A stretch of 64,000 nucleotides of DNA from Halostagnicola sp. A-GB9-2 (GTDB taxonomy: Archaea > Halobacteriota > Halobacteria > Halobacteriales > Natrialbaceae): positions 186,001 through 250,000 of the forward strand of contig NZ_JASJOC010000003.1 in the NCBI RefSeq assembly GCF_030068615.1, given 5' to 3'. Shown here one piece after another: positions 1 to 64,000 of this stretch. Position 1 is the stretch's first letter, and the number at the start of each line of letters is the position of its first letter. The notes beneath the pieces were generated by a model, which was not told where the DNA came from, did no database searches, and saw only the letters and a list, made by a program, of their open reading frames with translations. Both the position numbers and the translations under genes were made by a program.

Positions 1-246
1 ACCGGCGAAGTGATCATCGAACTCGGCGGCGGCTGTAGCGGCTGCTCGGTGAGCGACGTGACGACGGGAAACATCGAAGCGGAACTCCTCAAATGGGACG
101 AAATCGAGGATATCACCGTTCGGGTCCCCGACGCTCGAGACCAACTCGGCGGCCCCGATCAGGCCGAATCGATCATGGGAATCGACCGAACCGAAGGCGG
201 TCGCGGTGATTGGGGGTCGTCGAACCCCGGCAAGGACCATCTGTAG
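1..246 (+). CDS. NifU-like domain protein, C-terminal part (5' end outside window)
   Basis: The reading frame is already open at base 1, so only the C-terminal part (about 81 residues) is visible. It contains GGGCSGC, which matches the CxxC motif of the NifU C-terminal scaffold domain, followed by an alpha/beta pattern ending near ITVRVPD. Such domains bind or transfer Fe-S clusters in the cytoplasm. The last 30 residues are a polar tail (GRGDWGSSNPGKDHL) and the final codons lie inside a 24-bp tandem repeat. A GTG at base 10 could be read as a start but would remove part of the fold, so the gene most likely begins upstream of the window. Family assignment rests on one motif and is moderate. 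Confidence 0.65.
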   Translation, partial: TGEVIIELGGGCSGCSVSDVTTGNIEAELLKWDEIEDITVRVPDARDQLGGPDQAESIMGIDRTEGGRGDWGSSNPGKDHL

Positions 247-298
247 GTAGCTGGCAAGGTCTCTCTGTAGGTGGCTGGCAGGGACCATCTGTGGGTAG
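234..298. repeat. 24-bp tandem repeat, about 2.7 copies
   Basis: Three successive units begin at 234, 258 and 282, each with the pattern GG-N5-TCTGT-(A/G)-GGT, then GGCTGGCA in the first two. The second unit differs from the first at a few bases and the third is cut short. The array begins before, and runs through, the stop codon (TAG, 244-246) of the NifU-like gene, so repeat expansion has shaped that protein's last residues. No role is apparent. Confidence 0.75.
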
Positions 299-483
299 AG
301 CAGTTGGCCGAACTCGGACCGCATCGCGTGTTCGGGATACCGTTTCTGGATTTGCATTTGGTTTTCTCACCCCGCTGGGACTCCCGTCCTGCCGGGACAC
401 AGCGGTAGGATACGTCGATAGCCGGCCAGCCCTCGGGCGATGTATGGTAGGCGTTAGCGAGGCCGGACAGTTTTGGGAACGAC

Positions 484-497
484 TATACGTTTTTACC
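484..497 (+). promoter_or_regulatory. Putative TATA box for the ACT-hom operon
   Basis: The stretch 247-557 has no gene beyond the end of the tandem repeat. It contains an AT-rich element, TATACGTTTTTA, at about 484-495, the only convincing TATA-like site in the gap. A transcript starting 25-30 bases downstream would begin near base 515, just before a 14-codon ORF at 521, and 40 bases before the ACT gene start. Confidence 0.45.
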
Positions 498-520
498 CGC
501 CCATTACTCAGATACTGACT

Positions 521-565
521 ATGACGACGTGTAGACGCCTTCGGGGAGGTACCGACGATGGGTGA
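521..565 (+). CDS. Possible 14-codon leader ORF overlapping the ACT gene start
   Basis: ATG at 521 opens a short frame reading MTTCRRLRGGTDDG and ending with TGA at 563-565. It therefore overlaps the start codon of the ACT gene (558). A strong Shine-Dalgarno-like GGGGAGGT (543-550) sits inside it, 7 bases before that start. With the TATA-like element at 484-495 this ORF would be the first one on a nearly leaderless transcript. Three of its 14 codons are threonine, one end product of the pathway downstream. Whether it is translated cannot be told from sequence. Confidence 0.35.
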   Translation: MTTCRRLRGGTDDG

Positions 566-1151
566 TTCGTCCGTCCCCGACGACACCGGATCCAGCACAG
601 TAGACGGGGCAGCGTCCGCCGAACCGAGCGCCGACGGCGGCCTTCGTGCTTACACCGTCCGCCTCGAACTCGTCGACGAACCCGGCGAGTTGCTTCGCGC
701 GCTCGAGCCGATTTCGAAAAACGGCGGCAATCTCCTAAGTATTCATCACGAGCGCGGGAACATCACCCCGCGCGGACACATCCCCGTCGAAGTCGACCTC
801 GAGTGCCCGCCGGACCGGTTCGAAGACGTTGTCGAATCGCTCCGTCAGGGCGGCGTCAACGTCATCCAGGCCGGTGCCGAACGCTACGGCGGCGAGGTTT
901 CTGTCGTCCTCGTCGGCCACGTCGTCGACACCGATCTCTCAGATACGCTCTCCGCGATCGAAACCGAAGCGAACGCCGTCGTCCTCGACCTCTCGCTGGC
1001 CGCCCCTGACGGCACGAAAGGCACCGCCAGCGCCCGCCTGCGACTCGCGATCGACACCGGCCGAGCCGACGAGGTGCTCGAGACGATCCGATCTATCGGC
1101 GCAAAAAAGGATCTCACTGTCGTCGAACCGCTCCCCGGAGGTGACGCCTGA
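558..1151 (+). CDS. Stand-alone ACT-domain protein, probable amino-acid sensor for Hom
   Basis: The 197-residue product starts with an acidic, disordered leader of about 27 residues. An ACT-type fold follows (AYTVRLELVDEPGELLRAL), with the DEPGELL turn typical of the effector-binding loop. A second half (SVVLVGHVVDTDLSDTL onward) may be another ACT-like unit. ACT domains bind amino acids and regulate biosynthetic enzymes. The stop codon overlaps the start of homoserine dehydrogenase by one base (TGATG), so the two are translationally coupled. In bacteria the ACT domain is usually fused to Hom; here it is a separate protein, which I infer provides threonine feedback. The start at 558 is supported by GGGGAGGT 7 bases upstream. 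Confidence 0.85.
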   Translation: MGDSSVPDDTGSSTVDGAASAEPSADGGLRAYTVRLELVDEPGELLRALEPISKNGGNLLSIHHERGNITPRGHIPVEVDLECPPDRFEDVVESLRQGGVNVIQAGAERYGGEVSVVLVGHVVDTDLSDTLSAIETEANAVVLDLSLAAPDGTKGTASARLRLAIDTGRADEVLETIRSIGAKKDLTVVEPLPGGDA

Positions 1152-2098
1152 TGCGACTCGCCGTGTTAGGTTCCGGCTCCGTCGGCACGTCCGTCGTCAA
1201 CCTCGCGGGCGAGTACGGCCACGAGGTCGTCGCCCTCGCGGATTCAAGTACCGCGGCGATCGACGATGGCGGAATCGACGTTGAGAACGCCCTCGAGCGC
1301 AAGGCCGGCGGTAATCCAGTCGGCGATCACGACCCGGATGCCGTCTTTGAAACCGATTACGACGTCCTCGTCGAGGTCACACCGACGACGCTCGGCGATG
1401 CGGAGCCCGGCTTTACGCACACGAAACGCGCATTAGAAGCCGACCGCCACGTCGTCCTGGCGAATAAAGGCCCCGTCGCCGAGCGGTACGAAGAACTGCA
1501 GGACCTCGTCGCCGCGAGTGCCGGTTCGATCCGGTTCGAAGCGACGGTCGGCGGCGCGATTCCCGTCCTCTCGACCATCGAGGACTGTACGCCCGAAGCA
1601 GTCACGGCCGTTCGGGGCGTCCTCAACGGCACCGCGAACTTCATCCTCACTCGGATGGCTGCGGAAGGACTGGACTACGAGCACGTGCTCACGGAAGCGC
1701 AGGATCTGGGCGTCGCCGAAGCCGACCCGTCGTTCGACGTCGACGGCACCGACGCGGCGCTCAAATTCGTCATCCTCGCGAACGTCCTGAACGACGGCGG
1801 CTTCTCCCTTGAGGACGCCACCGTCGACGGGATCGAAAACATTCCCGGAAGCGCGCTCCAACTTGCCGCAGAAGACGGCCGGACGATTCGACTCATCGGC
1901 GAAGCGACCCGCGACGGCGTTCGCGTCGGTCCGCGATTGGTCCCCGAACACGGCGCGCTCGCGGTGACGGGAACGCAGAACATCGTCGAAATCGAGACGC
2001 GACACGCGGGCTCGCTGGCCTCGAGCGGTCGTGGCGCGGGCGGTCCGGAGACGGCGACGGCCGTGCTCTCGGATGTCGGCCGACTGCCGGAACTGTAG
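1151..2098 (+). CDS. hom: Homoserine dehydrogenase
   Basis: This enzyme reduces aspartate semialdehyde to homoserine with NAD(P)H, the branch step to threonine and methionine. The 315-residue protein has an N-terminal Rossmann motif (GSGSVGTSV, residues 7-15), the nucleotide/substrate region LANKGPVA with the conserved lysine, and the catalytic core GVLNGTANFIL followed by EAQDLGVAEADPSFDVDG. It ends after the core without a C-terminal ACT domain. The separate ACT protein encoded immediately upstream fills that gap. A T-run 18 bases past the stop may end the transcript. Confidence 0.95.
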   Translation: MRLAVLGSGSVGTSVVNLAGEYGHEVVALADSSTAAIDDGGIDVENALERKAGGNPVGDHDPDAVFETDYDVLVEVTPTTLGDAEPGFTHTKRALEADRHVVLANKGPVAERYEELQDLVAASAGSIRFEATVGGAIPVLSTIEDCTPEAVTAVRGVLNGTANFILTRMAAEGLDYEHVLTEAQDLGVAEADPSFDVDGTDAALKFVILANVLNDGGFSLEDATVDGIENIPGSALQLAAEDGRTIRLIGEATRDGVRVGPRLVPEHGALAVTGTQNIVEIETRHAGSLASSGRGAGGPETATAVLSDVGRLPEL

Positions 2099-2115
2099 TC
2101 GGAAGCAGTTGGTTC

Positions 2116-2121
2116 TTTTTT
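2116..2121 (+). terminator. T-tract downstream of hom
   Basis: Six consecutive T residues follow the hom stop codon in a short gap before a convergent gene. Archaeal transcription commonly ends at such U-rich tracts without a hairpin. Confidence 0.35.
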
Positions 2122-2160
2122 CGCGTTAACAGTTCGACTCCGCTTGGTACTTCGCTTCGT

Positions 2161-2682
2161 TCAGGACACGACGTGGAGCCCAGCGAGTGCAACCCCGACG
2201 TACAGAACGTGATAGAGCAGCGTCGAAGTCCCCATATGGAGCGTGTATCTGGTCATCGAATACGAGCTCGCGCCGGCCGGGATGGTGAGCAGTCCCCGAA
2301 CCCAGGGGATGAAGTTCGTCACGAAAATCGACGGGCCACCGTATTTGTCGAACCAGTTATCGAAGCGCTCGAACTGCGTGGACTCCGGTTCCAGGGTCGT
2401 ATAGGGGACTCGAGTAACGAACAACGGGCCGTAGCGTCTGCTCCCGACGAAAATCGCAAACTGGCCGACCATGTACCCGATGGAGACGACGACGGTGATG
2501 ATCCCAATCTGGAGATACGTCGCTCCGCTGGCGATCACGTACCCCGGAAGGAAGACGCTCGTCGGAAACACCTTCCCGATGAAGGCTCCCTTCAGGGTGA
2601 AGATCACGAACAGGACGGGGAGTCCGAGGAGCGCGACCGATCCATCGGTGACTATCGATGGTGGGTGGAGGATTTCGAACAT
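2161..2682 (-). CDS. DedA-family (VTT domain) membrane protein
   Basis: The 173-residue protein has about four to five hydrophobic segments. It carries the DedA/VTT signatures: an early re-entrant-type stretch with ...PTSVFLPGYVI, a GYMVGQFAIFVGSRRYG segment, and the highly conserved F.TNFIPWVRGLLTIPAGAS region. DedA proteins act in membrane lipid (phosphoglycolipid or polyprenyl phosphate) scrambling and in membrane homeostasis; the substrate here is unknown. It is convergent with hom and divergent from the EF-1alpha operon. Confidence 0.85.
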   Translation of the reverse strand: MFEILHPPSIVTDGSVALLGLPVLFVIFTLKGAFIGKVFPTSVFLPGYVIASGATYLQIGIITVVVSIGYMVGQFAIFVGSRRYGPLFVTRVPYTTLEPESTQFERFDNWFDKYGGPSIFVTNFIPWVRGLLTIPAGASSYSMTRYTLHMGTSTLLYHVLYVGVALAGLHVVS

Positions 2683-3094
2683 TGGATTTCGTGAACTGGT
2701 GTGGGAACGGGGTGTGTTCGTTCGGTTGGCGGGACTCGGACTGAGTCTGCAGACGATCCGAGCGTTTTGCGTGACCCTTCAAATGAATGAACGATGCCGG
2801 ACGATATAAAACGAGATTCGCAGTTTCAGGTTTGGAAAACGCTGATTGGTCCGATACTGGTTGTTCCACGGGGTTCATCGATATTCTGGGAACCACGGGG
2901 ATTGCCGGACGCGAGTTCGATGGATTGGCGAACGCTGATGATTACTTCAAGGGGTTCCGCCGACACCTTTGTTCGTGTGAACGTGGCGCAAACCGACAGA
3001 CGTGACCGGGCTCGTTCGAATACACTTTCGAAATGGTTTTAACCGCTACTGCCAAAAGAGACCGATATAAGCGCCTTGCGCGTGAGCTACAACA
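2683..3094. other. Intergenic region with the EF-1alpha promoter
   Basis: No convincing gene is seen in this 412-base gap between divergent genes. Two short overlapping frames between 2787 and 3042 lack haloarchaeal composition and family resemblance. Near the right end a TATA-like GATATAAG (3063-3070) lies about 27 bases before the tuf start. A second AT-rich element, GGTTTTAACC, is at 3037-3046. Confidence 0.5.
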
Positions 3095-4363
3095 ATGAGC
3101 GAAGACAAACCACACCAGAACTTGGCCATCATCGGCCACGTTGACCACGGGAAGAGTACGCTCGTGGGACGACTCCTCTACGAGACGGGGAGCGTACCCG
3201 AGCACGTCATCGAACAGCACCGCGAAGAAGCAGAAGAGAAAGGCAAGGGTGGCTTCGAGTTCGCCTACGTCATGGACAACCTCGCCGAAGAGCGAGAACG
3301 TGGTGTCACCATCGACATCGCACACCAGGAGTTCGACACCGAACAGTATTACTTCACGATCGTCGATACGCCTGGCCACCGGGACTTCGTCAAGAACATG
3401 ATCACTGGCGCGTCCCAGGCAGACCACGCAGTTCTCGTCGTCGCGGCAGACGACGGCGTCGCTCCTCAGACTCAGGAGCACGTCTTCCTGTCGCGAACGC
3501 TCGGTATCGAGAAACTGATCGTCGGTGTCAACAAGATGGACATCGTCGACTACTCCGAGGACGACTACAACGACGTCGTCGAAGAAGTCAACCAGCTCCT
3601 CGATCAGGTTAACTTCCAGGTCGACGACGACTCGTTCATCCCGATTTCGGCCTTCGAAGGCGACAACATCGCCGAACGGTCGGACAACACGCCGTGGTAC
3701 GACGGCCGTTCCCTCCTCGAGACGCTTAACGACCTGCCGGAGTCCGAGCCGCCAACGGACGCGCCGCTCCGACTCCCAATTCAGGACGTTTACACCATCT
3801 CCGGAATCGGTACCGTCCCAGTCGGACGCCTCGAGACCGGTGTCATGAACATCGGTGACAACGTCTCCTTCCAGCCATCGGACGTCGGTGGCGAAGTGAA
3901 GACGATCGAAATGCACCACGAAGAAGTGCCAGAAGCTGGCCCCGGTGACAACGTCGGATTCAACGTCCGCGGCATCGGCAAGGACGACATCCGCCGCGGT
4001 GACGTCTGTGGCCCAGCCGACGACCCACCGAGCGTCGCCGAGACGTTCCAGGCACAGGTCGTCGTCATGCAACACCCATCCGTCATCACGGCGGGTTACA
4101 CTCCGGTCTTCCACGCACACACCGCACAGGTCGCGTGTACGATCGAATCCATCGACAAGAAGATGGACCCAGCCTCGGGCGAAGTCGCCGAGGAGAACCC
4201 AGACTTCATCCAGTCGGGTGACGCTGCCGTGGTCACGATCCGACCACAAAAGCCACTCAGCATCGAGCCATCGAGCGAAATCCCAGAACTCGGGAGCTTC
4301 GCCATCCGCGACATGGGTCAGACCATCGCGGCAGGAAAGGTCCTCGACGTCGACGAGAAGTAA
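3095..4363 (+). CDS. tuf: Translation elongation factor EF-1alpha (aEF1A)
   Basis: The GTPase delivers aminoacyl-tRNA to the ribosome. The 422-residue product has all G motifs: GHVDHGKST (G1, about residues 14-22), DTPGHRDF (G3) and NKMD (G4). The effector region [11 protein letters not shown] and the two beta-barrel domains follow. The length is normal for archaeal EF1A. The gene for ribosomal protein S10 starts 5 bases after the stop, the usual archaeal arrangement. A long antisense open frame across this gene is a composition artefact. Confidence 0.98.
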
Positions 4364-4368
4364 TATAG

Positions 4369-4677
4369 ATGCAACAGGCACGCGTTCGACTCGCGGGCAC
4401 GAGTCCAGAAGACCTCGACGATATCTGTGACGACGTCCGCGAGATTGCGAACAACACCGGCGTCAACCTCAGTGGACCGATTCCACTGCCAACAAAAACC
4501 CTCGAAATCCCAACCCGGAAGTCCCCAGACGGCGAAGGGACTGCGACGTGGGAGCACTGGGAGATGCGCGTCCACAAGCGCCTGATCGATCTGGACGCCG
4601 ACGAACGCGCACTCCGTCAGCTCATGCGCATTCAGGTGCCAAACGACGTTTCGATCGAGATCGTCCTCGAGGACTAA
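4369..4677 (+). CDS. rpsJ: 30S ribosomal protein S10
   Basis: The 102-residue protein is a small-subunit head protein. It shows the S10 signatures [19 protein letters not shown] and the conserved end [18 protein letters not shown]. It follows tuf by 5 bases and is surely co-transcribed with it. Size and sequence are typical for Archaea. Confidence 0.97.
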
Positions 4678-4766
4678 CTCGAAGCCGATCGCGGTCACGT
4701 TTTTCACCGTCGACTGATGCCGCGTACGGAGTGCACACTTTTGTATTTCGTCGTCCGAGTACAGGT

Positions 4767-5402
4767 ATGTCGACTCGCTCCGGGAACGGGAGTCCGATCT
4801 TTGAGTTGATAGTCGTCTTTCTCATCGTTCTCGTCGCGCAGTTCGTGACGGGACTGTTTGGCATGGTGAGCGGGCTTTTCGTTCTCTCTCCGCCGATATC
4901 GAACGATCCGTGGACGATCATCACGAGCGTCTACGCTCACAACGGTATCGGGCATCTGGTCTCTAACTCGGTCGCGCTCGTGCTCTTCGGCTGGCCGATC
5001 GCTCGAGCGACGACTAGGATTCGCTTTCATGCCTTTTTCCTCGTCACGGGCGCTATCGCGGGCGTCTCACAGGTTCTGGTGATGTCCGGGATCATGTCGG
5101 TTGCGGGAATCGGCGGGTCAGCTCCGGGTGTGCTCGGGGCGAGTGGTGCCGTCTTCGCCCTGCTGGGGTATCTCATCGCCGGCAATCGGGTCTCGAGTGG
5201 GTTCGCATCGGTGATTGAGGTGCCGAGGTGGGTAACCTACCTCGTCTTCTTCGCGCTCGCCGTGATCGTGACGCTCACGACGCTCGCTCCGGGCGTCGCA
5301 TTGATCGCACACTTCACCGGATTCCTGGTCGGCTTGCTCGCCGGACGCGCTCGAGTGTTGCGGACCGAGTCGTCGACGCGGCCGGATCAGCCGACAATAT
5401 AA
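4767..5402 (+). CDS. Rhomboid-family intramembrane serine protease
   Basis: The 211-residue protein has about six transmembrane segments. The catalytic serine lies in GASGAVFALLGY (S126) and the catalytic histidine in a late helix, AHFTGFLVGLLAG (H182), giving the rhomboid Ser-His dyad. An early HNGIGHLVSNS loop (H58, H63) matches the conserved region after the first helix. It probably cleaves membrane proteins within the bilayer; substrates are unknown. The frame is open further upstream, but that part overlaps S10 and is arginine/serine-rich out-of-frame sequence. ATG 4767 is therefore chosen. Confidence 0.88.
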   Translation: MSTRSGNGSPIFELIVVFLIVLVAQFVTGLFGMVSGLFVLSPPISNDPWTIITSVYAHNGIGHLVSNSVALVLFGWPIARATTRIRFHAFFLVTGAIAGVSQVLVMSGIMSVAGIGGSAPGVLGASGAVFALLGYLIAGNRVSSGFASVIEVPRWVTYLVFFALAVIVTLTTLAPGVALIAHFTGFLVGLLAGRARVLRTESSTRPDQPTI

Positions 5403-5501
5403 TCACACCTTGGACGACCCGCTCGAGGTCGGTTGCTGTGGGCTTTCGAGGCGTCCCCGAAACACAAGCCTCAAATAGAAACCTGAGTTAGGTTTGCTCG
5501 A

Positions 5502-5573
5502 GGGCTCGTAGATCAGTGGTAGATCGCTTCCTTCGCAAGGAAGAGGCCCGGGGTTCAAATCCCCGCGAGTCCA
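5502..5573 (+). tRNA. tRNA-Ala (anticodon CGC)
   Basis: A complete 72-nt cloverleaf is visible. The acceptor stem GGGCTCG pairs with CGAGTCC and includes the G3-U70 wobble that identifies alanine tRNAs. The D arm is GATC-AGTGGTA-GATC. The anticodon stem CTTCC/GGAAG encloses TTCGCAA with anticodon CGC. A 5-nt variable loop and the T arm CGGGG-TTCAAAT-CCCCG follow. The discriminator is A and CCA is not encoded. Its 3' part is echoed in repeats just downstream, as is common at integration sites. Confidence 0.97.
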
Positions 5574-5580
5574 CTATTTT

Positions 5581-5608
5581 GCGCCGCGAGCAAGCTCGCG
5601 AGCGGCGC
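5581..5608. repeat. GC-rich hairpin downstream of tRNA-Ala
   Basis: GCGCC (5581-5585) pairs with GGCGC (5604-5608), and inside it GCGAGC pairs with GCTCGC around a two-base turn, with one 4-base bulge. The short T-run at 5577-5580 precedes it. It may help end or process the tRNA transcript, or be part of the repeat cluster that follows. Confidence 0.55.
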
Positions 5609-5624
5609 GAATCGTCTGTCGAAG

Positions 5625-5697
5625 TTGGGATTTGAAGCCCTGTGAGTCGCACGCTGAGCGAAGCGAGGCGACCGTCTCACAACGGGTTCAAATCCCA
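5625..5697. repeat. Inverted pair of tRNA T-arm-like sequences
   Basis: The left arm contains TGGGATTTGAA (5626-5636) and the right arm its exact complement TTCAAATCCCA (5687-5697). Both arms extend with CTGTGAG/CTCACAA. The right arm with its flanks (5683-5700) matches the T arm of the neighbouring tRNA-Ala (5550-5567) at 16 of 18 positions. These are not functional tRNAs because no anticodon or acceptor arm is present. They look like attachment-site debris from past integrations at this tRNA gene. Confidence 0.6.
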
Positions 5698-5747
5698 GCG
5701 TCTTCGCGAGCAACGCGAGCGAAGGCTCGGGAGACGAAGTCTCCCGT

Positions 5748-5843
5748 TGAGTCCATTTCCTTCACGTCGCTTTCGCTCGTTCAGTCATGGACTCGCTGAA
5801 CATCGCAAACCTTCGGTTTGCTCAATCCCAGTGAATTCACTCG
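5748..5843 (+). repeat. 96-bp direct repeat, copy 1
   Basis: This copy is identical base for base to 6921-7016. It begins TGAGTCCATTTCC, whose GAGTCCA equals the 3' end of tRNA-Ala. Inside are an inverted pair GAGTCCAT (5749-5756)/ATGGACTC (5787-5794), a perfect hairpin GCAAACC-TTC-GGTTTGC, and the palindrome GTGAATTCAC. The two copies enclose the vapBC cassette. The sequence 5844-6173 between this copy and the vapB promoter is AT-richer than the genome and holds no recognisable gene. Confidence 0.9.
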
Positions 5844-6173
5844 GTTTTTGCCTCGCCAACAATCCCAACACGGCGGACGATTCCACACACTTCTTTAAGT
5901 ACAAAATCGCCCATCGGTGGGACTCTCCAGCAACATTCTCCGCTTGAGTGGAGTCGTTCTTCGCTTCGTCATGGCTTCCGTCCGGGGGTAGCTACAATTA
6001 CACGTCATTACTCTGTACTTTACTTTTTCGGAGAGGGGTGTGGCTCCGTTTCTTTGCTCCCTGCGGTGGTTGCCTTCGGGGATTGGTTCACTCACGGCTC
6101 CCTGGCGGTCGCTGGTTGCGTCGGTCCGTTCTAGAACAATCTGCTCGAGACGGCCTTATTAATTCTCCAGGGA

Positions 6174-6185
6174 ACTTTTTAGTAA
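6174..6185 (+). promoter_or_regulatory. Putative vapBC TATA box
   Basis: CTTTTTAGTAAT is centred about 30 bases before the vapB ATG. This fits an archaeal TATA element driving a leaderless mRNA. No Shine-Dalgarno sequence is present before the ATG. Confidence 0.5.
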
Positions 6186-6209
6186 TTCTGTCTCGTAATA
6201 CTCGCACGT

Positions 6210-6434
6210 ATGACTACCGTATCAGCAAAGATCCCCGATGACATGAAGGAAGAACTCGAAAAGGAAGATATCAACGTTAGCGAGGTTATCCGTAACGCGC
6301 TCAAGGAGGAAATCACCGAGCGCCGGCGCGAGAAACTTAGACGGGATGTAGATTCCCTTCGAGAGAAGGTAGGTGACGGTGTTGAAACTGACGAGATTGT
6401 TGAAGCAGTTCGTGAAACCCGTCAAGAGAACTAA
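6210..6434 (+). CDS. vapB: VapB-type antitoxin (ribbon-helix-helix)
   Basis: The 74-residue protein begins with a ribbon-helix-helix domain (VSAKIPDDMKEELEK then NVSEVIRNALKEEI). A charged helical tail follows that would mask the toxin's active site. It should bind its own promoter and neutralise VapC. The stop overlaps the VapC start by one base (TAATG). Base composition is clearly lower in GC than in neighbouring core genes, which, with the flanking direct repeats and the tRNA, indicates acquired DNA. Confidence 0.88.
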   Translation: MTTVSAKIPDDMKEELEKEDINVSEVIRNALKEEITERRREKLRRDVDSLREKVGDGVETDEIVEAVRETRQEN

Positions 6435-6859
6435 TGTCTGAATATCTCTTTGACGCAAGCTCAGTGGTAGACATTCTCATTGGTAAAAACGGAGCCGATG
6501 TAGACGTTAGTATCTTGTTCGATGAGTATATGCTCGATTTAACGATGTATGAGGCGGCGAATGCACTTTGGAAAACCGGCCTTGCCCACGATAATCTAAC
6601 TGATTCTGCATTAGAAGACGCTGTTACTATTCTCTCACGACTTGGTACAGAGGTTCAACTCGAGACCGTAATTAACGAAAACCTCTCTACAACGATGGAC
6701 CTCGCCCAATCAAACGGACTCACGTTCTATGACGCGGCGTATCTTGCAACCACAGAGCGTAATGATCTCACCTTGGTAACTGAAGATAGCGCGCTTCGAA
6801 AGGCTGCACGTGAGCAAGAGATTCCAGTAGATAGCGTGCGTACGGATAGCTCACTATAG
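6434..6859 (+). CDS. vapC: VapC-type PIN-domain toxin (ribonuclease)
   Basis: The 141-residue PIN protein carries the acidic set expected for Mg2+-dependent RNA cleavage: D7 (YLFDASSVVD), E40 (MYEAANAL), D100 (FYDAAYLA) and D118 (LVTEDSAL). All four are intact, so the toxin is probably active. VapC toxins usually cut tRNA or rRNA; the target here is unknown. It is translationally coupled to vapB and shares its low GC. The pair is the only cargo between the two 96-bp repeats. Confidence 0.9.
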   Translation: MSEYLFDASSVVDILIGKNGADVDVSILFDEYMLDLTMYEAANALWKTGLAHDNLTDSALEDAVTILSRLGTEVQLETVINENLSTTMDLAQSNGLTFYDAAYLATTERNDLTLVTEDSALRKAAREQEIPVDSVRTDSSL

Positions 6860-6920
6860 TTCTCACTTTCCAATCTGACAGTCGGGAACGGGACGAGAGA
6901 GTGCATTGATCTACTCTAGG

Positions 6921-7016
6921 TGAGTCCATTTCCTTCACGTCGCTTTCGCTCGTTCAGTCATGGACTCGCTGAACATCGCAAACCTTCGGTTTGCTCAATC
7001 CCAGTGAATTCACTCG
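6921..7016 (+). repeat. 96-bp direct repeat, copy 2
   Basis: This copy is identical to 5748-5843 and starts 1173 bases after it. Immediately after its end the sequence continues into the 8-bp target duplication of the MITE (CTCGTTAT, 7013-7020). The MITE therefore inserted at the edge of this copy and shares its last four bases with it. Confidence 0.9.
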
Positions 7017-7020
7017 TTAT

Positions 7021-7210
7021 GGCTCTGGTGAATCACCATACGGCGTCGAGTTTCGGTTGTTGAGAGTGCGTTGTAACTTCCCTTGACAAGAGCCAATCGA
7101 GGTTGTTGGGGAGATAGCTACCGCTAAGAACGATCAGAAGAAAATTTTCGCCACGATCGCCCGGCGATCAAGGCCCCAATTCGGACGCCGTCTAGTGATT
7201 CACCAGAACC
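7021..7210. mobile_element. 190-bp MITE with 8-bp target-site duplication
   Basis: The left end GGCTCTGGTGAATCACCA (7021-7038) is matched by the inverted right end (7193-7210) at 16 of 18 positions. Similarity continues inward to about 27 bp (24 matches, through CGGCGTC / GACGCCG). The element is flanked by CTCGTTAT on both sides (7013-7020 and 7211-7218), an exact 8-bp duplication. The interior codes for nothing. The ends suggest mobilisation by a transposase encoded elsewhere that makes 8-bp duplications; the family cannot be named from this alone. The remaining gap, 7219-7484, holds no convincing gene. Confidence 0.88.
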
Positions 7211-7484
7211 CTCGTTATTAAACGGTTTTGCGCACCAGTATAACATGAACTCGAATAACCTCGCTATATTGTACCGTTTCGCCTATCCGCTTCAATTAGG
7301 AAGAGGTGCTGTGTGGTGCCTACTAGTGAGAGAAGATGTATTGAACCGTATTCCGAGAGGATGGTGTCGCGTTTCTGGTTGCTCCCGACGGAGTGGGTCA
7401 GCCGAAAATACGCGAACGGAGCAGGCGTGCGATGAGCATACTGCAAGCTATAAGTTTGCATCGGCTCCACCACTCGAGTAGCAG

Positions 7485-7700
7485 ATGGCGACCGAATATC
7501 AGGAGTTCTCGAGCGACGGCGAGCGAATCGTACAGATAAAGCGAGGCGGAAACATCTGGTCGTTTCAGGTGCTCGACGACGACCACCTCGACGCAAAGTC
7601 GGATGCGGCCGCGTTCGTGACCGACGAGGATGGACAGCTTCCGGATCCGGTCAGGAGGAAGCTCGAGGCGGAGGGCTGGGAGCAGATCGATCTGGACTGA
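7485..7700 (+). CDS. Small conserved acidic protein, function unknown
   Basis: The 71-residue protein (MATEYQEFSSDGERIVQI...) has a predicted beta-rich N-terminal half (GNIWSFQVLDD) and a C-terminal region ending LPDPVRRKLEAEGWEQIDLD. Its acidity and codon use are typical haloarchaeal, which supports a real gene. I do not recognise a family with a known role. It is convergent with the next gene. Confidence 0.65.
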   Translation: MATEYQEFSSDGERIVQIKRGGNIWSFQVLDDDHLDAKSDAAAFVTDEDGQLPDPVRRKLEAEGWEQIDLD

Positions 7701-7752
7701 GTCAGCGGTTCGAATTAACTCAGGGACGGCTGCGTCGCGATTTCGAACTGAG

Positions 7753-8154
7753 TCAGAAACGCGAGCTGACGGTCGTCTCTGTGGGCTCCCGATGACCGCC
7801 GACCGACCGCCGATCGGCCGCGAGATCGGGATGGACCCACTCGAGGTAGTACCGGTGGTGAGCGAGCCAGTCCTCGAGGTCGCGGCCCGTCCAGATGGTG
7901 CCGATTTTGGGGAGCCGGCCGTCGACGCAGACCTCGTGGATGGTGAGTTCGTTGCCGGTCGCAGACGTGCGTTTTTCGTGGAGCAACACCTCGTTTCCGC
8001 GGCGTCGGAAGCCGATGACCCGGTAGCCGACGCTGTGTTTTCTCGCGAGTTCCTGGGCGATTCGTTCGGTATCGCCCGTACGATCGCACTGGGTTAGGTA
8101 CCGACGGAGTTCGTTTTGGAGCGTTTCTGCTTCACACGGTGTCGTCTGTGCCAT
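7753..8154 (-). CDS. Conserved haloarchaeal protein, function unknown
   Basis: The 133-residue product has an N-terminal helical part (LQNELRRYLTQCDRTGDTERI). The more conserved-looking centre includes YRVIGFRRRGNEVLL and an end with IWTGRDLEDWLAHHRYYLEW. There is no signal peptide or membrane segment. The sequence composition supports a real gene, but no function is recognised. It is divergent from the VOC gene at 8366. Confidence 0.65.
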   Translation of the reverse strand: MAQTTPCEAETLQNELRRYLTQCDRTGDTERIAQELARKHSVGYRVIGFRRRGNEVLLHEKRTSATGNELTIHEVCVDGRLPKIGTIWTGRDLEDWLAHHRYYLEWVHPDLAADRRSVGGHREPTETTVSSRF

Positions 8155-8365
8155 GGAGGAGTGGACGGTGGGGAAGGGGTTATTCTCGAGGGGACGGGTT
8201 CCGTTTCCGATTTTGACGCTTCGACGAACGGTCGTTCCAATCGATTGTTCGCAGTCTCTCTCGAGCGACCTCCTTCGGTCTACCTTTCGCCTGCAGACTC
8301 GCTCCTATATCGTGTCAGACTGCGTAGAATCCTCGGGGAAATACCCCTCCACGGAGATTCACAAT

Positions 8366-8776
8366 ATGACGCACGTACTCAATTGGTTCGAACTCCCCAG
8401 TACCGACTTCGACAGGGCAATTGACTTTTATTCGATCGTTCTCGAGCGCGATATCGAGGTTCACTCGCCCGAGGACGACGACCCCGCCGGACGGGCCGGC
8501 ATGTTCGATACCGAGGACGGAGAAGTCGGTGGCATGATCGTCGAAGCCGACGAGTATACGACAGAAAGTGGCGATACGATCGGTTATCACCCGATGGACG
8601 ACGGACTCATGATCTATCTGACCGTCGACGGCGATCTGGACGACGTAGTCGCTCGAGTCGAATCGAACGGGGGCGAGACTCTCATTCCGAAAGAACCGAT
8701 CCCCGAGATGGGCGGCAACTACGCGGTTATTACGGATTCCGAGGGGAACCGGGTCGGACTGGTATCCGAGGACTAA
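8366..8776 (+). CDS. VOC-superfamily (glyoxalase/bleomycin-resistance-like) protein
   Basis: The 136-residue protein begins MTHVLNWFELPSTDFDRAIDFYSIVL, the beta-alpha start of the VOC fold, and ends with the matching second module (GGNYAVITDSEGNRVGLVSE). VOC proteins bind a metal and act as dioxygenases, isomerases or binding proteins; the substrate cannot be inferred. The frame is open upstream to 8153 but that part lacks family similarity, so ATG 8366 is chosen. It is one of three VOC proteins in the window. Confidence 0.85.
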   Translation: MTHVLNWFELPSTDFDRAIDFYSIVLERDIEVHSPEDDDPAGRAGMFDTEDGEVGGMIVEADEYTTESGDTIGYHPMDDGLMIYLTVDGDLDDVVARVESNGGETLIPKEPIPEMGGNYAVITDSEGNRVGLVSED

Positions 8777-9071
8777 CGTCTGGATACGTCTTTCTTTTCG
8801 AGAGTGCTTTCGATTCGGCGTGAGCGCCTCGGTTTCCGTGTGCTGTTCCCGCCGGCGTTCGATCGCAGTCGGAGATAACACTGTTTCTTTCCAACTACTT
8901 GAGGACCCACCTCCCCTCGAGTCACACCACATTGGCGGTGGTTTCCGGTGATCATCTCGAGTCCCTCGATCACCGTCGAAATCGTCGAGACGCTCGAGTC
9001 TCATGGGATCGCGATCCTACCTGCTCAACTGAGCGACTAGGCCTGCAGTGACGGGAAACGAGAGTGGGCCG

Positions 9072-9620
9072 TTAGGATGTACGTTCAGTCACTTTCCGCA
9101 CACCGACACCGATGAGGTACGCGAGGCCACCCAGAACGAGCGCGCCAGCGAGCGCGTACAGGGGGCCGTGGGTAAGCCCCTCCTGCAGTTCGCCTGACGG
9201 ATCGAGTTTGTAGGCGAGCAGTCGGGGCGGCGTGTAGCGTGTGTCCATCGACCACCGGAGGTAGCCGACGAGCGGCGGAACCACGAATCGCCAGAGGATC
9301 GCGAGGAAAACGGCACCGAGGCCCGCGAGGACGCCGGCACGGGCCAACCCCGCGTAGAGGGCGATCCCTAGCGCCAGATACAGGGGCCAGAAGCCGAGGA
9401 CGAGGTCGTACTCGAGCAAGAACGCTACCGAAGCAAGGATCGGGAGTGTGAGCGCGAGCACTCCCGCCCGGATACGCGGCGAGCGGTCGCCCAGGAGCGC
9501 GTCTCGAGCGTTCACACTCAGATATCTGAGTTCGGCCTGATAACCGTTTGGCACGCTCGAGTCGAACCGCTCGAAGGACGTCCTCGAATCAACTCGTCGG
9601 CTTCGCTCCGGTCTACTCAA
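9072..9620 (-). CDS. Integral membrane protein, function unknown
   Basis: The 182-residue product has a charged N-terminus of about 50 residues. Four or five hydrophobic helices follow (AGVLALTLPILASVAFLL, LGFWPLYLALGIALYAGLA, LAGLGAVFLAILWRFVV, LYALAGALVLGGLAYLIGV). Between the last helices lies a soluble stretch (YTPPRLLAYKLDPSGELQEG). No family with a known function is recognised. The first 40 residues are arginine-rich and the true start may be further in. The gap 8777-9071 before it holds nothing recognisable. Confidence 0.65.
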   Translation of the reverse strand: MSRPERSRRVDSRTSFERFDSSVPNGYQAELRYLSVNARDALLGDRSPRIRAGVLALTLPILASVAFLLEYDLVLGFWPLYLALGIALYAGLARAGVLAGLGAVFLAILWRFVVPPLVGYLRWSMDTRYTPPRLLAYKLDPSGELQEGLTHGPLYALAGALVLGGLAYLIGVGVRKVTERTS

Positions 9621-9714
9621 GCGGCTAGTACTCGGTGATGACCCGGTCAGGAGTGACTGCGATGCCGACTCCGTCCTTACGGCGACTCCGCACGGATCCG
9701 ATCGACTCCCGCGC

Positions 9715-9870
9715 TCACACTGCGCGCTGGAAGTCGGTGCTCTCGCAGTCGCTGCACTCGTTGGCTCCGTTTTCCAGAATCCCGGCGTACGGTGAGAGAA
9801 ACATCACCAGGTCGTCGCCACAGTTCCCACAGACACCCGTTACTTTCGTTACCCCTGGATAGAGATCCAT
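9715..9870 (-). CDS. 51-residue zinc-finger (CxxC...CxxC) small protein
   Basis: This short gene encodes a protein with two zinc-knuckle pairs: GVCGNCGDD (C14, C17) and ECSDCEST (C39, C42). The spacing suits a single zinc ribbon. Small zinc-ribbon proteins of 40-70 residues are numerous in haloarchaea and some affect growth, motility or biofilm formation. The start is ATG at 9870 on the minus strand. An AT-rich TTTATCG element about 33 bases upstream could be its TATA box. Its role is unknown. Confidence 0.7.
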   Translation of the reverse strand: MDLYPGVTKVTGVCGNCGDDLVMFLSPYAGILENGANECSDCESTDFQRAV

Positions 9871-9968
9871 GGTCGTGTGTTACATTATCATTGTGCACGA
9901 TAAAGCTTACCACATAGGTTCGGGCTATGGCGGACCATCGGTGCTTGGTTAACGGCGGTTAATGCAAA

Positions 9969-9981
9969 TGTATATATATTA
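9969..9981 (+). promoter_or_regulatory. AT-rich promoter element upstream of the permease
   Basis: TGTATATATATTA is the strongest TATA-like sequence in the gap before the permease gene. It lies about 105 bases before the start codon, so it would produce a long leader. It may alternatively be a regulatory site. Confidence 0.35.
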
Positions 9982-10084
9982 ACGAGAGAGAGGTTATCTA
10001 CTCCATTGGCGTTATTCTGGTAACAATTTGTCACGGGAGATACATTGAAGGTGCATTGGGTGTCATACTCTATCGTGATAGTTG

Positions 10085-11533
10085 ATGCCCGCTGAGGACT
10101 ACAAATTGATCAACGAACAGGTGGGGCCGATCGCAGCGGTCGCGTTGCTGATCGGAACGGCGGTGGGGATGAGTATTTTTATCGTACCGACGCAGATGGC
10201 GGCCTCCGCGGGGCCGTCGATCACGCTCGCGATTCTCGCGTCCGTTATCCCGATGATCCTTGGGGTGTTATTACTCTTACAGCTCGGGGGGTCGATTCCG
10301 GTCGCCGGCGGGACCTACGTCTACGCCTCGAGACTCGTCGGTCCGTACTGGGGGTTTCTGGGAATCGCGGTTCCTGTGATGGCCGTCTGGTCGTACCTTC
10401 TGTTCGCGGCGCTTGGCTTCGCTGAGTACTTGCCCGTCTTTATCGAGACGCCCGTCGTCGTCGCCGTCTGGCTCCTGCTCACGGCGTTTCTGGCGCTCAA
10501 CTACGTGGGTATCCAGATGGCCGCGAAGATCCAGATCGGACTCGTCTGCGTCTTGATCGCCGCGATGATCACCTTCATCGTCGGCGGCTTCTCCTCGATG
10601 GACACTGCGAACTTCACGCCGCTGTTCCCCGCCGGCGAGGGCGAACCGTTCGCCGAGGGCCTCGGTCCGTTTTTCCTCGCCATCGTCACGCTGTACATTC
10701 CCTTCCAGGGGTTCGCGATGATCATCGAAATCGGCGAGGAGATCGAGGAGCCGGCGAAGAACATCCCTCGAGTGCTCGCGGTCGGCATGACCCTCGTCGC
10801 CGTGTTGACCATCGGCGTCATCGTCGCGCTCGTGGGGGCCGTTCCGTGGGAGCAGGTCGCCCAGGACGGAGAGGCCGTCGACGGCGGGCTTGCGGCGGTC
10901 AGCGAGGGGGTCCTTCCGGGATGGGCGATCGCCTTCATCGCCTTCGGCGCGCTCGTCGCGGCCGCCACGACGGTCAACACCCTGTTGACCTCCTACTCTC
11001 GGACGATCATGCGCGCGGCTCGAGACGATGTCGTTCCGGAGTTCTTCGCGGGGATCCACGACGGGTTCAACACGCCGCACCGAGCGCTCCTCTTGCTCGG
11101 GCTCCCGCCGTTGCTCGTCGCCCCCTTTACTGGAGCTCTCGACGGGGTTCTCGCCGTCGATATCCTCGACTGGCTGGTCACGGTGACGGTGACGGGTATC
11201 TTCATCGCCTTCATGATCAGTGGCGTCGCGCTCTGGAACCTCCCGAAGGTGTTCCCGCAACGCTACGAGTACTCGTTTTACAAACTCCCGATGCCGGTGC
11301 TCAAGGTCGTCGCGGTTGGGAACGTCGTCGCCTCCGGGATATTTATGGTGCTGGTCGCCGCCAGCGCGCCCTCCGCGCTCGTCTTCGTGTTCTCGTGGAT
11401 CGCCCTCGTTACGGGGCTGTACGTCTACCGCATCCGAGCGGCCGAAAAGAACGGAGAGGACCTCCGCGAACGGATGGCGCTGTTACACAAACACGAAACG
11501 ATCGGCGGCGGGAGTGGCGACGGCGACGACTGA
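10085..11533 (+). CDS. APC-superfamily amino-acid permease
   Basis: The 482-residue product has about twelve transmembrane helices. The N-terminal signature is GPIAAVALLIGTAVGMSIFIVP followed by PVAGGTYVYASRLVGP, typical of the amino acid-polyamine-organocation family. It should import (or exchange) amino acids or amines; specificity is not evident. A soluble C-terminal tail of about 35 residues ends in a glycine/aspartate-rich stretch. ATG at 10085 is preferred to the adjacent in-frame TTG at 10082. Confidence 0.88.
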   Translation: MPAEDYKLINEQVGPIAAVALLIGTAVGMSIFIVPTQMAASAGPSITLAILASVIPMILGVLLLLQLGGSIPVAGGTYVYASRLVGPYWGFLGIAVPVMAVWSYLLFAALGFAEYLPVFIETPVVVAVWLLLTAFLALNYVGIQMAAKIQIGLVCVLIAAMITFIVGGFSSMDTANFTPLFPAGEGEPFAEGLGPFFLAIVTLYIPFQGFAMIIEIGEEIEEPAKNIPRVLAVGMTLVAVLTIGVIVALVGAVPWEQVAQDGEAVDGGLAAVSEGVLPGWAIAFIAFGALVAAATTVNTLLTSYSRTIMRAARDDVVPEFFAGIHDGFNTPHRALLLLGLPPLLVAPFTGALDGVLAVDILDWLVTVTVTGIFIAFMISGVALWNLPKVFPQRYEYSFYKLPMPVLKVVAVGNVVASGIFMVLVAASAPSALVFVFSWIALVTGLYVYRIRAAEKNGEDLRERMALLHKHETIGGGSGDGDD

Positions 11534-11647
11534 ACTCGAGCACCGAACTTCTTCGACGTGTTTGGCTTGCTCCTCCCGGTTGATCGCTTCCACAATTTTC
11601 TCGAGGGCGCTCTCGAATCGGAAGCCGCGATCGGATCCGATCGGCCG

Positions 11648-12286
11648 TCAGTATCCGACGCCGAGTTGCGTGTGGATCGCATCGCCGCTTTCGAGTTCGT
11701 CGACGAACGCGACGGCGAAGTCCTCCATCGAGATGTGACTCTCGCCGTCGTCGGTGGCCACGAGCTGTCCCTCGGCGGTTCGGTACTCGCCGGTCCGCTC
11801 ACCGGGCTCGATTCGGGCCGCCGGCGCGACGTACGACCACTCGAGGTCGTCGGCGTCGCGAATCTCCTCGAGGGCGTCGATGTGTGCCTGTGCGAGGGGA
11901 ACGAGATCGTCCGGGAACTCGTCGGTCTCGATGAGTTTCGTGTCCAGGCCGACGCTCAGTCCTCCCGCGCCGCCGGTCCAGACGAGGCGGTCGACGTCCG
12001 TTCGCCCAACTCCTGTGATGAGGGTATCCGCCATTTGGGGGAGGATGTCGACTTCCTCGTTTTTTGCGGGGCCGAGCGCCGATGCGACCGCATCGTGTCC
12101 CGCGGCGAGGTCGGCGACGTCGTCCGCGTCGGTCGCGTCGCCGGCAACCGCTTCGACGTTTGGATCATCGACCCCTTCGATCTCGCCGCTTCGAGAAACG
12201 CCGGTTACCTCGTGACCGCGCTCCGTGAGTTCGTCCGTTATTCGCCGTCCGATTCGTCCGCTCGCGCCGAATAGGAGTACGTTCAT
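11648..12286 (-). CDS. NAD(P)-binding protein, NmrA/SDR-a5 type
   Basis: The 212-residue protein starts MNVLLFGASGRIGRRI, the GxxGxxG dinucleotide-binding motif of atypical short-chain dehydrogenases. It continues with GDATDADDVADLAAGHDAVASALG and the late LEWSYVAPAA segment seen in flavin-reductase/NmrA-like proteins. Substrate is unknown. The frame is open 48 codons upstream but the Rossmann fold begins at the chosen ATG. An AT-rich element lies at about 12320-12335 upstream. Confidence 0.85.
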   Translation of the reverse strand: MNVLLFGASGRIGRRITDELTERGHEVTGVSRSGEIEGVDDPNVEAVAGDATDADDVADLAAGHDAVASALGPAKNEEVDILPQMADTLITGVGRTDVDRLVWTGGAGGLSVGLDTKLIETDEFPDDLVPLAQAHIDALEEIRDADDLEWSYVAPAARIEPGERTGEYRTAEGQLVATDDGESHISMEDFAVAFVDELESGDAIHTQLGVGY

Positions 12287-12564
12287 GATGTTTTTCGTGG
12301 CTATTGGTATTGTCTCCCACAGTAAAATAAAATATGGTCTCTGTGGAGCGGACCTCTCGAGAAAGCCAGTTCGTTCGGCAAACGGCGGTAATTCTTCCCA
12401 CCCAAGAGACCGCTTTGATTCGACGGACACAGTCGCGTAGCAACTATGAACGTAGGATCGTTATCACCGACCGTCGACGGTGGTGAAGAGAAACCGCGTT
12501 GAACGGCAGTTGGAAGCGCCACTCGTCTCGGCGATCTGAGTCCCTGTACCCTCGACCGGTGCCG

Positions 12565-12978
12565 TTACTCTGCTCCGCCGGGACTCGGCGTCTCGACGTG
12601 GGAAAGATAGGCCGTGAGGTCCGAAGTCGTGATGATTCCGATGACGCCTTCGTCGCCGTTTACCACCGGAACGTGGTGGAAGCCGTGCTCGACCATCACG
12701 TCCGCAACTTCTCGTATGCTGTCCTGTGCTGATGCCGTGATGACGTCCGTCGTCATATAGCGCGAGACTTCGGTCTCGGCTTTGGGATAGCTCTCGGCGA
12801 CGATCGTGATGAAGTCCGTCGAGGTGAGAATACCCTCGAGCTGGTTCTGTTCGTCGACGACGACGACCGAGCCGATTTCGTTCTCGAGCATCCGTTGTCC
12901 CGCCTCTTCGACCAGCGTATCGGGGCTGACCGTGTGAAGGGACGTAGACATCAGTCTCGCGACGAAAATATCGTCCAT
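12565..12978 (-). CDS. CBS-domain pair protein
   Basis: The 137-residue protein is two CBS motifs and nothing else. The first is VARLMSTSLHTVSPDTLVEEA through GSVVVVDEQNQLEGILTSTDF. The second is SRYMTTDVITASAQDSIREVA through VPVVNGDEGVIGIITTSDL. CBS pairs bind adenine nucleotides and sense energy or ionic state. The partner is unknown. A TATA-like element at about 13000-13012 precedes it. Confidence 0.92.
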   Translation of the reverse strand: MDDIFVARLMSTSLHTVSPDTLVEEAGQRMLENEIGSVVVVDEQNQLEGILTSTDFITIVAESYPKAETEVSRYMTTDVITASAQDSIREVADVMVEHGFHHVPVVNGDEGVIGIITTSDLTAYLSHVETPSPGGAE

Positions 12979-13132
12979 GCAGATGTGTTATGCGTGAACA
13001 CTATAATGTGTATCGGAGCCGGATTGTTCCAACGCCGAACGTAATGGCTTCAGTTTATCCTCGAGTTGATGGATCGTGGACATCAACCCGGCAGATATAT
13101 TTCAACCGGAGACAGTCCGTCGTGCTTGCGTT

Positions 13133-13141
13133 TAAATACGA
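13133..13141 (+). promoter_or_regulatory. TATA box of the helicase-nuclease operon
   Basis: GTTTAAATAC is centred about 35 bases upstream of the ATG at 13172. It is the clearest TATA-like site in the gap and supports a single transcript for the three genes that follow. Confidence 0.55.
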
Positions 13142-13171
13142 GACGGCCACAAAGGATGACTAGACGAACCG

Positions 13172-15517
13172 ATGGTCGGAACCACACCCACCCTCGAGGG
13201 AACGCTCGCAGTCTTGCCGACGCTTTCCAGCGACCTCCTCGAGCTCGTCGCAACCGAGTACGATGCCCTCTGTCGGGAACACGGGTCGGGCAACGTCCTC
13301 GTCTTGAAGCGCCATCCGACCGGACTCGACCGTGTTCGCGAGGCGCTCGCCCGCGAGCGCACGACCGCGGCCAACGGAAGGAGTGCGGACGAGAACAGTG
13401 CAGGCGAAAACCCCGTGACTACCGGTCCCCGGTCGCCGCGTCTGGAGTCGCTTCCCGAGCACGCCTCGAAGGTCCTCGAGGAGTACGATCCGATGCTCGA
13501 CCGCCTCGAGTACGAAGAGCGGATCGAACTCATCTCGCTGGTTATCGACGGTGCGAGCCGGGACGTGCCGCCGTATCTCGAGCGGGCGGCCGACCACGAG
13601 AGCTTCGGCCGCGACGTCGGACAGCTGTTGCTCGAGGCGACGCGACAGCGGATCCGCCTCCGCCGCGACGAAGCTGATTCCGCCCGTTCCGATACGCAGA
13701 TCCCACCCGAGGAGCTCCACGACTGCCTCGAGTTCCTCTACGCGATGAACGACCGGTTCCACGAGGAACTCGACGCTCGGGGATACGTCGAACGTGCCGA
13801 CGTTGTCCCGAAGGCGGTCGACCTTCTCGAGGAGAACCGAGACGGCGTCCGCACCCGCATCACCTCGTCGTTCGACGCCGTGCTCGCGCTCGAATTCGAG
13901 GAGTTTCGCCATCTCGACCGACGGTACCTCGCCGCGCTCTCCCAGGACGCGACGCTCGTCTGTCTCGGCGAACCGCACGCGAGCACCGAGCGAACGCGGG
14001 TCGAACCCGGATCGCTCGAGGAAATCGCCGACGGGCTCGAGGTCGAATCCGTTTCCGAGCGACGAGCGACCGCCCCTGACGGTGAGCCAGATACCACTTC
14101 CAACGCCCGTCCCCCACACCGCCCGATCACGAAATTTCTCGCAACGGGACGAACGGCTGGATCGGACGAGACACGAACCGAACCAGGGACCGCTCGACGC
14201 ATCCGGGCTCGAACGCGTCGCGAGCAAGTCGATGCGGTCGCGACCGAGATCCAGTCGATCCGTGACCGACGGGACTCCCTTCGATACGACGACATCGCGG
14301 TCGCCGTCCCTCGAGTCGAACAGGTGCCCGAAACCCGAACGCGGCTTCGAGATGCCGCCATCCCGACGGCGACGATCGGCGTCCCTTCGCTCGCGGAGGA
14401 TCCGGCGGTCAACGAACTCTACGCCTTCGTCACGCTCCAGTGTGCTCGTGAGGACGGGATACTCCCCGCAGATTTTGGTGAATCAGAGCTACCGCAGACC
14501 CGTCGTGACACTCGTCGAAACGAAACACGAACCGTCGCATACGATCGCCTTGAGGCCCGCGTCGACGGATTTTCCTCGGACCTTCTTGAGGAGTGTGCCG
14601 GCGCGAGCGTCTCGAGATCGGTCGAGCGCTGGATCGTCCGAACGAACTTGAAAGGTCGAATCTCGAACAAGGAGGAGTGGGTCGACGCCAGAGAACAGTT
14701 CGAAGGTATCCAGCGGGTGCTCGAAATCGCTCGTTTCGTCGAGGAGACCGACCTCGTCGGCCCCGACTGGGAGGGGCTTCGGCGGATGCTCGAGCGGACG
14801 ATCAGGTACGACGCACCCCACGTCCACGCGGTCGACACCCGCGCTCCGACGGGCGGGGTGACGGTCTGTGCGATCGATGAACTGGCGTACGATCCACACG
14901 CCGTCGTCTTCCTGCTCGACGTGACCGAAGCGAACTACCCCGGTGACCCCGCACTCACGCAGCTGTTTCCGACGGCTTGGCTCCGCGAAATGTCTTACTA
15001 CCCGGCCGTCACCGATCCCGACCCGCGGGAGCTCGAGCGAACCTTCGAGCCGGTTGCAGACGCGGAGTCCGTCACGAATCCTTTCGAGACCTATCACGCC
15101 CAGCGCGCTCGCAGACGATTGGCGATCGGCACACGAGCGGCGACTGAGCGTCTCTACTGCTGTTCGTACGAACGCGGCTCGGGCGGGCTCCGCCGGACGC
15201 ACGACGAATCCCGCTATCTGAAACTCCTCGAGCGGGAACCGAACTGTTCGCTCAAGGACGTCGACGTGACGGGCAGAGAGGCGGCGATCTACGGCGAGTC
15301 GAACGCACTCGAGGCGCTGCTCGACCAGCCCCGCGGTGAACTCACTCGCCTCCTGCGGGAGGCAAGCACGGGTGGCGACGCCGACCTCGCCGAGACCGAA
15401 GCGCTGTTCGAAGAGATCGCGCTCGTTCTCGCGGAAGGCGATATCGACGAGGAACTTGAGACCGCGGTCTACTCCCAGTTTGAGTTCGCCGCGGGGGAGG
15501 TGAGTCGCCGTGAGTGA
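13172..15517 (+). CDS. AddB/RecC-like subunit: SF1-helicase-like protein without Walker A
   Basis: The 781-residue protein lacks a P-loop and a DExx box. It retains features placed like those of an SF1 helicase remnant. Around residue 373 is YDDIAVAVPRVEQVPETRTR (compare the motif IV/2B region of UvrD and AddA). Near residue 564 is TVCAIDELAYDPHAVVFLLD then TEANYPGD (the motif V position of AddB), and near 646 is ARRRLAIGTRAATERLYCCS (motif VI position). This pattern is that of AddB and RecC, the inactive helicases that read Chi. The stop overlaps the next gene by 8 bases. Assignment rests on motif order and on the two genes behind it. Confidence 0.7.
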   Translation: MVGTTPTLEGTLAVLPTLSSDLLELVATEYDALCREHGSGNVLVLKRHPTGLDRVREALARERTTAANGRSADENSAGENPVTTGPRSPRLESLPEHASKVLEEYDPMLDRLEYEERIELISLVIDGASRDVPPYLERAADHESFGRDVGQLLLEATRQRIRLRRDEADSARSDTQIPPEELHDCLEFLYAMNDRFHEELDARGYVERADVVPKAVDLLEENRDGVRTRITSSFDAVLALEFEEFRHLDRRYLAALSQDATLVCLGEPHASTERTRVEPGSLEEIADGLEVESVSERRATAPDGEPDTTSNARPPHRPITKFLATGRTAGSDETRTEPGTARRIRARTRREQVDAVATEIQSIRDRRDSLRYDDIAVAVPRVEQVPETRTRLRDAAIPTATIGVPSLAEDPAVNELYAFVTLQCAREDGILPADFGESELPQTRRDTRRNETRTVAYDRLEARVDGFSSDLLEECAGASVSRSVERWIVRTNLKGRISNKEEWVDAREQFEGIQRVLEIARFVEETDLVGPDWEGLRRMLERTIRYDAPHVHAVDTRAPTGGVTVCAIDELAYDPHAVVFLLDVTEANYPGDPALTQLFPTAWLREMSYYPAVTDPDPRELERTFEPVADAESVTNPFETYHAQRARRRLAIGTRAATERLYCCSYERGSGGLRRTHDESRYLKLLEREPNCSLKDVDVTGREAAIYGESNALEALLDQPRGELTRLLREASTGGDADLAETEALFEEIALVLAEGDIDEELETAVYSQFEFAAGEVSRRE

Positions 15518-16553
15518 TCGACGGCTCTCGGTCGGCGCGATCGAGTCGTATCTCCGCTGTCCTCGCCGGTACGAGTTCGCCCATGTCCAGGAGTTACACA
15601 GCGACGAGGCCGACTCGCCGTCGACGGATCGAGTCGATCTGCTCCGACGAGCTATTTGCGACGGTCTCCGGACCGGCGAAACCGATCCGGACTCCCTCGA
15701 AAGCGCCGTCATCGAGCGCCTCTCGACGCTCTGGAGCGAGTACGACGAGCGGTTTCACTCGCGAGCGCAACGGGAGTTCGAACGTCGCGTACTCGACGCG
15801 ACCGCGCGGGCGTACGTCGATGCGGTCGGGGCGGCCCACGCGTCGGGACTCGCCAAGCTTCGAAACACGGGCAGGGCCGGAGAGCTGGTCGGTCCGGACC
15901 TCCCGCTGTCGTCGACGGTTTCCGTTTCGACATCGAGTTCGGCTCCGTCCGACGCCGACGATTCGCTTCGTTCCGTGGCTCTCGAGTCGGCCGTCGACTA
16001 CGTCTACGGTGAAGGTTCTTCACTCGTGGGCGTCCGCTTCGTTCCGACGATCGACTCGCTCGGGCTCCTCCGATACCGGTCCTCGTGGGAAGGAGACGTC
16101 GAAACGCTGTTCGCGGACCACTTCGACCCCGACGACTCGACCTTCGAACCCGGACCGGTCGGCGCGCTCCTCGAGACGGCCGTCGTCCTCGACGGACTCC
16201 GCGAACTGTGCGATCGACTCGGTCTCGAGGGCCGAACCTGCCGGTACCTCCTGATTCCGCTGGCCGACCGATCCCAGAACTCGGTCAACTGGGTCAGCGA
16301 AACCGTCGAGACGACTGTCGAGGGGATCGATCTGACCGACATCTTCATCGACCATCACACGTTCGGAATGACGCACGAACACCGAAACGGAACGATCGAG
16401 AACCGACTTGCAACCGTCGTCGAACAACTCGTTTCCGGATCATTCGACCCCTCGAGACAGTGGGACCAGATCGAATCCGAATCGTGCCCAGACTGTGGGT
16501 ACGCGGTCTGTTGTCCCGAGTACCTCTCTCAGGAGGTGCGTTTCGATGGATGA
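15510..16553 (+). CDS. PD-(D/E)XK-like protein with four cysteines, probably catalytically dead
   Basis: The 347-residue protein opens LSVGAIESYLRCPRRYEFAH, the typical start of a RecB/AddB-type nuclease domain with the first Fe-S cysteine. It ends with CPDCGYAVCC, matching the late cysteine cluster of AddB-like iron-staple nucleases. The expected active site is degenerate: the segment AVDYVYGEGSSLVGVRF stands where active enzymes have D...(D/E)xK, with R in place of K. It starts at GTG 15510 with GGGGGAGGTGA seven bases upstream and overlaps both neighbours by 8 bases. I infer that it and the preceding protein together equal one AddB subunit. Confidence 0.7.
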   Translation: MSDRRLSVGAIESYLRCPRRYEFAHVQELHSDEADSPSTDRVDLLRRAICDGLRTGETDPDSLESAVIERLSTLWSEYDERFHSRAQREFERRVLDATARAYVDAVGAAHASGLAKLRNTGRAGELVGPDLPLSSTVSVSTSSSAPSDADDSLRSVALESAVDYVYGEGSSLVGVRFVPTIDSLGLLRYRSSWEGDVETLFADHFDPDDSTFEPGPVGALLETAVVLDGLRELCDRLGLEGRTCRYLLIPLADRSQNSVNWVSETVETTVEGIDLTDIFIDHHTFGMTHEHRNGTIENRLATVVEQLVSGSFDPSRQWDQIESESCPDCGYAVCCPEYLSQEVRFDG

Positions 16554-19500
16554 GCCCCTCGAGCCGGAAATCGGTGATTTCGTCGGATCGGACGGATCAG
16601 ATTCCTCTGATCCGAACGATCCAGATCCGCTCGAGCCGAAGGGCAATCAGCGAGCCGTTATCGAAAGTCAGAGCGCGTCGACCTCCGTCGACGCGGGTGC
16701 TGGAACCGGCAAAACGACGACGATGCTCATGCGGATCGAACGCGCTATCGACCGCGGAGAGGTCGATCCCGAGAACGTGCTGGTGCTGACCTTCGCGAAC
16801 GAGGCCGCCTCGAGCATCCGCGAAGCCGTCACCGAACGGCTCGACCCCGAAGCCGCGGCGGCCATTGACGTCTACACCTACCACTCGTTCTGTTACCAGC
16901 TCGTCCGCGAGTACGCCTACTACCTCGGCCTCTCGCCGGACTTCGAAATCGTGACCGAACGCAAGCGACGGCGGATCGTCGGCCGGCTACTCGCCGAAAC
17001 GGAGTACGACTTCGCGGCGGCTCCCGCTCGCGGCGACGGCTCCCCAGAGGACCTCGCCGACGCCGTCGACTGGTTCATCGCGACGATGAGCCAGGAGAAC
17101 GTCGGTCCCGAAACCCTCGAGTCACAGCTCCCCGCGGTTCGCACGCTCGAGCTGTGTACCGAGTTCGTCCTCTGGCTCGAGGATCTCGCGACTGCCGAGT
17201 TTTCGTTCGACAACGAGGCGTTTCGGTTCTTCAACGATCCCGACCATCTCGAGGCTGCACGCGAATCGCTGATCGAGTACGGCAAGCTTGTCGGCTTCTG
17301 TCGCGAGAAAATCGCGGAAGCGCCGAGCGAGTTTCGAGCCGATTCTGTCGTTCGGACGATCGATCGATATCTCCGGGCGCTTCAGACGTGCGTGACCAAC
17401 ACGCTCGAGACGATCTCGCTCGAGGAGCCAACGACCAAACACCTTCCCCGGGCCCTGTTCGGAAACGAAATCTGGGGCGATTCGACGGGTCGACTCGAGC
17501 AGACGCCGTTCGGTCGGTTGAAACACTACGTCGAGTTCCTACGGCTCGCTCGACACTATACCGATGTCTACGCGGATTACCGAGAGACCTTGGCGAACGA
17601 GCACGCCGTCGACTTCGACGAACTCGTTCGAACGGCGACCGGACTACTTACCGACGAAGACGACTCGCGGCCGCCCGAGGGCGAGGCCGGAACGAACTCC
17701 GTCGCCGACGAAATCGCGGGTCGCTGGGAACACGTCTACTGCGACGAGTTCCAGGATACCGACGAGACGCAGTTCAGACTCATTCGGTCGCTTACTTCAG
17801 GAACGGATCGTCCCGACCTGCTCGCCATCGGCGACAAGGATCAGGCGATCTACGGCTGGCGCGGCACCGATCGGAAGGGCCTCGATCGACTCGCCGACAC
17901 CGACGACGATCACGAGTCGATCGAACTCGAGTTGAACTTTCGCTCGCGCCAGGAGATCCTCGATCTGACGAACCACTGTTCGTACGGCCCGCAGTCCTCG
18001 AAGACGCTCCGGGAGAACGACCGAACGATCGGTGAGTATGACGAGCCCGACCCGCCCCACCGGGTCCTGAAGGTCGAAAGCGATAAACTCCCCTGGTCGC
18101 CATCCGAACAGGTCGGTGCGGCGGTTTCCCGACTGCTCAACGGGCAGTTCGAGAACGTTCCGCAGCGCTCGCTCGAGGACGTCGCGATCATCGTTCGAAC
18201 GAACCGGCAGGCACAGGCTGTCGCCGACGAACTCGAGAACCTCCGGATCCCCTACGAGGTTTCCGGGTCGCCGCGAGGCGATATTTCACCCGGTATCCGG
18301 ACGGTCCTCTCGTATCTCCGCGTGCTGGTCGATCCGGATGCTGATGCCCATCTCCGGCGCGTGTTGCTCTACCGATATCGAATCCCCGAATCGGACCTCG
18401 AGACGCTCGCTCGCCGCAATGACTCGCTGTACGAGGCGTTGTTCGACCTCGAGTTCTCTGATAACGGTGACACCGACGGCGATCAGGGATCGGTCGACGC
18501 CCTCGACCGACTCGAGCGGGCCCGCGATCACCTCGGCGCGCTCGAGTCCATTCAGGACGTCTATCCCCTCTCGGAGTTCGTCCGTCGCTTCCGAGAGCGG
18601 ACGAACCTCGAGTGGTTCCTGACCGCCGACGAGCGGACGGAACTCGAGCGGATCGATCGGTTCGTCGAGGCGTACAACGGGGACTCGGTGCTGGACCGGC
18701 TCACGCCGCGGTTCGTCGACGCACTCGAGCGAACGCTCCGCGGGAGCGAGTCGTCGTTCAGTCGCGGATCGCGATCGACGGATAGCGTCGACGTGATGAC
18801 GGTCCACCAGGCGAAGGGACTCCAGTTCGATACCGTTCTCGTCCCCTTCCTCTCGGATGAGGAGTGGTGCGTCGACGGCGATTACGCTCGCCGAGATCGG
18901 TACCGGCTCCTCGAGGCGACGCTTGATGACGAAATCGACTCACCCCTGCTCGAGAACCTCGCGGCCGACCCGCTCGGCGAGGAGTGGCGCGTGTTACATG
19001 TCGCGCTCACTCGAGCCGAAAACCACCTGTTCGTGTTCGGATCGGCCTACGAGTATGACGGCGACGAGACGCAGTTGTCCGTTTCCACGGCTGAGGGCTG
19101 TCTCGCCGAGGAAATCGAGTGGTCCGTCGCGGGGAAACGAATGGACCTCTGGACGACGGTGACCGAGAGCTTCGAAACCGTTCGCGAGCAGTATCCGGAG
19201 ACTGTCGTCGACTGTACCGAGACGCTTGGGTCCACCACACGGACGAATCCGGGAACGATCATCTACTACCAGGATTACGACGACCGGCGGATCGAACCGC
19301 TCGAGACGCGACAGGCCATCGAGACGGTTCACCAGCTTGGTCGACTACTTCGCGGAAACCGATTGCTTCCGGCCGCCGACGCCTCGAGTGTGCCCGGACT
19401 CGAGGACCGGTTCGACGTTCCGACGGATCGACAGGCGAGCGCGCTGACGACGGAGACGGTTCGGTTTCCCGTCGAGACGCTCTCGACCGTCTCCGAACTC

Positions 19501-20361
19501 GAGGCGACGATCCGACACAGTTACAGCGCGCTCGAAACCCACGAGACGTGTCCGCGAAAGCACTACCTCGATCACGTCGTTCGGGCGTTCGACGATCCCG
19601 ACCGAACGCTCGCTCGAGACCTCGAAGCGTCGCCGACCGACTCGAGTTCGTCGGCGATGGACGGACGGGAACACGGCCGTCTCGTCGGCTCTCTCTTCCA
19701 CGATGTCGCCGAGGAGGCGTTCCACCGCGGCTACGACACCGAGGACGCCTGGCGAGATGCGGCTATCAGACAGCTGACCGCCCGAAACGTTCCGGAGCAC
19801 CGCGAGGCCGTTCTCGCCTGCATCGAGCGGTATTTCGAGGCCGAGTCGCCCGACTTCGACGACCCCGTCGCCGACTGGGAGCCCGTCGCGGCCGAACTCC
19901 CGTTCGTCCTCGAGAACGTTGCGGGCGTATCGGGTGATGTCGTTGGCTACGCCGATTCGGTGCGGCGAACGCCTACAGGAGAGCTGGTCGTCCTCGATTA
20001 CAAGGCAACGGCCGAGCGGATCGATCCCGACGACGCCGTTCAACTATCGTTGTACGCTCGAGCGTGCGAGCAGGTGTTCGAGGACCCGATCGCCGCAGTG
20101 GGTTACGTATACGTCGGTGACGTCGACGGGCCGCGGGTGGATCTTATCGATCCAGACGAACTTCCCGCGTGGTCGACTGTTCGAGGATCGCTCGAGTCCG
20201 TTGACGAGCCGGCGTTTACCGAAACGACGCCGGGCTCTCACTGTCGATTCTGCGCGCACCGCTCGCTGGGCTGTGGTCCCGACGAGTACGGGCTCGAGGG
20301 GGTAGACGAACCCGAAGAAGTCGGCTCGCTCGAAGTAGACGGCGGCAGTATCCCAGAGTGA
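16546..20361 (+). CDS. UvrD/AddA-like ATP-dependent helicase-nuclease with Fe-S cysteines
   Basis: The 1271-residue protein carries a complete SF1A helicase: DAGAGTGKTT (Walker A, residues 49-58), VLTFANEAASSI (Ia), YCDEFQDTDE (II, about 398), GDKDQAIYGWRG (III), ELNFRSRQEIL (IV), TVHQAKGLQFD (V, about 750) and VALTRAENHLF (VI, about 820). The C-terminal nuclease has CPRKHYLDH (about 1002), LVGSLFHDVAEEAF, GYAD...VVLDYKA (D-x-K, about 1134-1151), QLSLYA and CRFCAHRSLGC (about 1233-1242). The four cysteines fit an iron-staple cluster. ATG 16546 is preceded by AGGAGGTG. It should unwind and resect double-strand ends. Confidence 0.9.
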   Translation: MDEPLEPEIGDFVGSDGSDSSDPNDPDPLEPKGNQRAVIESQSASTSVDAGAGTGKTTTMLMRIERAIDRGEVDPENVLVLTFANEAASSIREAVTERLDPEAAAAIDVYTYHSFCYQLVREYAYYLGLSPDFEIVTERKRRRIVGRLLAETEYDFAAAPARGDGSPEDLADAVDWFIATMSQENVGPETLESQLPAVRTLELCTEFVLWLEDLATAEFSFDNEAFRFFNDPDHLEAARESLIEYGKLVGFCREKIAEAPSEFRADSVVRTIDRYLRALQTCVTNTLETISLEEPTTKHLPRALFGNEIWGDSTGRLEQTPFGRLKHYVEFLRLARHYTDVYADYRETLANEHAVDFDELVRTATGLLTDEDDSRPPEGEAGTNSVADEIAGRWEHVYCDEFQDTDETQFRLIRSLTSGTDRPDLLAIGDKDQAIYGWRGTDRKGLDRLADTDDDHESIELELNFRSRQEILDLTNHCSYGPQSSKTLRENDRTIGEYDEPDPPHRVLKVESDKLPWSPSEQVGAAVSRLLNGQFENVPQRSLEDVAIIVRTNRQAQAVADELENLRIPYEVSGSPRGDISPGIRTVLSYLRVLVDPDADAHLRRVLLYRYRIPESDLETLARRNDSLYEALFDLEFSDNGDTDGDQGSVDALDRLERARDHLGALESIQDVYPLSEFVRRFRERTNLEWFLTADERTELERIDRFVEAYNGDSVLDRLTPRFVDALERTLRGSESSFSRGSRSTDSVDVMTVHQAKGLQFDTVLVPFLSDEEWCVDGDYARRDRYRLLEATLDDEIDSPLLENLAADPLGEEWRVLHVALTRAENHLFVFGSAYEYDGDETQLSVSTAEGCLAEEIEWSVAGKRMDLWTTVTESFETVREQYPETVVDCTETLGSTTRTNPGTIIYYQDYDDRRIEPLETRQAIETVHQLGRLLRGNRLLPAADASSVPGLEDRFDVPTDRQASALTTETVRFPVETLSTVSELEATIRHSYSALETHETCPRKHYLDHVVRAFDDPDRTLARDLEASPTDSSSSAMDGREHGRLVGSLFHDVAEEAFHRGYDTEDAWRDAAIRQLTARNVPEHREAVLACIERYFEAESPDFDDPVADWEPVAAELPFVLENVAGVSGDVVGYADSVRRTPTGELVVLDYKATAERIDPDDAVQLSLYARACEQVFEDPIAAVGYVYVGDVDGPRVDLIDPDELPAWSTVRGSLESVDEPAFTETTPGSHCRFCAHRSLGCGPDEYGLEGVDEPEEVGSLEVDGGSIPE

Positions 20362-20442
20362 ATCGCATCGATGCGCTCGAGCGACGCGGTTTCACGCTCG
20401 AGCTGCGGGACACATTTGATGGTAGGGCATCCACCGTTGAAC

Positions 20443-20931
20443 ATGATCGAAGCGACGCTCTGTTTTGTCGTTCGCGACGGCTGTGTACTACTGATCGAGA
20501 AACGCCGCGGACTCGGCGAAGGACTGTACAACGGCCCCGGCGGAAAACTCGAGGATGGCGAAACGCCTCGGGCGTGTGCGATTCGGGAAACGCGCGAGGA
20601 GGTGGGTATCGAGGTGTCGGAGCCGGAGAAGGCAGGAACACTCGAGTTCGTTCTCGACGGATCTCTCCACACGAAGTGTCACGTTTTTCGGACGGATTCG
20701 TTCGACGGCGAACCGACGATGACTGCGGAGGCGCGACCGGAGTGGTTCGCTATCGACGACGTTCCCTACGACAGGATGTGGGAGGACGACCGATACTGGC
20801 TTCCCGGCGTTCTCGAGGGGAAAACGGTCGCGGGACAGTTCCGCTTTGCGGGCGGTGAACCGCTGGACGAGGCCGAGTTTGTTGACTACGATCTCGAGTG
20901 GTCCGTCTCGTTCCCGGGAACGCACCGATGA
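20443..20931 (+). CDS. Nudix hydrolase, MutT/MTH1-like
   Basis: The 162-residue protein has the full Nudix box GKLEDGETPRACAIRETREE plus VGIE (G-x5-E-x7-REUxEExGU). It starts MIEATLCFVVRDGCVLLIEKRRGLGEGLYNGPG, very like MTH1-type 8-oxo-dGTP diphosphatases that clean oxidised nucleotides. It lies 81 bases after the helicase-nuclease gene on the same strand and may be co-transcribed, which would fit a DNA-protection role. An in-frame ATG at 20419 would add 8 residues; the chosen start begins directly at the fold. Confidence 0.88.
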   Translation: MIEATLCFVVRDGCVLLIEKRRGLGEGLYNGPGGKLEDGETPRACAIRETREEVGIEVSEPEKAGTLEFVLDGSLHTKCHVFRTDSFDGEPTMTAEARPEWFAIDDVPYDRMWEDDRYWLPGVLEGKTVAGQFRFAGGEPLDEAEFVDYDLEWSVSFPGTHR

Positions 20932-21036
20932 TCGATCACAGGATCGGTTCGCTGATCGTTTTTGCTCGACCGTCTTTCGAAAAGAGCGTCGCGCTCGGAC
21001 TGTTTCGGATGGGCTGTTCTGCCCTTTCGAAACTCG

Positions 21037-22008
21037 CTACGGCGTTAGAACGACTTTGCCCGCACTCTTGCGATCCTCGATGTACTGGTGGGCCTCGGCC
21101 GCGTCCTCGAGCGGGAACGAGTCGCCGACGATGACCTCGAGGTCCCCGGACGTAAGCCCCTCCGTGAGTTCGGGGACGGCCTTCATAATCTTGCTCGGGT
21201 CGTGGTAAGACGCCTGACCGAGGTGAAAGCCGGAGACGGTTTTGTTCTCGAAGAGGAGCCGTCGATTCTGCGCTTCGGCCGGGACACCGCTGGCGACGCC
21301 GTAGGTGACGAGCCGGCCGAAGTGCGAAAGTGCGTCGAGGCTTCGGTCGAAGACGTCGTCGCCGACGCTTTCGAGGACGAGGTCGACGCCCTCGCCGTCG
21401 GTTTCCTCCTCGATCGGTTCTCTGAAGTCCACTTCCGTGTACTGGATCGGATGATCACATCCCAGTTCTTCGGCGAGTTCGAGCTTTTCCTGCGTGCTCG
21501 CGGTTCCAAAGACCTCGGCACCGGCCTGGGAGGCGAGCTGTACCGCGGCCGTGCCGACGCCGCCCGCTGCGGCCTGGATCAGCACCGATTCGCCCTCCTC
21601 GAGGCCGCCCCACTCGAACAGACAGGAGTGAGCGGTGAGAAACTGGACAGGAAAGCCGGCGGCCTCCTCGAAGCTCATTCCCTCGGGAATCGGGAACAGC
21701 ATCTGTGCGTTCGCGGTCGCGTACTCTGCGTAGCCGCCAGTGTTGAGCATCGCGACGACGCGGTCGCCCTCCTCGAGGTCGACGCCTTCACCTGTGGCCT
21801 CGACCGTCCCCGCAGCTTCCATGCCGGGCGTGTAAGGCGCGTCGGGACCGCCCGGGTAGACTCCGCGGCGTTGCATGATGTCCGCGAAGTTGATCCCGGC
21901 GGCTTCGACCTCGATGCGGACCTCGCCCGGTTCGGGCTCGGGTTTCTCCTCGTCGACGACCTCGAGTGCGTCACTTTCTCCGTACGCTGTTACCTCGATA
22001 GCTCGCAT
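21037..22008 (-). CDS. Quinone oxidoreductase (zinc-independent MDR family)
   Basis: The 323-residue enzyme begins MRAIEVTAYGESDALEVVD and has the groES-like N-terminal half with NFADIMQRRGVYPGG, typical of NADPH:quinone reductases. A Rossmann motif, AAAGGVGTAAVQLASQAGAEV, follows, and the end is DAAEAHQYIEDRKSAGKVVL. Structural-zinc cysteines are absent, as in QOR. It would reduce quinones or enones using NADPH in the cytoplasm. It is convergent with the Nudix gene. Confidence 0.92.
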   Translation of the reverse strand: MRAIEVTAYGESDALEVVDEEKPEPEPGEVRIEVEAAGINFADIMQRRGVYPGGPDAPYTPGMEAAGTVEATGEGVDLEEGDRVVAMLNTGGYAEYATANAQMLFPIPEGMSFEEAAGFPVQFLTAHSCLFEWGGLEEGESVLIQAAAGGVGTAAVQLASQAGAEVFGTASTQEKLELAEELGCDHPIQYTEVDFREPIEEETDGEGVDLVLESVGDDVFDRSLDALSHFGRLVTYGVASGVPAEAQNRRLLFENKTVSGFHLGQASYHDPSKIMKAVPELTEGLTSGDLEVIVGDSFPLEDAAEAHQYIEDRKSAGKVVLTP

Positions 22009-22105
22009 GGGCTACCATTTGTAACACAGTCGCATAAAAGGACGAGAACTGATAAGAACCGGGCGGCCGTTTCTCCTCGAGCGGTTGAACGGTGTTCCAC
22101 TCAAG

Positions 22106-22145
22106 CTTCGAACGGCGGATCGGACCGACTTTCGAACGGCGGATC
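22106..22145. repeat. Short direct repeat with 24-bp period
   Basis: TTCGAACGGCGGATC occurs at 22107-22121 and again at 22131-22145, in the gap between the amylase and quinone oxidoreductase genes. No function is evident. Confidence 0.6.
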
Positions 22146-22205
22146 CACCCGCACCTGGAGGGGAGTCCCGATCGTGCAGTCATCAATCTCGGGATGAACC
22201 GTCGA

Positions 22206-24257
22206 TCACGCGGAGTCATCTTCCCACCCCTGATGATCGGGCTCGAGGTCGGTGTGATCGTGATTGTCGCCGTCCTCCCAGGTGTCTCCAGTTTCGTCGG
22301 ACGGACCGCGTCGGGTTTTCCACTCGAACTCGCCGGGATCGTCGATGGTGACTTCCCAGACGTGTCCTTCGGACCAGGTTCCTTCGATTCCGCCGCCCCA
22401 GTCGGTGAGTTCGTCGGTACTCCCGGTGAAGTAGACGGATTCGCCGTATCCGACGTCGACCATCGCACGCAACGTGAGTTCTCCGTCTTCGTCATCGCCG
22501 ACCACGAGCGCCGCGGTGTCGGAATCGTCCGAGATGGCGACCGTCAGGTCGTACTCGCCGTCCTCGAGGTCGTCCGTTTCCACGTCGAAGTCGACCGAGG
22601 TCGACGATTCGGCGTCGACGCAGACGCTCTCGCTCGCCGAGTCGGTTCCGTCGACCGCGAGCGTCACCTCGTCCTCGAGATCTTCCTCACCGGCGCTGAC
22701 GGTGACGTCGACCTCGGCGGTTTCGCCCTCCTCGACCGCGTACTCGATTGAGTTGAACGACACTGCGTCCGCTTCCGGATCCGGGTCGGCGTCGTCGTCG
22801 GGAACGTACATGACGTATCCCTCGCTGGGGATCTCGAGCGTGACCTCGCCGCTAGCGTCGACCTCGAGGTCGTCGCCGTTGCCGGTGGCGTCGACGAGGG
22901 TGGTATCGCTCCAGGACGTTTCGACCGCGACGGATTCGGACTGGTTCCCTTTGTTGATTCCCGCAAGGAGGGTCCCGTCCCGCTCGAAGACGTAGTGGTC
23001 GACGCCGACATCGCGGTCGACGACGTTGCCGTGGGCGTACTCGTTCGAGATCTGAACGAGCGTCGACAGCCCGTCGTCCTCGAGTTCGTGGTGATCGCTG
23101 GGCCCGGAACGGTAGATCATCGGCATGCCGGCGTAAGCAAGGACGAACGCTTCGGCGAGTTCGACCTCGCGACCTTCGGGGACGGTCTGGGCGTCGTCGG
23201 TCTCCTGGACGTTCGGGCCGACTGTGTCGTGGTTCTGGACGAACGTGACGGCCGCGCTCGGATCCTGATGGACGACGCCTGGGGAGGCGTTCTGGGAGAG
23301 GTTCTCCATGCTCCCGTTGTCGAACGCGTCCACGATGGCCGAGTAGAGCGGGAAGTCAAAGACGGTCATCCCCGTGTCGGCCCACTCGAGCAGGCCGTCG
23401 ACGTCGCCTTCGTCCCAGACTTCGGCGACGCGCCAGAGGCCGAGGTCGTCGGCGAGCGGATTGACGTGCTCTTGCATATACCACGGCCAGACGTGGGCGG
23501 CCGCGTCGTAGCGGAGCCCGTCGGCACCCAGATCGGCGACCCTCTGGAGGTACGCCTCGTGAGCGGACTGTACCTCCGGGTGGTCCACGTCCAGCGACGG
23601 CAGACCGAGCAGATCGCACTCGTAGTCGGCCGCTTCGCCGTCCACCTCGCAGTCGTCGCCGAGCGTTCCGTTGTCGTGGAAGTGTTCGTCCTCGTCGAAC
23701 TGCGGCCAGTCGACGGTTCCGTCGGGGCCGTCGGGGTTGGCCATGTGGTTGAGCACGACGTCGACGATGACCTTGATACCGTGCTCGTGAGCGGTCTCGA
23801 TCAGCGACTCGAGTTCGGCTTCCGTGCCGAGCGACGAGTCGAAATTCTCTAGGTCGACGGGCTGGTAGCCGAGCGGGGGGTGGTGATCGCGGTGGCCGAA
23901 GGGGCCGACTTCGTCGTAGTGGCCCGTGCTTCCGTCGTAGGTGAGGTCGTCCCAATCGAGTTTTCCTTCAGCGGGCTGTTGGATCCAGATTGCCCCGAAC
24001 CCGGTTTCGGCGATATCTGGGATTCGGGCTTCGATCTCGGTCCACTCGCGGTGGAAAAACTGCAGGGCAACGGTGTCTTCGTCGGCTTCGGGTTGATCCG
24101 GAAGCGACTGTGCGCCGGCCGTTCCGAGCGCGGAACCGGAAATCGCGAGCGTCCCGAGCGCCGCGCTGGCTTTCATGACTGTCCGTCGGTCGATACTGGT
24201 CCGTCGGTCGATACCACTCTGTCGTCGCTTCCTGCTTTGCCTGTGGTTATCTCTCAT
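22206..24257 (-). CDS. Secreted alpha-amylase (GH13) with C-terminal starch-binding-like domain
   Basis: The 683-residue protein has a Tat signal (DRRTVMKAS then a hydrophobic AALGTLAISGSALG, cleavage near AGAQS, residue 50). The GH13 barrel follows with DVVLNH (166-171), GLRYDAAAHV (nucleophile D251), AEVWDEG (acid E279) and FVQNHDTVG (D344). After the barrel comes an Ig/CARDB-like module (about 505-595). The end (FTGSTDELTDWGGG, WKTRRGP) resembles a CBM20 domain. It hydrolyses starch outside the cell. The signal contains a perfect in-frame duplication, SIDRRT/GIDRRT-type, from an 18-bp tandem repeat. Very high acidity fits extracellular halophilic enzymes. Confidence 0.93.
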   Translation of the reverse strand: MRDNHRQSRKRRQSGIDRRTSIDRRTVMKASAALGTLAISGSALGTAGAQSLPDQPEADEDTVALQFFHREWTEIEARIPDIAETGFGAIWIQQPAEGKLDWDDLTYDGSTGHYDEVGPFGHRDHHPPLGYQPVDLENFDSSLGTEAELESLIETAHEHGIKVIVDVVLNHMANPDGPDGTVDWPQFDEDEHFHDNGTLGDDCEVDGEAADYECDLLGLPSLDVDHPEVQSAHEAYLQRVADLGADGLRYDAAAHVWPWYMQEHVNPLADDLGLWRVAEVWDEGDVDGLLEWADTGMTVFDFPLYSAIVDAFDNGSMENLSQNASPGVVHQDPSAAVTFVQNHDTVGPNVQETDDAQTVPEGREVELAEAFVLAYAGMPMIYRSGPSDHHELEDDGLSTLVQISNEYAHGNVVDRDVGVDHYVFERDGTLLAGINKGNQSESVAVETSWSDTTLVDATGNGDDLEVDASGEVTLEIPSEGYVMYVPDDDADPDPEADAVSFNSIEYAVEEGETAEVDVTVSAGEEDLEDEVTLAVDGTDSASESVCVDAESSTSVDFDVETDDLEDGEYDLTVAISDDSDTAALVVGDDEDGELTLRAMVDVGYGESVYFTGSTDELTDWGGGIEGTWSEGHVWEVTIDDPGEFEWKTRRGPSDETGDTWEDGDNHDHTDLEPDHQGWEDDSA
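24181..24216. repeat. 18-bp tandem duplication in the amylase signal peptide
   Basis: GTCCGTCGGTCGATAC occurs at 24181 and again at 24199, making an 18-bp period repeated twice inside the coding region. It duplicates the twin-arginine-containing hexapeptide (xIDRRT) ahead of the hydrophobic core of the Tat signal. Confidence 0.8.
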
Positions 24258-24397
24258 GGCAACAGAGACAATAACATGGGAAGTAATAATACATAATGGT
24301 TTTAACGACAGTTCGAAACGCCATCATTCTAGGATCTGATACTGGTCATCCAGGCCGAATCTTCGAGTGGCCGTGACATTCCCCGACCCACCTTCGC

Positions 24398-24406
24398 ATC
24401 GTTTAA
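24398..24406 (+). promoter_or_regulatory. TATA box of proS
   Basis: CGTTTAAGAC is centred about 30 bases before the proS ATG, consistent with a leaderless transcript. Confidence 0.5.
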
Positions 24407-24431
24407 GACCGCGCTGACTGCATGTCGTGGT

Positions 24432-25919
24432 ATGAGCAACGAGAGTCAGGAACTCGGGATTACCGAGTCGAAATCGCACAAACCCGGCGAGTGGTACGCC
24501 GAAGTCGTTCAGAAGGCCAACATCGCCGACTACGCGCCGATGGGCGGCTTTATCGTGACGAAGCCACGCGGCTACGCCCTCTGGGAACGCCTGCAGGACG
24601 AACTCGACGGCTGGTTCAAAGAGACCGGCGTCGACAACGTCTACTTCCCGATGTTCATCCCCGAGTCCTTCCTGGAGCGCGAGAAGGACGTCGTCGAAGG
24701 CTTCGACCCCGAAGTCGCCTGGGTTACCCACGGCGGTCACGACGAACTCGAGGAGCGACTCGCGGTGCGGCCGACGAGCGAGTCGATCATCGCGCCGTTC
24801 ATGGCCGACTGGACCCGAAGCCACCGGGACCTGCCGCTTCGGCTCAACCAGTGGTGTTCGGTCGTTCGCTGGGAAGCGACTGAGACCAAGCCGTTCTTCC
24901 GAACGAAGGAGTTCATGTGGCAGGAGGGCCACACCGCCCACGCGACCGACGAGGGCGCGTGGGACGAAGTCTGGACCAGACTCGGGCAGTACGAGCGAGT
25001 GTACGAAGACGTGCTTGCGATCCCCGTACTTCGCGGGAAAAAGCCCGAGCACGACAAGTTCCCCGGCGCGGATACGACGACGACCGTCGAGGCGCTGATG
25101 CCCGACGGAAAGTCGGTTCAGGGCGGAACCAGTCACCACCTCGGACAGAGCTTCGCCGAGGCGTTCGACATCACCTTCGTCGACGAAGACGAGGAAGAAC
25201 AGACCGCCTACACGACGTCGTGGGGACTCTCCTGGCGCGCACTCGGTGCTCTCATCATGACACACTCCGACGATCAGGGGCTCGTGCTTCCGCCGACGAT
25301 CGCGCCGACGCAGGTCGTCATCGTCCCGATCTGGCAGGAAGATACCAAAGATAAAGTCCTACAGTACTCGTCCGAAATCGCCGCGGAACTCGAGGACGCC
25401 GGCGTTCGCGTCGAACTCGACGACCGGGACGAGCGAAATCCCGGCTTCAAGTTCAACGAACACGAACTCAATGGCGTTCCACTTCGACTCGAGATCGGTC
25501 CGAACGAGGTCGACGACGAGGAGGTTACGCTGGTTCATCGGCCCGACAACGAGAAGGTCTTCGAGGGCCGCTCCGGTATCGTCGATACCGTCGAGTCGAA
25601 CCTCGATACCGTCTACGACAAACTGTACGCGGCCGCCGAAGAGACCCTCAAGAACAACGTTCGCGAGGCGGACAGTCCCGAGGAGATCATGGGGACGATC
25701 GGTAAACACGGCGGCTACGTTCGAGTGCCGTGGTGTGGCGACCCGGCCTGCGAGGAGGCCATCAAGGAGAAAGTCTCTGCGGAAATCGTCATGCAGCCGT
25801 TGGCCGAAGAGGGCGGATCGACGACGGGCGTCCCGGAAACGCCCGAGGACGACGATGCGGAGTGTGCAGTATGTGGCGAATCTGCGGATCAGATCGCGTA
25901 TTTCGCGAAATCGTACTAA
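24432..25919 (+). CDS. proS: Prolyl-tRNA synthetase, archaeal/eukaryotic type
   Basis: The class II synthetase attaches proline to tRNA-Pro. The 495-residue protein starts with KSHKPGEWYAEVVQKANIADY. It carries motif 1 (GGFIVTKPRGYALWERLQ), the RPTSESII loop, motif 2 (RWEATETKPFFRTKEFMWQEGHTAHA) and motif 3 in SWGLSWRALGALIM. An anticodon-binding domain follows. The C-terminal region has CGDPAC and CAVCGESAD pairs that fit the zinc-binding domain of this type, and ends with the typical tyrosine (AKSY). Confidence 0.97.
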   Translation: MSNESQELGITESKSHKPGEWYAEVVQKANIADYAPMGGFIVTKPRGYALWERLQDELDGWFKETGVDNVYFPMFIPESFLEREKDVVEGFDPEVAWVTHGGHDELEERLAVRPTSESIIAPFMADWTRSHRDLPLRLNQWCSVVRWEATETKPFFRTKEFMWQEGHTAHATDEGAWDEVWTRLGQYERVYEDVLAIPVLRGKKPEHDKFPGADTTTTVEALMPDGKSVQGGTSHHLGQSFAEAFDITFVDEDEEEQTAYTTSWGLSWRALGALIMTHSDDQGLVLPPTIAPTQVVIVPIWQEDTKDKVLQYSSEIAAELEDAGVRVELDDRDERNPGFKFNEHELNGVPLRLEIGPNEVDDEEVTLVHRPDNEKVFEGRSGIVDTVESNLDTVYDKLYAAAEETLKNNVREADSPEEIMGTIGKHGGYVRVPWCGDPACEEAIKEKVSAEIVMQPLAEEGGSTTGVPETPEDDDAECAVCGESADQIAYFAKSY

Positions 25920-26366
25920 ATCGCTCGATTCGGTCGTTGACGCGTACTAACTCTCGCTTTTCGCGTGGGACCTGCCGTTCGATGAACTCGTGCCCGTCTG
26001 GTCGAACTCATCGCCATTCACCATTCTGTTCTTCATAACTAAGGTGAATGTAGTTCTTGTTGATATTCTCCCACGCTGAAGCGCGAGGCTTTCTCCTCGA
26101 TCTCGTAAAGAGTACGGAAAGTAGTACGATGACCGAGTATTTTCTGCTCTCAGTAACCAATGCTAATCGTCGCTTGTTGTATATGAACACACCTAATCAA
26201 TTAGCCCGCAACTCCTTGCCACCGGAAACTAACCTGAATACGTGGTGCTCGCTTGCCCAAGCGACCACTACGTGCCTCTGACACTTTTGTAGTAAATTCG
26301 ATAGTCCAAACTGCGAACACAATACCTTATATCTGATTATATGTGTCTATAATACACCTAGTCATT
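25920..26366. other. AT-richer intergenic region before gltB with element debris
   Basis: No convincing gene is present. The region is noticeably AT-richer than its neighbours. It contains a hairpin at 26069-26090 that resembles a transposon end, and a second imperfect inverted pair at about 26242-26268 (CGCTTG/CAAGCG inside GTGG/CCAC). At the right end is the gltB promoter with CCTTATATC (26325-26333). Confidence 0.5.
26064..26096 (-). mobile_element. Possible remnant of an IS200/IS605-type right end
   Basis: Read on the minus strand, AGAAAGCCTCGCGCTTCAGC followed by GTGGGAG forms a 7-bp stem (two G-T pairs) around TTCA, preceded by a GGAGAAAGCC stretch. Haloarchaeal TnpB/IS1341-type elements end in very similar structures (AGGAAGCC, stem-loop, GGAGGATGTCA). 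No transposase or TnpB coding sequence remains nearby. Recognition is from memory of the family, so confidence is low. Confidence 0.3.
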
Positions 26367-29300
26367 ATGGGTCAGCCTCTTATGGAAGACGCTCACAGTG
26401 GGGGTATGCCACAGCCACAAAGAGCATCATCCACCGACCGTTCACAGGGCCTTGCGGACCCTGCGGACGAGCGGTCGAACTGCGGTGTCGGCGTCGTGAT
26501 GGACCTAGACGGTGCAGTCGATCACGATGTCGTCGCCGACGGACTCGAATTACTCGTCAATCTCGAACATCGCGGCACGACCGGTGCCGAGGAAAACACC
26601 GGTGACGGCGCCGGGATCATGTTACAGAAACCCGACGCCTTCTTCGATGCCGTTCTCGACGCTTCGCTTCCCGAAACCTACGCCGTCGGTTCGCTCTTTT
26701 TGCCCCAGGACGACGACGCACGTGACGCTCTCGTCGATATCGCCGAAGAGACGTTTGCGAGCTACGATCTCGAGGTTCTCGAGTGGCGAGACGTCCCGAC
26801 GAACAACGACGGACTCGGCGACACGGCGGTCGCGTCTGAACCCGACGTCTGGCAGGTCGCACTCGCCCCAGAAGGGGATCTCTCTCAGGAGACGTTCGAC
26901 CGCCGACTCTACGTCGTTCGGCGTGCGCTCGAAAATTCCATCGAGTCCGCCTCGATCGAGAACGCCGAGCGCTTTTACGTCTGCTCGCTCGATTCGAAGA
27001 CCATCGTCTACAAGGGACTGTTGAAGGGCGAACAGGTCGAATCCTACTATCCGGATCTCAGCGACGACCGTATCAAATCGAACTTCGTGATGGTCCACGA
27101 GCGTTTCTCGACGAACACGCTCGGGGCCTGGCACCTCGCCCATCCGTACCGGAATATCATCCACAACGGGGAGTTCAACACGATTCAGGGCAACATCAAC
27201 TGGATGCGCGCCCGTGAGACGGACATCGAGAGCGATGTTGTCTCCGATATCGACGCCGTCAAGCCGATCATCGACGACCCCGACCAGTCCGATACCGCGA
27301 GCGTCGACAACGCGCTCGAACTCCTCATGCAGGACGGTCGCGATCTCGAGCACGCGCTCCGGATGCTCGTCCCCGAAGCCTGGCGCGGCGATGACTCGAT
27401 GGATCAGGATCGAAAGGATTTCTACGATTTCCACGCCTCACTTGTCGAGCCGTGGGACGGACCCGCACTCGTCGCGGCGACCGACGGCGAACGCGTCGGT
27501 GCCGTTCTCGATCGGAACGGGCTCCGTCCGTGTCGGTACGACGTGACCACCGACAACCGGCTCATTATGGCCAGCGAGGCCGGCGCGCTCGAGACGAGTC
27601 CAGATGAAATCGCCGAGCGCGGTCGCCTCCAGCCCGGTCAGCTGTTCCTCGCCGATCCCAAGGAAGGCCGCGTGATTCCCGACGACGAAGTGTTCGAGGA
27701 CCTCGTCGACGACCGCTACGGCGAGTGGGTCGCCGACGAACAGGTTTCGCTCGACGATATCGTTTCGACGGGCGATAAGACGCCCCAACAGCAGGTTTCA
27801 GATCTGCGTAACTTCCAGGCCACCTTCGGCTACACGCACGACGAACTCGAGAACCTGATCGAGCCGATGACCAAGAAGGGCAAGGACCCGGTCGGCTCGA
27901 TGGGCGACGACACGCCGCTGTCGGTGCTCACCGAGTTCAACCGCCCGCTGTTTTCGTACTTCAAACAGCTGTTCGCACAGGTCACCAATCCGCCGCTGGA
28001 TTACATCCGCGAGGAGCTCGTCACCTCGATGGAGTCCCGGCTGGGCTACCAGCGCAACTTGCTCGACGAGTCGCCCGAACACGCCCGACAGCTCGTCCTC
28101 GACTCGCCGATTCTCACCGACGCGGAACTCGAGTCGGTTCGAGACTGCGAGGCAAACGGGATCACGTCGACGACGATCGACATCACGTACGAACCCGCAA
28201 GCGACGAACCCGGCCCGGATCTCGAGGCGGCGATCGAACGCGTTCGCGAGGACGCCGTCGCGGCCATCGAGGACGGCTCCGACATTCTCGTCCTCTCCGA
28301 CCGCGGCATCGCCGCCGAGTCGGCGGCGATCCCGAGCCTGCTCGCGACGGGTGCGGTTCACCACCACCTCGTTCGCAACGGCCTCCGGAATCACGTCGGC
28401 CTCGTCGTCGAGTCCGCGGATCCGCGGACCGTCCATCACTTCGCAACGCTGGTCGGCTACGGTGCGGGCGCGGTCAACCCGTACCTCGCCTACCAGACGA
28501 TCGAGGACATCACTGCCGGTCCCGACGGCGCGGACACCGATGTGGCGATCGACGCCTACGTCGGCGCGGTCGAGGACGGCCTGCTCAAGATCATGGCCAA
28601 GATGGGTATCTCGACCGTCGAGAGCTACCAGGGTGCCCAGATCTTCGAAGCGGTCGGACTCGACTCGAATCTCGTCGCGGAGTACTTCGAAGGCACCGAG
28701 AACCGAACCGAAGGGATCGGGCTCGCCGAGATCGAGTCCGACGTCCGCGAACGTCACGAGACGGCCTTCGGCGACGACGAGTCCAAACTCGACCGTCAAG
28801 GCGAGTTCGAACACCGATCGAACGGCATTCATCACCAGTGGAACCCCCAGACCGTCGGCGCGCTCCAGCAATCCGTTCGATCGAACGACTACGAGCGATA
28901 TCAGGAGTTCGCCGAACTGATCAACGACCAGCAGACGGAACTTCAGACGCTTCGGGGCCTGCTCGAGTTCGACTCCGATCGGAAATCGATCCCGATCGAA
29001 GATGTCGAACCGATCAAGGACATCGTCCAGCGGTTCTCGACGGCCGCAATGAGTCTCGGGAGCCTCTCGCCGGAAGCCCACGAGAACAACTCCATCGCGA
29101 TGAATCGCTTGGGCGCGAAGTCGAACTCCGGCGAGGGTGGCGAACCGCCCGAACGGTTCGACACCGAACGCGAGTGCAACGTCAAACAGGTGGCTTCCGG
29201 CCGGTTCGGCGTCACCTCGACGTACCTCTCGAGTGCGGACGAACTCCAGATCAAGATGGCCCAGGGATCCAAGCCCGGCGAGGGCGGTCACCTCCCCGGC

Positions 29301-30956
29301 GCGAAGGTCAACGAGATGATCGCTCACGTCCGCAAGTCCACGCCGGGCGTCGGCCTCATCTCGCCGCCGCCGCTTCACGACATCTACTCCATCGAGGACC
29401 TCAAACAGCTGATCTTCGATCTCAAAGCGGCGAACGAGGACGCCGACATCAACGTCAAACTCGTCTCCGAAGCCGGCATCGGCACGGTCGCCGCGGGCGT
29501 CGCGAAGGCAAACGCCGACGTGGTCCACATTTCGGGCCACTCCGGCGGCACGGGTGCCTCGCCCCGAACCTCGATCAAGAGCGCCGGCCTCCCCTGGGAG
29601 CTCGGCCTCGCCGAAGCTAACCAGATGCTCCGGGAGACGGGACTGCGCGACCGGATCCGCGTCTCGACCGACGGCGGACTGAAGACCGGTCGCGACGTCG
29701 CCGTCGCCGCACTCCTCGGTGCTGAGGAGTACATCTTCGGCACCGGCTCGCTGGTCACCAGCGGCTGCGTGATGGCCCGACAGTGTCACAAGAACACCTG
29801 TCCGGTCGGCGTCGCCACCCAGCGTGAGGACCTCCGAAAACGGTTCCCCGGCGAACCGGAACACGTCATTAACTACATGACGTTCATCGCCCAGGAACTG
29901 CGCGAGATCATGGCCGAACTCGGCTTCGAGACGGTCGATGAGATGGTCGGCCGCGTCGAAGCGCTCGAGCAACGAACTGACGTCGAGCACCCGAAAGCTC
30001 GAAAGCTCGACCTCTCCGCACTGCTTGCCAACCCCGAGGGCGATGTCCGCCGGAAGATTCGTGAACAGGATCACGAACTCGAGGAGCAACTCGACCGCAA
30101 ACTCATCGACGCGGGCGAGCAGGCGATCGAGAACGAGAAGCCGGTCACGCTCGCGACCGACGTGTCGAACGTCGACCGCGCCGTCGGTGCGATGCTCTCG
30201 AACCGCGTCACCGACCGCTACGGCGAAGCGGGGCTGCCCGAGGACACGCTGACCGTCGACCTCGAGGGAACCGCCGGACAGAGTTTCGGCGCGTTCCTCG
30301 CAAGCGGCGTCTCGATGCACCTGAACGGCAGCGCGAACGACTACGTCGGCAAGGGCCTTTCCGGTGGCAAGCTAACGATCCGGACGCCCGACTCCGCGAG
30401 CTACGATCCGGCTCAGAACGTCGCCATCGGCAACGTCGCACTCTACGGCGCGACGGGCGGCGAACTCTACGTCAACGGCGTCGCGGGCGAGCGATTCGCC
30501 GTGCGAAACTCCGCGGCCAAAGCGGTCGTCGAAGGCGTCGGCGACCACGGCTGTGAGTACATGACCGGCGGCGTCGTCGCCGTACTGGGCGAGACGGGCA
30601 AGAACTTCGCCGCCGGGATGTCCGGCGGCGTCGCCTACGTCTACGACCCCGACGAGGACTTCGACAACCGTGCCAACACCGGCATGGTGACCCTCCACGA
30701 AACGCTCGACGACGAGGACGAAGCGATGCTCCGCCGACTCGTCGAGAACCACGTCGCCTACACCGGCTCCGAGCGCGGGCAGGAACTGCTCGAGAACTGG
30801 GAACGCACCCTCGAGTCGTTCGTGAAAATCATGCCCGACGCCTACCACGAGGCGATCACCGAGGACGGCCGCGACGACGTTCGCGCCGAACTCCCGGCCA
30901 CGCCCGAGAGTCCGGCCGAAGCCGAATCGGCGGGATACGCGGCGAGCGACGACTGA
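26367..30956 (+). CDS. gltB: Glutamate synthase large subunit (ferredoxin-type likely)
   Basis: The 1529-residue enzyme makes glutamate from glutamine and 2-oxoglutarate. The N-terminal class II amidotransferase should mature at C39 (SNCGVGVVMDLDG). The central and FMN domains follow, with SGEGGEPPERF, MAQGSKPGEGGHLPGAKV and HISGHSGGTGASPRTSIK. The 3Fe-4S cysteines lie in GCVMARQCHKNTCPVG. The GXGXG helix ends the protein. No gltD-type small subunit is adjacent, which fits a ferredoxin-dependent enzyme. The start is uncertain: GTG 26343, ATG 26367, 26382 or 26406. ATG 26367 is chosen because it lies about 35 bases after a TATA-like CCTTATATC. Confidence 0.95.
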   Translation: MGQPLMEDAHSGGMPQPQRASSTDRSQGLADPADERSNCGVGVVMDLDGAVDHDVVADGLELLVNLEHRGTTGAEENTGDGAGIMLQKPDAFFDAVLDASLPETYAVGSLFLPQDDDARDALVDIAEETFASYDLEVLEWRDVPTNNDGLGDTAVASEPDVWQVALAPEGDLSQETFDRRLYVVRRALENSIESASIENAERFYVCSLDSKTIVYKGLLKGEQVESYYPDLSDDRIKSNFVMVHERFSTNTLGAWHLAHPYRNIIHNGEFNTIQGNINWMRARETDIESDVVSDIDAVKPIIDDPDQSDTASVDNALELLMQDGRDLEHALRMLVPEAWRGDDSMDQDRKDFYDFHASLVEPWDGPALVAATDGERVGAVLDRNGLRPCRYDVTTDNRLIMASEAGALETSPDEIAERGRLQPGQLFLADPKEGRVIPDDEVFEDLVDDRYGEWVADEQVSLDDIVSTGDKTPQQQVSDLRNFQATFGYTHDELENLIEPMTKKGKDPVGSMGDDTPLSVLTEFNRPLFSYFKQLFAQVTNPPLDYIREELVTSMESRLGYQRNLLDESPEHARQLVLDSPILTDAELESVRDCEANGITSTTIDITYEPASDEPGPDLEAAIERVREDAVAAIEDGSDILVLSDRGIAAESAAIPSLLATGAVHHHLVRNGLRNHVGLVVESADPRTVHHFATLVGYGAGAVNPYLAYQTIEDITAGPDGADTDVAIDAYVGAVEDGLLKIMAKMGISTVESYQGAQIFEAVGLDSNLVAEYFEGTENRTEGIGLAEIESDVRERHETAFGDDESKLDRQGEFEHRSNGIHHQWNPQTVGALQQSVRSNDYERYQEFAELINDQQTELQTLRGLLEFDSDRKSIPIEDVEPIKDIVQRFSTAAMSLGSLSPEAHENNSIAMNRLGAKSNSGEGGEPPERFDTERECNVKQVASGRFGVTSTYLSSADELQIKMAQGSKPGEGGHLPGAKVNEMIAHVRKSTPGVGLISPPPLHDIYSIEDLKQLIFDLKAANEDADINVKLVSEAGIGTVAAGVAKANADVVHISGHSGGTGASPRTSIKSAGLPWELGLAEANQMLRETGLRDRIRVSTDGGLKTGRDVAVAALLGAEEYIFGTGSLVTSGCVMARQCHKNTCPVGVATQREDLRKRFPGEPEHVINYMTFIAQELREIMAELGFETVDEMVGRVEALEQRTDVEHPKARKLDLSALLANPEGDVRRKIREQDHELEEQLDRKLIDAGEQAIENEKPVTLATDVSNVDRAVGAMLSNRVTDRYGEAGLPEDTLTVDLEGTAGQSFGAFLASGVSMHLNGSANDYVGKGLSGGKLTIRTPDSASYDPAQNVAIGNVALYGATGGELYVNGVAGERFAVRNSAAKAVVEGVGDHGCEYMTGGVVAVLGETGKNFAAGMSGGVAYVYDPDEDFDNRANTGMVTLHETLDDEDEAMLRRLVENHVAYTGSERGQELLENWERTLESFVKIMPDAYHEAITEDGRDDVRAELPATPESPAEAESAGYAASDD

Positions 30957-31230
30957 TCGGCGGTTTTTCTTGGATTGAATTTCGGGTGTGAGCGATTCAT
31001 TCCCTGTATGAGCGATCCAGTCGGTCAATTTTGCGAACCTCGTCTCGAGTGGTCGGTATTCGCTCGGTACGTGATAGGTCTGTGCGGTAACGTTATACTG
31101 GTACAATAGGCATGAGTTCGAGTATTAACCCGATCTGACCGATCACAACCGCATTAATTCGACCGATTCCCATAGACACAACAACAAATAAAAGAGACAC
31201 TATCGACTGGACTGTCACGGGAAGTGACAA

Positions 31231-31452
31231 ATGACGAGTAGACTGAAAAAGCTGCTTACGAGAAAAGCGTGGAACAACGGCTGGCTCCTCCTCTCGAGCG
31301 GACTTTTGGCCGTTTTTCTCGGATCTGCGATTAGGGTTTTCGTCTTCCCCTTCGACTCCGAACTCGTTGAGTTCGTGCACTATGTGGGAACCGTCACGGC
31401 GCTCATCCTCTCTTTTGTATACGTGGCCGCTCACATCGACGAACGGATTTGA
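31231..31452 (+). CDS. Small membrane protein, two predicted helices
   Basis: The 73-residue product has a basic N-terminus (MTSRLKKLLTRKAWNNG) and two hydrophobic stretches (LLLSSGLLAVFLGSAIRVFVF and YVGTVTALILSFVYVAAH), ending HIDERI. An AT-rich AACAAATAAAAGAG at about 31183-31196 could be its TATA box. A longer open frame on the opposite strand covers the same DNA but lacks plausible protein features. No function is recognised. Confidence 0.55.
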   Translation: MTSRLKKLLTRKAWNNGWLLLSSGLLAVFLGSAIRVFVFPFDSELVEFVHYVGTVTALILSFVYVAAHIDERI

Positions 31453-31622
31453 CAGTGCTACGAGGCACGCTGTTGTTGTTTCTGTCGTCGCGGGTTGCTG
31501 TTTTGTTCGCTGTCGTCCAATTCGCCGCTCGAGGTAGCCGTCGGTAGTCGTATACGCCAGTACGGGTGTCCTCTTCATGATATTCACTAGCACTTATTTG
31601 TGTTCGCTATCTAACTCGATCA

Positions 31623-32498
31623 ATGAATCTGCGATTGACGAACGTCGGCAAACGGTACGCCGAAGGCGTCTGGGGCGTCCGCGAAGTCGACCTCGAGTTG
31701 GAGCAGGGAATTCACGGACTGCTCGGGCCCAACGGTGCTGGCAAGTCGACGCTGATGCGAATCATCACGACTGTTGCCGAACCGACTACCGGGAACACCT
31801 ACTGGAACGGAACCGATACCGGTGAGACGCCCGCTGCCGTCCGGGACGTGCTCGGCTACCTGCCACAGCAGTTCGGCGTCTACCCCGATCTGACCGCGAC
31901 GGAGTTTCTCGAGTACATCGCCGCGCTCCGCGGACTGGATCGGGAGACCGCCGACGCCCGGATCGAGGAACTGCTCGCGCTGACGAACCTCCAGCAGGCT
32001 CGAGACGACAGACTGCGGACGTTTTCGGGCGGCATGCGCCAGCGAGTCGGCATCGCGCAGGCGCTGGTGAACGATCCGGAACTGCTGGTCGTCGACGAGC
32101 CCACGGTTGGCCTCGATCCGGAGGAACGGGTCAGGTTCCGAAACGTCCTTTCCTCGACTGCGAGCGATCGCGTCGTCCTTCTTTCGACCCACATTGTGCC
32201 GGACATCGAAGCGACGGCAACGACGGTCGCGCTGCTCGAGGAGGGAGAACTCGTGACCCACACTGATCCGGAATCGCTTGTCGAGGCGACCGACGGCAAG
32301 GTCTACGAGTACGTCGTACCCCGCGACGACCTCGGGGACGTTCGACGCGAATATCAAGTTTCGGGCACCGTTCAGCGGGCGGACGGCGTCAGCGTGCGGG
32401 TGATCGCCGACGAGCGACCGGCTCCCGACGCGACGGCCGTGACGCCGACGCTCGAGGACGCCTACCTCGACCGGATCGAACGGCGCGGGGCGGCCTGA
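31623..32498 (+). CDS. ABC transporter ATP-binding protein
   Basis: The 291-residue ATPase has GPNGAGKST (Walker A, residues 35-43), a Q-loop in GYLPQQFGVYPDL, the signature FSGGMRQRVG, Walker B LLVVDEPTVGLDPEE, and the switch histidine in LLSTHIV. A C-terminal extension of about 75 residues follows, common in multidrug/ABC-2 exporters. It is 1 base from the permease gene and forms a transporter with it. Substrate is unknown. Confidence 0.95.
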   Translation: MNLRLTNVGKRYAEGVWGVREVDLELEQGIHGLLGPNGAGKSTLMRIITTVAEPTTGNTYWNGTDTGETPAAVRDVLGYLPQQFGVYPDLTATEFLEYIAALRGLDRETADARIEELLALTNLQQARDDRLRTFSGGMRQRVGIAQALVNDPELLVVDEPTVGLDPEERVRFRNVLSSTASDRVVLLSTHIVPDIEATATTVALLEEGELVTHTDPESLVEATDGKVYEYVVPRDDLGDVRREYQVSGTVQRADGVSVRVIADERPAPDATAVTPTLEDAYLDRIERRGAA

Positions 32499-32499
32499 T

Positions 32500-34143
32500 A
32501 TGCGATCGGGCGGATTGTCGACTCGACGGGTGTACCACGTCGCTCGAGCGGACTTTCTCCAGCGAATCCGCTCCCGCCGGTTGCTCGTCGTGTTGGCCGT
32601 GATTGCGTACGTCGGCTACCTGGTCAACGTCGGAACCGTCGAAATCTTCTATCAGGACTCGAGCAACGAACAACTCTACCAGTACGCCGGCGAACCGACA
32701 TCGGCGTACATCGGTCTCACTGCCGCCGTGACCGGCGCATCGATCCTGTTTCTCGCCGGCTACTACGTCCTCAGCGGGTCGCTCGAGCGCGATCGGACGA
32801 CCGGCGTCGAGCGTCTCGTCGGCAGTACGTCGACCACCGACCGAGAATTGCTACTCGGAAAGTGGTTCAGTCACGTCGGCCTCGTCGTCGTCCTACTGGG
32901 AACGCTCGGGGCAGCCGCCCTGCTCAATCACCTCGTTCACGGGACCGGCTCGACCGACCCGCTCTGGATCCTCGGATCGGTCTTCTTGCTCGGCCTTCCG
33001 ATCGGCTGTTTCGTCGCCGGCGTTACGCTCCTGTTTCAGTCGACCGACCGACTGCGCGGGACGGTCGGCAACGTGGTGTACTTCTTCGGCGCCATGATGC
33101 TCGCGGTCGCGGCGGTTCCGGCGGTGGGAGATCGAGCGCCGACGGAGATCCCGCTCTGGGCCCGGATGACCGATACGATCGGACTGTTCGCACTGGGCGA
33201 ACTGACCTACGACGCGGTTCTCGAAATCGAGTCGGGCTACGACGGGCTGGGCGTGGCGAACTTCGGCGCAGGGTCGGCCGGCGCGGAAGTCGTCAGGTTC
33301 CACTGGACCGGCGACTCGTGGCCGCTCTGGTTTTACGCGAATCGCTTCGGACTGGTTCTGCTCGGCGCCGGGTTCGCGCTCGCTGCGACCGTTCCGTACG
33401 ACCGATTCTCGTCCGCCAGTTCCTCGAGCGGAACCGGTCTAGTCGATCGCTTCCGAGGAGTAGTTCCGTCCCTGGGATCGGCGGCCGACGAGCCGAACGA
33501 AACGGTTCGGCGTCCGAACGAGGCGACCTTGACGCCGGTAACGGACCGATCCGCCGGCGGGTTCGGTCGGCTCCTCGGGCAGGAGCTTCGGTTGCTCGTC
33601 CGCGATCAGCCCTGGTGGTGGTACGCCGGCGCGCTTCTGATCGGATTTATTGGACTCACCGGATCGGCCCCTCCCGAAGCGATCGTCTCGGCCGCGGCAG
33701 TGTGGCCGATCTTCCTGTGGTCGTCGATGGGTGTTCGCATGATTCGACACCGGATGACGCCGTTTATCATCTCCTCGAGACAACCGTACGGACAGCTTCT
33801 CGCGGAGTGGACCGCCGGTGCGATCATGACCGCGGCGTTTTTCGGCGTCGCGCTCTGGCCCGTTGTCCTCGAGACGGGGATCGGCGGAATCATCGTGCTC
33901 CTCGGCGCGGTCGTCTTCGTTCCATCGCTCGCACAGGCGATGGGTCTCTGGAGCCGAACGCGACGCCTGTTCGAGTTACTCTACCTCCTTCTCTGGTACG
34001 TCGGCCCGCTCAACGGCGTTCCGGCGCTTGACTTCGCGGGCGCGACCGCGGAAACGGCCGGGACCGCGACGCCGCTGCTGTTCGGCGCGGTTGGTGTCGG
34101 GGCACTGGTCGCGGCGCTGACCCACCGATACCGCCAGACTTGA
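32500..34143 (+). CDS. ABC-2-type transporter permease
   Basis: The 547-residue membrane protein has about twelve hydrophobic segments in two groups separated by a soluble linker near residues 305-350. The first cytoplasmic portion, VARADFLQRIRSRRLLVVLAV, is typical of ABC-2 permeases that start with an amphipathic region and helix. It directly follows its ATPase gene. Such pairs export lipids, antibiotics, or polysaccharides, or work in respiratory assembly (NosY/GldF-like); nothing here decides the cargo. Confidence 0.88.
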   Translation: MRSGGLSTRRVYHVARADFLQRIRSRRLLVVLAVIAYVGYLVNVGTVEIFYQDSSNEQLYQYAGEPTSAYIGLTAAVTGASILFLAGYYVLSGSLERDRTTGVERLVGSTSTTDRELLLGKWFSHVGLVVVLLGTLGAAALLNHLVHGTGSTDPLWILGSVFLLGLPIGCFVAGVTLLFQSTDRLRGTVGNVVYFFGAMMLAVAAVPAVGDRAPTEIPLWARMTDTIGLFALGELTYDAVLEIESGYDGLGVANFGAGSAGAEVVRFHWTGDSWPLWFYANRFGLVLLGAGFALAATVPYDRFSSASSSSGTGLVDRFRGVVPSLGSAADEPNETVRRPNEATLTPVTDRSAGGFGRLLGQELRLLVRDQPWWWYAGALLIGFIGLTGSAPPEAIVSAAAVWPIFLWSSMGVRMIRHRMTPFIISSRQPYGQLLAEWTAGAIMTAAFFGVALWPVVLETGIGGIIVLLGAVVFVPSLAQAMGLWSRTRRLFELLYLLLWYVGPLNGVPALDFAGATAETAGTATPLLFGAVGVGALVAALTHRYRQT

Positions 34144-34184
34144 GGGAGTTCTTCGGCTCGAGCCGTCGATCGCTGGACGGGATA

Positions 34185-35048
34185 TCACTCCGAGCGACTG
34201 AACTCGGGATCGAACATCTGGGCCGACATCGGGGCTGGATCTCCGTCAGTAAGGTTGTATGCAGCAAAGTCCTCGAGACCGGCCTCCCGAAGCAGTTCCT
34301 CGTCGTAGACGGCGTTGCCGGTGTACTCTGCGGGGTCGCGACTGAGAATCTCGAGGACGGTATCGGAGACGATTTCGGGTGTCCGCCAGTCGTCTTCTGT
34401 GCCGAGCCCGAAGTACCGCGTTGCGCGAGTGTCGATCGCGGTGACGGGCCAGAAGGCGTTACAGCCGACATCGTGGTTTCCGAGTTCGCTCGCAAGCGAG
34501 AGCGTGAGGAAGGTCATGCCGAGTTTCGACCAGGCGTAGGGCGCCTCGCCGGGCGCTCGGTCGACGGTGACCGGTGGTGCATTGGTCAACAGCCACGAAT
34601 TCTCGACCTCTTTGAGGTGCTCGAGGAAGGCTCGAGAAGTGAGGTGCGTTCCGCGCACGTTCACGTCGGTCAGCAAGTCGAAGCGGTCTGCGGGGAGGTC
34701 TTCCACGTTGGCGATCTGAATCGCGCTCGCGTTGTTGATGACGATGTTGACCTCGCCGAACTCGTCGATCGCCCGTTCGGCGGCGGCCTCGACCTCGGCT
34801 TCGTCACGGACGTTCACCTGGATCGGCAGGGCGTCGACGCCCTTCTCGCGAACCTCTCGAGCGGTTTGCTCGATCGTCCCCTCGAGGTCTCGGTCCTCGC
34901 CGTAGTCGTCCTCCTCGCTCGTCTTCCCGGTCGAGACGATGTTACAGCCCTGCTCGGCGAGTGCGAGCGCGATCGCTTTGCCGATTCCTCGGGTCGTTCC
35001 AGTGATGAACGCCGTCTGTCCGGATAGATCCGGCTTCTCGAGTGCCAT
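34185..35048 (-). CDS. Short-chain dehydrogenase/reductase (HSDL2-like)
   Basis: The 287-residue enzyme has TGTTRGIGKAIALALAEQG (TGxxxGIG cofactor motif, residues 16-23), NNAS, and the catalytic YAWSK (YxxxK). The long insert after GKTSEEDDYGED and the C-terminal half resemble the HSDL2 subgroup of SDRs, which use NADP and are linked to fatty-acid metabolism. A TATA-like TTTTATAG lies about 25 bases upstream of the ATG. It converges with the ABC operon. Confidence 0.9.
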   Translation of the reverse strand: MALEKPDLSGQTAFITGTTRGIGKAIALALAEQGCNIVSTGKTSEEDDYGEDRDLEGTIEQTAREVREKGVDALPIQVNVRDEAEVEAAAERAIDEFGEVNIVINNASAIQIANVEDLPADRFDLLTDVNVRGTHLTSRAFLEHLKEVENSWLLTNAPPVTVDRAPGEAPYAWSKLGMTFLTLSLASELGNHDVGCNAFWPVTAIDTRATRYFGLGTEDDWRTPEIVSDTVLEILSRDPAEYTGNAVYDEELLREAGLEDFAAYNLTDGDPAPMSAQMFDPEFSRSE

Positions 35049-35141
35049 GATATACTATTGCTCAGCAGGACTATAAAACTTCAACCTAGTGGAGAATTGT
35101 CTCCGCTGTCAGTGGTGATGATGAGGACGCGAGGGGACGAC

Positions 35142-35753
35142 TCAGATTCCCGCGCCAGTTGGCGCGTCCGGCAGGTCAGCCGGCTCGGCGTCGAGGCCGA
35201 GTTCCTCGAGCGCGGCGGCGAGATGCTCGTCTTCGGCGAACTCCGAGCCGTCTTCCTCGCGGATGCGCTGGGTCGTCGCGAGCACTTCGGCGCGGCGGTC
35301 GTCCGGGATGTCGTACTTGTCGGCCGAGAGTTCGATCGTGAGGCCGTTGTGATCCCGCGTGTACAGCGAGTGGAAGATACCCCGATCGAACTCGTTGTAA
35401 CCGTACCGGGACTCCTCGAGCGCGTCGCGGATCTCGACGAACTCTTCGGCGTCGATAGAAAAGGAAAGGTGGTGGACCGAGCCGACCTGATTGCGAAGCG
35501 GTCGGTGATCTGACTGCCGGTCGTCGGTCACGAAGAAGGTGAGGATTCGCCCGTCGCCCGTGTCGAAAAACAGGTGCGTGGAGTTCGGATCGTCCAGGTT
35601 CGGTTGTCTAAGCACCAGCGGCATACCGAGCAGGTCGCGGTAGTATTCGATGGTGTCTTCCTCGTTACTTCCGATGAGCGTGATGTGGTCGGTTCCGGTG
35701 ACGCTGATCGGACTCTTCGGCGGCGTCGCGGTGATCTCGGGTTCGTCGGTCAT
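35142..35753 (-). CDS. VOC-family protein, ring-cleavage-dioxygenase-like
   Basis: The 203-residue protein begins the VOC fold at TGTDHITLIGSNEEDTIEYYRDLLGMPLVLRQ. The partner motifs are VHHLSFSIDAEEF and LYTRDHNGLTIELS (metal-binding H and E positions). A helical C-terminal extension (about 50 residues) ends the protein. It resembles extradiol dioxygenase or glyoxalase-type enzymes of haloarchaea. ATG 35753 is preferred over ATG 35780 because GTATAC (35783-35788) would serve as a TATA element at the right distance. Confidence 0.87.
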   Translation of the reverse strand: MTDEPEITATPPKSPISVTGTDHITLIGSNEEDTIEYYRDLLGMPLVLRQPNLDDPNSTHLFFDTGDGRILTFFVTDDRQSDHRPLRNQVGSVHHLSFSIDAEEFVEIRDALEESRYGYNEFDRGIFHSLYTRDHNGLTIELSADKYDIPDDRRAEVLATTQRIREEDGSEFAEDEHLAAALEELGLDAEPADLPDAPTGAGI

Positions 35754-35883
35754 CGTTCGTGTTCGGCCTACGGGTGCCATCCGTATACCTGTAGTCCCTT
35801 CCGCATGTTCGGGTTTCTGTACTCGCCCCGACGGGAGAACGGCACACTCGAGGAGTTGAAACTCCCATCAGATGAGCCGAACG

Positions 35884-36297
35884 CTACCCGCCGCCGGTGA
35901 CGACGACCGGCCGTTCCGTGTTGAGGATCGTCGACTGGGTCACGCTCCCGAAGACCGCTTTGCCGACCGGGGAACGCTTTCTGCCGCCGAGGACGATCAG
36001 GTCGACGTCCCGGTCGTCGGCTTCGATGAGGATGTCTTCGGCCGCGTCGCCGCTATCCTCTGCAATCACGGTCTCGATATCCGCTTTCTCGAGGATCTCT
36101 TTCGCTCGACGCACCGACGCGACTCGAGTCGCGGTCTTGTACTGGCTGTACTCCTCGGGAATCTCGTCGTCGTCACCGAAGACGAACAGGAGGGTCGCTT
36201 CGATGTCGTCCGTTTCATGTGGAAGCGAAGCGACGTACTGCGCCTGCGCTCGAGCGCGGTCTTCGTCCGTATCGACAGGCACCAGAACCTGATACAT
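35884..36297 (-). CDS. UspA-family universal stress protein
   Basis: The 137-residue protein starts [20 protein letters not shown], the usual Usp beta-strand and loop. It has the ATP-binding type G-2x-G-9x-G(S/T) motif in [20 protein letters not shown] and ends [12 protein letters not shown]. It probably binds ATP and acts in stress adaptation. A TATA-like ACTATAAAATC at about 36322-36332 fits a leaderless start at this ATG, so the longer open frame is rejected. It is divergent from the E1-alpha gene. Confidence 0.93.
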
Positions 36298-36493
36298 GCC
36301 GTACGGTTCGGTTTCTGCAACTATAAAATCGACTCCGGGTTTCGAACCCGATCGAGTGGGTTCTCTCACCGAGTAGCCCGACTCGCTCTCGTGGACCGGT
36401 CGACGACGCTTCTGTTCGACCGGTCGGTCTCTCTGACGGTCACCGTTCGTCACTCGATTTTAAGGTGGTTCACTGCCACCGTGGGAGTATCAG

Positions 36494-37651
36494 ATGTCAC
36501 GCGACGTGCTCGATCGGGACCCCGACGACCGTGTGCAGATTCTCGACCCGACCGGTGACGTGGTCGCGCCGGATCTCGTGCCCGATCTCGAGGCGGAGAC
36601 GCTCTACTCGATGTACCGGGATATGAAGTTCTGCCGGCGCTTTGACGAGCGGATGATCAGCCTGCAGCGACAGGGTCGGCTGGGGACCTACGCCTCGCTC
36701 GCGGGACAGGAGGGCTCTCAGATCGGGTCGACGTACGCGCTCTCCGACGAGGACATGCTCTCCTTTCAGTACCGCGAGCACGGAGCGATCGTCTCGCGGG
36801 ACCTCCCCTGGGAGTACCTGCTGTACTGGATGGGTCACGAGGACGGCAACGCCGCGCTGACCGACGTGAACGTCTTCCCGCTGAACATCTCTATCGCGGG
36901 GCACATCCCCCACGCCGTCGGCTGGTCCTGGGCGGCCAAACTCAAGGGTGACGAACGCGTCGGAGTTGTCCACTTCGGCGACGGGTCGACCTCCGAGGGC
37001 GACTTCCACGAAGCGATGAACTTCGCGGGCGTCTTCGACACGCCGACCGTCTTCCTGTGTCACAACAATCAGTGGGCGATTTCGGTCCCTCGAGAGCGCC
37101 AGACGGCCTCGAAGACGATCGCTCAGAAGGCCAACGCCTACGGCTTCGACGGGGTGCAGGTCGACGGAATGGATCCGCTCGCGACCTACGTCGTGACGAA
37201 GGCCGCTCGAGAGAAAGCGCTCGGCTCGCCCTCCGACGCGCCAGACGGACGGGGAGCCGAAGACGATGACGACTCGAGCGAGCAGTTGCGACCGACACTC
37301 ATCGAGGCGGTCCAGTATCGCTTCGGCGCACACACGACCGCGGATGACCCGAGCGTCTACCGGGACGACGAGGAGGTCAAGCAGTGGCGCGAGCGGGACC
37401 CGATCGACCGGTTCGAACTCTACCTCCGGAATCAGGGGCTCATCGACAACGGTCACATCGAGGCCGTCGAAGCCGACGTCGAGGAGACCCTCGCGGAGCT
37501 CCTCGAGCAGGCGGAAGACTACGAGGCGGATCCTCGAGCGATGTTCGAGTACACCTACGACGAGCCGACGCCGCGACTCGAGCAACAGCGCGAACACCTC
37601 GAGTCGCTCCGCTCGACCCACGGTGACGACGCGCTCCTCGAGGACGAATAG
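36494..37651 (+). CDS. pdhA: 2-oxoacid dehydrogenase E1 component, alpha subunit (isolated)
   Basis: The 385-residue protein has the thiamin-diphosphate motif beginning GDGSTSEGDFHEAMNFA and ending HNNQWAIS (about residues 162-191). It also has the FDERMISLQRQGRLGTYAS region and the late YRFGAHTTADDPSVYR phosphorylation-loop-like motif of PdhA/BkdA/AcoA. An E1-alpha needs a beta partner, plus E2 and E3, yet no such gene is adjacent. Neighbours are a UspA gene and a membrane protein. The substrate (pyruvate, branched-chain, or acetoin) is undecided. A TATA-like GATTTTAAGG is about 30 bases upstream. Confidence 0.9.
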   Translation: MSRDVLDRDPDDRVQILDPTGDVVAPDLVPDLEAETLYSMYRDMKFCRRFDERMISLQRQGRLGTYASLAGQEGSQIGSTYALSDEDMLSFQYREHGAIVSRDLPWEYLLYWMGHEDGNAALTDVNVFPLNISIAGHIPHAVGWSWAAKLKGDERVGVVHFGDGSTSEGDFHEAMNFAGVFDTPTVFLCHNNQWAISVPRERQTASKTIAQKANAYGFDGVQVDGMDPLATYVVTKAAREKALGSPSDAPDGRGAEDDDDSSEQLRPTLIEAVQYRFGAHTTADDPSVYRDDEEVKQWRERDPIDRFELYLRNQGLIDNGHIEAVEADVEETLAELLEQAEDYEADPRAMFEYTYDEPTPRLEQQREHLESLRSTHGDDALLEDE

Positions 37652-37751
37652 TGGACCTTTCCCGGCTACTGCAAGCTCCGTCTTAAAGCGTCAACTGAGA
37701 CAGGCTAACCGCTTTGGGTCGCGTCTCGAAATCACCACGTAACAGCTCTCC

Positions 37752-38243
37752 ATGCAACTCGAGCAATCAGCGACCGAAACCGGAACAGACACCGATTGGA
37801 CCGATACGATTCCGAGCGCGTTCGACGCCAGAGTGCTCGGACTCGTCGTGACCCTCGCCGGACTCGCCGCCTCGGTGAACGTCCCCTACGGCGGCCTTCC
37901 GATGGCGGGCGTCGCGTTCGCGACGCTCACAGTTATCGGCGTCGTCGGCCACGTTCTTGGCGAGCGAAAACTCCGTCGGATCACCGACGGTCTCGCCGAG
38001 CGTTGGAGCCAGAAGGGGGTCGCGATCGAACGGGTTACCCGCTCCTCGAGCGGGATGCGAACGCAGTGGACGCTCCATACTCCCGACGGCGACGTGACCG
38101 TGGGCGGTCTCGCACTCGCTCCGATGTCTCGGCTGTCGATCGAGTGGGATGGAATCAGCGACTCGATGTCAGCAGGCGAAGCCGAAAGCGACCTCGAGAC
38201 GCTCGCGAACGGACTGTATCGCGAAATCTTCGAATTGCCGTAG
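37752..38243 (+). CDS. Membrane-anchored protein, function unknown
   Basis: The 163-residue product has a short acidic N-terminus and two closely spaced hydrophobic helices (VLGLVVTLAGLAASVNV and GGLPMAGVAFATLTVIGVVGHVL). A soluble domain of about 90 residues follows (MRTQWTLHTPDGDVTVGGLAL). No known family is recognised. It lies 100 bases after the E1-alpha gene on the same strand, but an operon is not evident. Confidence 0.7.
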   Translation: MQLEQSATETGTDTDWTDTIPSAFDARVLGLVVTLAGLAASVNVPYGGLPMAGVAFATLTVIGVVGHVLGERKLRRITDGLAERWSQKGVAIERVTRSSSGMRTQWTLHTPDGDVTVGGLALAPMSRLSIEWDGISDSMSAGEAESDLETLANGLYREIFELP

Positions 38244-38260
38244 CTCTCCTTTCGGATCGA

Positions 38261-39055
38261 TTACTCCTCGAGCGCGTCTGCCTCGAGCGGGTCAGATTCC
38301 TCCCAGTACCGCTCGTGGAGGTCTTCGCCCCACATGCGGACGTGCTGATTGTCGGTGTCGAGCGCCGCCTGCAACACGCCGTCGTCGTCGCGAATCATCA
38401 GGCTCACTACGTCGTCGGCGACGGTCACGGCGTGAGGAACGTCGCCGTCGAAGACCCGAATCTCGGCTCGATCGGCCTCGAGTAACTCTCGAAGCCGCTC
38501 TCGGAGCGTCGAGTCGTCAGCGAGCGCGTCGATCGCCGTCGCCGAAAACACGCCCTCGAAGGTCTGGTCGTCCTCGAGCACGTTTCGACATACCGTCTCG
38601 AGACTTCGCTCGTTAAACGCGTAGGAGACGATCCGAACGCGGTTCGCACCTCGAATCGTCTCGGTCACTCGTCCAACGGGCGCGCCCGGCCTCGTCTGTG
38701 AGGGCGTTGTGATCGTCGCGTCCCGAAGCGCGAGGAGATCGAACGCCATCTCGTCGGTCGGCAGCCATTCGACGATGTCTCGGAGCGTAAGCTCCGTCTC
38801 GACGATCTTCCGAAGATCCGTAAACCCGGCCGCGATGAGCCGTCCCGTCGCCGTTACGTCGTAGCCGTCGCTCGTTCGGGTGATCCAGTTACGTTCGTCA
38901 AAATCCCGAAGGATTCGCCCGAGCGTCGGCTGTGAAGCACCCGTCGCCTCCTCGAGTTCACGTCGTGTCGAGGACGACTCGCGTAACGCGTTCAACACCG
39001 CGACTCGGTTCGGAGAGAGCGCGAGAAACTCGATCTCCTCGAGTGCGAGGTCCAT
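38261..39055 (-). CDS. Winged-helix transcription regulator, FilR1-like
   Basis: The 264-residue protein has an N-terminal winged helix-turn-helix (NRVAVLNALRESSSTRRELEEATGASQPTLGRILRDF, residues 16-52). A middle domain resembles the FilR1/DUF1724 ligand-binding fold (NRVRIVSYAFNERS, ATAIDALADD, DDVVSLMIRDDDGVLQAAL). It is transcribed divergently from the EamA exporter at 39287, with inverted repeats between them, so it is a candidate regulator of that gene and of itself. A paralogue is at 59334-60128. Confidence 0.85.
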   Translation of the reverse strand: MDLALEEIEFLALSPNRVAVLNALRESSSTRRELEEATGASQPTLGRILRDFDERNWITRTSDGYDVTATGRLIAAGFTDLRKIVETELTLRDIVEWLPTDEMAFDLLALRDATITTPSQTRPGAPVGRVTETIRGANRVRIVSYAFNERSLETVCRNVLEDDQTFEGVFSATAIDALADDSTLRERLRELLEADRAEIRVFDGDVPHAVTVADDVVSLMIRDDDGVLQAALDTDNQHVRMWGEDLHERYWEESDPLEADALEE

Positions 39056-39086
39056 ACCCGTCGTTCGAACCGTTCCGAAAAGTGTG

Positions 39087-39180
39087 TTTCGGGCCGTGAA
39101 CGGATTTCACCCCGTGAATAGTTACGGAGCCCGAAAGAATCACACGGCATCACGAAGTTTCTTACCGTGTAATTTTTACT
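39087..39180. promoter_or_regulatory. Two inverted repeats between regulator and exporter (possible operators)
   Basis: TTTCGGGC (39087-39094) is the exact complement of GCCCGAAA (39129-39136), and ACACGG (39142-39147) is that of CCGTGT (39175-39180). The second pair sits just before the TATA-like AATAATTTATG (39184-39194) of the exporter transcript. Their position in a divergent promoter region suggests binding sites for the neighbouring regulator, by inference only. Confidence 0.4.
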
Positions 39181-39222
39181 GAAATAATTTATGTGGCTCA
39201 CGCCCTTCTGTTCTCATACGAG

Positions 39223-39285
39223 ATGATTACGGAACTGCTGACATTCGGTCGGTTCGAACGAGACGCCACGGAGGTGTCGAACTAA
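39223..39285 (+). CDS. Possible 20-residue leader peptide upstream of the EamA gene
   Basis: ATG 39223 opens MITELLTFGRFERDATEVSN, ending at TAA (39283-39285) one base before the exporter's GTG start. A Shine-Dalgarno-like GGAGGTG (39270-39276) lies inside it. With a TATA-like site at about 39184-39194 the ORF would be the first on the mRNA, some 10 bases from the expected transcript start. It could couple ribosome loading to the exporter. Confidence 0.4.
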   Translation: MITELLTFGRFERDATEVSN

Positions 39286-39286
39286 C

Positions 39287-40279
39287 GTGTCTCGAGTCCG
39301 AACCCTCGTTCTATTCGCCCTCGCGAGCGTCTTCTTCGGCGGGACCTTCGTCGCGGCCAGAGCCGGACAGGAATTTATTCCACCGCTTTTGTTCGTCGCG
39401 CTTCGCTTCGACATCGCTGCGGTCCTGCTGATCGGCTACGCCGTCTTGACGACGCCTCGCGAGGATCTCGTCCCTACAACTCGAGGCGATATCGCCGGCA
39501 TCCTCGCCGCCGGCGTCTTCGCCATCGGACTGGCGAACGGGCTCCTGTTCGTCGGTCAGGGTTACGTCACGAGCGCGGTCGGTTCGATCGTCTTCAGCCT
39601 CGTTCCGATCTTTTCGCCGTTGCTCGCCGGCGTGTTGCTCACCGACGAGCGCCTGACGGCGACAGGTGCTGTCGGCACCGCCGTCGGACTGGTCGGCGTT
39701 GCGATGGTGATCGGCATTGAGCCGGGGAACCTCCTCGGAGCCGCAAACGGCGGCACCGCGATCGTCCTCTTCGGTGCGATTAGTGGCGCGCTCGGTGCCG
39801 TCCTGATCCGCCGCGCGGACGTGACGACCTCGAGTACCGTCCGGACCGCCTGGGCGCTCCCGGTGAGCGCGCTGATGCTCCACGCGATGAGCTTCGGTGC
39901 AGGCGAGTCCGTCGGCGCAATCGAGTGGACGACCGGTGCGATCGTCGCGCTCGTCTACGTGAGCGTCTTCGCCGGTGCCATCGCCTACATCGCCTACTTC
40001 GAACTCATCGACGAGGTCGGCGCGATCCGCTCGAGTCTCACCTTCTACGCCAGCCCGGTCTTCGCGACGCTCGGGGGCTGGCTCTTCCTCGGCGAACAGC
40101 TCTCGGGACTGGCCGTCGCCGGGTTCGCGGTCATCGTCGCCGGCTTTACGATCATCGGCTACCGAACGATCGTTACCTCGCTCGAGGAGCCGGTGATCCG
40201 GGCGATTCGCCGTCTTCCGCCGATTCACCTGCAGGGGGACGATCGCCGGGACTCGCGGTTCGAGACCGACGGAGACTAA
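39287..40279 (+). CDS. EamA/DMT-family transporter
   Basis: The 330-residue protein has ten predicted transmembrane helices arranged as two EamA repeats. The first starts LVLFALASVFFGGTFVAARAG and the second near TAIVLFGAISGALGAVLIRR. It ends with a soluble tail. Members export metabolites or drugs. The GTG start is supported by GGAGGTG ten bases upstream and by the hydrophobic helix starting at residue 6. It is divergent from the FilR1-like regulator. Confidence 0.9.
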   Translation: MSRVRTLVLFALASVFFGGTFVAARAGQEFIPPLLFVALRFDIAAVLLIGYAVLTTPREDLVPTTRGDIAGILAAGVFAIGLANGLLFVGQGYVTSAVGSIVFSLVPIFSPLLAGVLLTDERLTATGAVGTAVGLVGVAMVIGIEPGNLLGAANGGTAIVLFGAISGALGAVLIRRADVTTSSTVRTAWALPVSALMLHAMSFGAGESVGAIEWTTGAIVALVYVSVFAGAIAYIAYFELIDEVGAIRSSLTFYASPVFATLGGWLFLGEQLSGLAVAGFAVIVAGFTIIGYRTIVTSLEEPVIRAIRRLPPIHLQGDDRRDSRFETDGD

Positions 40280-40356
40280 CGACTTCCTGATTGATGTCGA
40301 GGGCTCGACCGTCCGACGGAAAACAATTATATCGGCCGGCGCCGACTCTGCTCTCG

Positions 40357-40740
40357 ATGACCGAATCCGACGAGTGTCCGTTTTGCGAGATCGTTCGCGG
40401 CGAACGAGAATCGGACGTGCTTCTCGAATCGGCGGACTACTGCTGTTTTCTCGACGCCTATCCCGTGAACGAGGGTCACGCGCTCGTCGCCCCGAAAACG
40501 CACGTTCGTTACATGGAGGACCTCGAAGATCCGAAACTCTACGAGTTCCTGCGAGAGGCGCTAGCCGAGGTGAATCGGCGGTACGAACCGGACTCGACCA
40601 ACGTCGGGATCAACAACGGATCGGCGGCCGGGCAGACGATCCCGCACCTCCACTGGCATATCATCCCTCGGTACGAGGGCGATATGGAGGACCCGACGGG
40701 CGGCGTGCGGGGCGTGATCCCCGAGGAGCGAACTTACTGA
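40357..40740 (+). CDS. HIT-family hydrolase
   Basis: The 127-residue protein starts ECPFCEIVRGERESDVLLES and has the catalytic histidine triad HLHWHIIPR near its C-terminus (HxHxH-xx type). The CxxC near residue 9 fits the Zn-binding variant. HIT proteins hydrolyse nucleotide phosphoramidates or dinucleoside polyphosphates. AATTATATC about 27 bases before the ATG gives a leaderless promoter, so the longer open frame is rejected. Confidence 0.93.
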   Translation: MTESDECPFCEIVRGERESDVLLESADYCCFLDAYPVNEGHALVAPKTHVRYMEDLEDPKLYEFLREALAEVNRRYEPDSTNVGINNGSAAGQTIPHLHWHIIPRYEGDMEDPTGGVRGVIPEERTY

Positions 40741-40769
40741 CGACGCGCCGAGACCGATCGTCGTCGGTA

Positions 40770-40925
40770 TCACAGGACGTGACTCCGTAATGCCGCAACC
40801 GAATGCGGCCAGTCGCCCTCGAGTTCGTCCGACGGCGTTCGCCCGTCGTCCTCGGTCGTCTCCGCGTCGGGACGAGTCGTTCCGTTTTCCGGCGGTTCAC
40901 TCCGGCTCGAACAGTCGTCGACCAT
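40770..40925 (-). CDS. 51-residue acidic small protein, function unknown
   Basis: ATG at 40925 (minus strand) opens MVDDCSSRSEPPENGTTRPD... ending ALRSHVL. Composition is acidic and polar like haloarchaeal cytoplasmic proteins. The strongest support is a TATA box, CTTTTTATATC (on the minus strand, 40947-40957), whose centre lies about 27 bases before the ATG. This is the classical geometry of a leaderless haloarchaeal mRNA. No family is recognised. Confidence 0.5.
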   Translation of the reverse strand: MVDDCSSRSEPPENGTTRPDAETTEDDGRTPSDELEGDWPHSVAALRSHVL

Positions 40926-41017
40926 GCGAGTGCTGGCCTCGTTTTGATATAAAAAGTCTCGCCGGGCGTGCGGTGCTCGATCGAACGCAATTCGATCCGC
41001 TGTCACTAAAGCGATCG

Positions 41018-41572
41018 TCACTCGAGCCACTCGGGCGTCCACTCCACGATCCGTCGGCGAACCAGCGCGTAGCCGACCGAAAGGACGAGGCCGCCGACGA
41101 TGGCGGCGCTGATCCAACCGTCGAAGACGAGCAGGCCCGGCACCGCGAGCGCGATAGCGAGCGCGGCGTCCTCGGGCGCGCCGTCGTATCTGACCCACCG
41201 CCGCGGACGGATCCATCGGGAGCGGAGGTGATCGTACACCGCTCGATCGCTGCGATCGTTCCACGGGTCCATCTCGGGGCCGCCGCCCAGCGCGTCGCTC
41301 ATCGCGTGGAGCCACGCGGCGACGGCGAACGAGGCGAGTGCGGCGGTCGCGGCCGTGGGAACGAGCAGAGCGAGGGCGACGAAGCCGACCGCGGCGACGC
41401 TCCCCAGCACGGGCGCGTGAAGCGTTCGCCGGTGCTCGAGAACGAGGTCGAAATCGGGGACCAGTCCGCCACAGATCGCCCCGATTGCGAGCGGGGTCGC
41501 GAGTTCGGGAACGGCGTAAGCGACGGGGACGACGACTGCGAGGCCCGCGAACACGTGCGTCGTCGCCATCAT
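41018..41572 (-). CDS. YdjM-like metal-dependent hydrolase, membrane-bound
   Basis: The 184-residue protein starts MMATTHVFAGLAVVVPVAY, the N-terminal histidine of the family. It has several hydrophobic helices and conserved acidic/histidine sites GLVPDFDLVLEHRRTLHAP and WLHAMSDALGG. The order H...DxD...HR..H...H resembles the YdjM (DUF457) group, predicted metal-dependent hydrolases of the membrane. Substrate is unknown. Confidence 0.8.
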   Translation of the reverse strand: MMATTHVFAGLAVVVPVAYAVPELATPLAIGAICGGLVPDFDLVLEHRRTLHAPVLGSVAAVGFVALALLVPTAATAALASFAVAAWLHAMSDALGGGPEMDPWNDRSDRAVYDHLRSRWIRPRRWVRYDGAPEDAALAIALAVPGLLVFDGWISAAIVGGLVLSVGYALVRRRIVEWTPEWLE

Positions 41573-41629
41573 ACGCCTCAGTACGCGGGCGAGCGGGAAA
41601 ACTGTACGCGAATCGCGCTCAACTAGCCA

Positions 41630-42097
41630 TCATTCGCTGTCCTCGGGAGCTATCCCCTTCTCGGCTAACTCCTCGAGTGCCCCCTCGGTCTTCTCGAGGT
41701 GGTCGATGCCCATCCCCTCGCGAACGGACTCGGCCTTCGTGAACTGGATCTCCTCGTAATCGACGACCTGCACGCGATTGCCCCACGGGTCACGGAACTC
41801 GAGTCCGCGCGTATCGAGTACGTCGACGTCGAACTCCTCGAGTCGCCGCTCGAGGGGTTCGGTATCGTCGACCACCAGCCCGAAGTGGCGGTGCTCGTCG
41901 GCGTTCGGCGTCGCGTGCTCGGACAACGCAATGAACTGGTCGCCCATGTCGATGAAGGCGCTCGTGTCGCCTCGTCCGCGCAGTTCGAACTCGAAGAGGT
42001 CGCCGTAGAACTCGAGGGCGTCGTCGACGTCTCCGACCTCGAGGGCGACGTGGTTGATTCCGACAGGGCGGACGCGATCGGCGGATGAGTCGGTCAT
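41630..42097 (-). CDS. VOC-family protein
   Basis: The 155-residue product starts with a short acidic leader and then GINHVALEVGDVDDALEFYGDLFEFEL, followed by HRHFGLVVDDTEPLERRL and FRDPWGNRVQVVDYEE. These are the two halves of the VOC/glyoxalase fold with likely metal ligands H, H and E. The function cannot be narrowed. ATG 42097 is chosen because the upstream extension to 42160 is outside the fold. Confidence 0.87.
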   Translation of the reverse strand: MTDSSADRVRPVGINHVALEVGDVDDALEFYGDLFEFELRGRGDTSAFIDMGDQFIALSEHATPNADEHRHFGLVVDDTEPLERRLEEFDVDVLDTRGLEFRDPWGNRVQVVDYEEIQFTKAESVREGMGIDHLEKTEGALEELAEKGIAPEDSE

Positions 42098-42163
42098 CGT
42101 TCGGCTGAACGTCGTTGACGCTGATAACGCTAGGGACGACTCTCGTCCTCGAGTCCGCACTCA

Positions 42164-42589
42164 CTACAGCGTTTTTTCGCAGGGGGGTTCAGGATAGTTC
42201 TCACAATCCCGTTCAACCAGATACGGAGCGTCTGCTTCGAGTTGCACCCCGATCCACTGACAATTGGTATCGCTAGTATCGGTGCCGAGATTGACATCAC
42301 TCCACTCTGCAGACTCGTCAGTTCTCGCCGCAACACTGTATTCGTGTTCCGCTTCAGTATTCCATTCACAGTCGACGATTTGCGTTGACGGAGAATCTGA
42401 AGCAGATGAGGCCGTGATCGTTGTTTGCTGAATCGTTTTTTCGTCCTCGTCTATTCGGATCTCAACAGTCATCTCCTCATCGTGAAAATTTTCTACTCGA
42501 ACCCCGCCAAGTTGTATCTCGCTGTCCGAAGAGATGCACCCACCTACTACTGGGAAGCTAGCTGCGGTTAGCACGTGTCTTCGTCTCAC
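42164..42589 (-). CDS. Tat-type lipoprotein, function unknown
   Basis: The 141-residue protein begins MRRRHVLTAASFPVVGGC, a twin-arginine signal ending in a lipobox (VGGC). It should therefore be exported folded and lipid-anchored outside the cell. The mature part is a beta-rich domain with four cysteines (DCEW, NCQW, DCEN, PCEK) that may form disulfides. Base composition is more AT-rich than its neighbours, which hints at recent acquisition. No family is recognised. Confidence 0.75.
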   Translation of the reverse strand: MRRRHVLTAASFPVVGGCISSDSEIQLGGVRVENFHDEEMTVEIRIDEDEKTIQQTTITASSASDSPSTQIVDCEWNTEAEHEYSVAARTDESAEWSDVNLGTDTSDTNCQWIGVQLEADAPYLVERDCENYPEPPCEKTL

Positions 42590-42805
42590 ATCTCCCTCTT
42601 ATTCTCACCGCTAATAAGGGTAGACTCTCTCTCAAATCTATAATAAAAGCAGACAGAGTACTACCTACACGGGCTCGGTACCGTCCGATCTCGTCTGTCT
42701 AACTACTTATTTCGATCCTCTGCCCTCACAACTAATGGATACAACCGCTGAGAATTAGGCGGCGTCAAACGTGCAGAACGGATCGCTCGGCGCGAGGTAT
42801 CGTCG

Positions 42806-43291
42806 CTACCCCTCGAGGTTCTCCCCCTGATAACTCCCGTCGTAGAAGTCCTCGTGATCGGCCTCGACCAGAACGAGCTGGGCGATCCGGGCACCGCGCT
42901 GGATTTCGATATCGTGGTGGACCTGCAGCAGTCCCTCGCCACGACCCTCGTAGCCGGCATCCCAGACAGCCGTGTTGAGCATACAGGAGTTGCGCATGAG
43001 CGAGGAGCGCGGGTAGACGAACCCGATATGGCCCTCCGGAATCTCGATCTGTTCGCCGTAGCGAGCCACGTAGGCCCCCTCCGGGAGGTAATACGTCTGG
43101 GGCATCTTCTCCTCGAGTTCCTCGAGGGGTCGGGCGACGCGCTCGCCGACGGACTTTCCATCTTTCGTGATACGGCCTGGCTCGAGTTGCTCGAAGACGA
43201 TCTCGAGGGTGAGATCGACACCGTTAGGTTGAATCTGCTCGTCAGTCGCCGGCGAAACGTAGTCGGCGACGAAGGCACCGGAACGGAACAT
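42806..43291 (-). CDS. dut: Deoxyuridine triphosphate nucleotidohydrolase (dCTP deaminase-like fold)
   Basis: The enzyme converts dUTP to dUMP and keeps uracil out of DNA. The 161-residue protein starts MFRSGAFVADYVSPATDEQI, as in haloarchaeal Dut proteins. It has PNGVDLTL (motif 1-like), FVYPRSSLMRNSC (motif 2), DAGYEGRGEGLLQVHH (motif 3) and GARIAQLVLVEAD (motif 4). It aligns with the dCTP deaminase/dUTPase trimer family. The longer open frame to 43357 is rejected because the family start is at this ATG. Confidence 0.93.
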   Translation of the reverse strand: MFRSGAFVADYVSPATDEQIQPNGVDLTLEIVFEQLEPGRITKDGKSVGERVARPLEELEEKMPQTYYLPEGAYVARYGEQIEIPEGHIGFVYPRSSLMRNSCMLNTAVWDAGYEGRGEGLLQVHHDIEIQRGARIAQLVLVEADHEDFYDGSYQGENLEG

Positions 43292-43559
43292 ATCCTCGAA
43301 AACGGATCGGAACCGGGAAAAACGTATCGCGTTCCGTCCGATTCGCGGTGGTGTCACATTCTCACGGTACTACTGGACCCGTTCTCCTGATATTGGTATG
43401 TTCACTATTCGCGTAGGCCTGCTGATTTCGAGTGTGTACATCCGTGTACTTCCGGCGCAACATTTGCTCCATTGATACCGATTTTTCAGGAACTAGCATG
43501 GTCGACCCGGACGGAAACACGCTGGATTTATCAGGACGGAAAGCCGAGATTCGGACGCT

Positions 43560-45530
43560 ATGGGACAGACTCTCACCGAAAAGATTCTCGAGGATCACCT
43601 CGTCGAGGGCGAACTCGAAACTGGCGAGGAGATCGGCATCGAGATCGATCAGGTACTTACACAGGACACGACCGGTACGATGGTCTGGCTGCAGTTCGAA
43701 GCGATGGGACTGGACGAAGTCCAGACCGAAATCGCCGCCCAGTACTGCGACCACCAGACGTACCAGTTCGACTTTAAGAATACGGACGATCACCGCTTCC
43801 TGCGTTCTGCGGCCGGTACATTCGGCGCTCATTTCTCCCGACCCGGAAACGGTATCTGTCACAACGTTCACCGCGAGAACTTTGCAGCGCCCGGCAAGAC
43901 GCTGCTCGGTTCCGACAGCCACACCCCGACGCCCGGCGGGCTCGGCCAGCTCGCGATCGGCGCGGGTGGAATCGACATCACCGTCGCGATGGGCGGTGCA
44001 CCATACTACGTCGAGATGCCCGAAGTCGTCAACGTTCGCCTCGAAGGCGAGCTTCCAGAGTGGGCGACCGCAAAGGACGTCATCCTCGAGATGCTCCGTC
44101 GTCTCACCGTCAAAGGCGGCGTCGGCAAGATTCTCGAGTACACCGGCCCTGGCGTCGAGACGCTCACCGCCCCAGAGCGGATGACGATCACCAACATGGG
44201 AACGGAACTCGGCGCGACGACGTCGATCTTCCCAACCGACCACCAGACCGAGGACTACCTCGAACGGCTCGACCGCGAAGAGGAGTACGTCGAGCTTCAG
44301 CCCGACGACGACGCCGAGTACGACGACGAGATCGTCGTCGATCTTTCGGACCTCGAGCCGCTGGTCGCCCAGCCCTCGATGCCCGACAAGGTCGTCCCCG
44401 TCAGCGAAGTCACGGGTCAGGACGTCGAACAGGTTATCGTCGGCTCTTGTACCAACGGTGGCTACGAGGACATCCTCCCCGTCGCCAAGATGCTCGAAGG
44501 CCGCGAGGTCTCGATGGAAACCGAAACGATCGTCGCACCCGGTTCCAAGCAGGCCTCAGAGATGCTCGCCCGTCAGGGCTGGGTTGCCGAGATGATGGCC
44601 GCCGGCGTCAACTTCTCCGAGGCGACCTGTGGTGCCTGTATCGGGATCGGCCACGTGCCGGCCTCCGATTCGGTCTCCATGCGAACCTTCAACCGCAACT
44701 TCGAGGGTCGCTCCGGTATCGAAGACGACAACGTCTTCCTCTGCTCACCGGAAGTCGCCGCCGCCGCCGCGATCGCCGGCGAAATCGTCGACCCACGGGA
44801 CCTCGAGGACGAACTCGACGATCTCGAGGCACCGGGCGTCGAACTCCCCGACGAGTACGACGGCTCCAAGACCGACCTCATCGCACCCGACGAGGCGGTC
44901 GACGACGAACTCATCAAAGGACCGAACATCGGCGACGTCCCGATCCGAGACCAGCTCGGCTCGGACGTCTCCGGCGAAGCGCTCCTGAAGATGGAAGACA
45001 ACATCACGACCGACCACATCATCCCTGCGACGCAGGATATCCTGATGTACCGGTCGAACGTGCCGAAGCTCTCGGAGTTCACGCTCTCGCGTGTCGACGA
45101 GACCTTCGCGGAACGCGCACTCGACGCCGACGGCGGCTTCCTCGTCGCCGGCGAGAACTACGGACAGGGATCCTCGCGAGAACACGCGGCACTCTGTCCG
45201 ATGTACCTCGGCATCGAGGGCGTCCTCGCACAGAGCTTCGCACGGATCCACCGCGCGAACCTCTTTAACTTCGGTATCGTCCCGCTGACGATCGACGAGG
45301 AAACCTACGAGAACATCGATCAGGGCGACGATATCGAAGTCGTCGACGATGTCTACGACGCAGTCGCGAACGGACAGGAGGAGTTCACCGTCCGCGTCAA
45401 CGGCGATTACGAAGTCACGGCGACGCTCGACGCCTCCCAGCGCGAACGCGACATTCTCGCAGCCGGTGGCAAGCTCTCCTGGACGAAAGAACAGGCAGAG
45501 GGAACCGGCGCCGCGCCCGCTGACGACTGA
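43560..45530 (+). CDS. acnA: Aconitate hydratase
   Basis: The 656-residue TCA-cycle enzyme interconverts citrate and isocitrate. It has GSDSHTPTPGGLGQLAIGAGG, the [4Fe-4S] ligands in GSCTNGG and TCGACIGIGH, and the swivel domain signature GENYGQGSSREHAAL near the C-terminus. A single polypeptide contains both the large and swivelling domains. The 268-base gap before it has no convincing gene. T-rich sequence after the stop may terminate transcription. Confidence 0.96.
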   Translation: MGQTLTEKILEDHLVEGELETGEEIGIEIDQVLTQDTTGTMVWLQFEAMGLDEVQTEIAAQYCDHQTYQFDFKNTDDHRFLRSAAGTFGAHFSRPGNGICHNVHRENFAAPGKTLLGSDSHTPTPGGLGQLAIGAGGIDITVAMGGAPYYVEMPEVVNVRLEGELPEWATAKDVILEMLRRLTVKGGVGKILEYTGPGVETLTAPERMTITNMGTELGATTSIFPTDHQTEDYLERLDREEEYVELQPDDDAEYDDEIVVDLSDLEPLVAQPSMPDKVVPVSEVTGQDVEQVIVGSCTNGGYEDILPVAKMLEGREVSMETETIVAPGSKQASEMLARQGWVAEMMAAGVNFSEATCGACIGIGHVPASDSVSMRTFNRNFEGRSGIEDDNVFLCSPEVAAAAAIAGEIVDPRDLEDELDDLEAPGVELPDEYDGSKTDLIAPDEAVDDELIKGPNIGDVPIRDQLGSDVSGEALLKMEDNITTDHIIPATQDILMYRSNVPKLSEFTLSRVDETFAERALDADGGFLVAGENYGQGSSREHAALCPMYLGIEGVLAQSFARIHRANLFNFGIVPLTIDEETYENIDQGDDIEVVDDVYDAVANGQEEFTVRVNGDYEVTATLDASQRERDILAAGGKLSWTKEQAEGTGAAPADD

Positions 45531-45561
45531 TCGGAACCGACTCGAGGTTCCGAGCCCGTGG

Positions 45562-45590
45562 TTTTGCGGTTTTCTCTTCCTTTTTTGTTG
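45562..45590 (+). terminator. T-rich region downstream of aconitase
   Basis: Runs TTTTGCGG, TTTTCTCTTCC and TTTTTTGTTG follow the stop codon within 60 bases. This is the usual appearance of an archaeal U-tract terminator, here at the end of the acnA transcript. Confidence 0.45.
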
Positions 45591-45718
45591 TCGAACGCTG
45601 TCCCGCAGTCGCTCATCGGTGTCGACGGGCTTTGCGTTCGTTAAGCCGTTGTCCGTATCTACGGCTGATCCAACGCCAGAGAAGATATACGACGTAGAGC
45701 ACTACTTCCGGTAACCGA

Positions 45719-46639
45719 ATGCCTGGATACGAAAACGCAGGTTACCGGCGACTGTTTGAGGACGAGGGACTCTCGTTCGGGCTGAGCTTTCCGCTCACGG
45801 ACTCGAGCCGCTCGAGGCCGAACGTCGCCGAAGAGATGCGCCTCGCCCGCCGAGCCGAGTCGCTGGGCTTCGACGCGCTCTGGTGTCGCGACGTGCCGAC
45901 GTACTGGCCGAAATTCGGCGACGCCGGACAGACGTTCGATCCGTGGACCTGGCTCTCACACATCGCCGCCCACACCGACGAAATCGCCCTGGGAACGGCC
46001 AGTATCGTCCTCTCACTTCGCCATCCGCTCCACGTCGCCAAGGCGGCGGCGAGTATCGATCGGCTCTCGGACGGCCGACTCGTCCTCGGCGTCGCGACCG
46101 GTGACAGGGATCCGGAGTTTCCCGCTTTCGACGTCGACCCCTCGAGTCGCGGTGCCCTTTTTCGGGACGCCGTCAAGATTCTCCGAACTGTCTGGTCCGA
46201 GCCGGCACCCGAACTCGAGAGCCGGTGGGGAACGCTTTCGGGCGAACTCGAACTCGTCCCGAAGCCGACCACCGAGACGCTTCCGTTGCTCCCGACGGGT
46301 CACGCTCGCCAGGATCTCGAGTGGATCGCGGAGAACGGCGACGGCTGGCTGTTCTATCATCTCCCGGAGTCGACCCTCGAGAGCTTTCTTACCGATTGGC
46401 GCGAGCAGGCGGGCGAGAAGCCGTTCTCCATGGCGATGGGCGTCGAATTTGCCGGTGAATCGGGTGCCGAACCCACGCCGATCCATCAGGGAATGTGCGC
46501 CGAGCCCGAGTGGTTCCGTGAGTACTTTCGGGATCTCGAGCGAATGGGCGTCGATCACGTTATCGTCGGACTCGGCGGCGAGGATCGAGAGCGGGCGCTC
46601 GAGACGTTCGAAGCGGAGATTCTCACAGAGTTGTCGTAA
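45719..46639 (+). CDS. LLM-class (luciferase-like) flavin/F420 oxidoreductase
   Basis: The 306-residue protein shows the TIM-barrel pattern of bacterial luciferase-like monooxygenases: LARRAESLGFDALWCRDVPTY, LGTASIVLSLRHPLHVAKAAASIDRLSDGRLVLGVATG, and a C-terminal segment with EWFREYFRDLERMGVDHVIVGLGG. Members use FMN or F420. The substrate is not evident from neighbours. Confidence 0.9.
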   Translation: MPGYENAGYRRLFEDEGLSFGLSFPLTDSSRSRPNVAEEMRLARRAESLGFDALWCRDVPTYWPKFGDAGQTFDPWTWLSHIAAHTDEIALGTASIVLSLRHPLHVAKAAASIDRLSDGRLVLGVATGDRDPEFPAFDVDPSSRGALFRDAVKILRTVWSEPAPELESRWGTLSGELELVPKPTTETLPLLPTGHARQDLEWIAENGDGWLFYHLPESTLESFLTDWREQAGEKPFSMAMGVEFAGESGAEPTPIHQGMCAEPEWFREYFRDLERMGVDHVIVGLGGEDRERALETFEAEILTELS

Positions 46640-46675
46640 CGAGCGCGTTCTCTATCCGCCGGTTCTTCGCCCAAA

Positions 46676-46939
46676 TCAGTCTCTCTCGACCGACTCCTCG
46701 TGCTCGGGATCGGGCTCGCTCGTGACCGAGCCGGCGACGCGTTTGGCGACCGCGGAGGGAACGTCGGAGGGCATCGTGAGCCGACGCTGGATGAGAACCA
46801 ACCCAGCCGAGAGAACGAGTAACGTCCCGCCGACGAACGGGTCACCCCGAACGAAGAGGAACTCGAGTCCCGCGAGGGCGGCGGGAATCGCGAGGATGAG
46901 CACGCCCGCGAGCTTGAACGTGTCGATGATGCCGGCCAT
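46676..46939 (-). CDS. Small haloarchaeal membrane protein
   Basis: The 87-residue product has two hydrophobic helices (FKLAGVLILAIPAALAGLEFL and DPFVGGTLLVLSAGLVLI) and a charged C-terminal tail. The sequence pattern is that of a small conserved haloarchaeal family, but I know no function. It lies between convergent and divergent genes alone. Confidence 0.75.
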   Translation of the reverse strand: MAGIIDTFKLAGVLILAIPAALAGLEFLFVRGDPFVGGTLLVLSAGLVLIQRRLTMPSDVPSAVAKRVAGSVTSEPDPEHEESVERD

Positions 46940-47038
46940 TGGGTCGGGCTACGAACGACAGCCCCAAAAAGACGCCGACGTCGGTCAACCCGGAACGGCT
47001 TTGGCTCGTCGCCTGCCATCTTCGGGCGAGAGTAGATC

Positions 47039-47641
47039 ATGTTCACGGGAATCGTCGAGGAGACCGGCGAAATCGTCTCGCGCGAGCAGACCGAGGACGG
47101 GCTTCGGTTCCGAATCGCGGCCGATACGGTTGCTACGGGGCTCGAGCACGGCCAGAGCATCAGCGTCAGCGGGGCCTGTCTCACGGTCGAACGCTTCGAG
47201 GACAGGTCGTGGTTCGAAGTCTTTCTGGCGAGCGAGACGGTTGACCGCACCTATCTCAGCGAACTTGATGAGGGCGATGTCGTTAACCTCGAGCGGGCGA
47301 TGCCCGCCGACGGACGTTTCGACGGCCACGTCGTGCAGGGTCACGTCGACGCCGTGGCGACTGTCGAGGCCGTCGAATCCGTCGGCGAGGACTGGTACTT
47401 CGAGTTCGCCCTCCCCGAGGGCTACGACCGCTACGTCGTCGAGAAGGGGTCGATCACCCTCGACGGAATCAGCCTCACGGTCGCAGAGCTAACCGAAGAC
47501 GGGAACGTGACGGTCGCGATTATCCCGACGACGTACGATCAGACCGCCCTCTCCGAGAAATCGTCCGGCGATCCGGTCCACCTCGAGGTCGACGTCCTCG
47601 CGAAGTACGTCGAACGGTTGCTCGAGTCACACCTCGGGTAG
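47039..47641 (+). CDS. ribE: Riboflavin synthase, bacterial (RibE) type
   Basis: The enzyme dismutates two lumazines to riboflavin. The 200-residue protein has two tandem lumazine-binding barrels. The first starts MFTGIVEETGEIVS and includes SISVSGACLTVE. The second starts HVVQGHVDAVATVEAV and includes SITLDGISLTVAEL. This is the bacterial-type trimeric enzyme rather than the pentameric archaeal type related to lumazine synthase. Confidence 0.96.
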   Translation: MFTGIVEETGEIVSREQTEDGLRFRIAADTVATGLEHGQSISVSGACLTVERFEDRSWFEVFLASETVDRTYLSELDEGDVVNLERAMPADGRFDGHVVQGHVDAVATVEAVESVGEDWYFEFALPEGYDRYVVEKGSITLDGISLTVAELTEDGNVTVAIIPTTYDQTALSEKSSGDPVHLEVDVLAKYVERLLESHLG

Positions 47642-47747
47642 GGGCGCGGGAAACGGAACTACCGTCGTCGGATGGACAAACTGGCAAACTGGTAGGTAAC
47701 CGTCGTCGTCAAAAAGCTATTCCAGTGGCGATACCGGAGAGCAGTGT

Positions 47748-48383
47748 ATGCACGTACTCGTTGCGGGAGCCCACGGACAGGTCGGACAGCACGTCACGAG
47801 CATCTTAGCCGAAAGCGATCACGACGTGCGAGGCATGATCAGAAGCGAGGATCAGATCGAAGCGATCGAGGAACTCGGCGCTGAGCCCGTTGTTGCGGAC
47901 CTGACGGAGGAGGTTTCCCACGCCGTGGAGGGCTGTGACGCCGTCGTGTTCGCCGCCGGATCCGGCGGCGACGCCGTCTGGGACGTCGACCGCGACGGCG
48001 CGATAACCCTCATGGAAGCCGCCGAGGATCAGGGTGTCGAGCGGTTTGTCATGCTCAGTTCCATTAGCGCTGACACGCCGGAGGAGGCCCCCGAGGCGCT
48101 CCGAGACTATCTAAACGCGAAGGCTGAAGCCGACGAGCGGCTCCGAGAGAGCGACCTGACGTACACCATCGTTCGCCCCGGTGAACTCACCAACGAGAAC
48201 GGAACCGGTCGTATTCGGACGAGTACCGAACTCGAGCGGACTGACGGGGACGTTCCGCGGGAAGACGTGGCCCAGACGTTGGTCACCGCACTCACCGCAG
48301 AACGCACCAAGGGCCGTACCTTCGAGGTGCTCTCCGGAGACGACACAATCGAAGCGGCGTTGGAGGACCCGCTCGAGTCATAA
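47748..48383 (+). CDS. NAD(P)-binding SDR-a5-type protein
   Basis: The 211-residue protein starts MHVLVAGAHGQVGQHVTSIL (GxxGxxG). It includes VVADLTEEVSHAVEGCDAVVFAAGSGG, FVMLSSISAD, and a YLNAKAEADERLRESDLTYTIVRPG segment (tyrosine/lysine of atypical SDRs), ending with the typical FEVLSGDDTIEAAL. It is similar to YwnB-type or sugar-epimerase-like proteins. Substrate is unknown. The neighbouring proteins give no pathway. Confidence 0.9.
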   Translation: MHVLVAGAHGQVGQHVTSILAESDHDVRGMIRSEDQIEAIEELGAEPVVADLTEEVSHAVEGCDAVVFAAGSGGDAVWDVDRDGAITLMEAAEDQGVERFVMLSSISADTPEEAPEALRDYLNAKAEADERLRESDLTYTIVRPGELTNENGTGRIRTSTELERTDGDVPREDVAQTLVTALTAERTKGRTFEVLSGDDTIEAALEDPLES

Positions 48384-48406
48384 CGGAATCGATAGAACAG
48401 CACTCG

Positions 48407-49423
48407 CTATCGCTGAGCCGGTTCGAACTCCGTCCGTTCCGGCGTGAGGTCCCGATCGGCGATGTCTTCTCGAACGTCACGGTACGTCCGCCGGTAATGG
48501 GCGATTTTTCGGTAGAGGTAGTAGCCGAAGATGGCGTTGAACGCGACGACGAAGCCGACGAAGGCGGCGTCGGGCCCGATTGCCAACAACTCGGCGGCTA
48601 TCGCCGGAACGAACTGTACGGTGGAGTTGTACAATCCGTGGACGAACGCGGCGACCAGCAGTCCTTTGACGACTAGCGGACCCGCGTTCTGCGGATTGAA
48701 CTTCGCCAACCCGAGGTAAAATCCCGCGATGGCGGAGTAGATAACGTGGCCGGGACCGGCCAGCGCTCGAGTCGTCGCGATTTCGGTTGCGGCGACGAAC
48801 AGTCCGGTCCCCGACTCGAGGTCGGTCAGGTAGCCCCCGATGTAGATCGCGTTCTCGATGGAGGCAAAGCCAAGTCCCGCGACGGCACCGTACACCGCGC
48901 CGTCGATCACCGCGTCGAAACTGTTGCTTCGGTAGGCGTAGACGCGAACGGCGAGTAGTTTGACGGCTTCCTCGACGGGCCCGACGATCAGGAAGAAAAA
49001 GAGAAGACTGCCGAGGACGGTCGCCCTATTGATGAACTCGCCGCCGACTGTGTTGATAACCGCGGCGAAGGGTGCAAACAGGATCACCAGCACGAACGTC
49101 GCGACGAGCAGACCGAGGGGCTCTCTCGTCGTGATATCCGCGTACCAGATGTACGCCGCGAGCAACGCGGCGGGGACGACCGACAGCAGGAAGAAGACGC
49201 TCACAAGCGGTTGCTCGGCGACGATGATGGCTGGAGACAACAGGATTGACGCCGTGATCGCCAGCGCGACCAGTAAGACGATGGCGGGAAATCCGTAGCT
49301 GAGTGCGGTGTAGACGCCGTAGGCGAACCGGTCGAGCAACGAGCGCGGCTCCCAGGTTGATACCTCCTGTAAATCCCTCGAGTCGTCTGCGGCCCGTTCG
49401 ATCGGATCGCGTCGCCGTGGCAT
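48407..49423 (-). CDS. PrsW-family intramembrane metalloprotease
   Basis: The 338-residue membrane protein has about nine helices and the PrsW motifs: GPVEEAVKLLAVR (EExxK), GLGFASIENAIYI (ExxxY), PGHVIYSAIAGFYLG (H) and AAFVHGLYN (H). These acidic and histidine residues place it with the CAAX-protease/PrsW superfamily, which cleaves membrane substrates such as anti-sigma factors in bacteria. The target here is unknown. ATG 49423 is preferred over an in-frame TTG at 49432. Confidence 0.9.
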   Translation of the reverse strand: MPRRRDPIERAADDSRDLQEVSTWEPRSLLDRFAYGVYTALSYGFPAIVLLVALAITASILLSPAIIVAEQPLVSVFFLLSVVPAALLAAYIWYADITTREPLGLLVATFVLVILFAPFAAVINTVGGEFINRATVLGSLLFFFLIVGPVEEAVKLLAVRVYAYRSNSFDAVIDGAVYGAVAGLGFASIENAIYIGGYLTDLESGTGLFVAATEIATTRALAGPGHVIYSAIAGFYLGLAKFNPQNAGPLVVKGLLVAAFVHGLYNSTVQFVPAIAAELLAIGPDAAFVGFVVAFNAIFGYYLYRKIAHYRRTYRDVREDIADRDLTPERTEFEPAQR

Positions 49424-49509
49424 ATCACGCAAATCACCGCCCGTTCGGAAAGACGTTTCCGCTCAGTGAACACGGAATCCACAAAGGCCTCCCCTTCGTA
49501 CGGGGTCGT

Positions 49510-49887
49510 ATGCACTTCGATCAGCGAACCCAACGCGCGCTTCGGGACGTCGGCCTCGAGACCGAGGATCTCCGCGAGGCGTCGACGGCCGTCGTCGAGG
49601 CCGTCGAGGACGACGCCCACGCGCTCGAGGCGTTTTTCGACGAGCACGAAACGGTCTACTCCGATATGGACATGGCCCACTCGAGCGAGGAGCACCCTGA
49701 ACACGCCGTCGAGTACCTGGATCTGATGACCCACGCCGACGAGATGCGCGGCTGGCTCCGATTCGACAGCTGGGGCGTCTACGTCGAGGGCGGGCGGATT
49801 CTCGAGGACGAACACGTCGAACTGACTCTCGGGCCGACGATCAACGGCCGGGTCAGATTCGCACCGGATCGCGACACCCTCCGATGA
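49510..49887 (+). CDS. Conserved haloarchaeal protein, function unknown
   Basis: The 125-residue protein starts MHFDQRTQRALRDVGLETEDLREAS. Its first half is helical with many acids and histidines (AHSSEEHPEHAVEYLDLMTHADEMRG). The second half is beta (WLRFDSWGVYVEGGRILEDE). It lies 49 bases before the FAU-1-like gene on the same strand, suggesting a shared transcript. No function is recognised; the longer open frame from 49303 overlaps a promoter area and is rejected. Confidence 0.75.
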   Translation: MHFDQRTQRALRDVGLETEDLREASTAVVEAVEDDAHALEAFFDEHETVYSDMDMAHSSEEHPEHAVEYLDLMTHADEMRGWLRFDSWGVYVEGGRILEDEHVELTLGPTINGRVRFAPDRDTLR

Positions 49888-49936
49888 GCGAGCGGAATAC
49901 GAGAACGGCCCAGAACGAAACGATGGAGGGCGAGGG

Positions 49937-51421
49937 ATGACGACGGCTCGCGTCCGCGGAATCTACACGACCGCCGTCACACATCTGCTCCGAGAGGCCG
50001 ACCTCGAGGTCGTGCAGGCCTCCGAACCGATTCGCGAGCGCTTCGATGACGAGTTCGAAGTCGCTCCCGCGGCCGTCACCGTCGACACCACTCGAGACAG
50101 GCAGGGCGTCGGGGTCTCCGGCCCGCCGGAGGCCGTCGAAACCATCGCGAACGAACTGGAGTCCGTCGCCATCGACGCCTTCCGCTGGGAGAGCGAGGTT
50201 TCCGACGGGGCCGTTTTCGACGCCGAAGTGCTCGAGGCATCGGGCGGAAGCGGCGCGGTCGTCGACCTCGGCGAGGGCCGCCGCGGCTATCTCAACTACG
50301 ACGACGCGGACGGCTACGTCGACTCGGGCGATCGGTATCGCGTGCAGGTTCGCGAGTCGACGCCGCCGTGGGTCGACGACCGGCCTCGCGTCGTTCCGAC
50401 GCTCGAAGTCCGGAGCGGCCTCTGTACGCTCTCTCAGGACCGAACCGGCGTCTCGGCCGCGCTTTCGGGCGAGCGCGCCAACGAACTCGTCGGCATGACG
50501 GACCTGCTTTCGACGGACGTTCCCGACGGCTGGGGACTCCGCTGGCACCACACGGCCGCCGACGCGGACCTCGAGGCGATGGGCGACGCGCTGGCGGCGA
50601 TCGCCGAGCGAGCCGCGGCGCTCGAGAGCGAACTCGCAGACGCTCCTTCGGAGCCGGACGAGCCGTCACAACTCGTCGCGACGGAGACCACGATTTGGCT
50701 CTGGTTCGGTCGCCGATCGCGGTTCGCGCTCGACGAAGCCCGACGCACGGTCGAGACGACGATGCCGGGTCATCACCGGACCAAGGCCGCAACCAGAGCG
50801 GCGAGTTCGGCCGTGGACTTTGCCGAAGCCGTCCGTGGCTCTCTCGCGGTCGATTCGAGTTCGGACTCGAACTCGGACTGGCATTCGTGGGCGGATCCGA
50901 GCCAAGGCGCGGACGGCGCGTTCCCCTTCGATGCCGTTGTCAAACAGTTCGGCCCCGACTCGGGCGACCGGATCGAGATCGGACACGGCAAACCAGACGG
51001 GCGGCTGATATCGCTCGGTTACGGCGACGTAACCGACTGGGAACCAGACGGGAAGCTCACGCTCGAGCGGAGCATGCGCGGGGGCGGCAGTTACGACGCG
51101 CTCGGTACCCCCAAGGAGGACGGCGACACGGCCGTCACGAAGTTCCGGGAGGGGCGCTGGTGGTACCCGACGACGTACAAAGCCGACGACGGCTCGACGA
51201 AGGGAACCTACGTCAACGTCTGTACGCCGGTCGAACTCTTCCCCGAGACGGTTCGGTACGTCGATCTCTACGTCGATGTCATTCGGACGCCCGACGGAGA
51301 AGTCGAAATCGTCGATGAAGCCGAACTCGAGGCGGCCGTCGCAGATGACATTGTTTCGACGGAGTTGGCGGAGAAGGCCCGAAGCGTCGCGGGAGCCGTC
51401 GAACGGGCGCTTTCGAAGTAG
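49937..51421 (+). CDS. RNase FAU-1-like RNA-binding protein (DUF402)
   Basis: The 494-residue protein has an S1-like segment early (SGAVVDLGEGRRGYLNYDDADGYV), as in RNase E/G-related proteins, and a C-terminal DUF402 domain (GGSYDALGTPKEDGD, WWYPTTYKADDGSTKGTYVN, FPETVRYVDLYVDVIRTPDG). This architecture matches FAU-1, an archaeal AU-rich-RNA-binding ribonuclease linked to 5S rRNA processing. It probably acts in RNA processing in the cytoplasm. Confidence 0.85.
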   Translation: MTTARVRGIYTTAVTHLLREADLEVVQASEPIRERFDDEFEVAPAAVTVDTTRDRQGVGVSGPPEAVETIANELESVAIDAFRWESEVSDGAVFDAEVLEASGGSGAVVDLGEGRRGYLNYDDADGYVDSGDRYRVQVRESTPPWVDDRPRVVPTLEVRSGLCTLSQDRTGVSAALSGERANELVGMTDLLSTDVPDGWGLRWHHTAADADLEAMGDALAAIAERAAALESELADAPSEPDEPSQLVATETTIWLWFGRRSRFALDEARRTVETTMPGHHRTKAATRAASSAVDFAEAVRGSLAVDSSSDSNSDWHSWADPSQGADGAFPFDAVVKQFGPDSGDRIEIGHGKPDGRLISLGYGDVTDWEPDGKLTLERSMRGGGSYDALGTPKEDGDTAVTKFREGRWWYPTTYKADDGSTKGTYVNVCTPVELFPETVRYVDLYVDVIRTPDGEVEIVDEAELEAAVADDIVSTELAEKARSVAGAVERALSK

Positions 51422-51451
51422 CGCAAGCGAGGCGTCGCTGTCGACTCGAGT

Positions 51452-51931
51452 TCAGTCCGAGGCCGCCGCGATATCGCCGGCGTGTTCGACCGGCTCGCCG
51501 GGGAGGTCGGACGTCGGGAGAAGGTGCGCGTAGTCGTCGAGATCGAGCGCGAACTCACGGTCCGTTGCCGGGTCAACCCAGTAGAGCTCGAACTCGGCAC
51601 CGTGTTCTCCGCCCCCGTCCGTCACCGTGTGCGTCCACGCGTCGCGCGGTTCGTGGACGGTCGCGTGAAAGAAGTGGCGCACGTAGCGCTTGGGCGGGGA
51701 CTCTCGTCGCGTCCAGACGTCGGTCGTGAGGTGGCGGGTCGCGCCGAGCGTTCCGAGTCCGCTCTCTTCCATGACTTCCCTGAACAGCGCCTCTCGAGGG
51801 GTTTCTTCCTGCTCGAGGGTTCCCTTCGGAATCTGTAGGCCGTCGTGTCCCGGTCCGTCGAACACCAGTAACTCGCCCGTGTCGCGCGTCACGTAGGCAC
51901 ACGCCTTCTGGACGTACGTGATCTCGGTCAT
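51452..51931 (-). CDS. Nudix hydrolase
   Basis: The 159-residue protein has the Nudix box GTLEQEETPREALFREVMEE plus SGL (G-x5-E-x7-REUxEExGU). The start is CAYVTRDTGELLVFDGPGHDGLQIPK. Its nucleotide substrate is unknown; it is distinct from the MTH1-like Nudix at 20443. ATG 51931 is chosen over GTG 51946. It is convergent with the FAU-1-like gene. Confidence 0.9.
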   Translation of the reverse strand: MTEITYVQKACAYVTRDTGELLVFDGPGHDGLQIPKGTLEQEETPREALFREVMEESGLGTLGATRHLTTDVWTRRESPPKRYVRHFFHATVHEPRDAWTHTVTDGGGEHGAEFELYWVDPATDREFALDLDDYAHLLPTSDLPGEPVEHAGDIAAASD

Positions 51932-52085
51932 GATATCAGGTGGCACAACGACCGGCGTGAAAAGCGTATCCTCAAGGGAATTAAGTGTGATTAAGGGGAT
52001 TCGGACGCGGAACCCATCAAAAATAGTGAGAGTTGCGATGATGGGGGCGCGATCTTGACGGTGGGCGAGGACGATGGGTCCCGAT

Positions 52086-53108
52086 TCAGTCTGCAGTCGA
52101 CGTCGCGTCGGATTCCGTGATCGACACGTCGTCTCGCCGCGTGAAAACCGTCGCGAGGGCGGGTCCGGAGATGTTGTGCCAGACGCTGAACAGGGCCGGG
52201 ATCAGTGCGGCGATCGGGTCGAAAAACGCCACCGCGAGCGCGACGGCGAGCCCGCTGTTTTGCAAACCGACCTCGAACGCGCAGGCGCGCGCTCGGTCCG
52301 TGCTCATCCCGGTCAGATAGCCAGCGCCGTAACCGGCACCGAGCCCGAGCGCGTTGTGGACGATCACCGCGAGGAAGACGACTGCGCTCGCGGCGAGGAT
52401 CTCCTCGACGTTGAGGCCGACGATCGCGGCGACGATGAGGACGATGGCGAGCACGCTAATCGCGGGGAACACGGAGAGGCCTGCTTCCGCGGCTGTCGGT
52501 GCGTACCTGTCGAGTACGATTCGCAGGCCTAACCCGGCAATGACCGGGATCAACACGATAAGGACGATCTCCTCGGCCATCGCGCCGAAGGTGACGGTAA
52601 CCGATTCTCCCGCGAGTAATACGACCCACGCCGGCATCACGAGCGGCGCGGCGAGCGTCGTCACCGACGTGATCGTCACCGAGAGCGCGACGTCGCCGCG
52701 GCCGAGGTAGGTCATCACGTTCGAGGCCGTTCCACCCGGCGCGGCACCGAGCAAAATCAGCCCGACTCCGATCTCCCACGGCAGACCAAGCAAGACGACG
52801 AGCAAATAGGCGAACACCGGCATGAACACCCACTGGGCCGCCGCACCGATGAACACGTCTCGCGGCCGCTCGAGAATTCGTCGAAAATCCGCTGGCGTGA
52901 GCGTCAGTCCCATGCCGAGCATGATGACGCCCAGAAACACCGGGATGTACTCCCCCAGGGGTGTAAACGTCGACGGCGAGTACAGTGCAAGCGCCGAGCC
53001 GAGCAGAATCCAGACGACGAAGTACGTGCTCGTGAACGCACCGATGCGCTCCAAGAGTCGAATCGCACTCATCGAATCGCTTCCTCCGTGATAGCCATAC
53101 TCATCCAT
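52086..53108 (-). CDS. Bile acid:sodium symporter (BASS) family transporter
   Basis: The 340-residue protein has nine to ten hydrophobic helices. It carries the BASS motifs LGMGLTLTPADFRRI and LILLGAAPGGTASNVMTYLGRGDVALSVTIT (sodium-binding crossover region), and ends with FEVGLQNSGLAVALAV. Relatives in many microbes import pantoate, pyruvate or other organic anions with Na+, so bile acids are not implied. ATG 53108 is used; MSAIR at 53072 is an alternative start. Confidence 0.9.
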   Translation of the reverse strand: MDEYGYHGGSDSMSAIRLLERIGAFTSTYFVVWILLGSALALYSPSTFTPLGEYIPVFLGVIMLGMGLTLTPADFRRILERPRDVFIGAAAQWVFMPVFAYLLVVLLGLPWEIGVGLILLGAAPGGTASNVMTYLGRGDVALSVTITSVTTLAAPLVMPAWVVLLAGESVTVTFGAMAEEIVLIVLIPVIAGLGLRIVLDRYAPTAAEAGLSVFPAISVLAIVLIVAAIVGLNVEEILAASAVVFLAVIVHNALGLGAGYGAGYLTGMSTDRARACAFEVGLQNSGLAVALAVAFFDPIAALIPALFSVWHNISGPALATVFTRRDDVSITESDATSTAD

Positions 53109-53174
53109 CACTGAGCGATTCGATTTAAACTACCTGATTGGGCTTTCACCGGGCGCTTTCGCCTGCTTATCCAG

Positions 53175-53837
53175 TTAGTCCCGGAGCACCGACCGGAGGA
53201 GGTTCGCCTCTCCTTTTCGGAGGTGCTCGGCGGCGGTGCTCGGTGCACATCCCATCGCACGCGCGACATCCACGTGGCTGGCTTCGCGGGGGATTTCGTA
53301 GTATCCGTGCGAGAGACCGACCGTGAGCGCCTCTCGTTGTCGGGGTGAGAGTCGCGGTTCGTGAATACCGGGGACGGCCGACAGTCCGCCGATTTCGCTG
53401 ACCGTCACCTCGATCGGCTCTGGAATACGGTCGATAGCTGTCTGCACTTCGCCTGCGGGGCCGAACGCCGCGTAGGAAACCGTGCCGCTTTCGCTTTCAT
53501 AAGTGACGGGCGGAATCACGACGACCGGACTGCGGGTGAGCTCCGAAAACAGGTCACAAAGCGGTTCGCTCATCTCGTCACGCACGTAGACGTAAAACTT
53601 CCCGTCACCTGCCCGCGCAATCTCGTATGCACGTACTTCCGGAATTCGCTCGAGCGCCGCGATAAACTGGTTGGCGTCGCCCTCGACGAAGTGCATGATC
53701 CCGAGCTCTTCGTCCGTGATATTCCAGTGCATCGCAGTTGCTCGGTCGACAACCGTTTCGTCGACGAGCAGGTCGTACATCGGATGAATCTCATCCGCAC
53801 GACCGCCGGCGTCGAGAGTGAGCCGAACGTATTTCAT
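53175..53837 (-). CDS. Bat-type helix-turn-helix (HTH_10) transcription regulator
   Basis: The 220-residue protein starts MKYVRLTLDAGGRADEIHPMYDLL and has a sensing N-terminal domain. The C-terminal HTH_10 domain has LSPRQREALTVGLSHGYYEIPREASHVDVARAMGCAPSTAAEHLRKGEANLL, the bacterioopsin-activator type. The segment between is probably a ligand- or redox-sensing fold. Target genes are unknown; it is divergent from the NmrA-like gene at 53926. Confidence 0.92.
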   Translation of the reverse strand: MKYVRLTLDAGGRADEIHPMYDLLVDETVVDRATAMHWNITDEELGIMHFVEGDANQFIAALERIPEVRAYEIARAGDGKFYVYVRDEMSEPLCDLFSELTRSPVVVIPPVTYESESGTVSYAAFGPAGEVQTAIDRIPEPIEVTVSEIGGLSAVPGIHEPRLSPRQREALTVGLSHGYYEIPREASHVDVARAMGCAPSTAAEHLRKGEANLLRSVLRD

Positions 53838-53925
53838 ACGTGTTCTGTCCTCTCTCACCGTATAAACCCCGCAGACGGGTCCGGTAGTATTGACTTACTC
53901 TCTCGCCGCTACGCTTTAGACGCAC

Positions 53926-54717
53926 ATGAGCGGAACAATTCGGACGCTCCTTACCGGCGCGACGGGGACGCTCGGAGAAGCGTTGCGCCCCCGATTGCGC
54001 GACGCGGATCACGAGGTTCGCGCGGCGAGTCGGTCGCCTCCGGTAGAAGCCGACGAGGCGGGGTGGGTCGAATTGAACCTGGTGGATGGGACCGGACTTT
54101 CGGACGCGACCGAAACCGTCGATGTCGTTGTCCACGCGGCCACCGCACCTCGAGGAGACAGCGAGGCGGTCGATGTTCGCGGGACCGAACGGCTCCTCGA
54201 GGCCGCCGACGCTGCCGACGTCTCGAACGTCGTCTACGTCTCTATCGTCGGCGTCGACGAGATTCCTTACTCCTACTACGAACACAAGCGAACCGCCGAG
54301 CGAATCGTCGAGCAACACGCCGTTCCCTCGACGATCGTTCGCCTGACGCAGTTTCACGAGTTCGTCCTCGAGGTACTCACGGTGGTCTCGCGGCTGCCGG
54401 TCTGGCCGATGCCGACCGACTTTCGGATGCAACCGATCGACACCGGAGAGGCCGCCGCGGAGATCGTCGACCTCGCGACGCTTGAGCCAGGTGGGCGGGT
54501 GCCACCCGTCGGCGGCCCGGAGGTTCGAACTGCCGCCGACCTTGCGCGTGCGTACCGTGACGCTCGATCCGCGCGGCGGCCGATCGTTTCCGTACCAATT
54601 CCGGGAACGATCGCCCGTGGGTTCCGCTCCGGCGCGTCGACGTGTCCGGAACGGACCGTCGGGTCGGTGACGTGGGAACAGTGGCTCGAGCGATGGGGCA
54701 AAAACGCCGAACGCTGA
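53926..54717 (+). CDS. NmrA-like NAD(P)-binding protein
   Basis: The 263-residue protein begins MSGTIRTLLTGATGTLGEALRPRL (GxxGxxG), with VVVHAATAP, RGTERLLEAADAADVSNVVYVS and YYEHKRTAERIVEQ (YxxxK). The later part has STIVRLTQFHEFVLEVLTVV, typical of NmrA/isoflavone-reductase-like SDRs. It may sense or bind NADP rather than catalyse. Its divergent regulator neighbour could control it. Confidence 0.88.
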   Translation: MSGTIRTLLTGATGTLGEALRPRLRDADHEVRAASRSPPVEADEAGWVELNLVDGTGLSDATETVDVVVHAATAPRGDSEAVDVRGTERLLEAADAADVSNVVYVSIVGVDEIPYSYYEHKRTAERIVEQHAVPSTIVRLTQFHEFVLEVLTVVSRLPVWPMPTDFRMQPIDTGEAAAEIVDLATLEPGGRVPPVGGPEVRTAADLARAYRDARSARRPIVSVPIPGTIARGFRSGASTCPERTVGSVTWEQWLERWGKNAER

Positions 54718-54733
54718 AAAGGCATTTAGCCGG

Positions 54734-55852
54734 TCAGTCGGCGGCCAGCTTGTCGAGTCCTGCCGACTCGATATCCGCACCGTCGACCGACGAGCGAAGC
54801 GAGTCCATGCCGTCGTCGCGGTCGATATTGAAGTCGTTCTCGTACAGTTCCTCGACGCGGGCCATCTCCTCGTCGGTAAGTTTGGGGACGTCGCTTGCGG
54901 CCGCCCACTCGTCGATGTCCGCCTTCGTTCGGAAGGTTGGTGTCACAGTCGCGACGGCGTCGTGTGAGAGAAGCCACGCGATCGAGGCCTGTCCCATCGT
55001 GCGTTCTCCCTCCACGGCGTCCGCGTGCTCTCGCGACCCCTTCACGCTCGAGCTATTCGCGGAGCCCGACTCCGCCCGCTCTAGGAACCGGAGCGCCTCG
55101 AGTTTCTCCCAGCCGGTCTCGTACCACTCGTCGGGACGGAAGCCGCGGTGGTCGCCCTCGCCGAGTTCCGTCTCGGGGGTGACCTGTTCGTTGAGGATGC
55201 CCGAGGAGTGGGGAACGCGGGGGATGAGACTCGTCGACGAGCCGGTTCGGTCGATCGTCTCGAGGAAGTGGTTGCCGACCTCCTGTTCGAGCATGTTCCA
55301 GACGAGTTGGACGGAGTCAAACTCTTCTTCGATGGCGAGGTCGCCCTCCGCGAGCCAGCCGATCGAGGGGCCGAGCGCGAGCCCGGTCGCGTCGATCTTT
55401 CCTTCCTCCTCGAGTTCGTCGAGCAGTTCGAGTACGTCGGGCGTGATTTCGGAGGCGTCCGCGTTGTGGAGCTGGAGCACGTCGATCGTCTCAACCTCGA
55501 GGCGCTCGAGGCTCTTCTCGACGGCCTCGCGGAGGTACTCCGGATCCATCTCCTTGGGGAGCTCGCCGTGGCCCGCCTGGGGGTTGTTATAGAAGTCGTA
55601 GCCGACCTTCGTGGCGAGGGTCACGTCCTCGCGCACGTCGGCGAGCGCCTCGCCGATGAGTTCCTCGCTCCGTCCGTGGCCGTAGACGTCGCCCGTGTCG
55701 ATGTACGTGACGCCCTGCTCGACGGCGTACCGGACCATCTCGATCGCGTCTTCCTCGGAGCGGTCGCCCCACCAGTCGGTGCCGACGACCCACGCGCCGA
55801 AGCCGACCTCGCTGACCTCGAGGCCGGAGTCGCCGAGTTCGCTATAATGCAT
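54734..55852 (-). CDS. Aldo/keto reductase
   Basis: The 372-residue protein starts MHYSELGDSGLEVSEVGFGAWVVGTDWWG. It has ITYIDTGDVYGHGRSEE (catalytic D and Y), LATKVGYDF (catalytic K), VDVLQLHNAD and the C-terminal NADP-binding LLSHDAVATVTPTFRTKADIDEW. Length is slightly above the usual 330 because of an insert around residues 220-275 rich in charged residues. It reduces aldehydes or ketones; the substrate is unknown. Confidence 0.93.
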   Translation of the reverse strand: MHYSELGDSGLEVSEVGFGAWVVGTDWWGDRSEEDAIEMVRYAVEQGVTYIDTGDVYGHGRSEELIGEALADVREDVTLATKVGYDFYNNPQAGHGELPKEMDPEYLREAVEKSLERLEVETIDVLQLHNADASEITPDVLELLDELEEEGKIDATGLALGPSIGWLAEGDLAIEEEFDSVQLVWNMLEQEVGNHFLETIDRTGSSTSLIPRVPHSSGILNEQVTPETELGEGDHRGFRPDEWYETGWEKLEALRFLERAESGSANSSSVKGSREHADAVEGERTMGQASIAWLLSHDAVATVTPTFRTKADIDEWAAASDVPKLTDEEMARVEELYENDFNIDRDDGMDSLRSSVDGADIESAGLDKLAAD

Positions 55853-56024
55853 ATGCGATCGTTCGAAGCGAGGGGACTTAGGGTGTACGGAACGTGCCCA
55901 TTCGGTGGGAACCCGCCCGCCATACGGTGGTGTCTCAAGGCGGCCATACCGTCAACGCCGCGATCGGACACGCCGTCCACGGGGAGATCGAACCCCTTAC
56001 GGTATTTGTCTACTAGATGCGCGT

Positions 56025-56264
56025 ATGGACGAGTTCCGCTCTCGAAAGAGACATTGGGTCCTCGCGTCGATCGCCGTCATCGTAGCGGTCGTCGGTGTGT
56101 TCCTCCTCCAGTCCGGGGCGGTGGCTCTTCCCGGTCCGCTGGGAATGGTGGGTGTTGTTCTGGGAACCGTCATCGGATTCCTGATGGTTATCACGGTGGT
56201 TCTGATCGCTGGTGTTCTGTGTGCGTTCGTGGTTGCTCGTCTCGCATCGCTCGTGTTTTCTTGA
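56025..56264 (+). CDS. Small membrane protein, function unknown
   Basis: The 79-residue product has a basic N-terminus (MDEFRSRKRHWVLAS) and two hydrophobic helices (VLASIAVIVAVVGVFLLQ and MVGVVLGTVIGFLMVITVVLIAGVLCAFVVA). Composition supports a real gene. The frame is open further upstream to 55905 but that extension lacks protein-like features. No family is recognised. Confidence 0.6.
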   Translation: MDEFRSRKRHWVLASIAVIVAVVGVFLLQSGAVALPGPLGMVGVVLGTVIGFLMVITVVLIAGVLCAFVVARLASLVFS

Positions 56265-56370
56265 GGCTGTACCGCCCTCAAAAACATTTTACGCTGACAG
56301 GAACGCGGAGGTCCGGCAAGTCGATCGGACAACCGAACCCCTATGACCTCCCCGTGAGTAATACGTCTAT

Positions 56371-57270
56371 ATGACAAAGCGGTACGTCTCGCTTCCCGAG
56401 AAGGCAGAGGCGGGGATGCGGGAGTTCGTAGCGGAGGTCGACGACCGACTCTCGGGCGACGAAGATACGTGCAGCGTCGTCGAAGACGTCCTAATCGACC
56501 TCTCCGGTGACAGAGATGCCTACGATCGATGGCAGGCCGGAGCGTCGGTCTCGACGGCCGAACGCGTCCGACTACAGAGCTACGACCCGTGTCACACGAC
56601 CCTCGAGAGCGAGTACTACGCCGAAAAGGACGAGGAGACGTTCCGCAGGTCGAAACACCTCCAGTGGCTCTGGCGGCAGTTCGACAGTCTCCCGATCGCG
56701 GACAACGTCGAGTTCGCGCTCCGATTCCGCAGGATGCTCGCGGACCACCTCTTCGAGGACTGTGGGGAGAACTGCCGATTTTTCAAGGGGATCTCGTTCA
56801 CGTACGGGCACAACATCACGATCGGCGACAACACGGTCGTACACGACGATGCCCACCTCGACGACCGAGGGAAGCTAACGATTGGCGACCGCGTCTCGAT
56901 CTCGGACGGTGTTCACGTCTACAGCCACGACCACGATGTCGTCGACCAGACGGCGGTTCGAAACTTCCACACGATCGTCGAAGACGATGTCCGTCTCACG
57001 TACGATTCGATGGTCCGCGCCGGCAACAGGGTCGGCGAGAACGCGATCGTCGGCGCACGCGGGATCGTCCAGCACGACATTCCCGCCCACCACATCGCCG
57101 TCGGGATGCCCGCCAAAAGCGTCAAAATCAAACCCGGCTGGGAGTCCGTCGCCACGCCGATCGAGGACGCCGGCGTCAACCGACAGGAGCAACGCCACCT
57201 CGAGTACGAGCTGGACGACAACCTCGAGGTCTTCGACGAGTTCCAGCGCGATCTCGAATCCCCGAACTGA
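56371..57270 (+). CDS. Hexapeptide-repeat acetyltransferase (maltose/galactoside type)
   Basis: The 299-residue protein has an N-terminal helical domain (about 115 residues). A left-handed beta-helix follows, with ITIGDNTVVHDDAHLDDRGKLTIGDRVSISDGVHVYSHDHD and the catalytic-type histidine in the last segment, then GENAIVGARGIVQHDIPAHHIAVGMPAKSVKIK. This resembles LacA/Maa/NodL transferases, which acetylate sugars using acetyl-CoA. The long N-terminal domain is larger than in bacterial maltose acetyltransferases. Confidence 0.87.
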   Translation: MTKRYVSLPEKAEAGMREFVAEVDDRLSGDEDTCSVVEDVLIDLSGDRDAYDRWQAGASVSTAERVRLQSYDPCHTTLESEYYAEKDEETFRRSKHLQWLWRQFDSLPIADNVEFALRFRRMLADHLFEDCGENCRFFKGISFTYGHNITIGDNTVVHDDAHLDDRGKLTIGDRVSISDGVHVYSHDHDVVDQTAVRNFHTIVEDDVRLTYDSMVRAGNRVGENAIVGARGIVQHDIPAHHIAVGMPAKSVKIKPGWESVATPIEDAGVNRQEQRHLEYELDDNLEVFDEFQRDLESPN

Positions 57271-57351
57271 TTGAACTGTCTCCCGACGCTGACTCTCTCA
57301 TGGCTTGAACGCAGGGAATAGCCAAGTGTGTGGAGTGCGTTATGTTCACAC

Positions 57352-57678
57352 ATGGACCCCTGGGGGTGGCTCGCCGGTTACGTGGTCCTGTTCGCCCTGC
57401 TCCACTTGTTACTGTATTATTTCTACGTCCGCCGAGCGAGCGACGACACGGCGTCGTCGCCGTCGTTTTCAGAACCGGATCAGGGCCGTCCGAAATCGTC
57501 ACCCCAGACGCCGTACGAACGCTATCCCGCTCGGGAAGCGTTCGACGACCCGTCGGAACTCGAAGAGACCCTCGAGTTCGACGGCGACACGATGCAGTGT
57601 CCCCACTGTGGCGCTCGAAACAAGTCCGACCAGACGTTCACGTACTGCTGGAACTGCGTGTCGTCGATTCATCGATAG
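57352..57678 (+). CDS. Membrane-anchored zinc-ribbon protein
   Basis: The 108-residue protein has one N-terminal helix (WGWLAGYVVLFALLHLLLYYFYV), a polar linker of about 50 residues, and a C-terminal zinc ribbon with CPHCGARN and CWNCVSS (two CxxC pairs). It should be membrane-tethered with the ribbon in the cytoplasm. The role is unknown. ATG 57352 puts the helix at the N-terminus. Confidence 0.8.
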   Translation: MDPWGWLAGYVVLFALLHLLLYYFYVRRASDDTASSPSFSEPDQGRPKSSPQTPYERYPAREAFDDPSELEETLEFDGDTMQCPHCGARNKSDQTFTYCWNCVSSIHR

Positions 57679-57690
57679 CATTCTACCACC

Positions 57691-57727
57691 GCCTGAATCG
57701 CTGTGAGACTGCCTGAATCGCTGTGAG
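57691..57727. repeat. Short tandem duplication downstream of the zinc-ribbon gene
   Basis: GCCTGAATCGCTGTGAG occurs at 57691-57707 and again at 57711-57727, a 20-bp period, just after the stop codon. No function is evident. Confidence 0.75.
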
Positions 57728-57824
57728 TCCCGGTAATATCTACTTTCGTGAGGACAAGATCTCTTTGTGAGGTGCGATACTGATTCTCGAGATCGAGGAA
57801 TCGCGTACTCCCACCGGCCAGGAC

Positions 57825-58568
57825 CTACGTCGAGGCCGATAATCCGGCCTCGAGCGCGTCGAGGTGGTCCACGCCGACGACGGCGACGACGGACCCTCGC
57901 TCTCGGTGGTCTCGTAGTTTCTCGATCATGCACCGTTCGCGGGTCTCGTCGCGGTAGTCGACCGAATTCGGCGGGGTCCCCGTTGTCCCGCCGAGAAGCG
58001 CCTGGACGCCCGCGACGTGTGCCCGCTCGTGAGCGGCCTGGGTTTCCGGGTCGTCGTCGTGCTCGCAGGAGTAATCGATCGGTTCATCGCAGGCGACGGT
58101 CATCGAGGTCACGTCTGTCAGTGTCGCAGCGACGCGGCAGGTGAGCGCATCCCGCGTCGCGCCTCCGAGGCTCGAGACGACGCGGCGGGCAGTCGAGGGC
58201 GAGACGCGATCGGCGACGAGTCGAGCAACGAGGCGGCGGAAGAACGGCCAGTTCGGGGCGTCGATACCAGTAATATCTGCGTTCGAAACGGCGTCGATCG
58301 CCGCGCTCATCTCGCCGCCGAACCGAGGCGGCGACCGATCGTCTCGAGCGTAGGCTCGGTACAACGCCACGGCGGCCGAGGGCAACTCGAGGGCGAGGAT
58401 ATCGGGCTCGGCCCGTTCGAGGACGGTCCGGACGCGGCCGACGCTCGCCGGGTGGTCGTGGACGACGCCGAGGAGAACGACGTCGCCGTCGGGATGCCGA
58501 ACGGAGCGACAAAACTGGGGGGTGACTCGGGGATCATCGACGGCGGTCGCGATCGAAGACGATGCCAT
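57825..58568 (-). CDS. TraB-like (TraB/PrgY family) protein
   Basis: The 247-residue protein has the TraB features LLGVVHDHPASV near residue 32, DILALELPSAAVALYRAY, a late DYRDETRERCMIEKLRDH and VVAVVGVDHLDALEA. The conserved histidines and glutamates place it in the TraB/GumN superfamily, proposed metalloproteases acting on small peptides in some bacteria. Here the function is unknown and no C-terminal membrane part is present, unlike longer PrgY homologues. Confidence 0.75.
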   Translation of the reverse strand: MASSSIATAVDDPRVTPQFCRSVRHPDGDVVLLGVVHDHPASVGRVRTVLERAEPDILALELPSAAVALYRAYARDDRSPPRFGGEMSAAIDAVSNADITGIDAPNWPFFRRLVARLVADRVSPSTARRVVSSLGGATRDALTCRVAATLTDVTSMTVACDEPIDYSCEHDDDPETQAAHERAHVAGVQALLGGTTGTPPNSVDYRDETRERCMIEKLRDHRERGSVVAVVGVDHLDALEAGLSAST

Positions 58569-58993
58569 ATGGAGACGAATAATACTACGGTAGGACGGTC
58601 ATAACCCTTCTGTTATTCGCGGAAGTCGCTCGTTTATCGTACGAAACGGTCATCGGAGCTGGGAATCGGCGGCCGTCGTCGAGAGCGGTTCGATCGGAGA
58701 GAACCCATCGTCCGTCCGACTCGAGGCGACAAGGTGAACTTATCGGAGTCTCGCCTCCGTTCGGGCTCGTTCCGGGAAGTAACATTCTGTGAGCTATGAC
58801 AACGGTTTCGATGGTTTATCTAGTGTGCGTTCCTGCGTAACGGTGGATACTCGATAGCGAACATCGTCCTGTGATTGTGGACGATCGATTGCGCGTCGGA
58901 CGAACGCACGCTGACCGAAAAACCAGCCGTTCGCCGACCGAAACGGCAGTCGCGCCGATCGAATTCAACGAAGTCGAACGCCGGAACTACACT
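58569..58993. other. Intergenic region, no gene recognised
   Basis: Nothing convincing is seen in this 425-base gap between divergent genes. Open frames here are short and arginine-rich or proline-rich, with no family motif. No clear promoter for the PRC-barrel gene was found. Confidence 0.4.
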
Positions 58994-59236
58994 ATGCGGG
59001 AGAAACTCGAACCCTCGGACACCGGAAAGCGCGTACTAAACGCCGACGGGACTGCAGTCGGGCGCATCGCCGACGTGGAGAACGGTCGCGGCTACGTCGT
59101 TCTCGACCCTGGCCTCACCGAGACGATCAAAGCGAAACTCGGCTGGGGGTCCGTTACCGACGAGGCGCACCCGCTCGATTCGGGGAGCATCGAGAAGATC
59201 ACCGACGATGCGGTCTATCTGCGCGGGACGCTGTGA
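58994..59236 (+). CDS. PRC-barrel-like small protein
   Basis: The 80-residue protein starts MREKLEPSDTGKRVLNADGTAVGRIADVENGRGYVVLDPG, a PRC-barrel pattern of short beta strands (V-x-GRIADVE). It ends with the LDSGSIEKITDDAVYLRGTL strands. PRC-barrel proteins act in RNA processing (RimM) or as small regulatory folds. Single-domain haloarchaeal versions have no known function. The upstream extension from 58871 is not family-like, so this ATG is chosen. Confidence 0.85.
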   Translation: MREKLEPSDTGKRVLNADGTAVGRIADVENGRGYVVLDPGLTETIKAKLGWGSVTDEAHPLDSGSIEKITDDAVYLRGTL

Positions 59237-59252
59237 GCGCAGGCGGCGGCTC

Positions 59253-59334
59253 ATAGGGTCGGTTGTCCCTGTTTACCGGTTTGTCGCCAGGTCGGGGTGG
59301 CAAATGGCCGGAAATGGCGTACAACCGACCCTAT
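59253..59334. repeat. 82-bp element with perfect 14-bp terminal inverted repeat
   Basis: ATAGGGTCGGTTGT (59253-59266) is exactly complementary to ACAACCGACCCTAT (59321-59334). Inside, partial pairing continues (ACCGG/CCGG, GCC/GGC), so the whole can fold into a long hairpin. It lies between the convergent PRC-barrel and regulator genes and its right end touches the regulator's stop codon. It may be a two-way terminator or a small transposable-element relic. No obvious target-site duplication was found. Confidence 0.75.
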
Positions 59335-60128
59335 CAGCGATCGTCGAACGGGGACAACGAGGTCGCGCTTGCCCGATGCCGCCGAAACAATCCGTGCGCC
59401 CACTCGATTGCGTCCGCGGAGTCGTTTCGGATTACTCCCCGGTGTGTCAGGTCCGAATTAAGCAGGATGACGTAGACGACCGATTTCGTCGGCGTTTCGA
59501 CGATCGATAGCTCGTAGGGCACCGTTTCGACTGCGTAGAGATCGACGCCGCCGTCGACGATCAACTCGCGGAGTCGCTGCGTGTATTCTGTCAGCGTAAA
59601 CCTCGCGAGATCCTCCGTGAGAAGTAGTTCGACATCGAGATCTCCGTTAACGGATCCGTCGTAGAACTGCTGTCGGAACTTCGGCATCCTGTCGGCCGCA
59701 GCCATCCCGCGGATCCGGTCGGCCCGACCGATCAGGTCGATAATTTCCTCGAGCGGTTCACTCGGCGCGTGCGGTGGGGTCTCGAGCAGAGTCGCACCGC
59801 GTACCATCTCGACGGCTATCGGCGTCTCGGCTGGCAAGTCTCGCAATAGATCGCTCAGCTGAGAAACCGATTCGAACGTCCGGAGACTTCGGCGATGCTC
59901 GGATAGCGCGAGTCGACCCGCGACGGTCAGTTGAAAGCCGTCGTCGGTTCGCCGAATGCAGTCTAATCCCTCGAGTTCGCGGATGGCTCGATTGATCGTC
60001 GACCGGGAACAATCGAGGACCTCGATGAGTTCGGGCTTGGCCGCCGGACCGTCCTCGAGTCGCTCGAGCAGTGGCGATCGCTTGGCGACCGTTTGAAGAA
60101 TATCGGGATCTGCACTCGAGTTCCCCAT
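59334..60128 (-). CDS. Winged-helix transcription regulator, FilR1-like
   Basis: The 264-residue protein has an N-terminal winged helix (PLLERLEDGPAAKPELIEVLDCSRSTINRAIRELEGLD). A middle/C-terminal part resembles the FilR1/DUF1724 domain (ADRIRGMAAADRMPKFRQQFYDGSVNGDLDVELLLTEDLARF, VIRNDSADAIEWAHGLFRRHR). It has the same size and layout as the regulator at 38261, a likely paralogue. Its target is not evident from neighbours. Confidence 0.83.
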   Translation of the reverse strand: MGNSSADPDILQTVAKRSPLLERLEDGPAAKPELIEVLDCSRSTINRAIRELEGLDCIRRTDDGFQLTVAGRLALSEHRRSLRTFESVSQLSDLLRDLPAETPIAVEMVRGATLLETPPHAPSEPLEEIIDLIGRADRIRGMAAADRMPKFRQQFYDGSVNGDLDVELLLTEDLARFTLTEYTQRLRELIVDGGVDLYAVETVPYELSIVETPTKSVVYVILLNSDLTHRGVIRNDSADAIEWAHGLFRRHRASATSLSPFDDR

Positions 60129-60199
60129 CTCACCTATTGGACGCAGAGGAGCGGCTAAAAAGTTCTCGGTCCAGATGACGCTTCCCTTGGCCGCTATCG

Positions 60200-61459
60200 C
60201 TAGACGCCCGTACTGTAACGCAAGATCCCTGCAAAGCCACCGAAGGCGTTGTACAGCTGTTCACCCTTCTCGAAGTCGGTCGAGATAAATTTCGTCTCGG
60301 TGCCGCGCTGTTCGGCGATTTCGATGAGGTGATCGATCGCGTCTTCTCGATTCTCTTCGTCGGCCTCGATCGCAGTGCCACACTCCGTACACTCGTGGTC
60401 CGGCGTCGATTTGCGCCGATCGATCACTTCGTAATCGGTGTTCGAACACTCCGGACAGTCGAAGATGACGACGTCGGACCGGAGATCCTCGCTGATCAAC
60501 AGCGTTTCGACCGACCCCATGATGAGATTGTCTCGCGTCTGTTCGAAACCGTAGGTCGCCTTCTCGCCGGCGTGGAGCTCCTCGAAGAACTGCTCCATCT
60601 CCTGCTTTTCCTTCATTACCTCCGCGTCGGCGAGGGCGTCCTCGGCGTTGTCGACGAGTTCCTTCAGGCCGGATTCGTCGGTATAAGAGACATCGAACTT
60701 GCCGATAACGTTGTCCTGAATCTCGTGGTGGAGATAGTCGCCGTCGAGGAACTCGTCTTTGGTCGGTGACGGACCGCCGACGAGGATGCCGTCCATCTCG
60801 TGTCGTTTGGGGACGAACAGGTCGTTGCCCATCTCGGCGACCTCCTGATAGAAGTTGTCGATCGCCTCGAGGCGGAGTCGAGCGAATCGCTGGGCGGACT
60901 GACCACCTTTTCGCTGTTTGCCGGGGACCAGCGAGGAGGCGGACTTGACCGGTTCGATGCGTTTGCCTCGAAGCCAGCCGACGTTAGCCTCGCGCCGGTC
61001 GAGCACGATCAGGCCGTACAGGCCGTTGTCCGCGAGCATGTGCTCGAGCGGTTCGGTGAGAAAGTCAGAGTCACAGTGATAACGGAAAGATTCGACGGGT
61101 TGGGGCGGGCTCTCAAGGACTTTTGTGACCATCTCTGTCCTGCCGCCGCCGGAGTCGACGGCGCCCGAGAACAGGACGAGACCGTTGTCTGGCGGAAAGG
61201 TGTCGTAATATCGAAGCCGATCTTTGATGGACGTTAACGCGTCCTGAACGTTAGTCCGAGTCTGTTTTGACTTGATGTTGGCCGCTTCGGAGTGTTCCTG
61301 GGTGACGTGTGCGACGACGTCACTAATCTGGCGGTCGTCGGGAACGTAGATCGTAACGAGTTGAGTTCCCGACCCCTCGAAATTCTTGAGATCCTCGATA
61401 ACCTTCCGGAATTCGTATTTCTTCCGGTCGGAGTGTTCCTGCTCGCCCTCCTGACTCAT
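60200..61459 (-). CDS. prf1: Peptide chain release factor aRF1
   Basis: The factor recognises all three stop codons and releases the peptide. The 419-residue protein has NIKS (residues 61-64), the GGQ motif in KQRKGGQSAQRF (185-187), and the C-terminal domain with zinc-like pairs CPECSN and CTECGTA. Size and motifs are typical for Archaea. ATG 61459 begins the conserved protein; the open extension to 61519 is not family-like. Confidence 0.97.
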   Translation of the reverse strand: MSQEGEQEHSDRKKYEFRKVIEDLKNFEGSGTQLVTIYVPDDRQISDVVAHVTQEHSEAANIKSKQTRTNVQDALTSIKDRLRYYDTFPPDNGLVLFSGAVDSGGGRTEMVTKVLESPPQPVESFRYHCDSDFLTEPLEHMLADNGLYGLIVLDRREANVGWLRGKRIEPVKSASSLVPGKQRKGGQSAQRFARLRLEAIDNFYQEVAEMGNDLFVPKRHEMDGILVGGPSPTKDEFLDGDYLHHEIQDNVIGKFDVSYTDESGLKELVDNAEDALADAEVMKEKQEMEQFFEELHAGEKATYGFEQTRDNLIMGSVETLLISEDLRSDVVIFDCPECSNTDYEVIDRRKSTPDHECTECGTAIEADEENREDAIDHLIEIAEQRGTETKFISTDFEKGEQLYNAFGGFAGILRYSTGV

Positions 61460-61687
61460 TGGTCGTACAAAGCACTGCTGCGGGTAAGTATTTGTTGACC
61501 TGTTCGAGCACGCGCGCAAAAGTGGCTCGCGGTCGGCGTGAACGCCAATTTTCTCCGGGATTGATCGAGAGTTGTGATCGAATTCGGTTCGGCCATTCCA
61601 CTAACTGAGTTAAATTCCGGATCGATTATGGAAGGATATATGTCACGATTTAAGGTGTTCCCGCCACACTGTGGCGATATAATCAAT

Positions 61688-62563
61688 ATGTCCGACAAGA
61701 CGGTATTCGCCATCGGGAGTGGAAAAGGCGGTGTTGGGAAGACGACGACGACGGTAAACCTCGGTACTGCATTGGCACAGACGGGCGAGCGCGTGGCGAT
61801 CGTCGACACCGACCTGGGAATGGCAAACCTCGCGGGGTTCGTCAGCTTGAGTACGGATTCGACCACCCTACACGACGTGCTTGCCGGAAACGCCTCGGTC
61901 GCGGACGCGACGTATCCGTTGACGGACAATATTGTGGCCGTCCCGAGCGGAACTGGACTCGAGGAGTACGCCGAGACCTCGCCCGAGGGACTCCGGGAGG
62001 TCGTCGACGAACTGCGCGACGAATTTTCGTACGTCTTCCTTGATGTCGGCGCTGGCGTCAGCCACGAAACCGTTCTCCCGCTCGGACTCGCAGATGCCGT
62101 CTTGCTCGTCTCGACGCCGGAACCCGCGTCGGTCCACGATACCAAAAAGACCCTCGAGTTGACCGATCACGCCAAGGGGAAAGCCGGCGGATTGATCGTT
62201 ACTCGGACCCGCTCGGAGAGCAACGTTTCCCCCGAGGACATCGCCTCCCGGCTCGACATTCCGCTGGTCGGTGCGATCCCGGACGACACCGCAGTCCGTG
62301 AAAGCGTCTACGCCGGGACGCCTCTCGTCGTGTACGACAGCCAGCGTCCCGCCGCAGTCGCGTACAAACAACTGGCAGCCGAATTTTCTGAGATCGTCTC
62401 GGGTATGGCTACCGCGGACGGGTCGGACGGTCCCAGCGGTGAACCAGCTATCGCCGGAAGAACCGGCGGTGAAGCGTCCGGTTCGTCGGATTCATCCGTG
62501 GACGGCTCGGCTTCCGCTGAAGACCGCCCGGAGGGTATCACGGAAGCCGAGACCGATTCCTGA
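61688..62563 (+). CDS. MinD/ParA-family ATPase
   Basis: The 291-residue protein has the deviant Walker A SGKGGVGKTTTTVNLG (residues 11-20), IVDTDLGMANLAG, a Walker B-like FLDVGAGVSHETVLPL and ADAVLLVSTPEPASVHD. A late GAIPDDTAVRESVYAGTPLV loop and an acidic disordered tail (about 50 residues) follow. MinD homologues in haloarchaea place archaella or chemosensory arrays and other polar structures, and not the division site. The partner is unknown here. GATTTAAGG about 40 bases upstream may be a promoter element. ATG 61688 precedes the Walker motif by 10 residues. Confidence 0.92.
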   Translation: MSDKTVFAIGSGKGGVGKTTTTVNLGTALAQTGERVAIVDTDLGMANLAGFVSLSTDSTTLHDVLAGNASVADATYPLTDNIVAVPSGTGLEEYAETSPEGLREVVDELRDEFSYVFLDVGAGVSHETVLPLGLADAVLLVSTPEPASVHDTKKTLELTDHAKGKAGGLIVTRTRSESNVSPEDIASRLDIPLVGAIPDDTAVRESVYAGTPLVVYDSQRPAAVAYKQLAAEFSEIVSGMATADGSDGPSGEPAIAGRTGGEASGSSDSSVDGSASAEDRPEGITEAETDS

Positions 62564-62929
62564 TCGACGACTGGTTTGGGCACGACCCGGTGCTCCGTCT
62601 TCCACTACCGCGAAAGATTTTGTGGGCAATCCGGCTGTTTTTCCCACCATCACGAATTTCGTCCGGGTAGCTCCTTGCTACCACGACGACCTTCGACTCT
62701 TTCGGGCGCACGGACTCTCTGTGGCTGATCGACGAGCGCGGATTTGGGTGAGTACTGACCCGATAAATCGGCACCTGAATAGTTGCACGACGTACTACCA
62801 CGGCTTCTGAACGGTTATTCGCGGCCAACTGCCCGATAGCGAGGGGTTACAGGAAAGATTTCCGGATAGCAACCCATTCCGGAAAGAATGATATGATTAC
62901 TAATCAGGGGTGGTCTGGAGTGGGTGAAT
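62564..62929. other. Intergenic region, no gene recognised
   Basis: No convincing gene, repeat or strong promoter was found in this 366-base gap. Open frames on both strands are short and out of character with haloarchaeal proteins. Confidence 0.4.
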
Positions 62930-63472
62930 ATGGAGCGAAGAAAGATCCTCCTCGGCAGTGGTGCCGTGTTCGCAACCGCACTCGCGGGTTGTTCAGACAG
63001 TACAAGTGAAGAGAATGGCGGTGATGACGACGGCGGTGACGGTAGTGGAGATGACGGCGACAATGGTATCGACGATAGTAATGGAAACGAAAGCGACGAC
63101 GATTCCGACGACGAGGAATCGGACGAAGTCCCCGGATTCGATAAAGATAAGATCGATCTCGGTCACACGGACGTGAAAGTCGACGACATCAAACGCGACG
63201 GCTATCACGTCGATGTCGAGGTAACGCTCGAGGACACGCTGAGCCAGGACGAACTCTACGCGGTCGTCGAGGAGCTCGGCATCGTCGCCGCGGAGGCGAT
63301 CGACGATCCGGAAACGTTCGTGGAATCGATCGAGACGATCGAGTTTACGATCTTCAACACGGACGGCGATACGGTGTTGAGCTTCTACATTGATGTCGCG
63401 TGGGCAGTCGCGTTCATCGAGAACAACATGTCCGAAGAAGAGTTCAAACACAAAGCTCTCGCAACCGCGTAG
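62930..63472 (+). CDS. Tat-type lipoprotein with acidic linker, function unknown
   Basis: The 180-residue protein begins MERRKILLGSGAVFATALAGC, a twin-arginine signal with lipobox ALAGC (C21). The next 50 residues are nearly all D, G, S, E and N (a long surface linker). A compact domain of about 110 residues follows (VKVDDIKRDGYHVDVEVTLE, VDVAWAVAFIENN). It should be anchored outside the cell membrane. No family is recognised. The ATG at 62930 is preferred over an in-frame GTG at 62924. Confidence 0.8.
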   Translation: MERRKILLGSGAVFATALAGCSDSTSEENGGDDDGGDGSGDDGDNGIDDSNGNESDDDSDDEESDEVPGFDKDKIDLGHTDVKVDDIKRDGYHVDVEVTLEDTLSQDELYAVVEELGIVAAEAIDDPETFVESIETIEFTIFNTDGDTVLSFYIDVAWAVAFIENNMSEEEFKHKALATA

Positions 63473-63553
63473 TCGGACACTGACTTTTTTCGGAGACGGC
63501 GCTCGCACCAGTGGCTACAGTGAGTCGCGTTCGAACCATGATCCGATTGGTGC

Positions 63554-63760
63554 CTACAGCGTCTTTCGAATGTACGAGTCAATTTCGGTTACCGACTCCG
63601 GATCGAAGGTCCAAAAGCCCTCCCACGAGCGGGGACTCGTTTCGATAGCGACCAGTGCCGAATGGGTGCCAGCGGGTTCTTCGGGGGTGTACACGACGAA
63701 CCACGATTCGCGGTTGACCACGGCAAGGGATAGCTTCGAACGGTCGGCGGTTTCGATAAA
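63554..63760 (-). pseudogene. Truncated gene fragment (or short GTG-started gene), function unknown
   Basis: On the minus strand a coherent frame reads FIETADRSKLSLAVVNRESW and continues with FVVYTPEEPAGTHSALVAIE and TSPRSWEGFWTFDPESVTEI, ending RKTL and a stop. The composition is strongly haloarchaeal. There is no ATG: the frame opens directly after an in-frame TAG (63761-63763), and the only usable start is a GTG at 63721 inside a strand-like segment. The likely explanation is loss of the 5' end through the transposon insertion immediately upstream. Confidence 0.5.
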
Positions 63761-63830
63761 CTACTTCAGACTCACGGGTTGCGTTCGAAACGAGTAGGTT
63801 TCTGGATGATAAGCGCTCGCCCTCGAGAGA

Positions 63831-64000
63831 CCGTCGTGTTTCTCTCGAAGCTCACGAATGAAGCCGCTCGCGAGAACTTTGGTTCTCGTCGACTTGAGCT
63901 TCGTAGGAGCAATTCGTTCGATTCAGGATCAACGGCAGCGTACAACCAGAACTGTTCGTCGTCGAGTCGGATCACCGCCTCGTCAACCGCGATGTGATCC
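63831..64000 (-). pseudogene. Broken transposase fragment (IS6-type DDE likely), continuing past window edge
   Basis: Read on the minus strand from base 64000, the frame gives DHIAVDEAVIRLDDEQFWLY and AAVDPESNELL, a match in style to the first-aspartate region of haloarchaeal IS6-type transposases. After NELL the homologous sequence continues in another frame (TKLKSTRTKVLASGFIRELR, then EKHDG), so there is a frameshift. The rest of the catalytic core is missing inside the window. The element is inactive and its 5' part lies outside. Confidence 0.7.

What the first reader, a model, noticed from the sequence alone, without database searches (positions are those of the whole stretch)
13172..20361. 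Three-gene AddAB/RecBCD-like helicase-nuclease operon with the AddB equivalent split in two
Seen: three genes overlap by 8 bases each, with strong Shine-Dalgarno sequences before the second and third and one TATA box in front. Gene 3 has all SF1A helicase motifs plus a C-terminal nuclease with D-x-K and four cysteines. Gene 1 is helicase-like without Walker A. Gene 2 is nuclease-like with the cysteines only. Known: bacterial AddAB pairs one active helicase-nuclease with one Walker-poor, Fe-S-nuclease AddB, and archaea usually resect ends with HerA-NurA and Mre11-Rad50. Inference: this is a haloarchaeal end-resection or anti-invader complex equivalent to AddAB, with AddB encoded as two proteins.
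Basis: partly seen in the sequence, partly recalled or inferred. Interest (0 to 1): 0.78.

Follow-up and report, generated by a model that had tools for sequence, protein, structure and literature searches.

The report
Archaeal AddAB-like nuclease with split subunit
Three overlapping genes in a salt-loving archaeon encode what looks like a relative of the bacterial AddAB machine that unwinds and chews broken DNA, with one subunit made as two separate proteins; the set is inherited together across many haloarchaea and, in one branch, sits on plasmids beside antiviral genes.

Summary
Three complete genes (781, 347 and 1271 aa) overlap by 8 bases each, with Shine-Dalgarno sites and an upstream TATA box. 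They are always found together: 54 of 145 haloarchaeal genomes carry all three, and no intact copy occurs alone.

The 'split AddB' reading holds by homology. Gene 1's best PDB match is AddB (E 9e-9), and it is sister to archaeal AddB in a tree (99/99). Gene 2's top five Foldseek hits are AddB chains. Genes 1 and 2 tile single-chain archaeal AddB (13-573, then 706-1025). Unsplit two-gene AddB-AddA operons occur in methanogen relatives and in haloarchaea, including this very genome.

Corrections: gene 3 is a clade outside AddA, with a predicted Fe-S site that haloarchaeal AddA lacks, so this is a sister lineage of AddAB rather than AddAB itself. In the window's lineage gene 2 has lost its nuclease D-x-K motif but kept four invariant cysteines. 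A second lineage, often on plasmids, keeps both nucleases and usually lies among BREX, restriction-modification or Argonaute genes. NurA is in 144 of 145 genomes, so this does not replace HerA-NurA.

Complex formation, activity and biological role are inferred, not shown.

The parts
13131..13138 (+). TATA-box-like element TTTAAATA, 41 bases before the gene 1 start codon
   Evidence: read directly; promoter function inferred
13172..15517 (+). gene 1: AddB-like inactivated SF1A helicase-fold subunit, 781 aa, no Walker A
   Evidence: profile vs PDB best hit AddB 3u44_B E 9e-9; hhalign vs AddB E 6e-19; sister to archaeal AddB 99/99
15496..15503 (+). Shine-Dalgarno GGAGGTGA of gene 2
   Evidence: read directly
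15510..16553 (+). gene 2: AddB C-terminal nuclease-fold subunit with four Fe-S-type cysteines, catalytic D-x-K lost, 347 aa
   Evidence: Foldseek top five = AddB chains; Pfam PDDEXK_1; hhalign vs AddB residues 706-1025 E 1.5e-13
15558..15560 (+). gene 2 Cys17 (first predicted Fe-S ligand)
   Evidence: invariant in 41/41 and 76/76 named loci
16026..16052 (+). gene 2 residues 173-181 (VGVRFVPTI), the position of D-x-K in homologues
   Evidence: DYK in the second lineage; lost in the window's lineage
16485..16514 (+). gene 2 Cys326-x2-Cys329-x5-Cys335 (remaining predicted Fe-S ligands)
   Evidence: invariant
16532..16538 (+). Shine-Dalgarno GGAGGTG of gene 3
   Evidence: read directly
16546..20361 (+). 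gene 3: SF1A helicase with intact motifs fused to Fe-S-type PD-(D/E)XK nuclease, 1271 aa
   Evidence: Pfam, conserved motifs, tree
16693..16716 (+). gene 3 Walker A, residues 50-57 (AGAGTGKT)
   Evidence: read directly; K56 invariant
19549..19551 (+). gene 3 Cys1002 (first predicted Fe-S ligand)
   Evidence: conserved
19954..20004 (+). gene 3 nuclease catalytic residues D1137 ... D1151-Y-K1153
   Evidence: conserved
20242..20274 (+). gene 3 Cys1233-x2-Cys1236-x6-Cys1243 (remaining predicted Fe-S ligands)
   Evidence: conserved

Best explanation
The operon encodes a three-subunit helicase-nuclease that works like AddAB/RecBCD. Shown by sequence: gene 3 is a motor with intact SF1A motifs and an intact C-terminal nuclease; genes 1 and 2 together cover AddB, gene 1 its inactivated helicase fold and gene 2 its Fe-S nuclease fold; genes 1 and 3 each form a clade separate from the AddAB subunits, gene 1 as sister of archaeal AddB. 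Inferred: the three proteins form one complex that loads on double-stranded DNA ends, helped by the Fe-S module of gene 2. Gene 3 translocates 3'->5' and unwinds, and the gene 1 channel scans or guides one strand. In the window's lineage only gene 3 would cut, as in RecBCD, where RecB has the single nuclease; in the other lineage gene 2 keeps its catalytic residues, so two nucleases could cut, as in AddAB. The products would be 3' single strands for RadA, or complete degradation of foreign linear DNA such as restriction fragments. DNA-end processing is the likely activity; whether its main use is repair (more likely for the chromosomal lineage of the window) or destruction of invaders (more likely for the plasmid-linked lineage) is open.
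For: Gene 1 profile: best PDB match AddB, E 9e-9, co-linear; 18 of 37 members hit the addB model; hhalign best vs AddB, E 6e-19; sister to archaeal AddB, 99/99. Gene 2: Foldseek top five are AddB chains; aligns to AddB 706-1025, E 1.5e-13. Unsplit AddB-AddA operons in other classes of the phylum, in haloarchaea and in this genome. Strict co-occurrence and order. Invariant cysteines and gene 3 active sites. D-x-K of gene 2 missing in one clade only. Chromosomal synteny with a CBS-domain gene in 38 of 45 loci of the window's lineage; defence-type neighbours of the other lineage.
Against: No experiment shows a complex, unwinding or cleavage. Gene 1's Foldseek ranking does not separate AddB (2e-18) from UvrD/PcrA (1.6e-19). 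Gene 2's profile matches UvrD-Cas4 nucleases almost as well as AddB (2e-13 vs 1.5e-13). Grouping of gene 1 with AddB could partly reflect long branches of degenerate helicases. Gene 3 is not inside AddA.
Confidence: 0.72

Rival explanations
1. The split pair is not a cut AddB: genes 1 and 2 arose by duplication and decay of a UvrD-Cas4-type helicase-nuclease like gene 3, as may have happened for AdnAB, and resemble AddB by convergence.
For: Gene 3 aligns best to the UvrD-Cas4 profile and gene 2 matches UvrD-Cas4 nucleases as well as AddB; single-sequence comparisons of gene 2 favour UvrD-Cas4; gene 3 has Fe-S-type cysteines as UvrD-Cas4 does.
Against: Gene 1 is sister to archaeal AddB at 99/99, away from gene 3, UvrD-Cas4 and AdnA; its profile scores 168 vs AddB against 122 vs UvrD-Cas4; AddB is its best PDB hit.
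Confidence: 0.2
2. It is primarily an anti-invader system: the complex degrades viral or plasmid DNA, often after a neighbouring restriction, BREX or Argonaute system has acted on it, and has no regular role in repair.
For: In one lineage the operon sits on 16 plasmid records, and 8 of 12 annotated plasmid loci lie within about 12 kb of BREX-5, restriction-modification, Piwi or SIR2 genes; five control stretches of the same plasmids held no complete such system.
Against: In the window's lineage the operon is in nearly all genomes of the family and flanked by ordinary conserved genes; the control set is small and was judged by eye; no PADLOC model fits genes 1 and 2.
Confidence: 0.35
3. Gene 3 acts alone as a UvrD-Cas4-type helicase-nuclease and genes 1 and 2 are only regulators or remnants.
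For: Gene 3 has every catalytic motif; gene 1 lacks a P-loop and gene 2 lacks D-x-K in the window's lineage.
Against: All three are kept together in the 76 named loci where they could be read, and the gene 2 cysteines never vary; gene 3 is a separate clade from UvrD-Cas4; in the other lineage gene 2 keeps its own active site.
Confidence: 0.08

Closest known systems
Bacterial and archaeal AddAB (two-gene AddB-AddA)
   Same: Gene order (AddB part first), motor-nuclease plus inactivated-helicase/Fe-S-nuclease composition, genes 1 and 2 homologous to AddB
   Different: AddB equivalent is split into two genes; motor lies outside the AddA clade; motor has its own Fe-S-type cysteines; gene 2 nuclease motif lost in the window's lineage
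RecBCD
   Same: Three subunits; in the window's lineage only the motor-nuclease subunit is predicted to cut, as RecB does
   Different: No RecD-type second motor in the operon; genes 1 and 2 show no significant match to E. coli RecC
AdnAB of actinobacteria
   Same: Motor-nuclease paired with a helicase-like/Fe-S nuclease partner; AdnB is the weakly supported nearest neighbour of gene 3 (88/70)
   Different: AdnA keeps a Walker A and is one chain; the gene 1 HMM does not hit Nocardia AdnA at E <= 10
UvrD-Cas4 fusions (PMC5704561)
   Same: Gene 3 has the same domain plan: UvrD helicase plus Fe-S Cas4-like nuclease
   Different: Those are single genes without the two partners; gene 3 forms a separate clade and is found with genes 1 and 2

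Membership tests
AddAB | Motor subunit: SF1A helicase fused to C-terminal PD-(D/E)XK nuclease with intact motifs | tested here: met
AddAB | Motor subunit branches within the AddA clade | tested here: not met
   AddA (with RecB) is a clade without gene 3 (97, starred); AddA alone 100/100
AddAB | Partner with inactivated helicase fold homologous to AddB | tested here: met
AddAB | Partner is one polypeptide carrying helicase fold and nuclease | tested here: not met
   separate genes in all 76 readable named loci, none fused
AddAB | AddB nuclease domain with four Fe-S cysteines | tested here: met
   C17, C326, C329, C335 invariant; the cluster itself is not shown
AddAB | AddB nuclease catalytically intact (D-x-K) | tested here: not met
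   absent in the window's lineage; present in the second lineage
AddAB | Motor subunit without Fe-S cysteines | tested here: not met
   gene 3 C1002, C1233, C1236, C1243 conserved; the four canonical haloarchaeal AddA C-termini read lack them, though one methanogen AddA (L198) has a similar set, so the feature is not strict
AddAB | Chi-regulated end resection by a stable complex | not testable with these tools
   needs purified proteins
RecBCD | RecD SF1B motor and RecC homologue | tested here: not met
   no such gene in the operon; no significant match of genes 1 and 2 to a single RecC sequence
AdnAB | Partner AdnA-like with Walker A | tested here: not met
   no P-loop in gene 1; gene 1 HMM does not hit AdnA
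UvrD-Cas4 fusion | Gene 3 in the UvrD-Cas4 clade, encoded alone | tested here: not met
   separate starred clades; intact gene 3 never found without partners

The most novel reading that the evidence does not exclude
A previously undescribed class of AddAB/RecBCD-type enzymes, found only in haloarchaea in these searches, with a split AddB equivalent and Fe-S sites predicted in both nuclease modules; within it one branch lost one of its two nucleases while keeping the Fe-S module, a natural parallel to the step from AddAB-like to RecBCD-like enzymes.
Probability: 0.55. Interest if true: 0.72.

Novelty: new variant of a known kind. Interest (0 to 1): 0.6.

Why it matters
How haloarchaea process broken DNA ends is usually told through Mre11-Rad50 (and, in other archaea, HerA-NurA). 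This adds another widespread helicase-nuclease that can be tested genetically in cultured strains. The two lineages, one with a single predicted active nuclease and one with two, give a natural comparison for how AddAB-like and RecBCD-like enzymes differ, and the plasmid-linked lineage ties such enzymes to archaeal antiviral islands.

Tried and rejected
HerA-NurA replacement: rejected, NurA is in 144 of 145 genomes. Mutual exclusion with canonical AddAB: rejected, 10 genomes have both, Fisher p 0.32. Known defence system: PADLOC gave only generic helicase hits for gene 3, one weak hit for gene 2 and none for gene 1. Viral origin of gene 1: one scan of viral contigs found no relative. A gene 1-gene 2 fusion in haloarchaea: none found. 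PDB sequence search with the gene 2 profile: uninformative. Gene 1 Foldseek: confirms an SF1A fold but does not discriminate between families. Searching Nonomuraea for AdnAB: record too large; Nocardia used instead, for the AdnA and AdnB sequences only. Literature searches in the open-access library found no description of a split archaeal AddB, which does not exclude one in papers not held.
Full report
Observation. The three genes lie at 13172-15517, 15510-16553 and 16546-20361 on the + strand, overlapping by 8 bases each. Strong Shine-Dalgarno sequences precede genes 2 and 3 and TTTAAATA lies 41 bases before gene 1. Pfam finds nothing in gene 1, the N-terminal part of PDDEXK_1 in gene 2 (2e-7), and UvrD helicase domains plus a full PDDEXK_1 in gene 3. 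NCBIfam hits to gene 3 (PcrA, Rep, AddA, RecB) are all far below their cut-offs.

Distribution. In a draw of 145 haloarchaeal genomes, gene 1 was found in 55, gene 2 in 53 and gene 3 in 55. Combining these with locus reading, 54 genomes carry all three; the exceptions are fragments with stops (G065 gene 1, G099 gene 3), and G003 has a truncated gene 3. Of 37 genomes in the window's family, 33 have the set, against 21 of 108 others. A scan of named genomes returned 78 loci, all haloarchaeal, the nearest being Halostagnicola sp. A56 (76%); that scan depends on three peptide patterns, so more distant relatives could be missed. The three genes are present in order, unfused, in all 76 of these loci where they could be read.

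Two lineages. The window belongs to a lineage centred on Natrialbaceae, with a CBS-domain gene within 8 kb in 38 of 45 loci and a NUDIX gene in 22. A second lineage is sporadic across families, shares none of those neighbours and occurs on 16 plasmid records. In 8 of 12 annotated plasmid loci there are BREX-5, restriction-modification, Piwi or SIR2 genes within about 12 kb, while five control stretches from the same plasmids held solitary methylases or a DUF262 gene at most, apart from a ThiF/E2-type pair in one. That comparison is small and was judged by eye from annotation. In a Natrinema zhouii plasmid the operon closely follows a metallophosphoesterase/SMC-like ATPase pair resembling Mre11-Rad50.

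Active sites. In gene 2, C17, C326, C329, C335, H110 and D163 are invariant, but the D-x-K is present only in the second lineage (DYK) and is missing in the window's lineage and its near relatives. On the gene 3 tree the loci without D-x-K form one clade, consistent with a single loss. Gene 3 keeps Walker A, DEFQDTD, D1137/D1151/K1153 and four cysteines. The Fe-S clusters themselves are inferred from the cysteine pattern.

Genes 1 and 2 as AddB. The gene 1 profile hits B. subtilis AddB first among PDB sequences (E 9e-9, residues 63-349 to 56-369), and 18 of 37 members hit the addB_Gpos model. Profile comparison gives AddB E 6e-19 (score 168), UvrD-Cas4 6e-14 (122), gene 3 1e-10 and UvrD 2e-7. 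Gene 2 gives AddB 1.5e-13 and UvrD-Cas4 2e-13, and almost nothing for AddA. The AlphaFold model of gene 2 (pLDDT 84.6) has AddB chains as its five best PDB matches, with modest E-values (9e-4 and weaker) but probability 1.0. The gene 1 model (pLDDT 80.4) is an SF1A fold, but Foldseek does not rank AddB above UvrD. In a joint tree gene 1 is sister to archaeal AddB (99/99) and separate from gene 3, AddA, UvrD-Cas4 and AdnA; long branches are a caveat.

Unsplit relatives. Haloarchaea have it too, for example Halobacterium salinarum plasmid PHS3 and 34 of 145 genomes at E < 1e-50, including the window's own genome (G000 contig C9). So split and unsplit systems coexist, and their occurrence is statistically independent (p 0.32).

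Gene 3. It forms one clade outside AddA/RecB and outside UvrD-Cas4; with AdnB added, AdnB is its neighbour at weak support (88/70) on a long branch. The canonical haloarchaeal AddA C-termini read here lack the cysteine set that gene 3 has, although one methanogen AddA has a similar set.

Background from papers. AddB and RecC use inactivated helicase domains to recognise Chi; the AddB nuclease cuts the 5' strand while the 3' strand engages the AddA nuclease (PMC4824097). UvrD-Cas4 fusions of bacteria and mesophilic archaea were linked to defence contexts (PMC5704561). No paper found describes the present system.

Verdict. A real, conserved three-gene helicase-nuclease set, a sister lineage of AddAB with its AddB equivalent in two proteins. 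The mechanism is inferred from homology; complex formation and role need experiments.

Noticed in passing
G000 contig C9 50000-66000 (L266 3707-7348 and 7344-10529): The window's own genome also carries an ordinary two-gene AddB-AddA operon, 80% identical in AddB to Halobacterium salinarum plasmid PHS3.
   Followed up: partly
L202, L203, L208-L211 (10034-11740 and 18375-19502 in most): Six plasmid operons of the second lineage share a divergent AAA-family ATPase upstream (DUF4143 in the one scanned); most also share a convergent gene without a Pfam hit (about 375 aa) downstream.
   Followed up: partly
L205 7275-11520; L214 1-4182; L212 10759-11682: Mre11-like metallophosphoesterase genes, twice paired with a Rad50/SMC-like ATPase, sit next to split or canonical AddAB operons on haloarchaeal plasmids.
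   Followed up: partly
control genomes: PF09376 (NurA) matches Haloferax volcanii above the curated cut-off, while a review states that HerA and NurA are absent there (PMC7776575).
   Followed up: no
G065 C3 306924-307844; G099 C2 113202-113990; G003 C2 246910-248265: Decayed remnants of the operon: gene 1 fragment with a stop, gene 3 fragment with a stop, and a truncated gene 3.
   Followed up: no
L200 7650-10703: A solo UvrD-Cas4-type fusion in a non-haloarchaeal relative, near a type I restriction R-like gene and an OLD-like ATPase gene.
   Followed up: no
window 20443-20931: A NUDIX hydrolase gene follows gene 3 by about 80 bases and has a relative nearby in 22 of 45 loci of the lineage.
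   Followed up: partly
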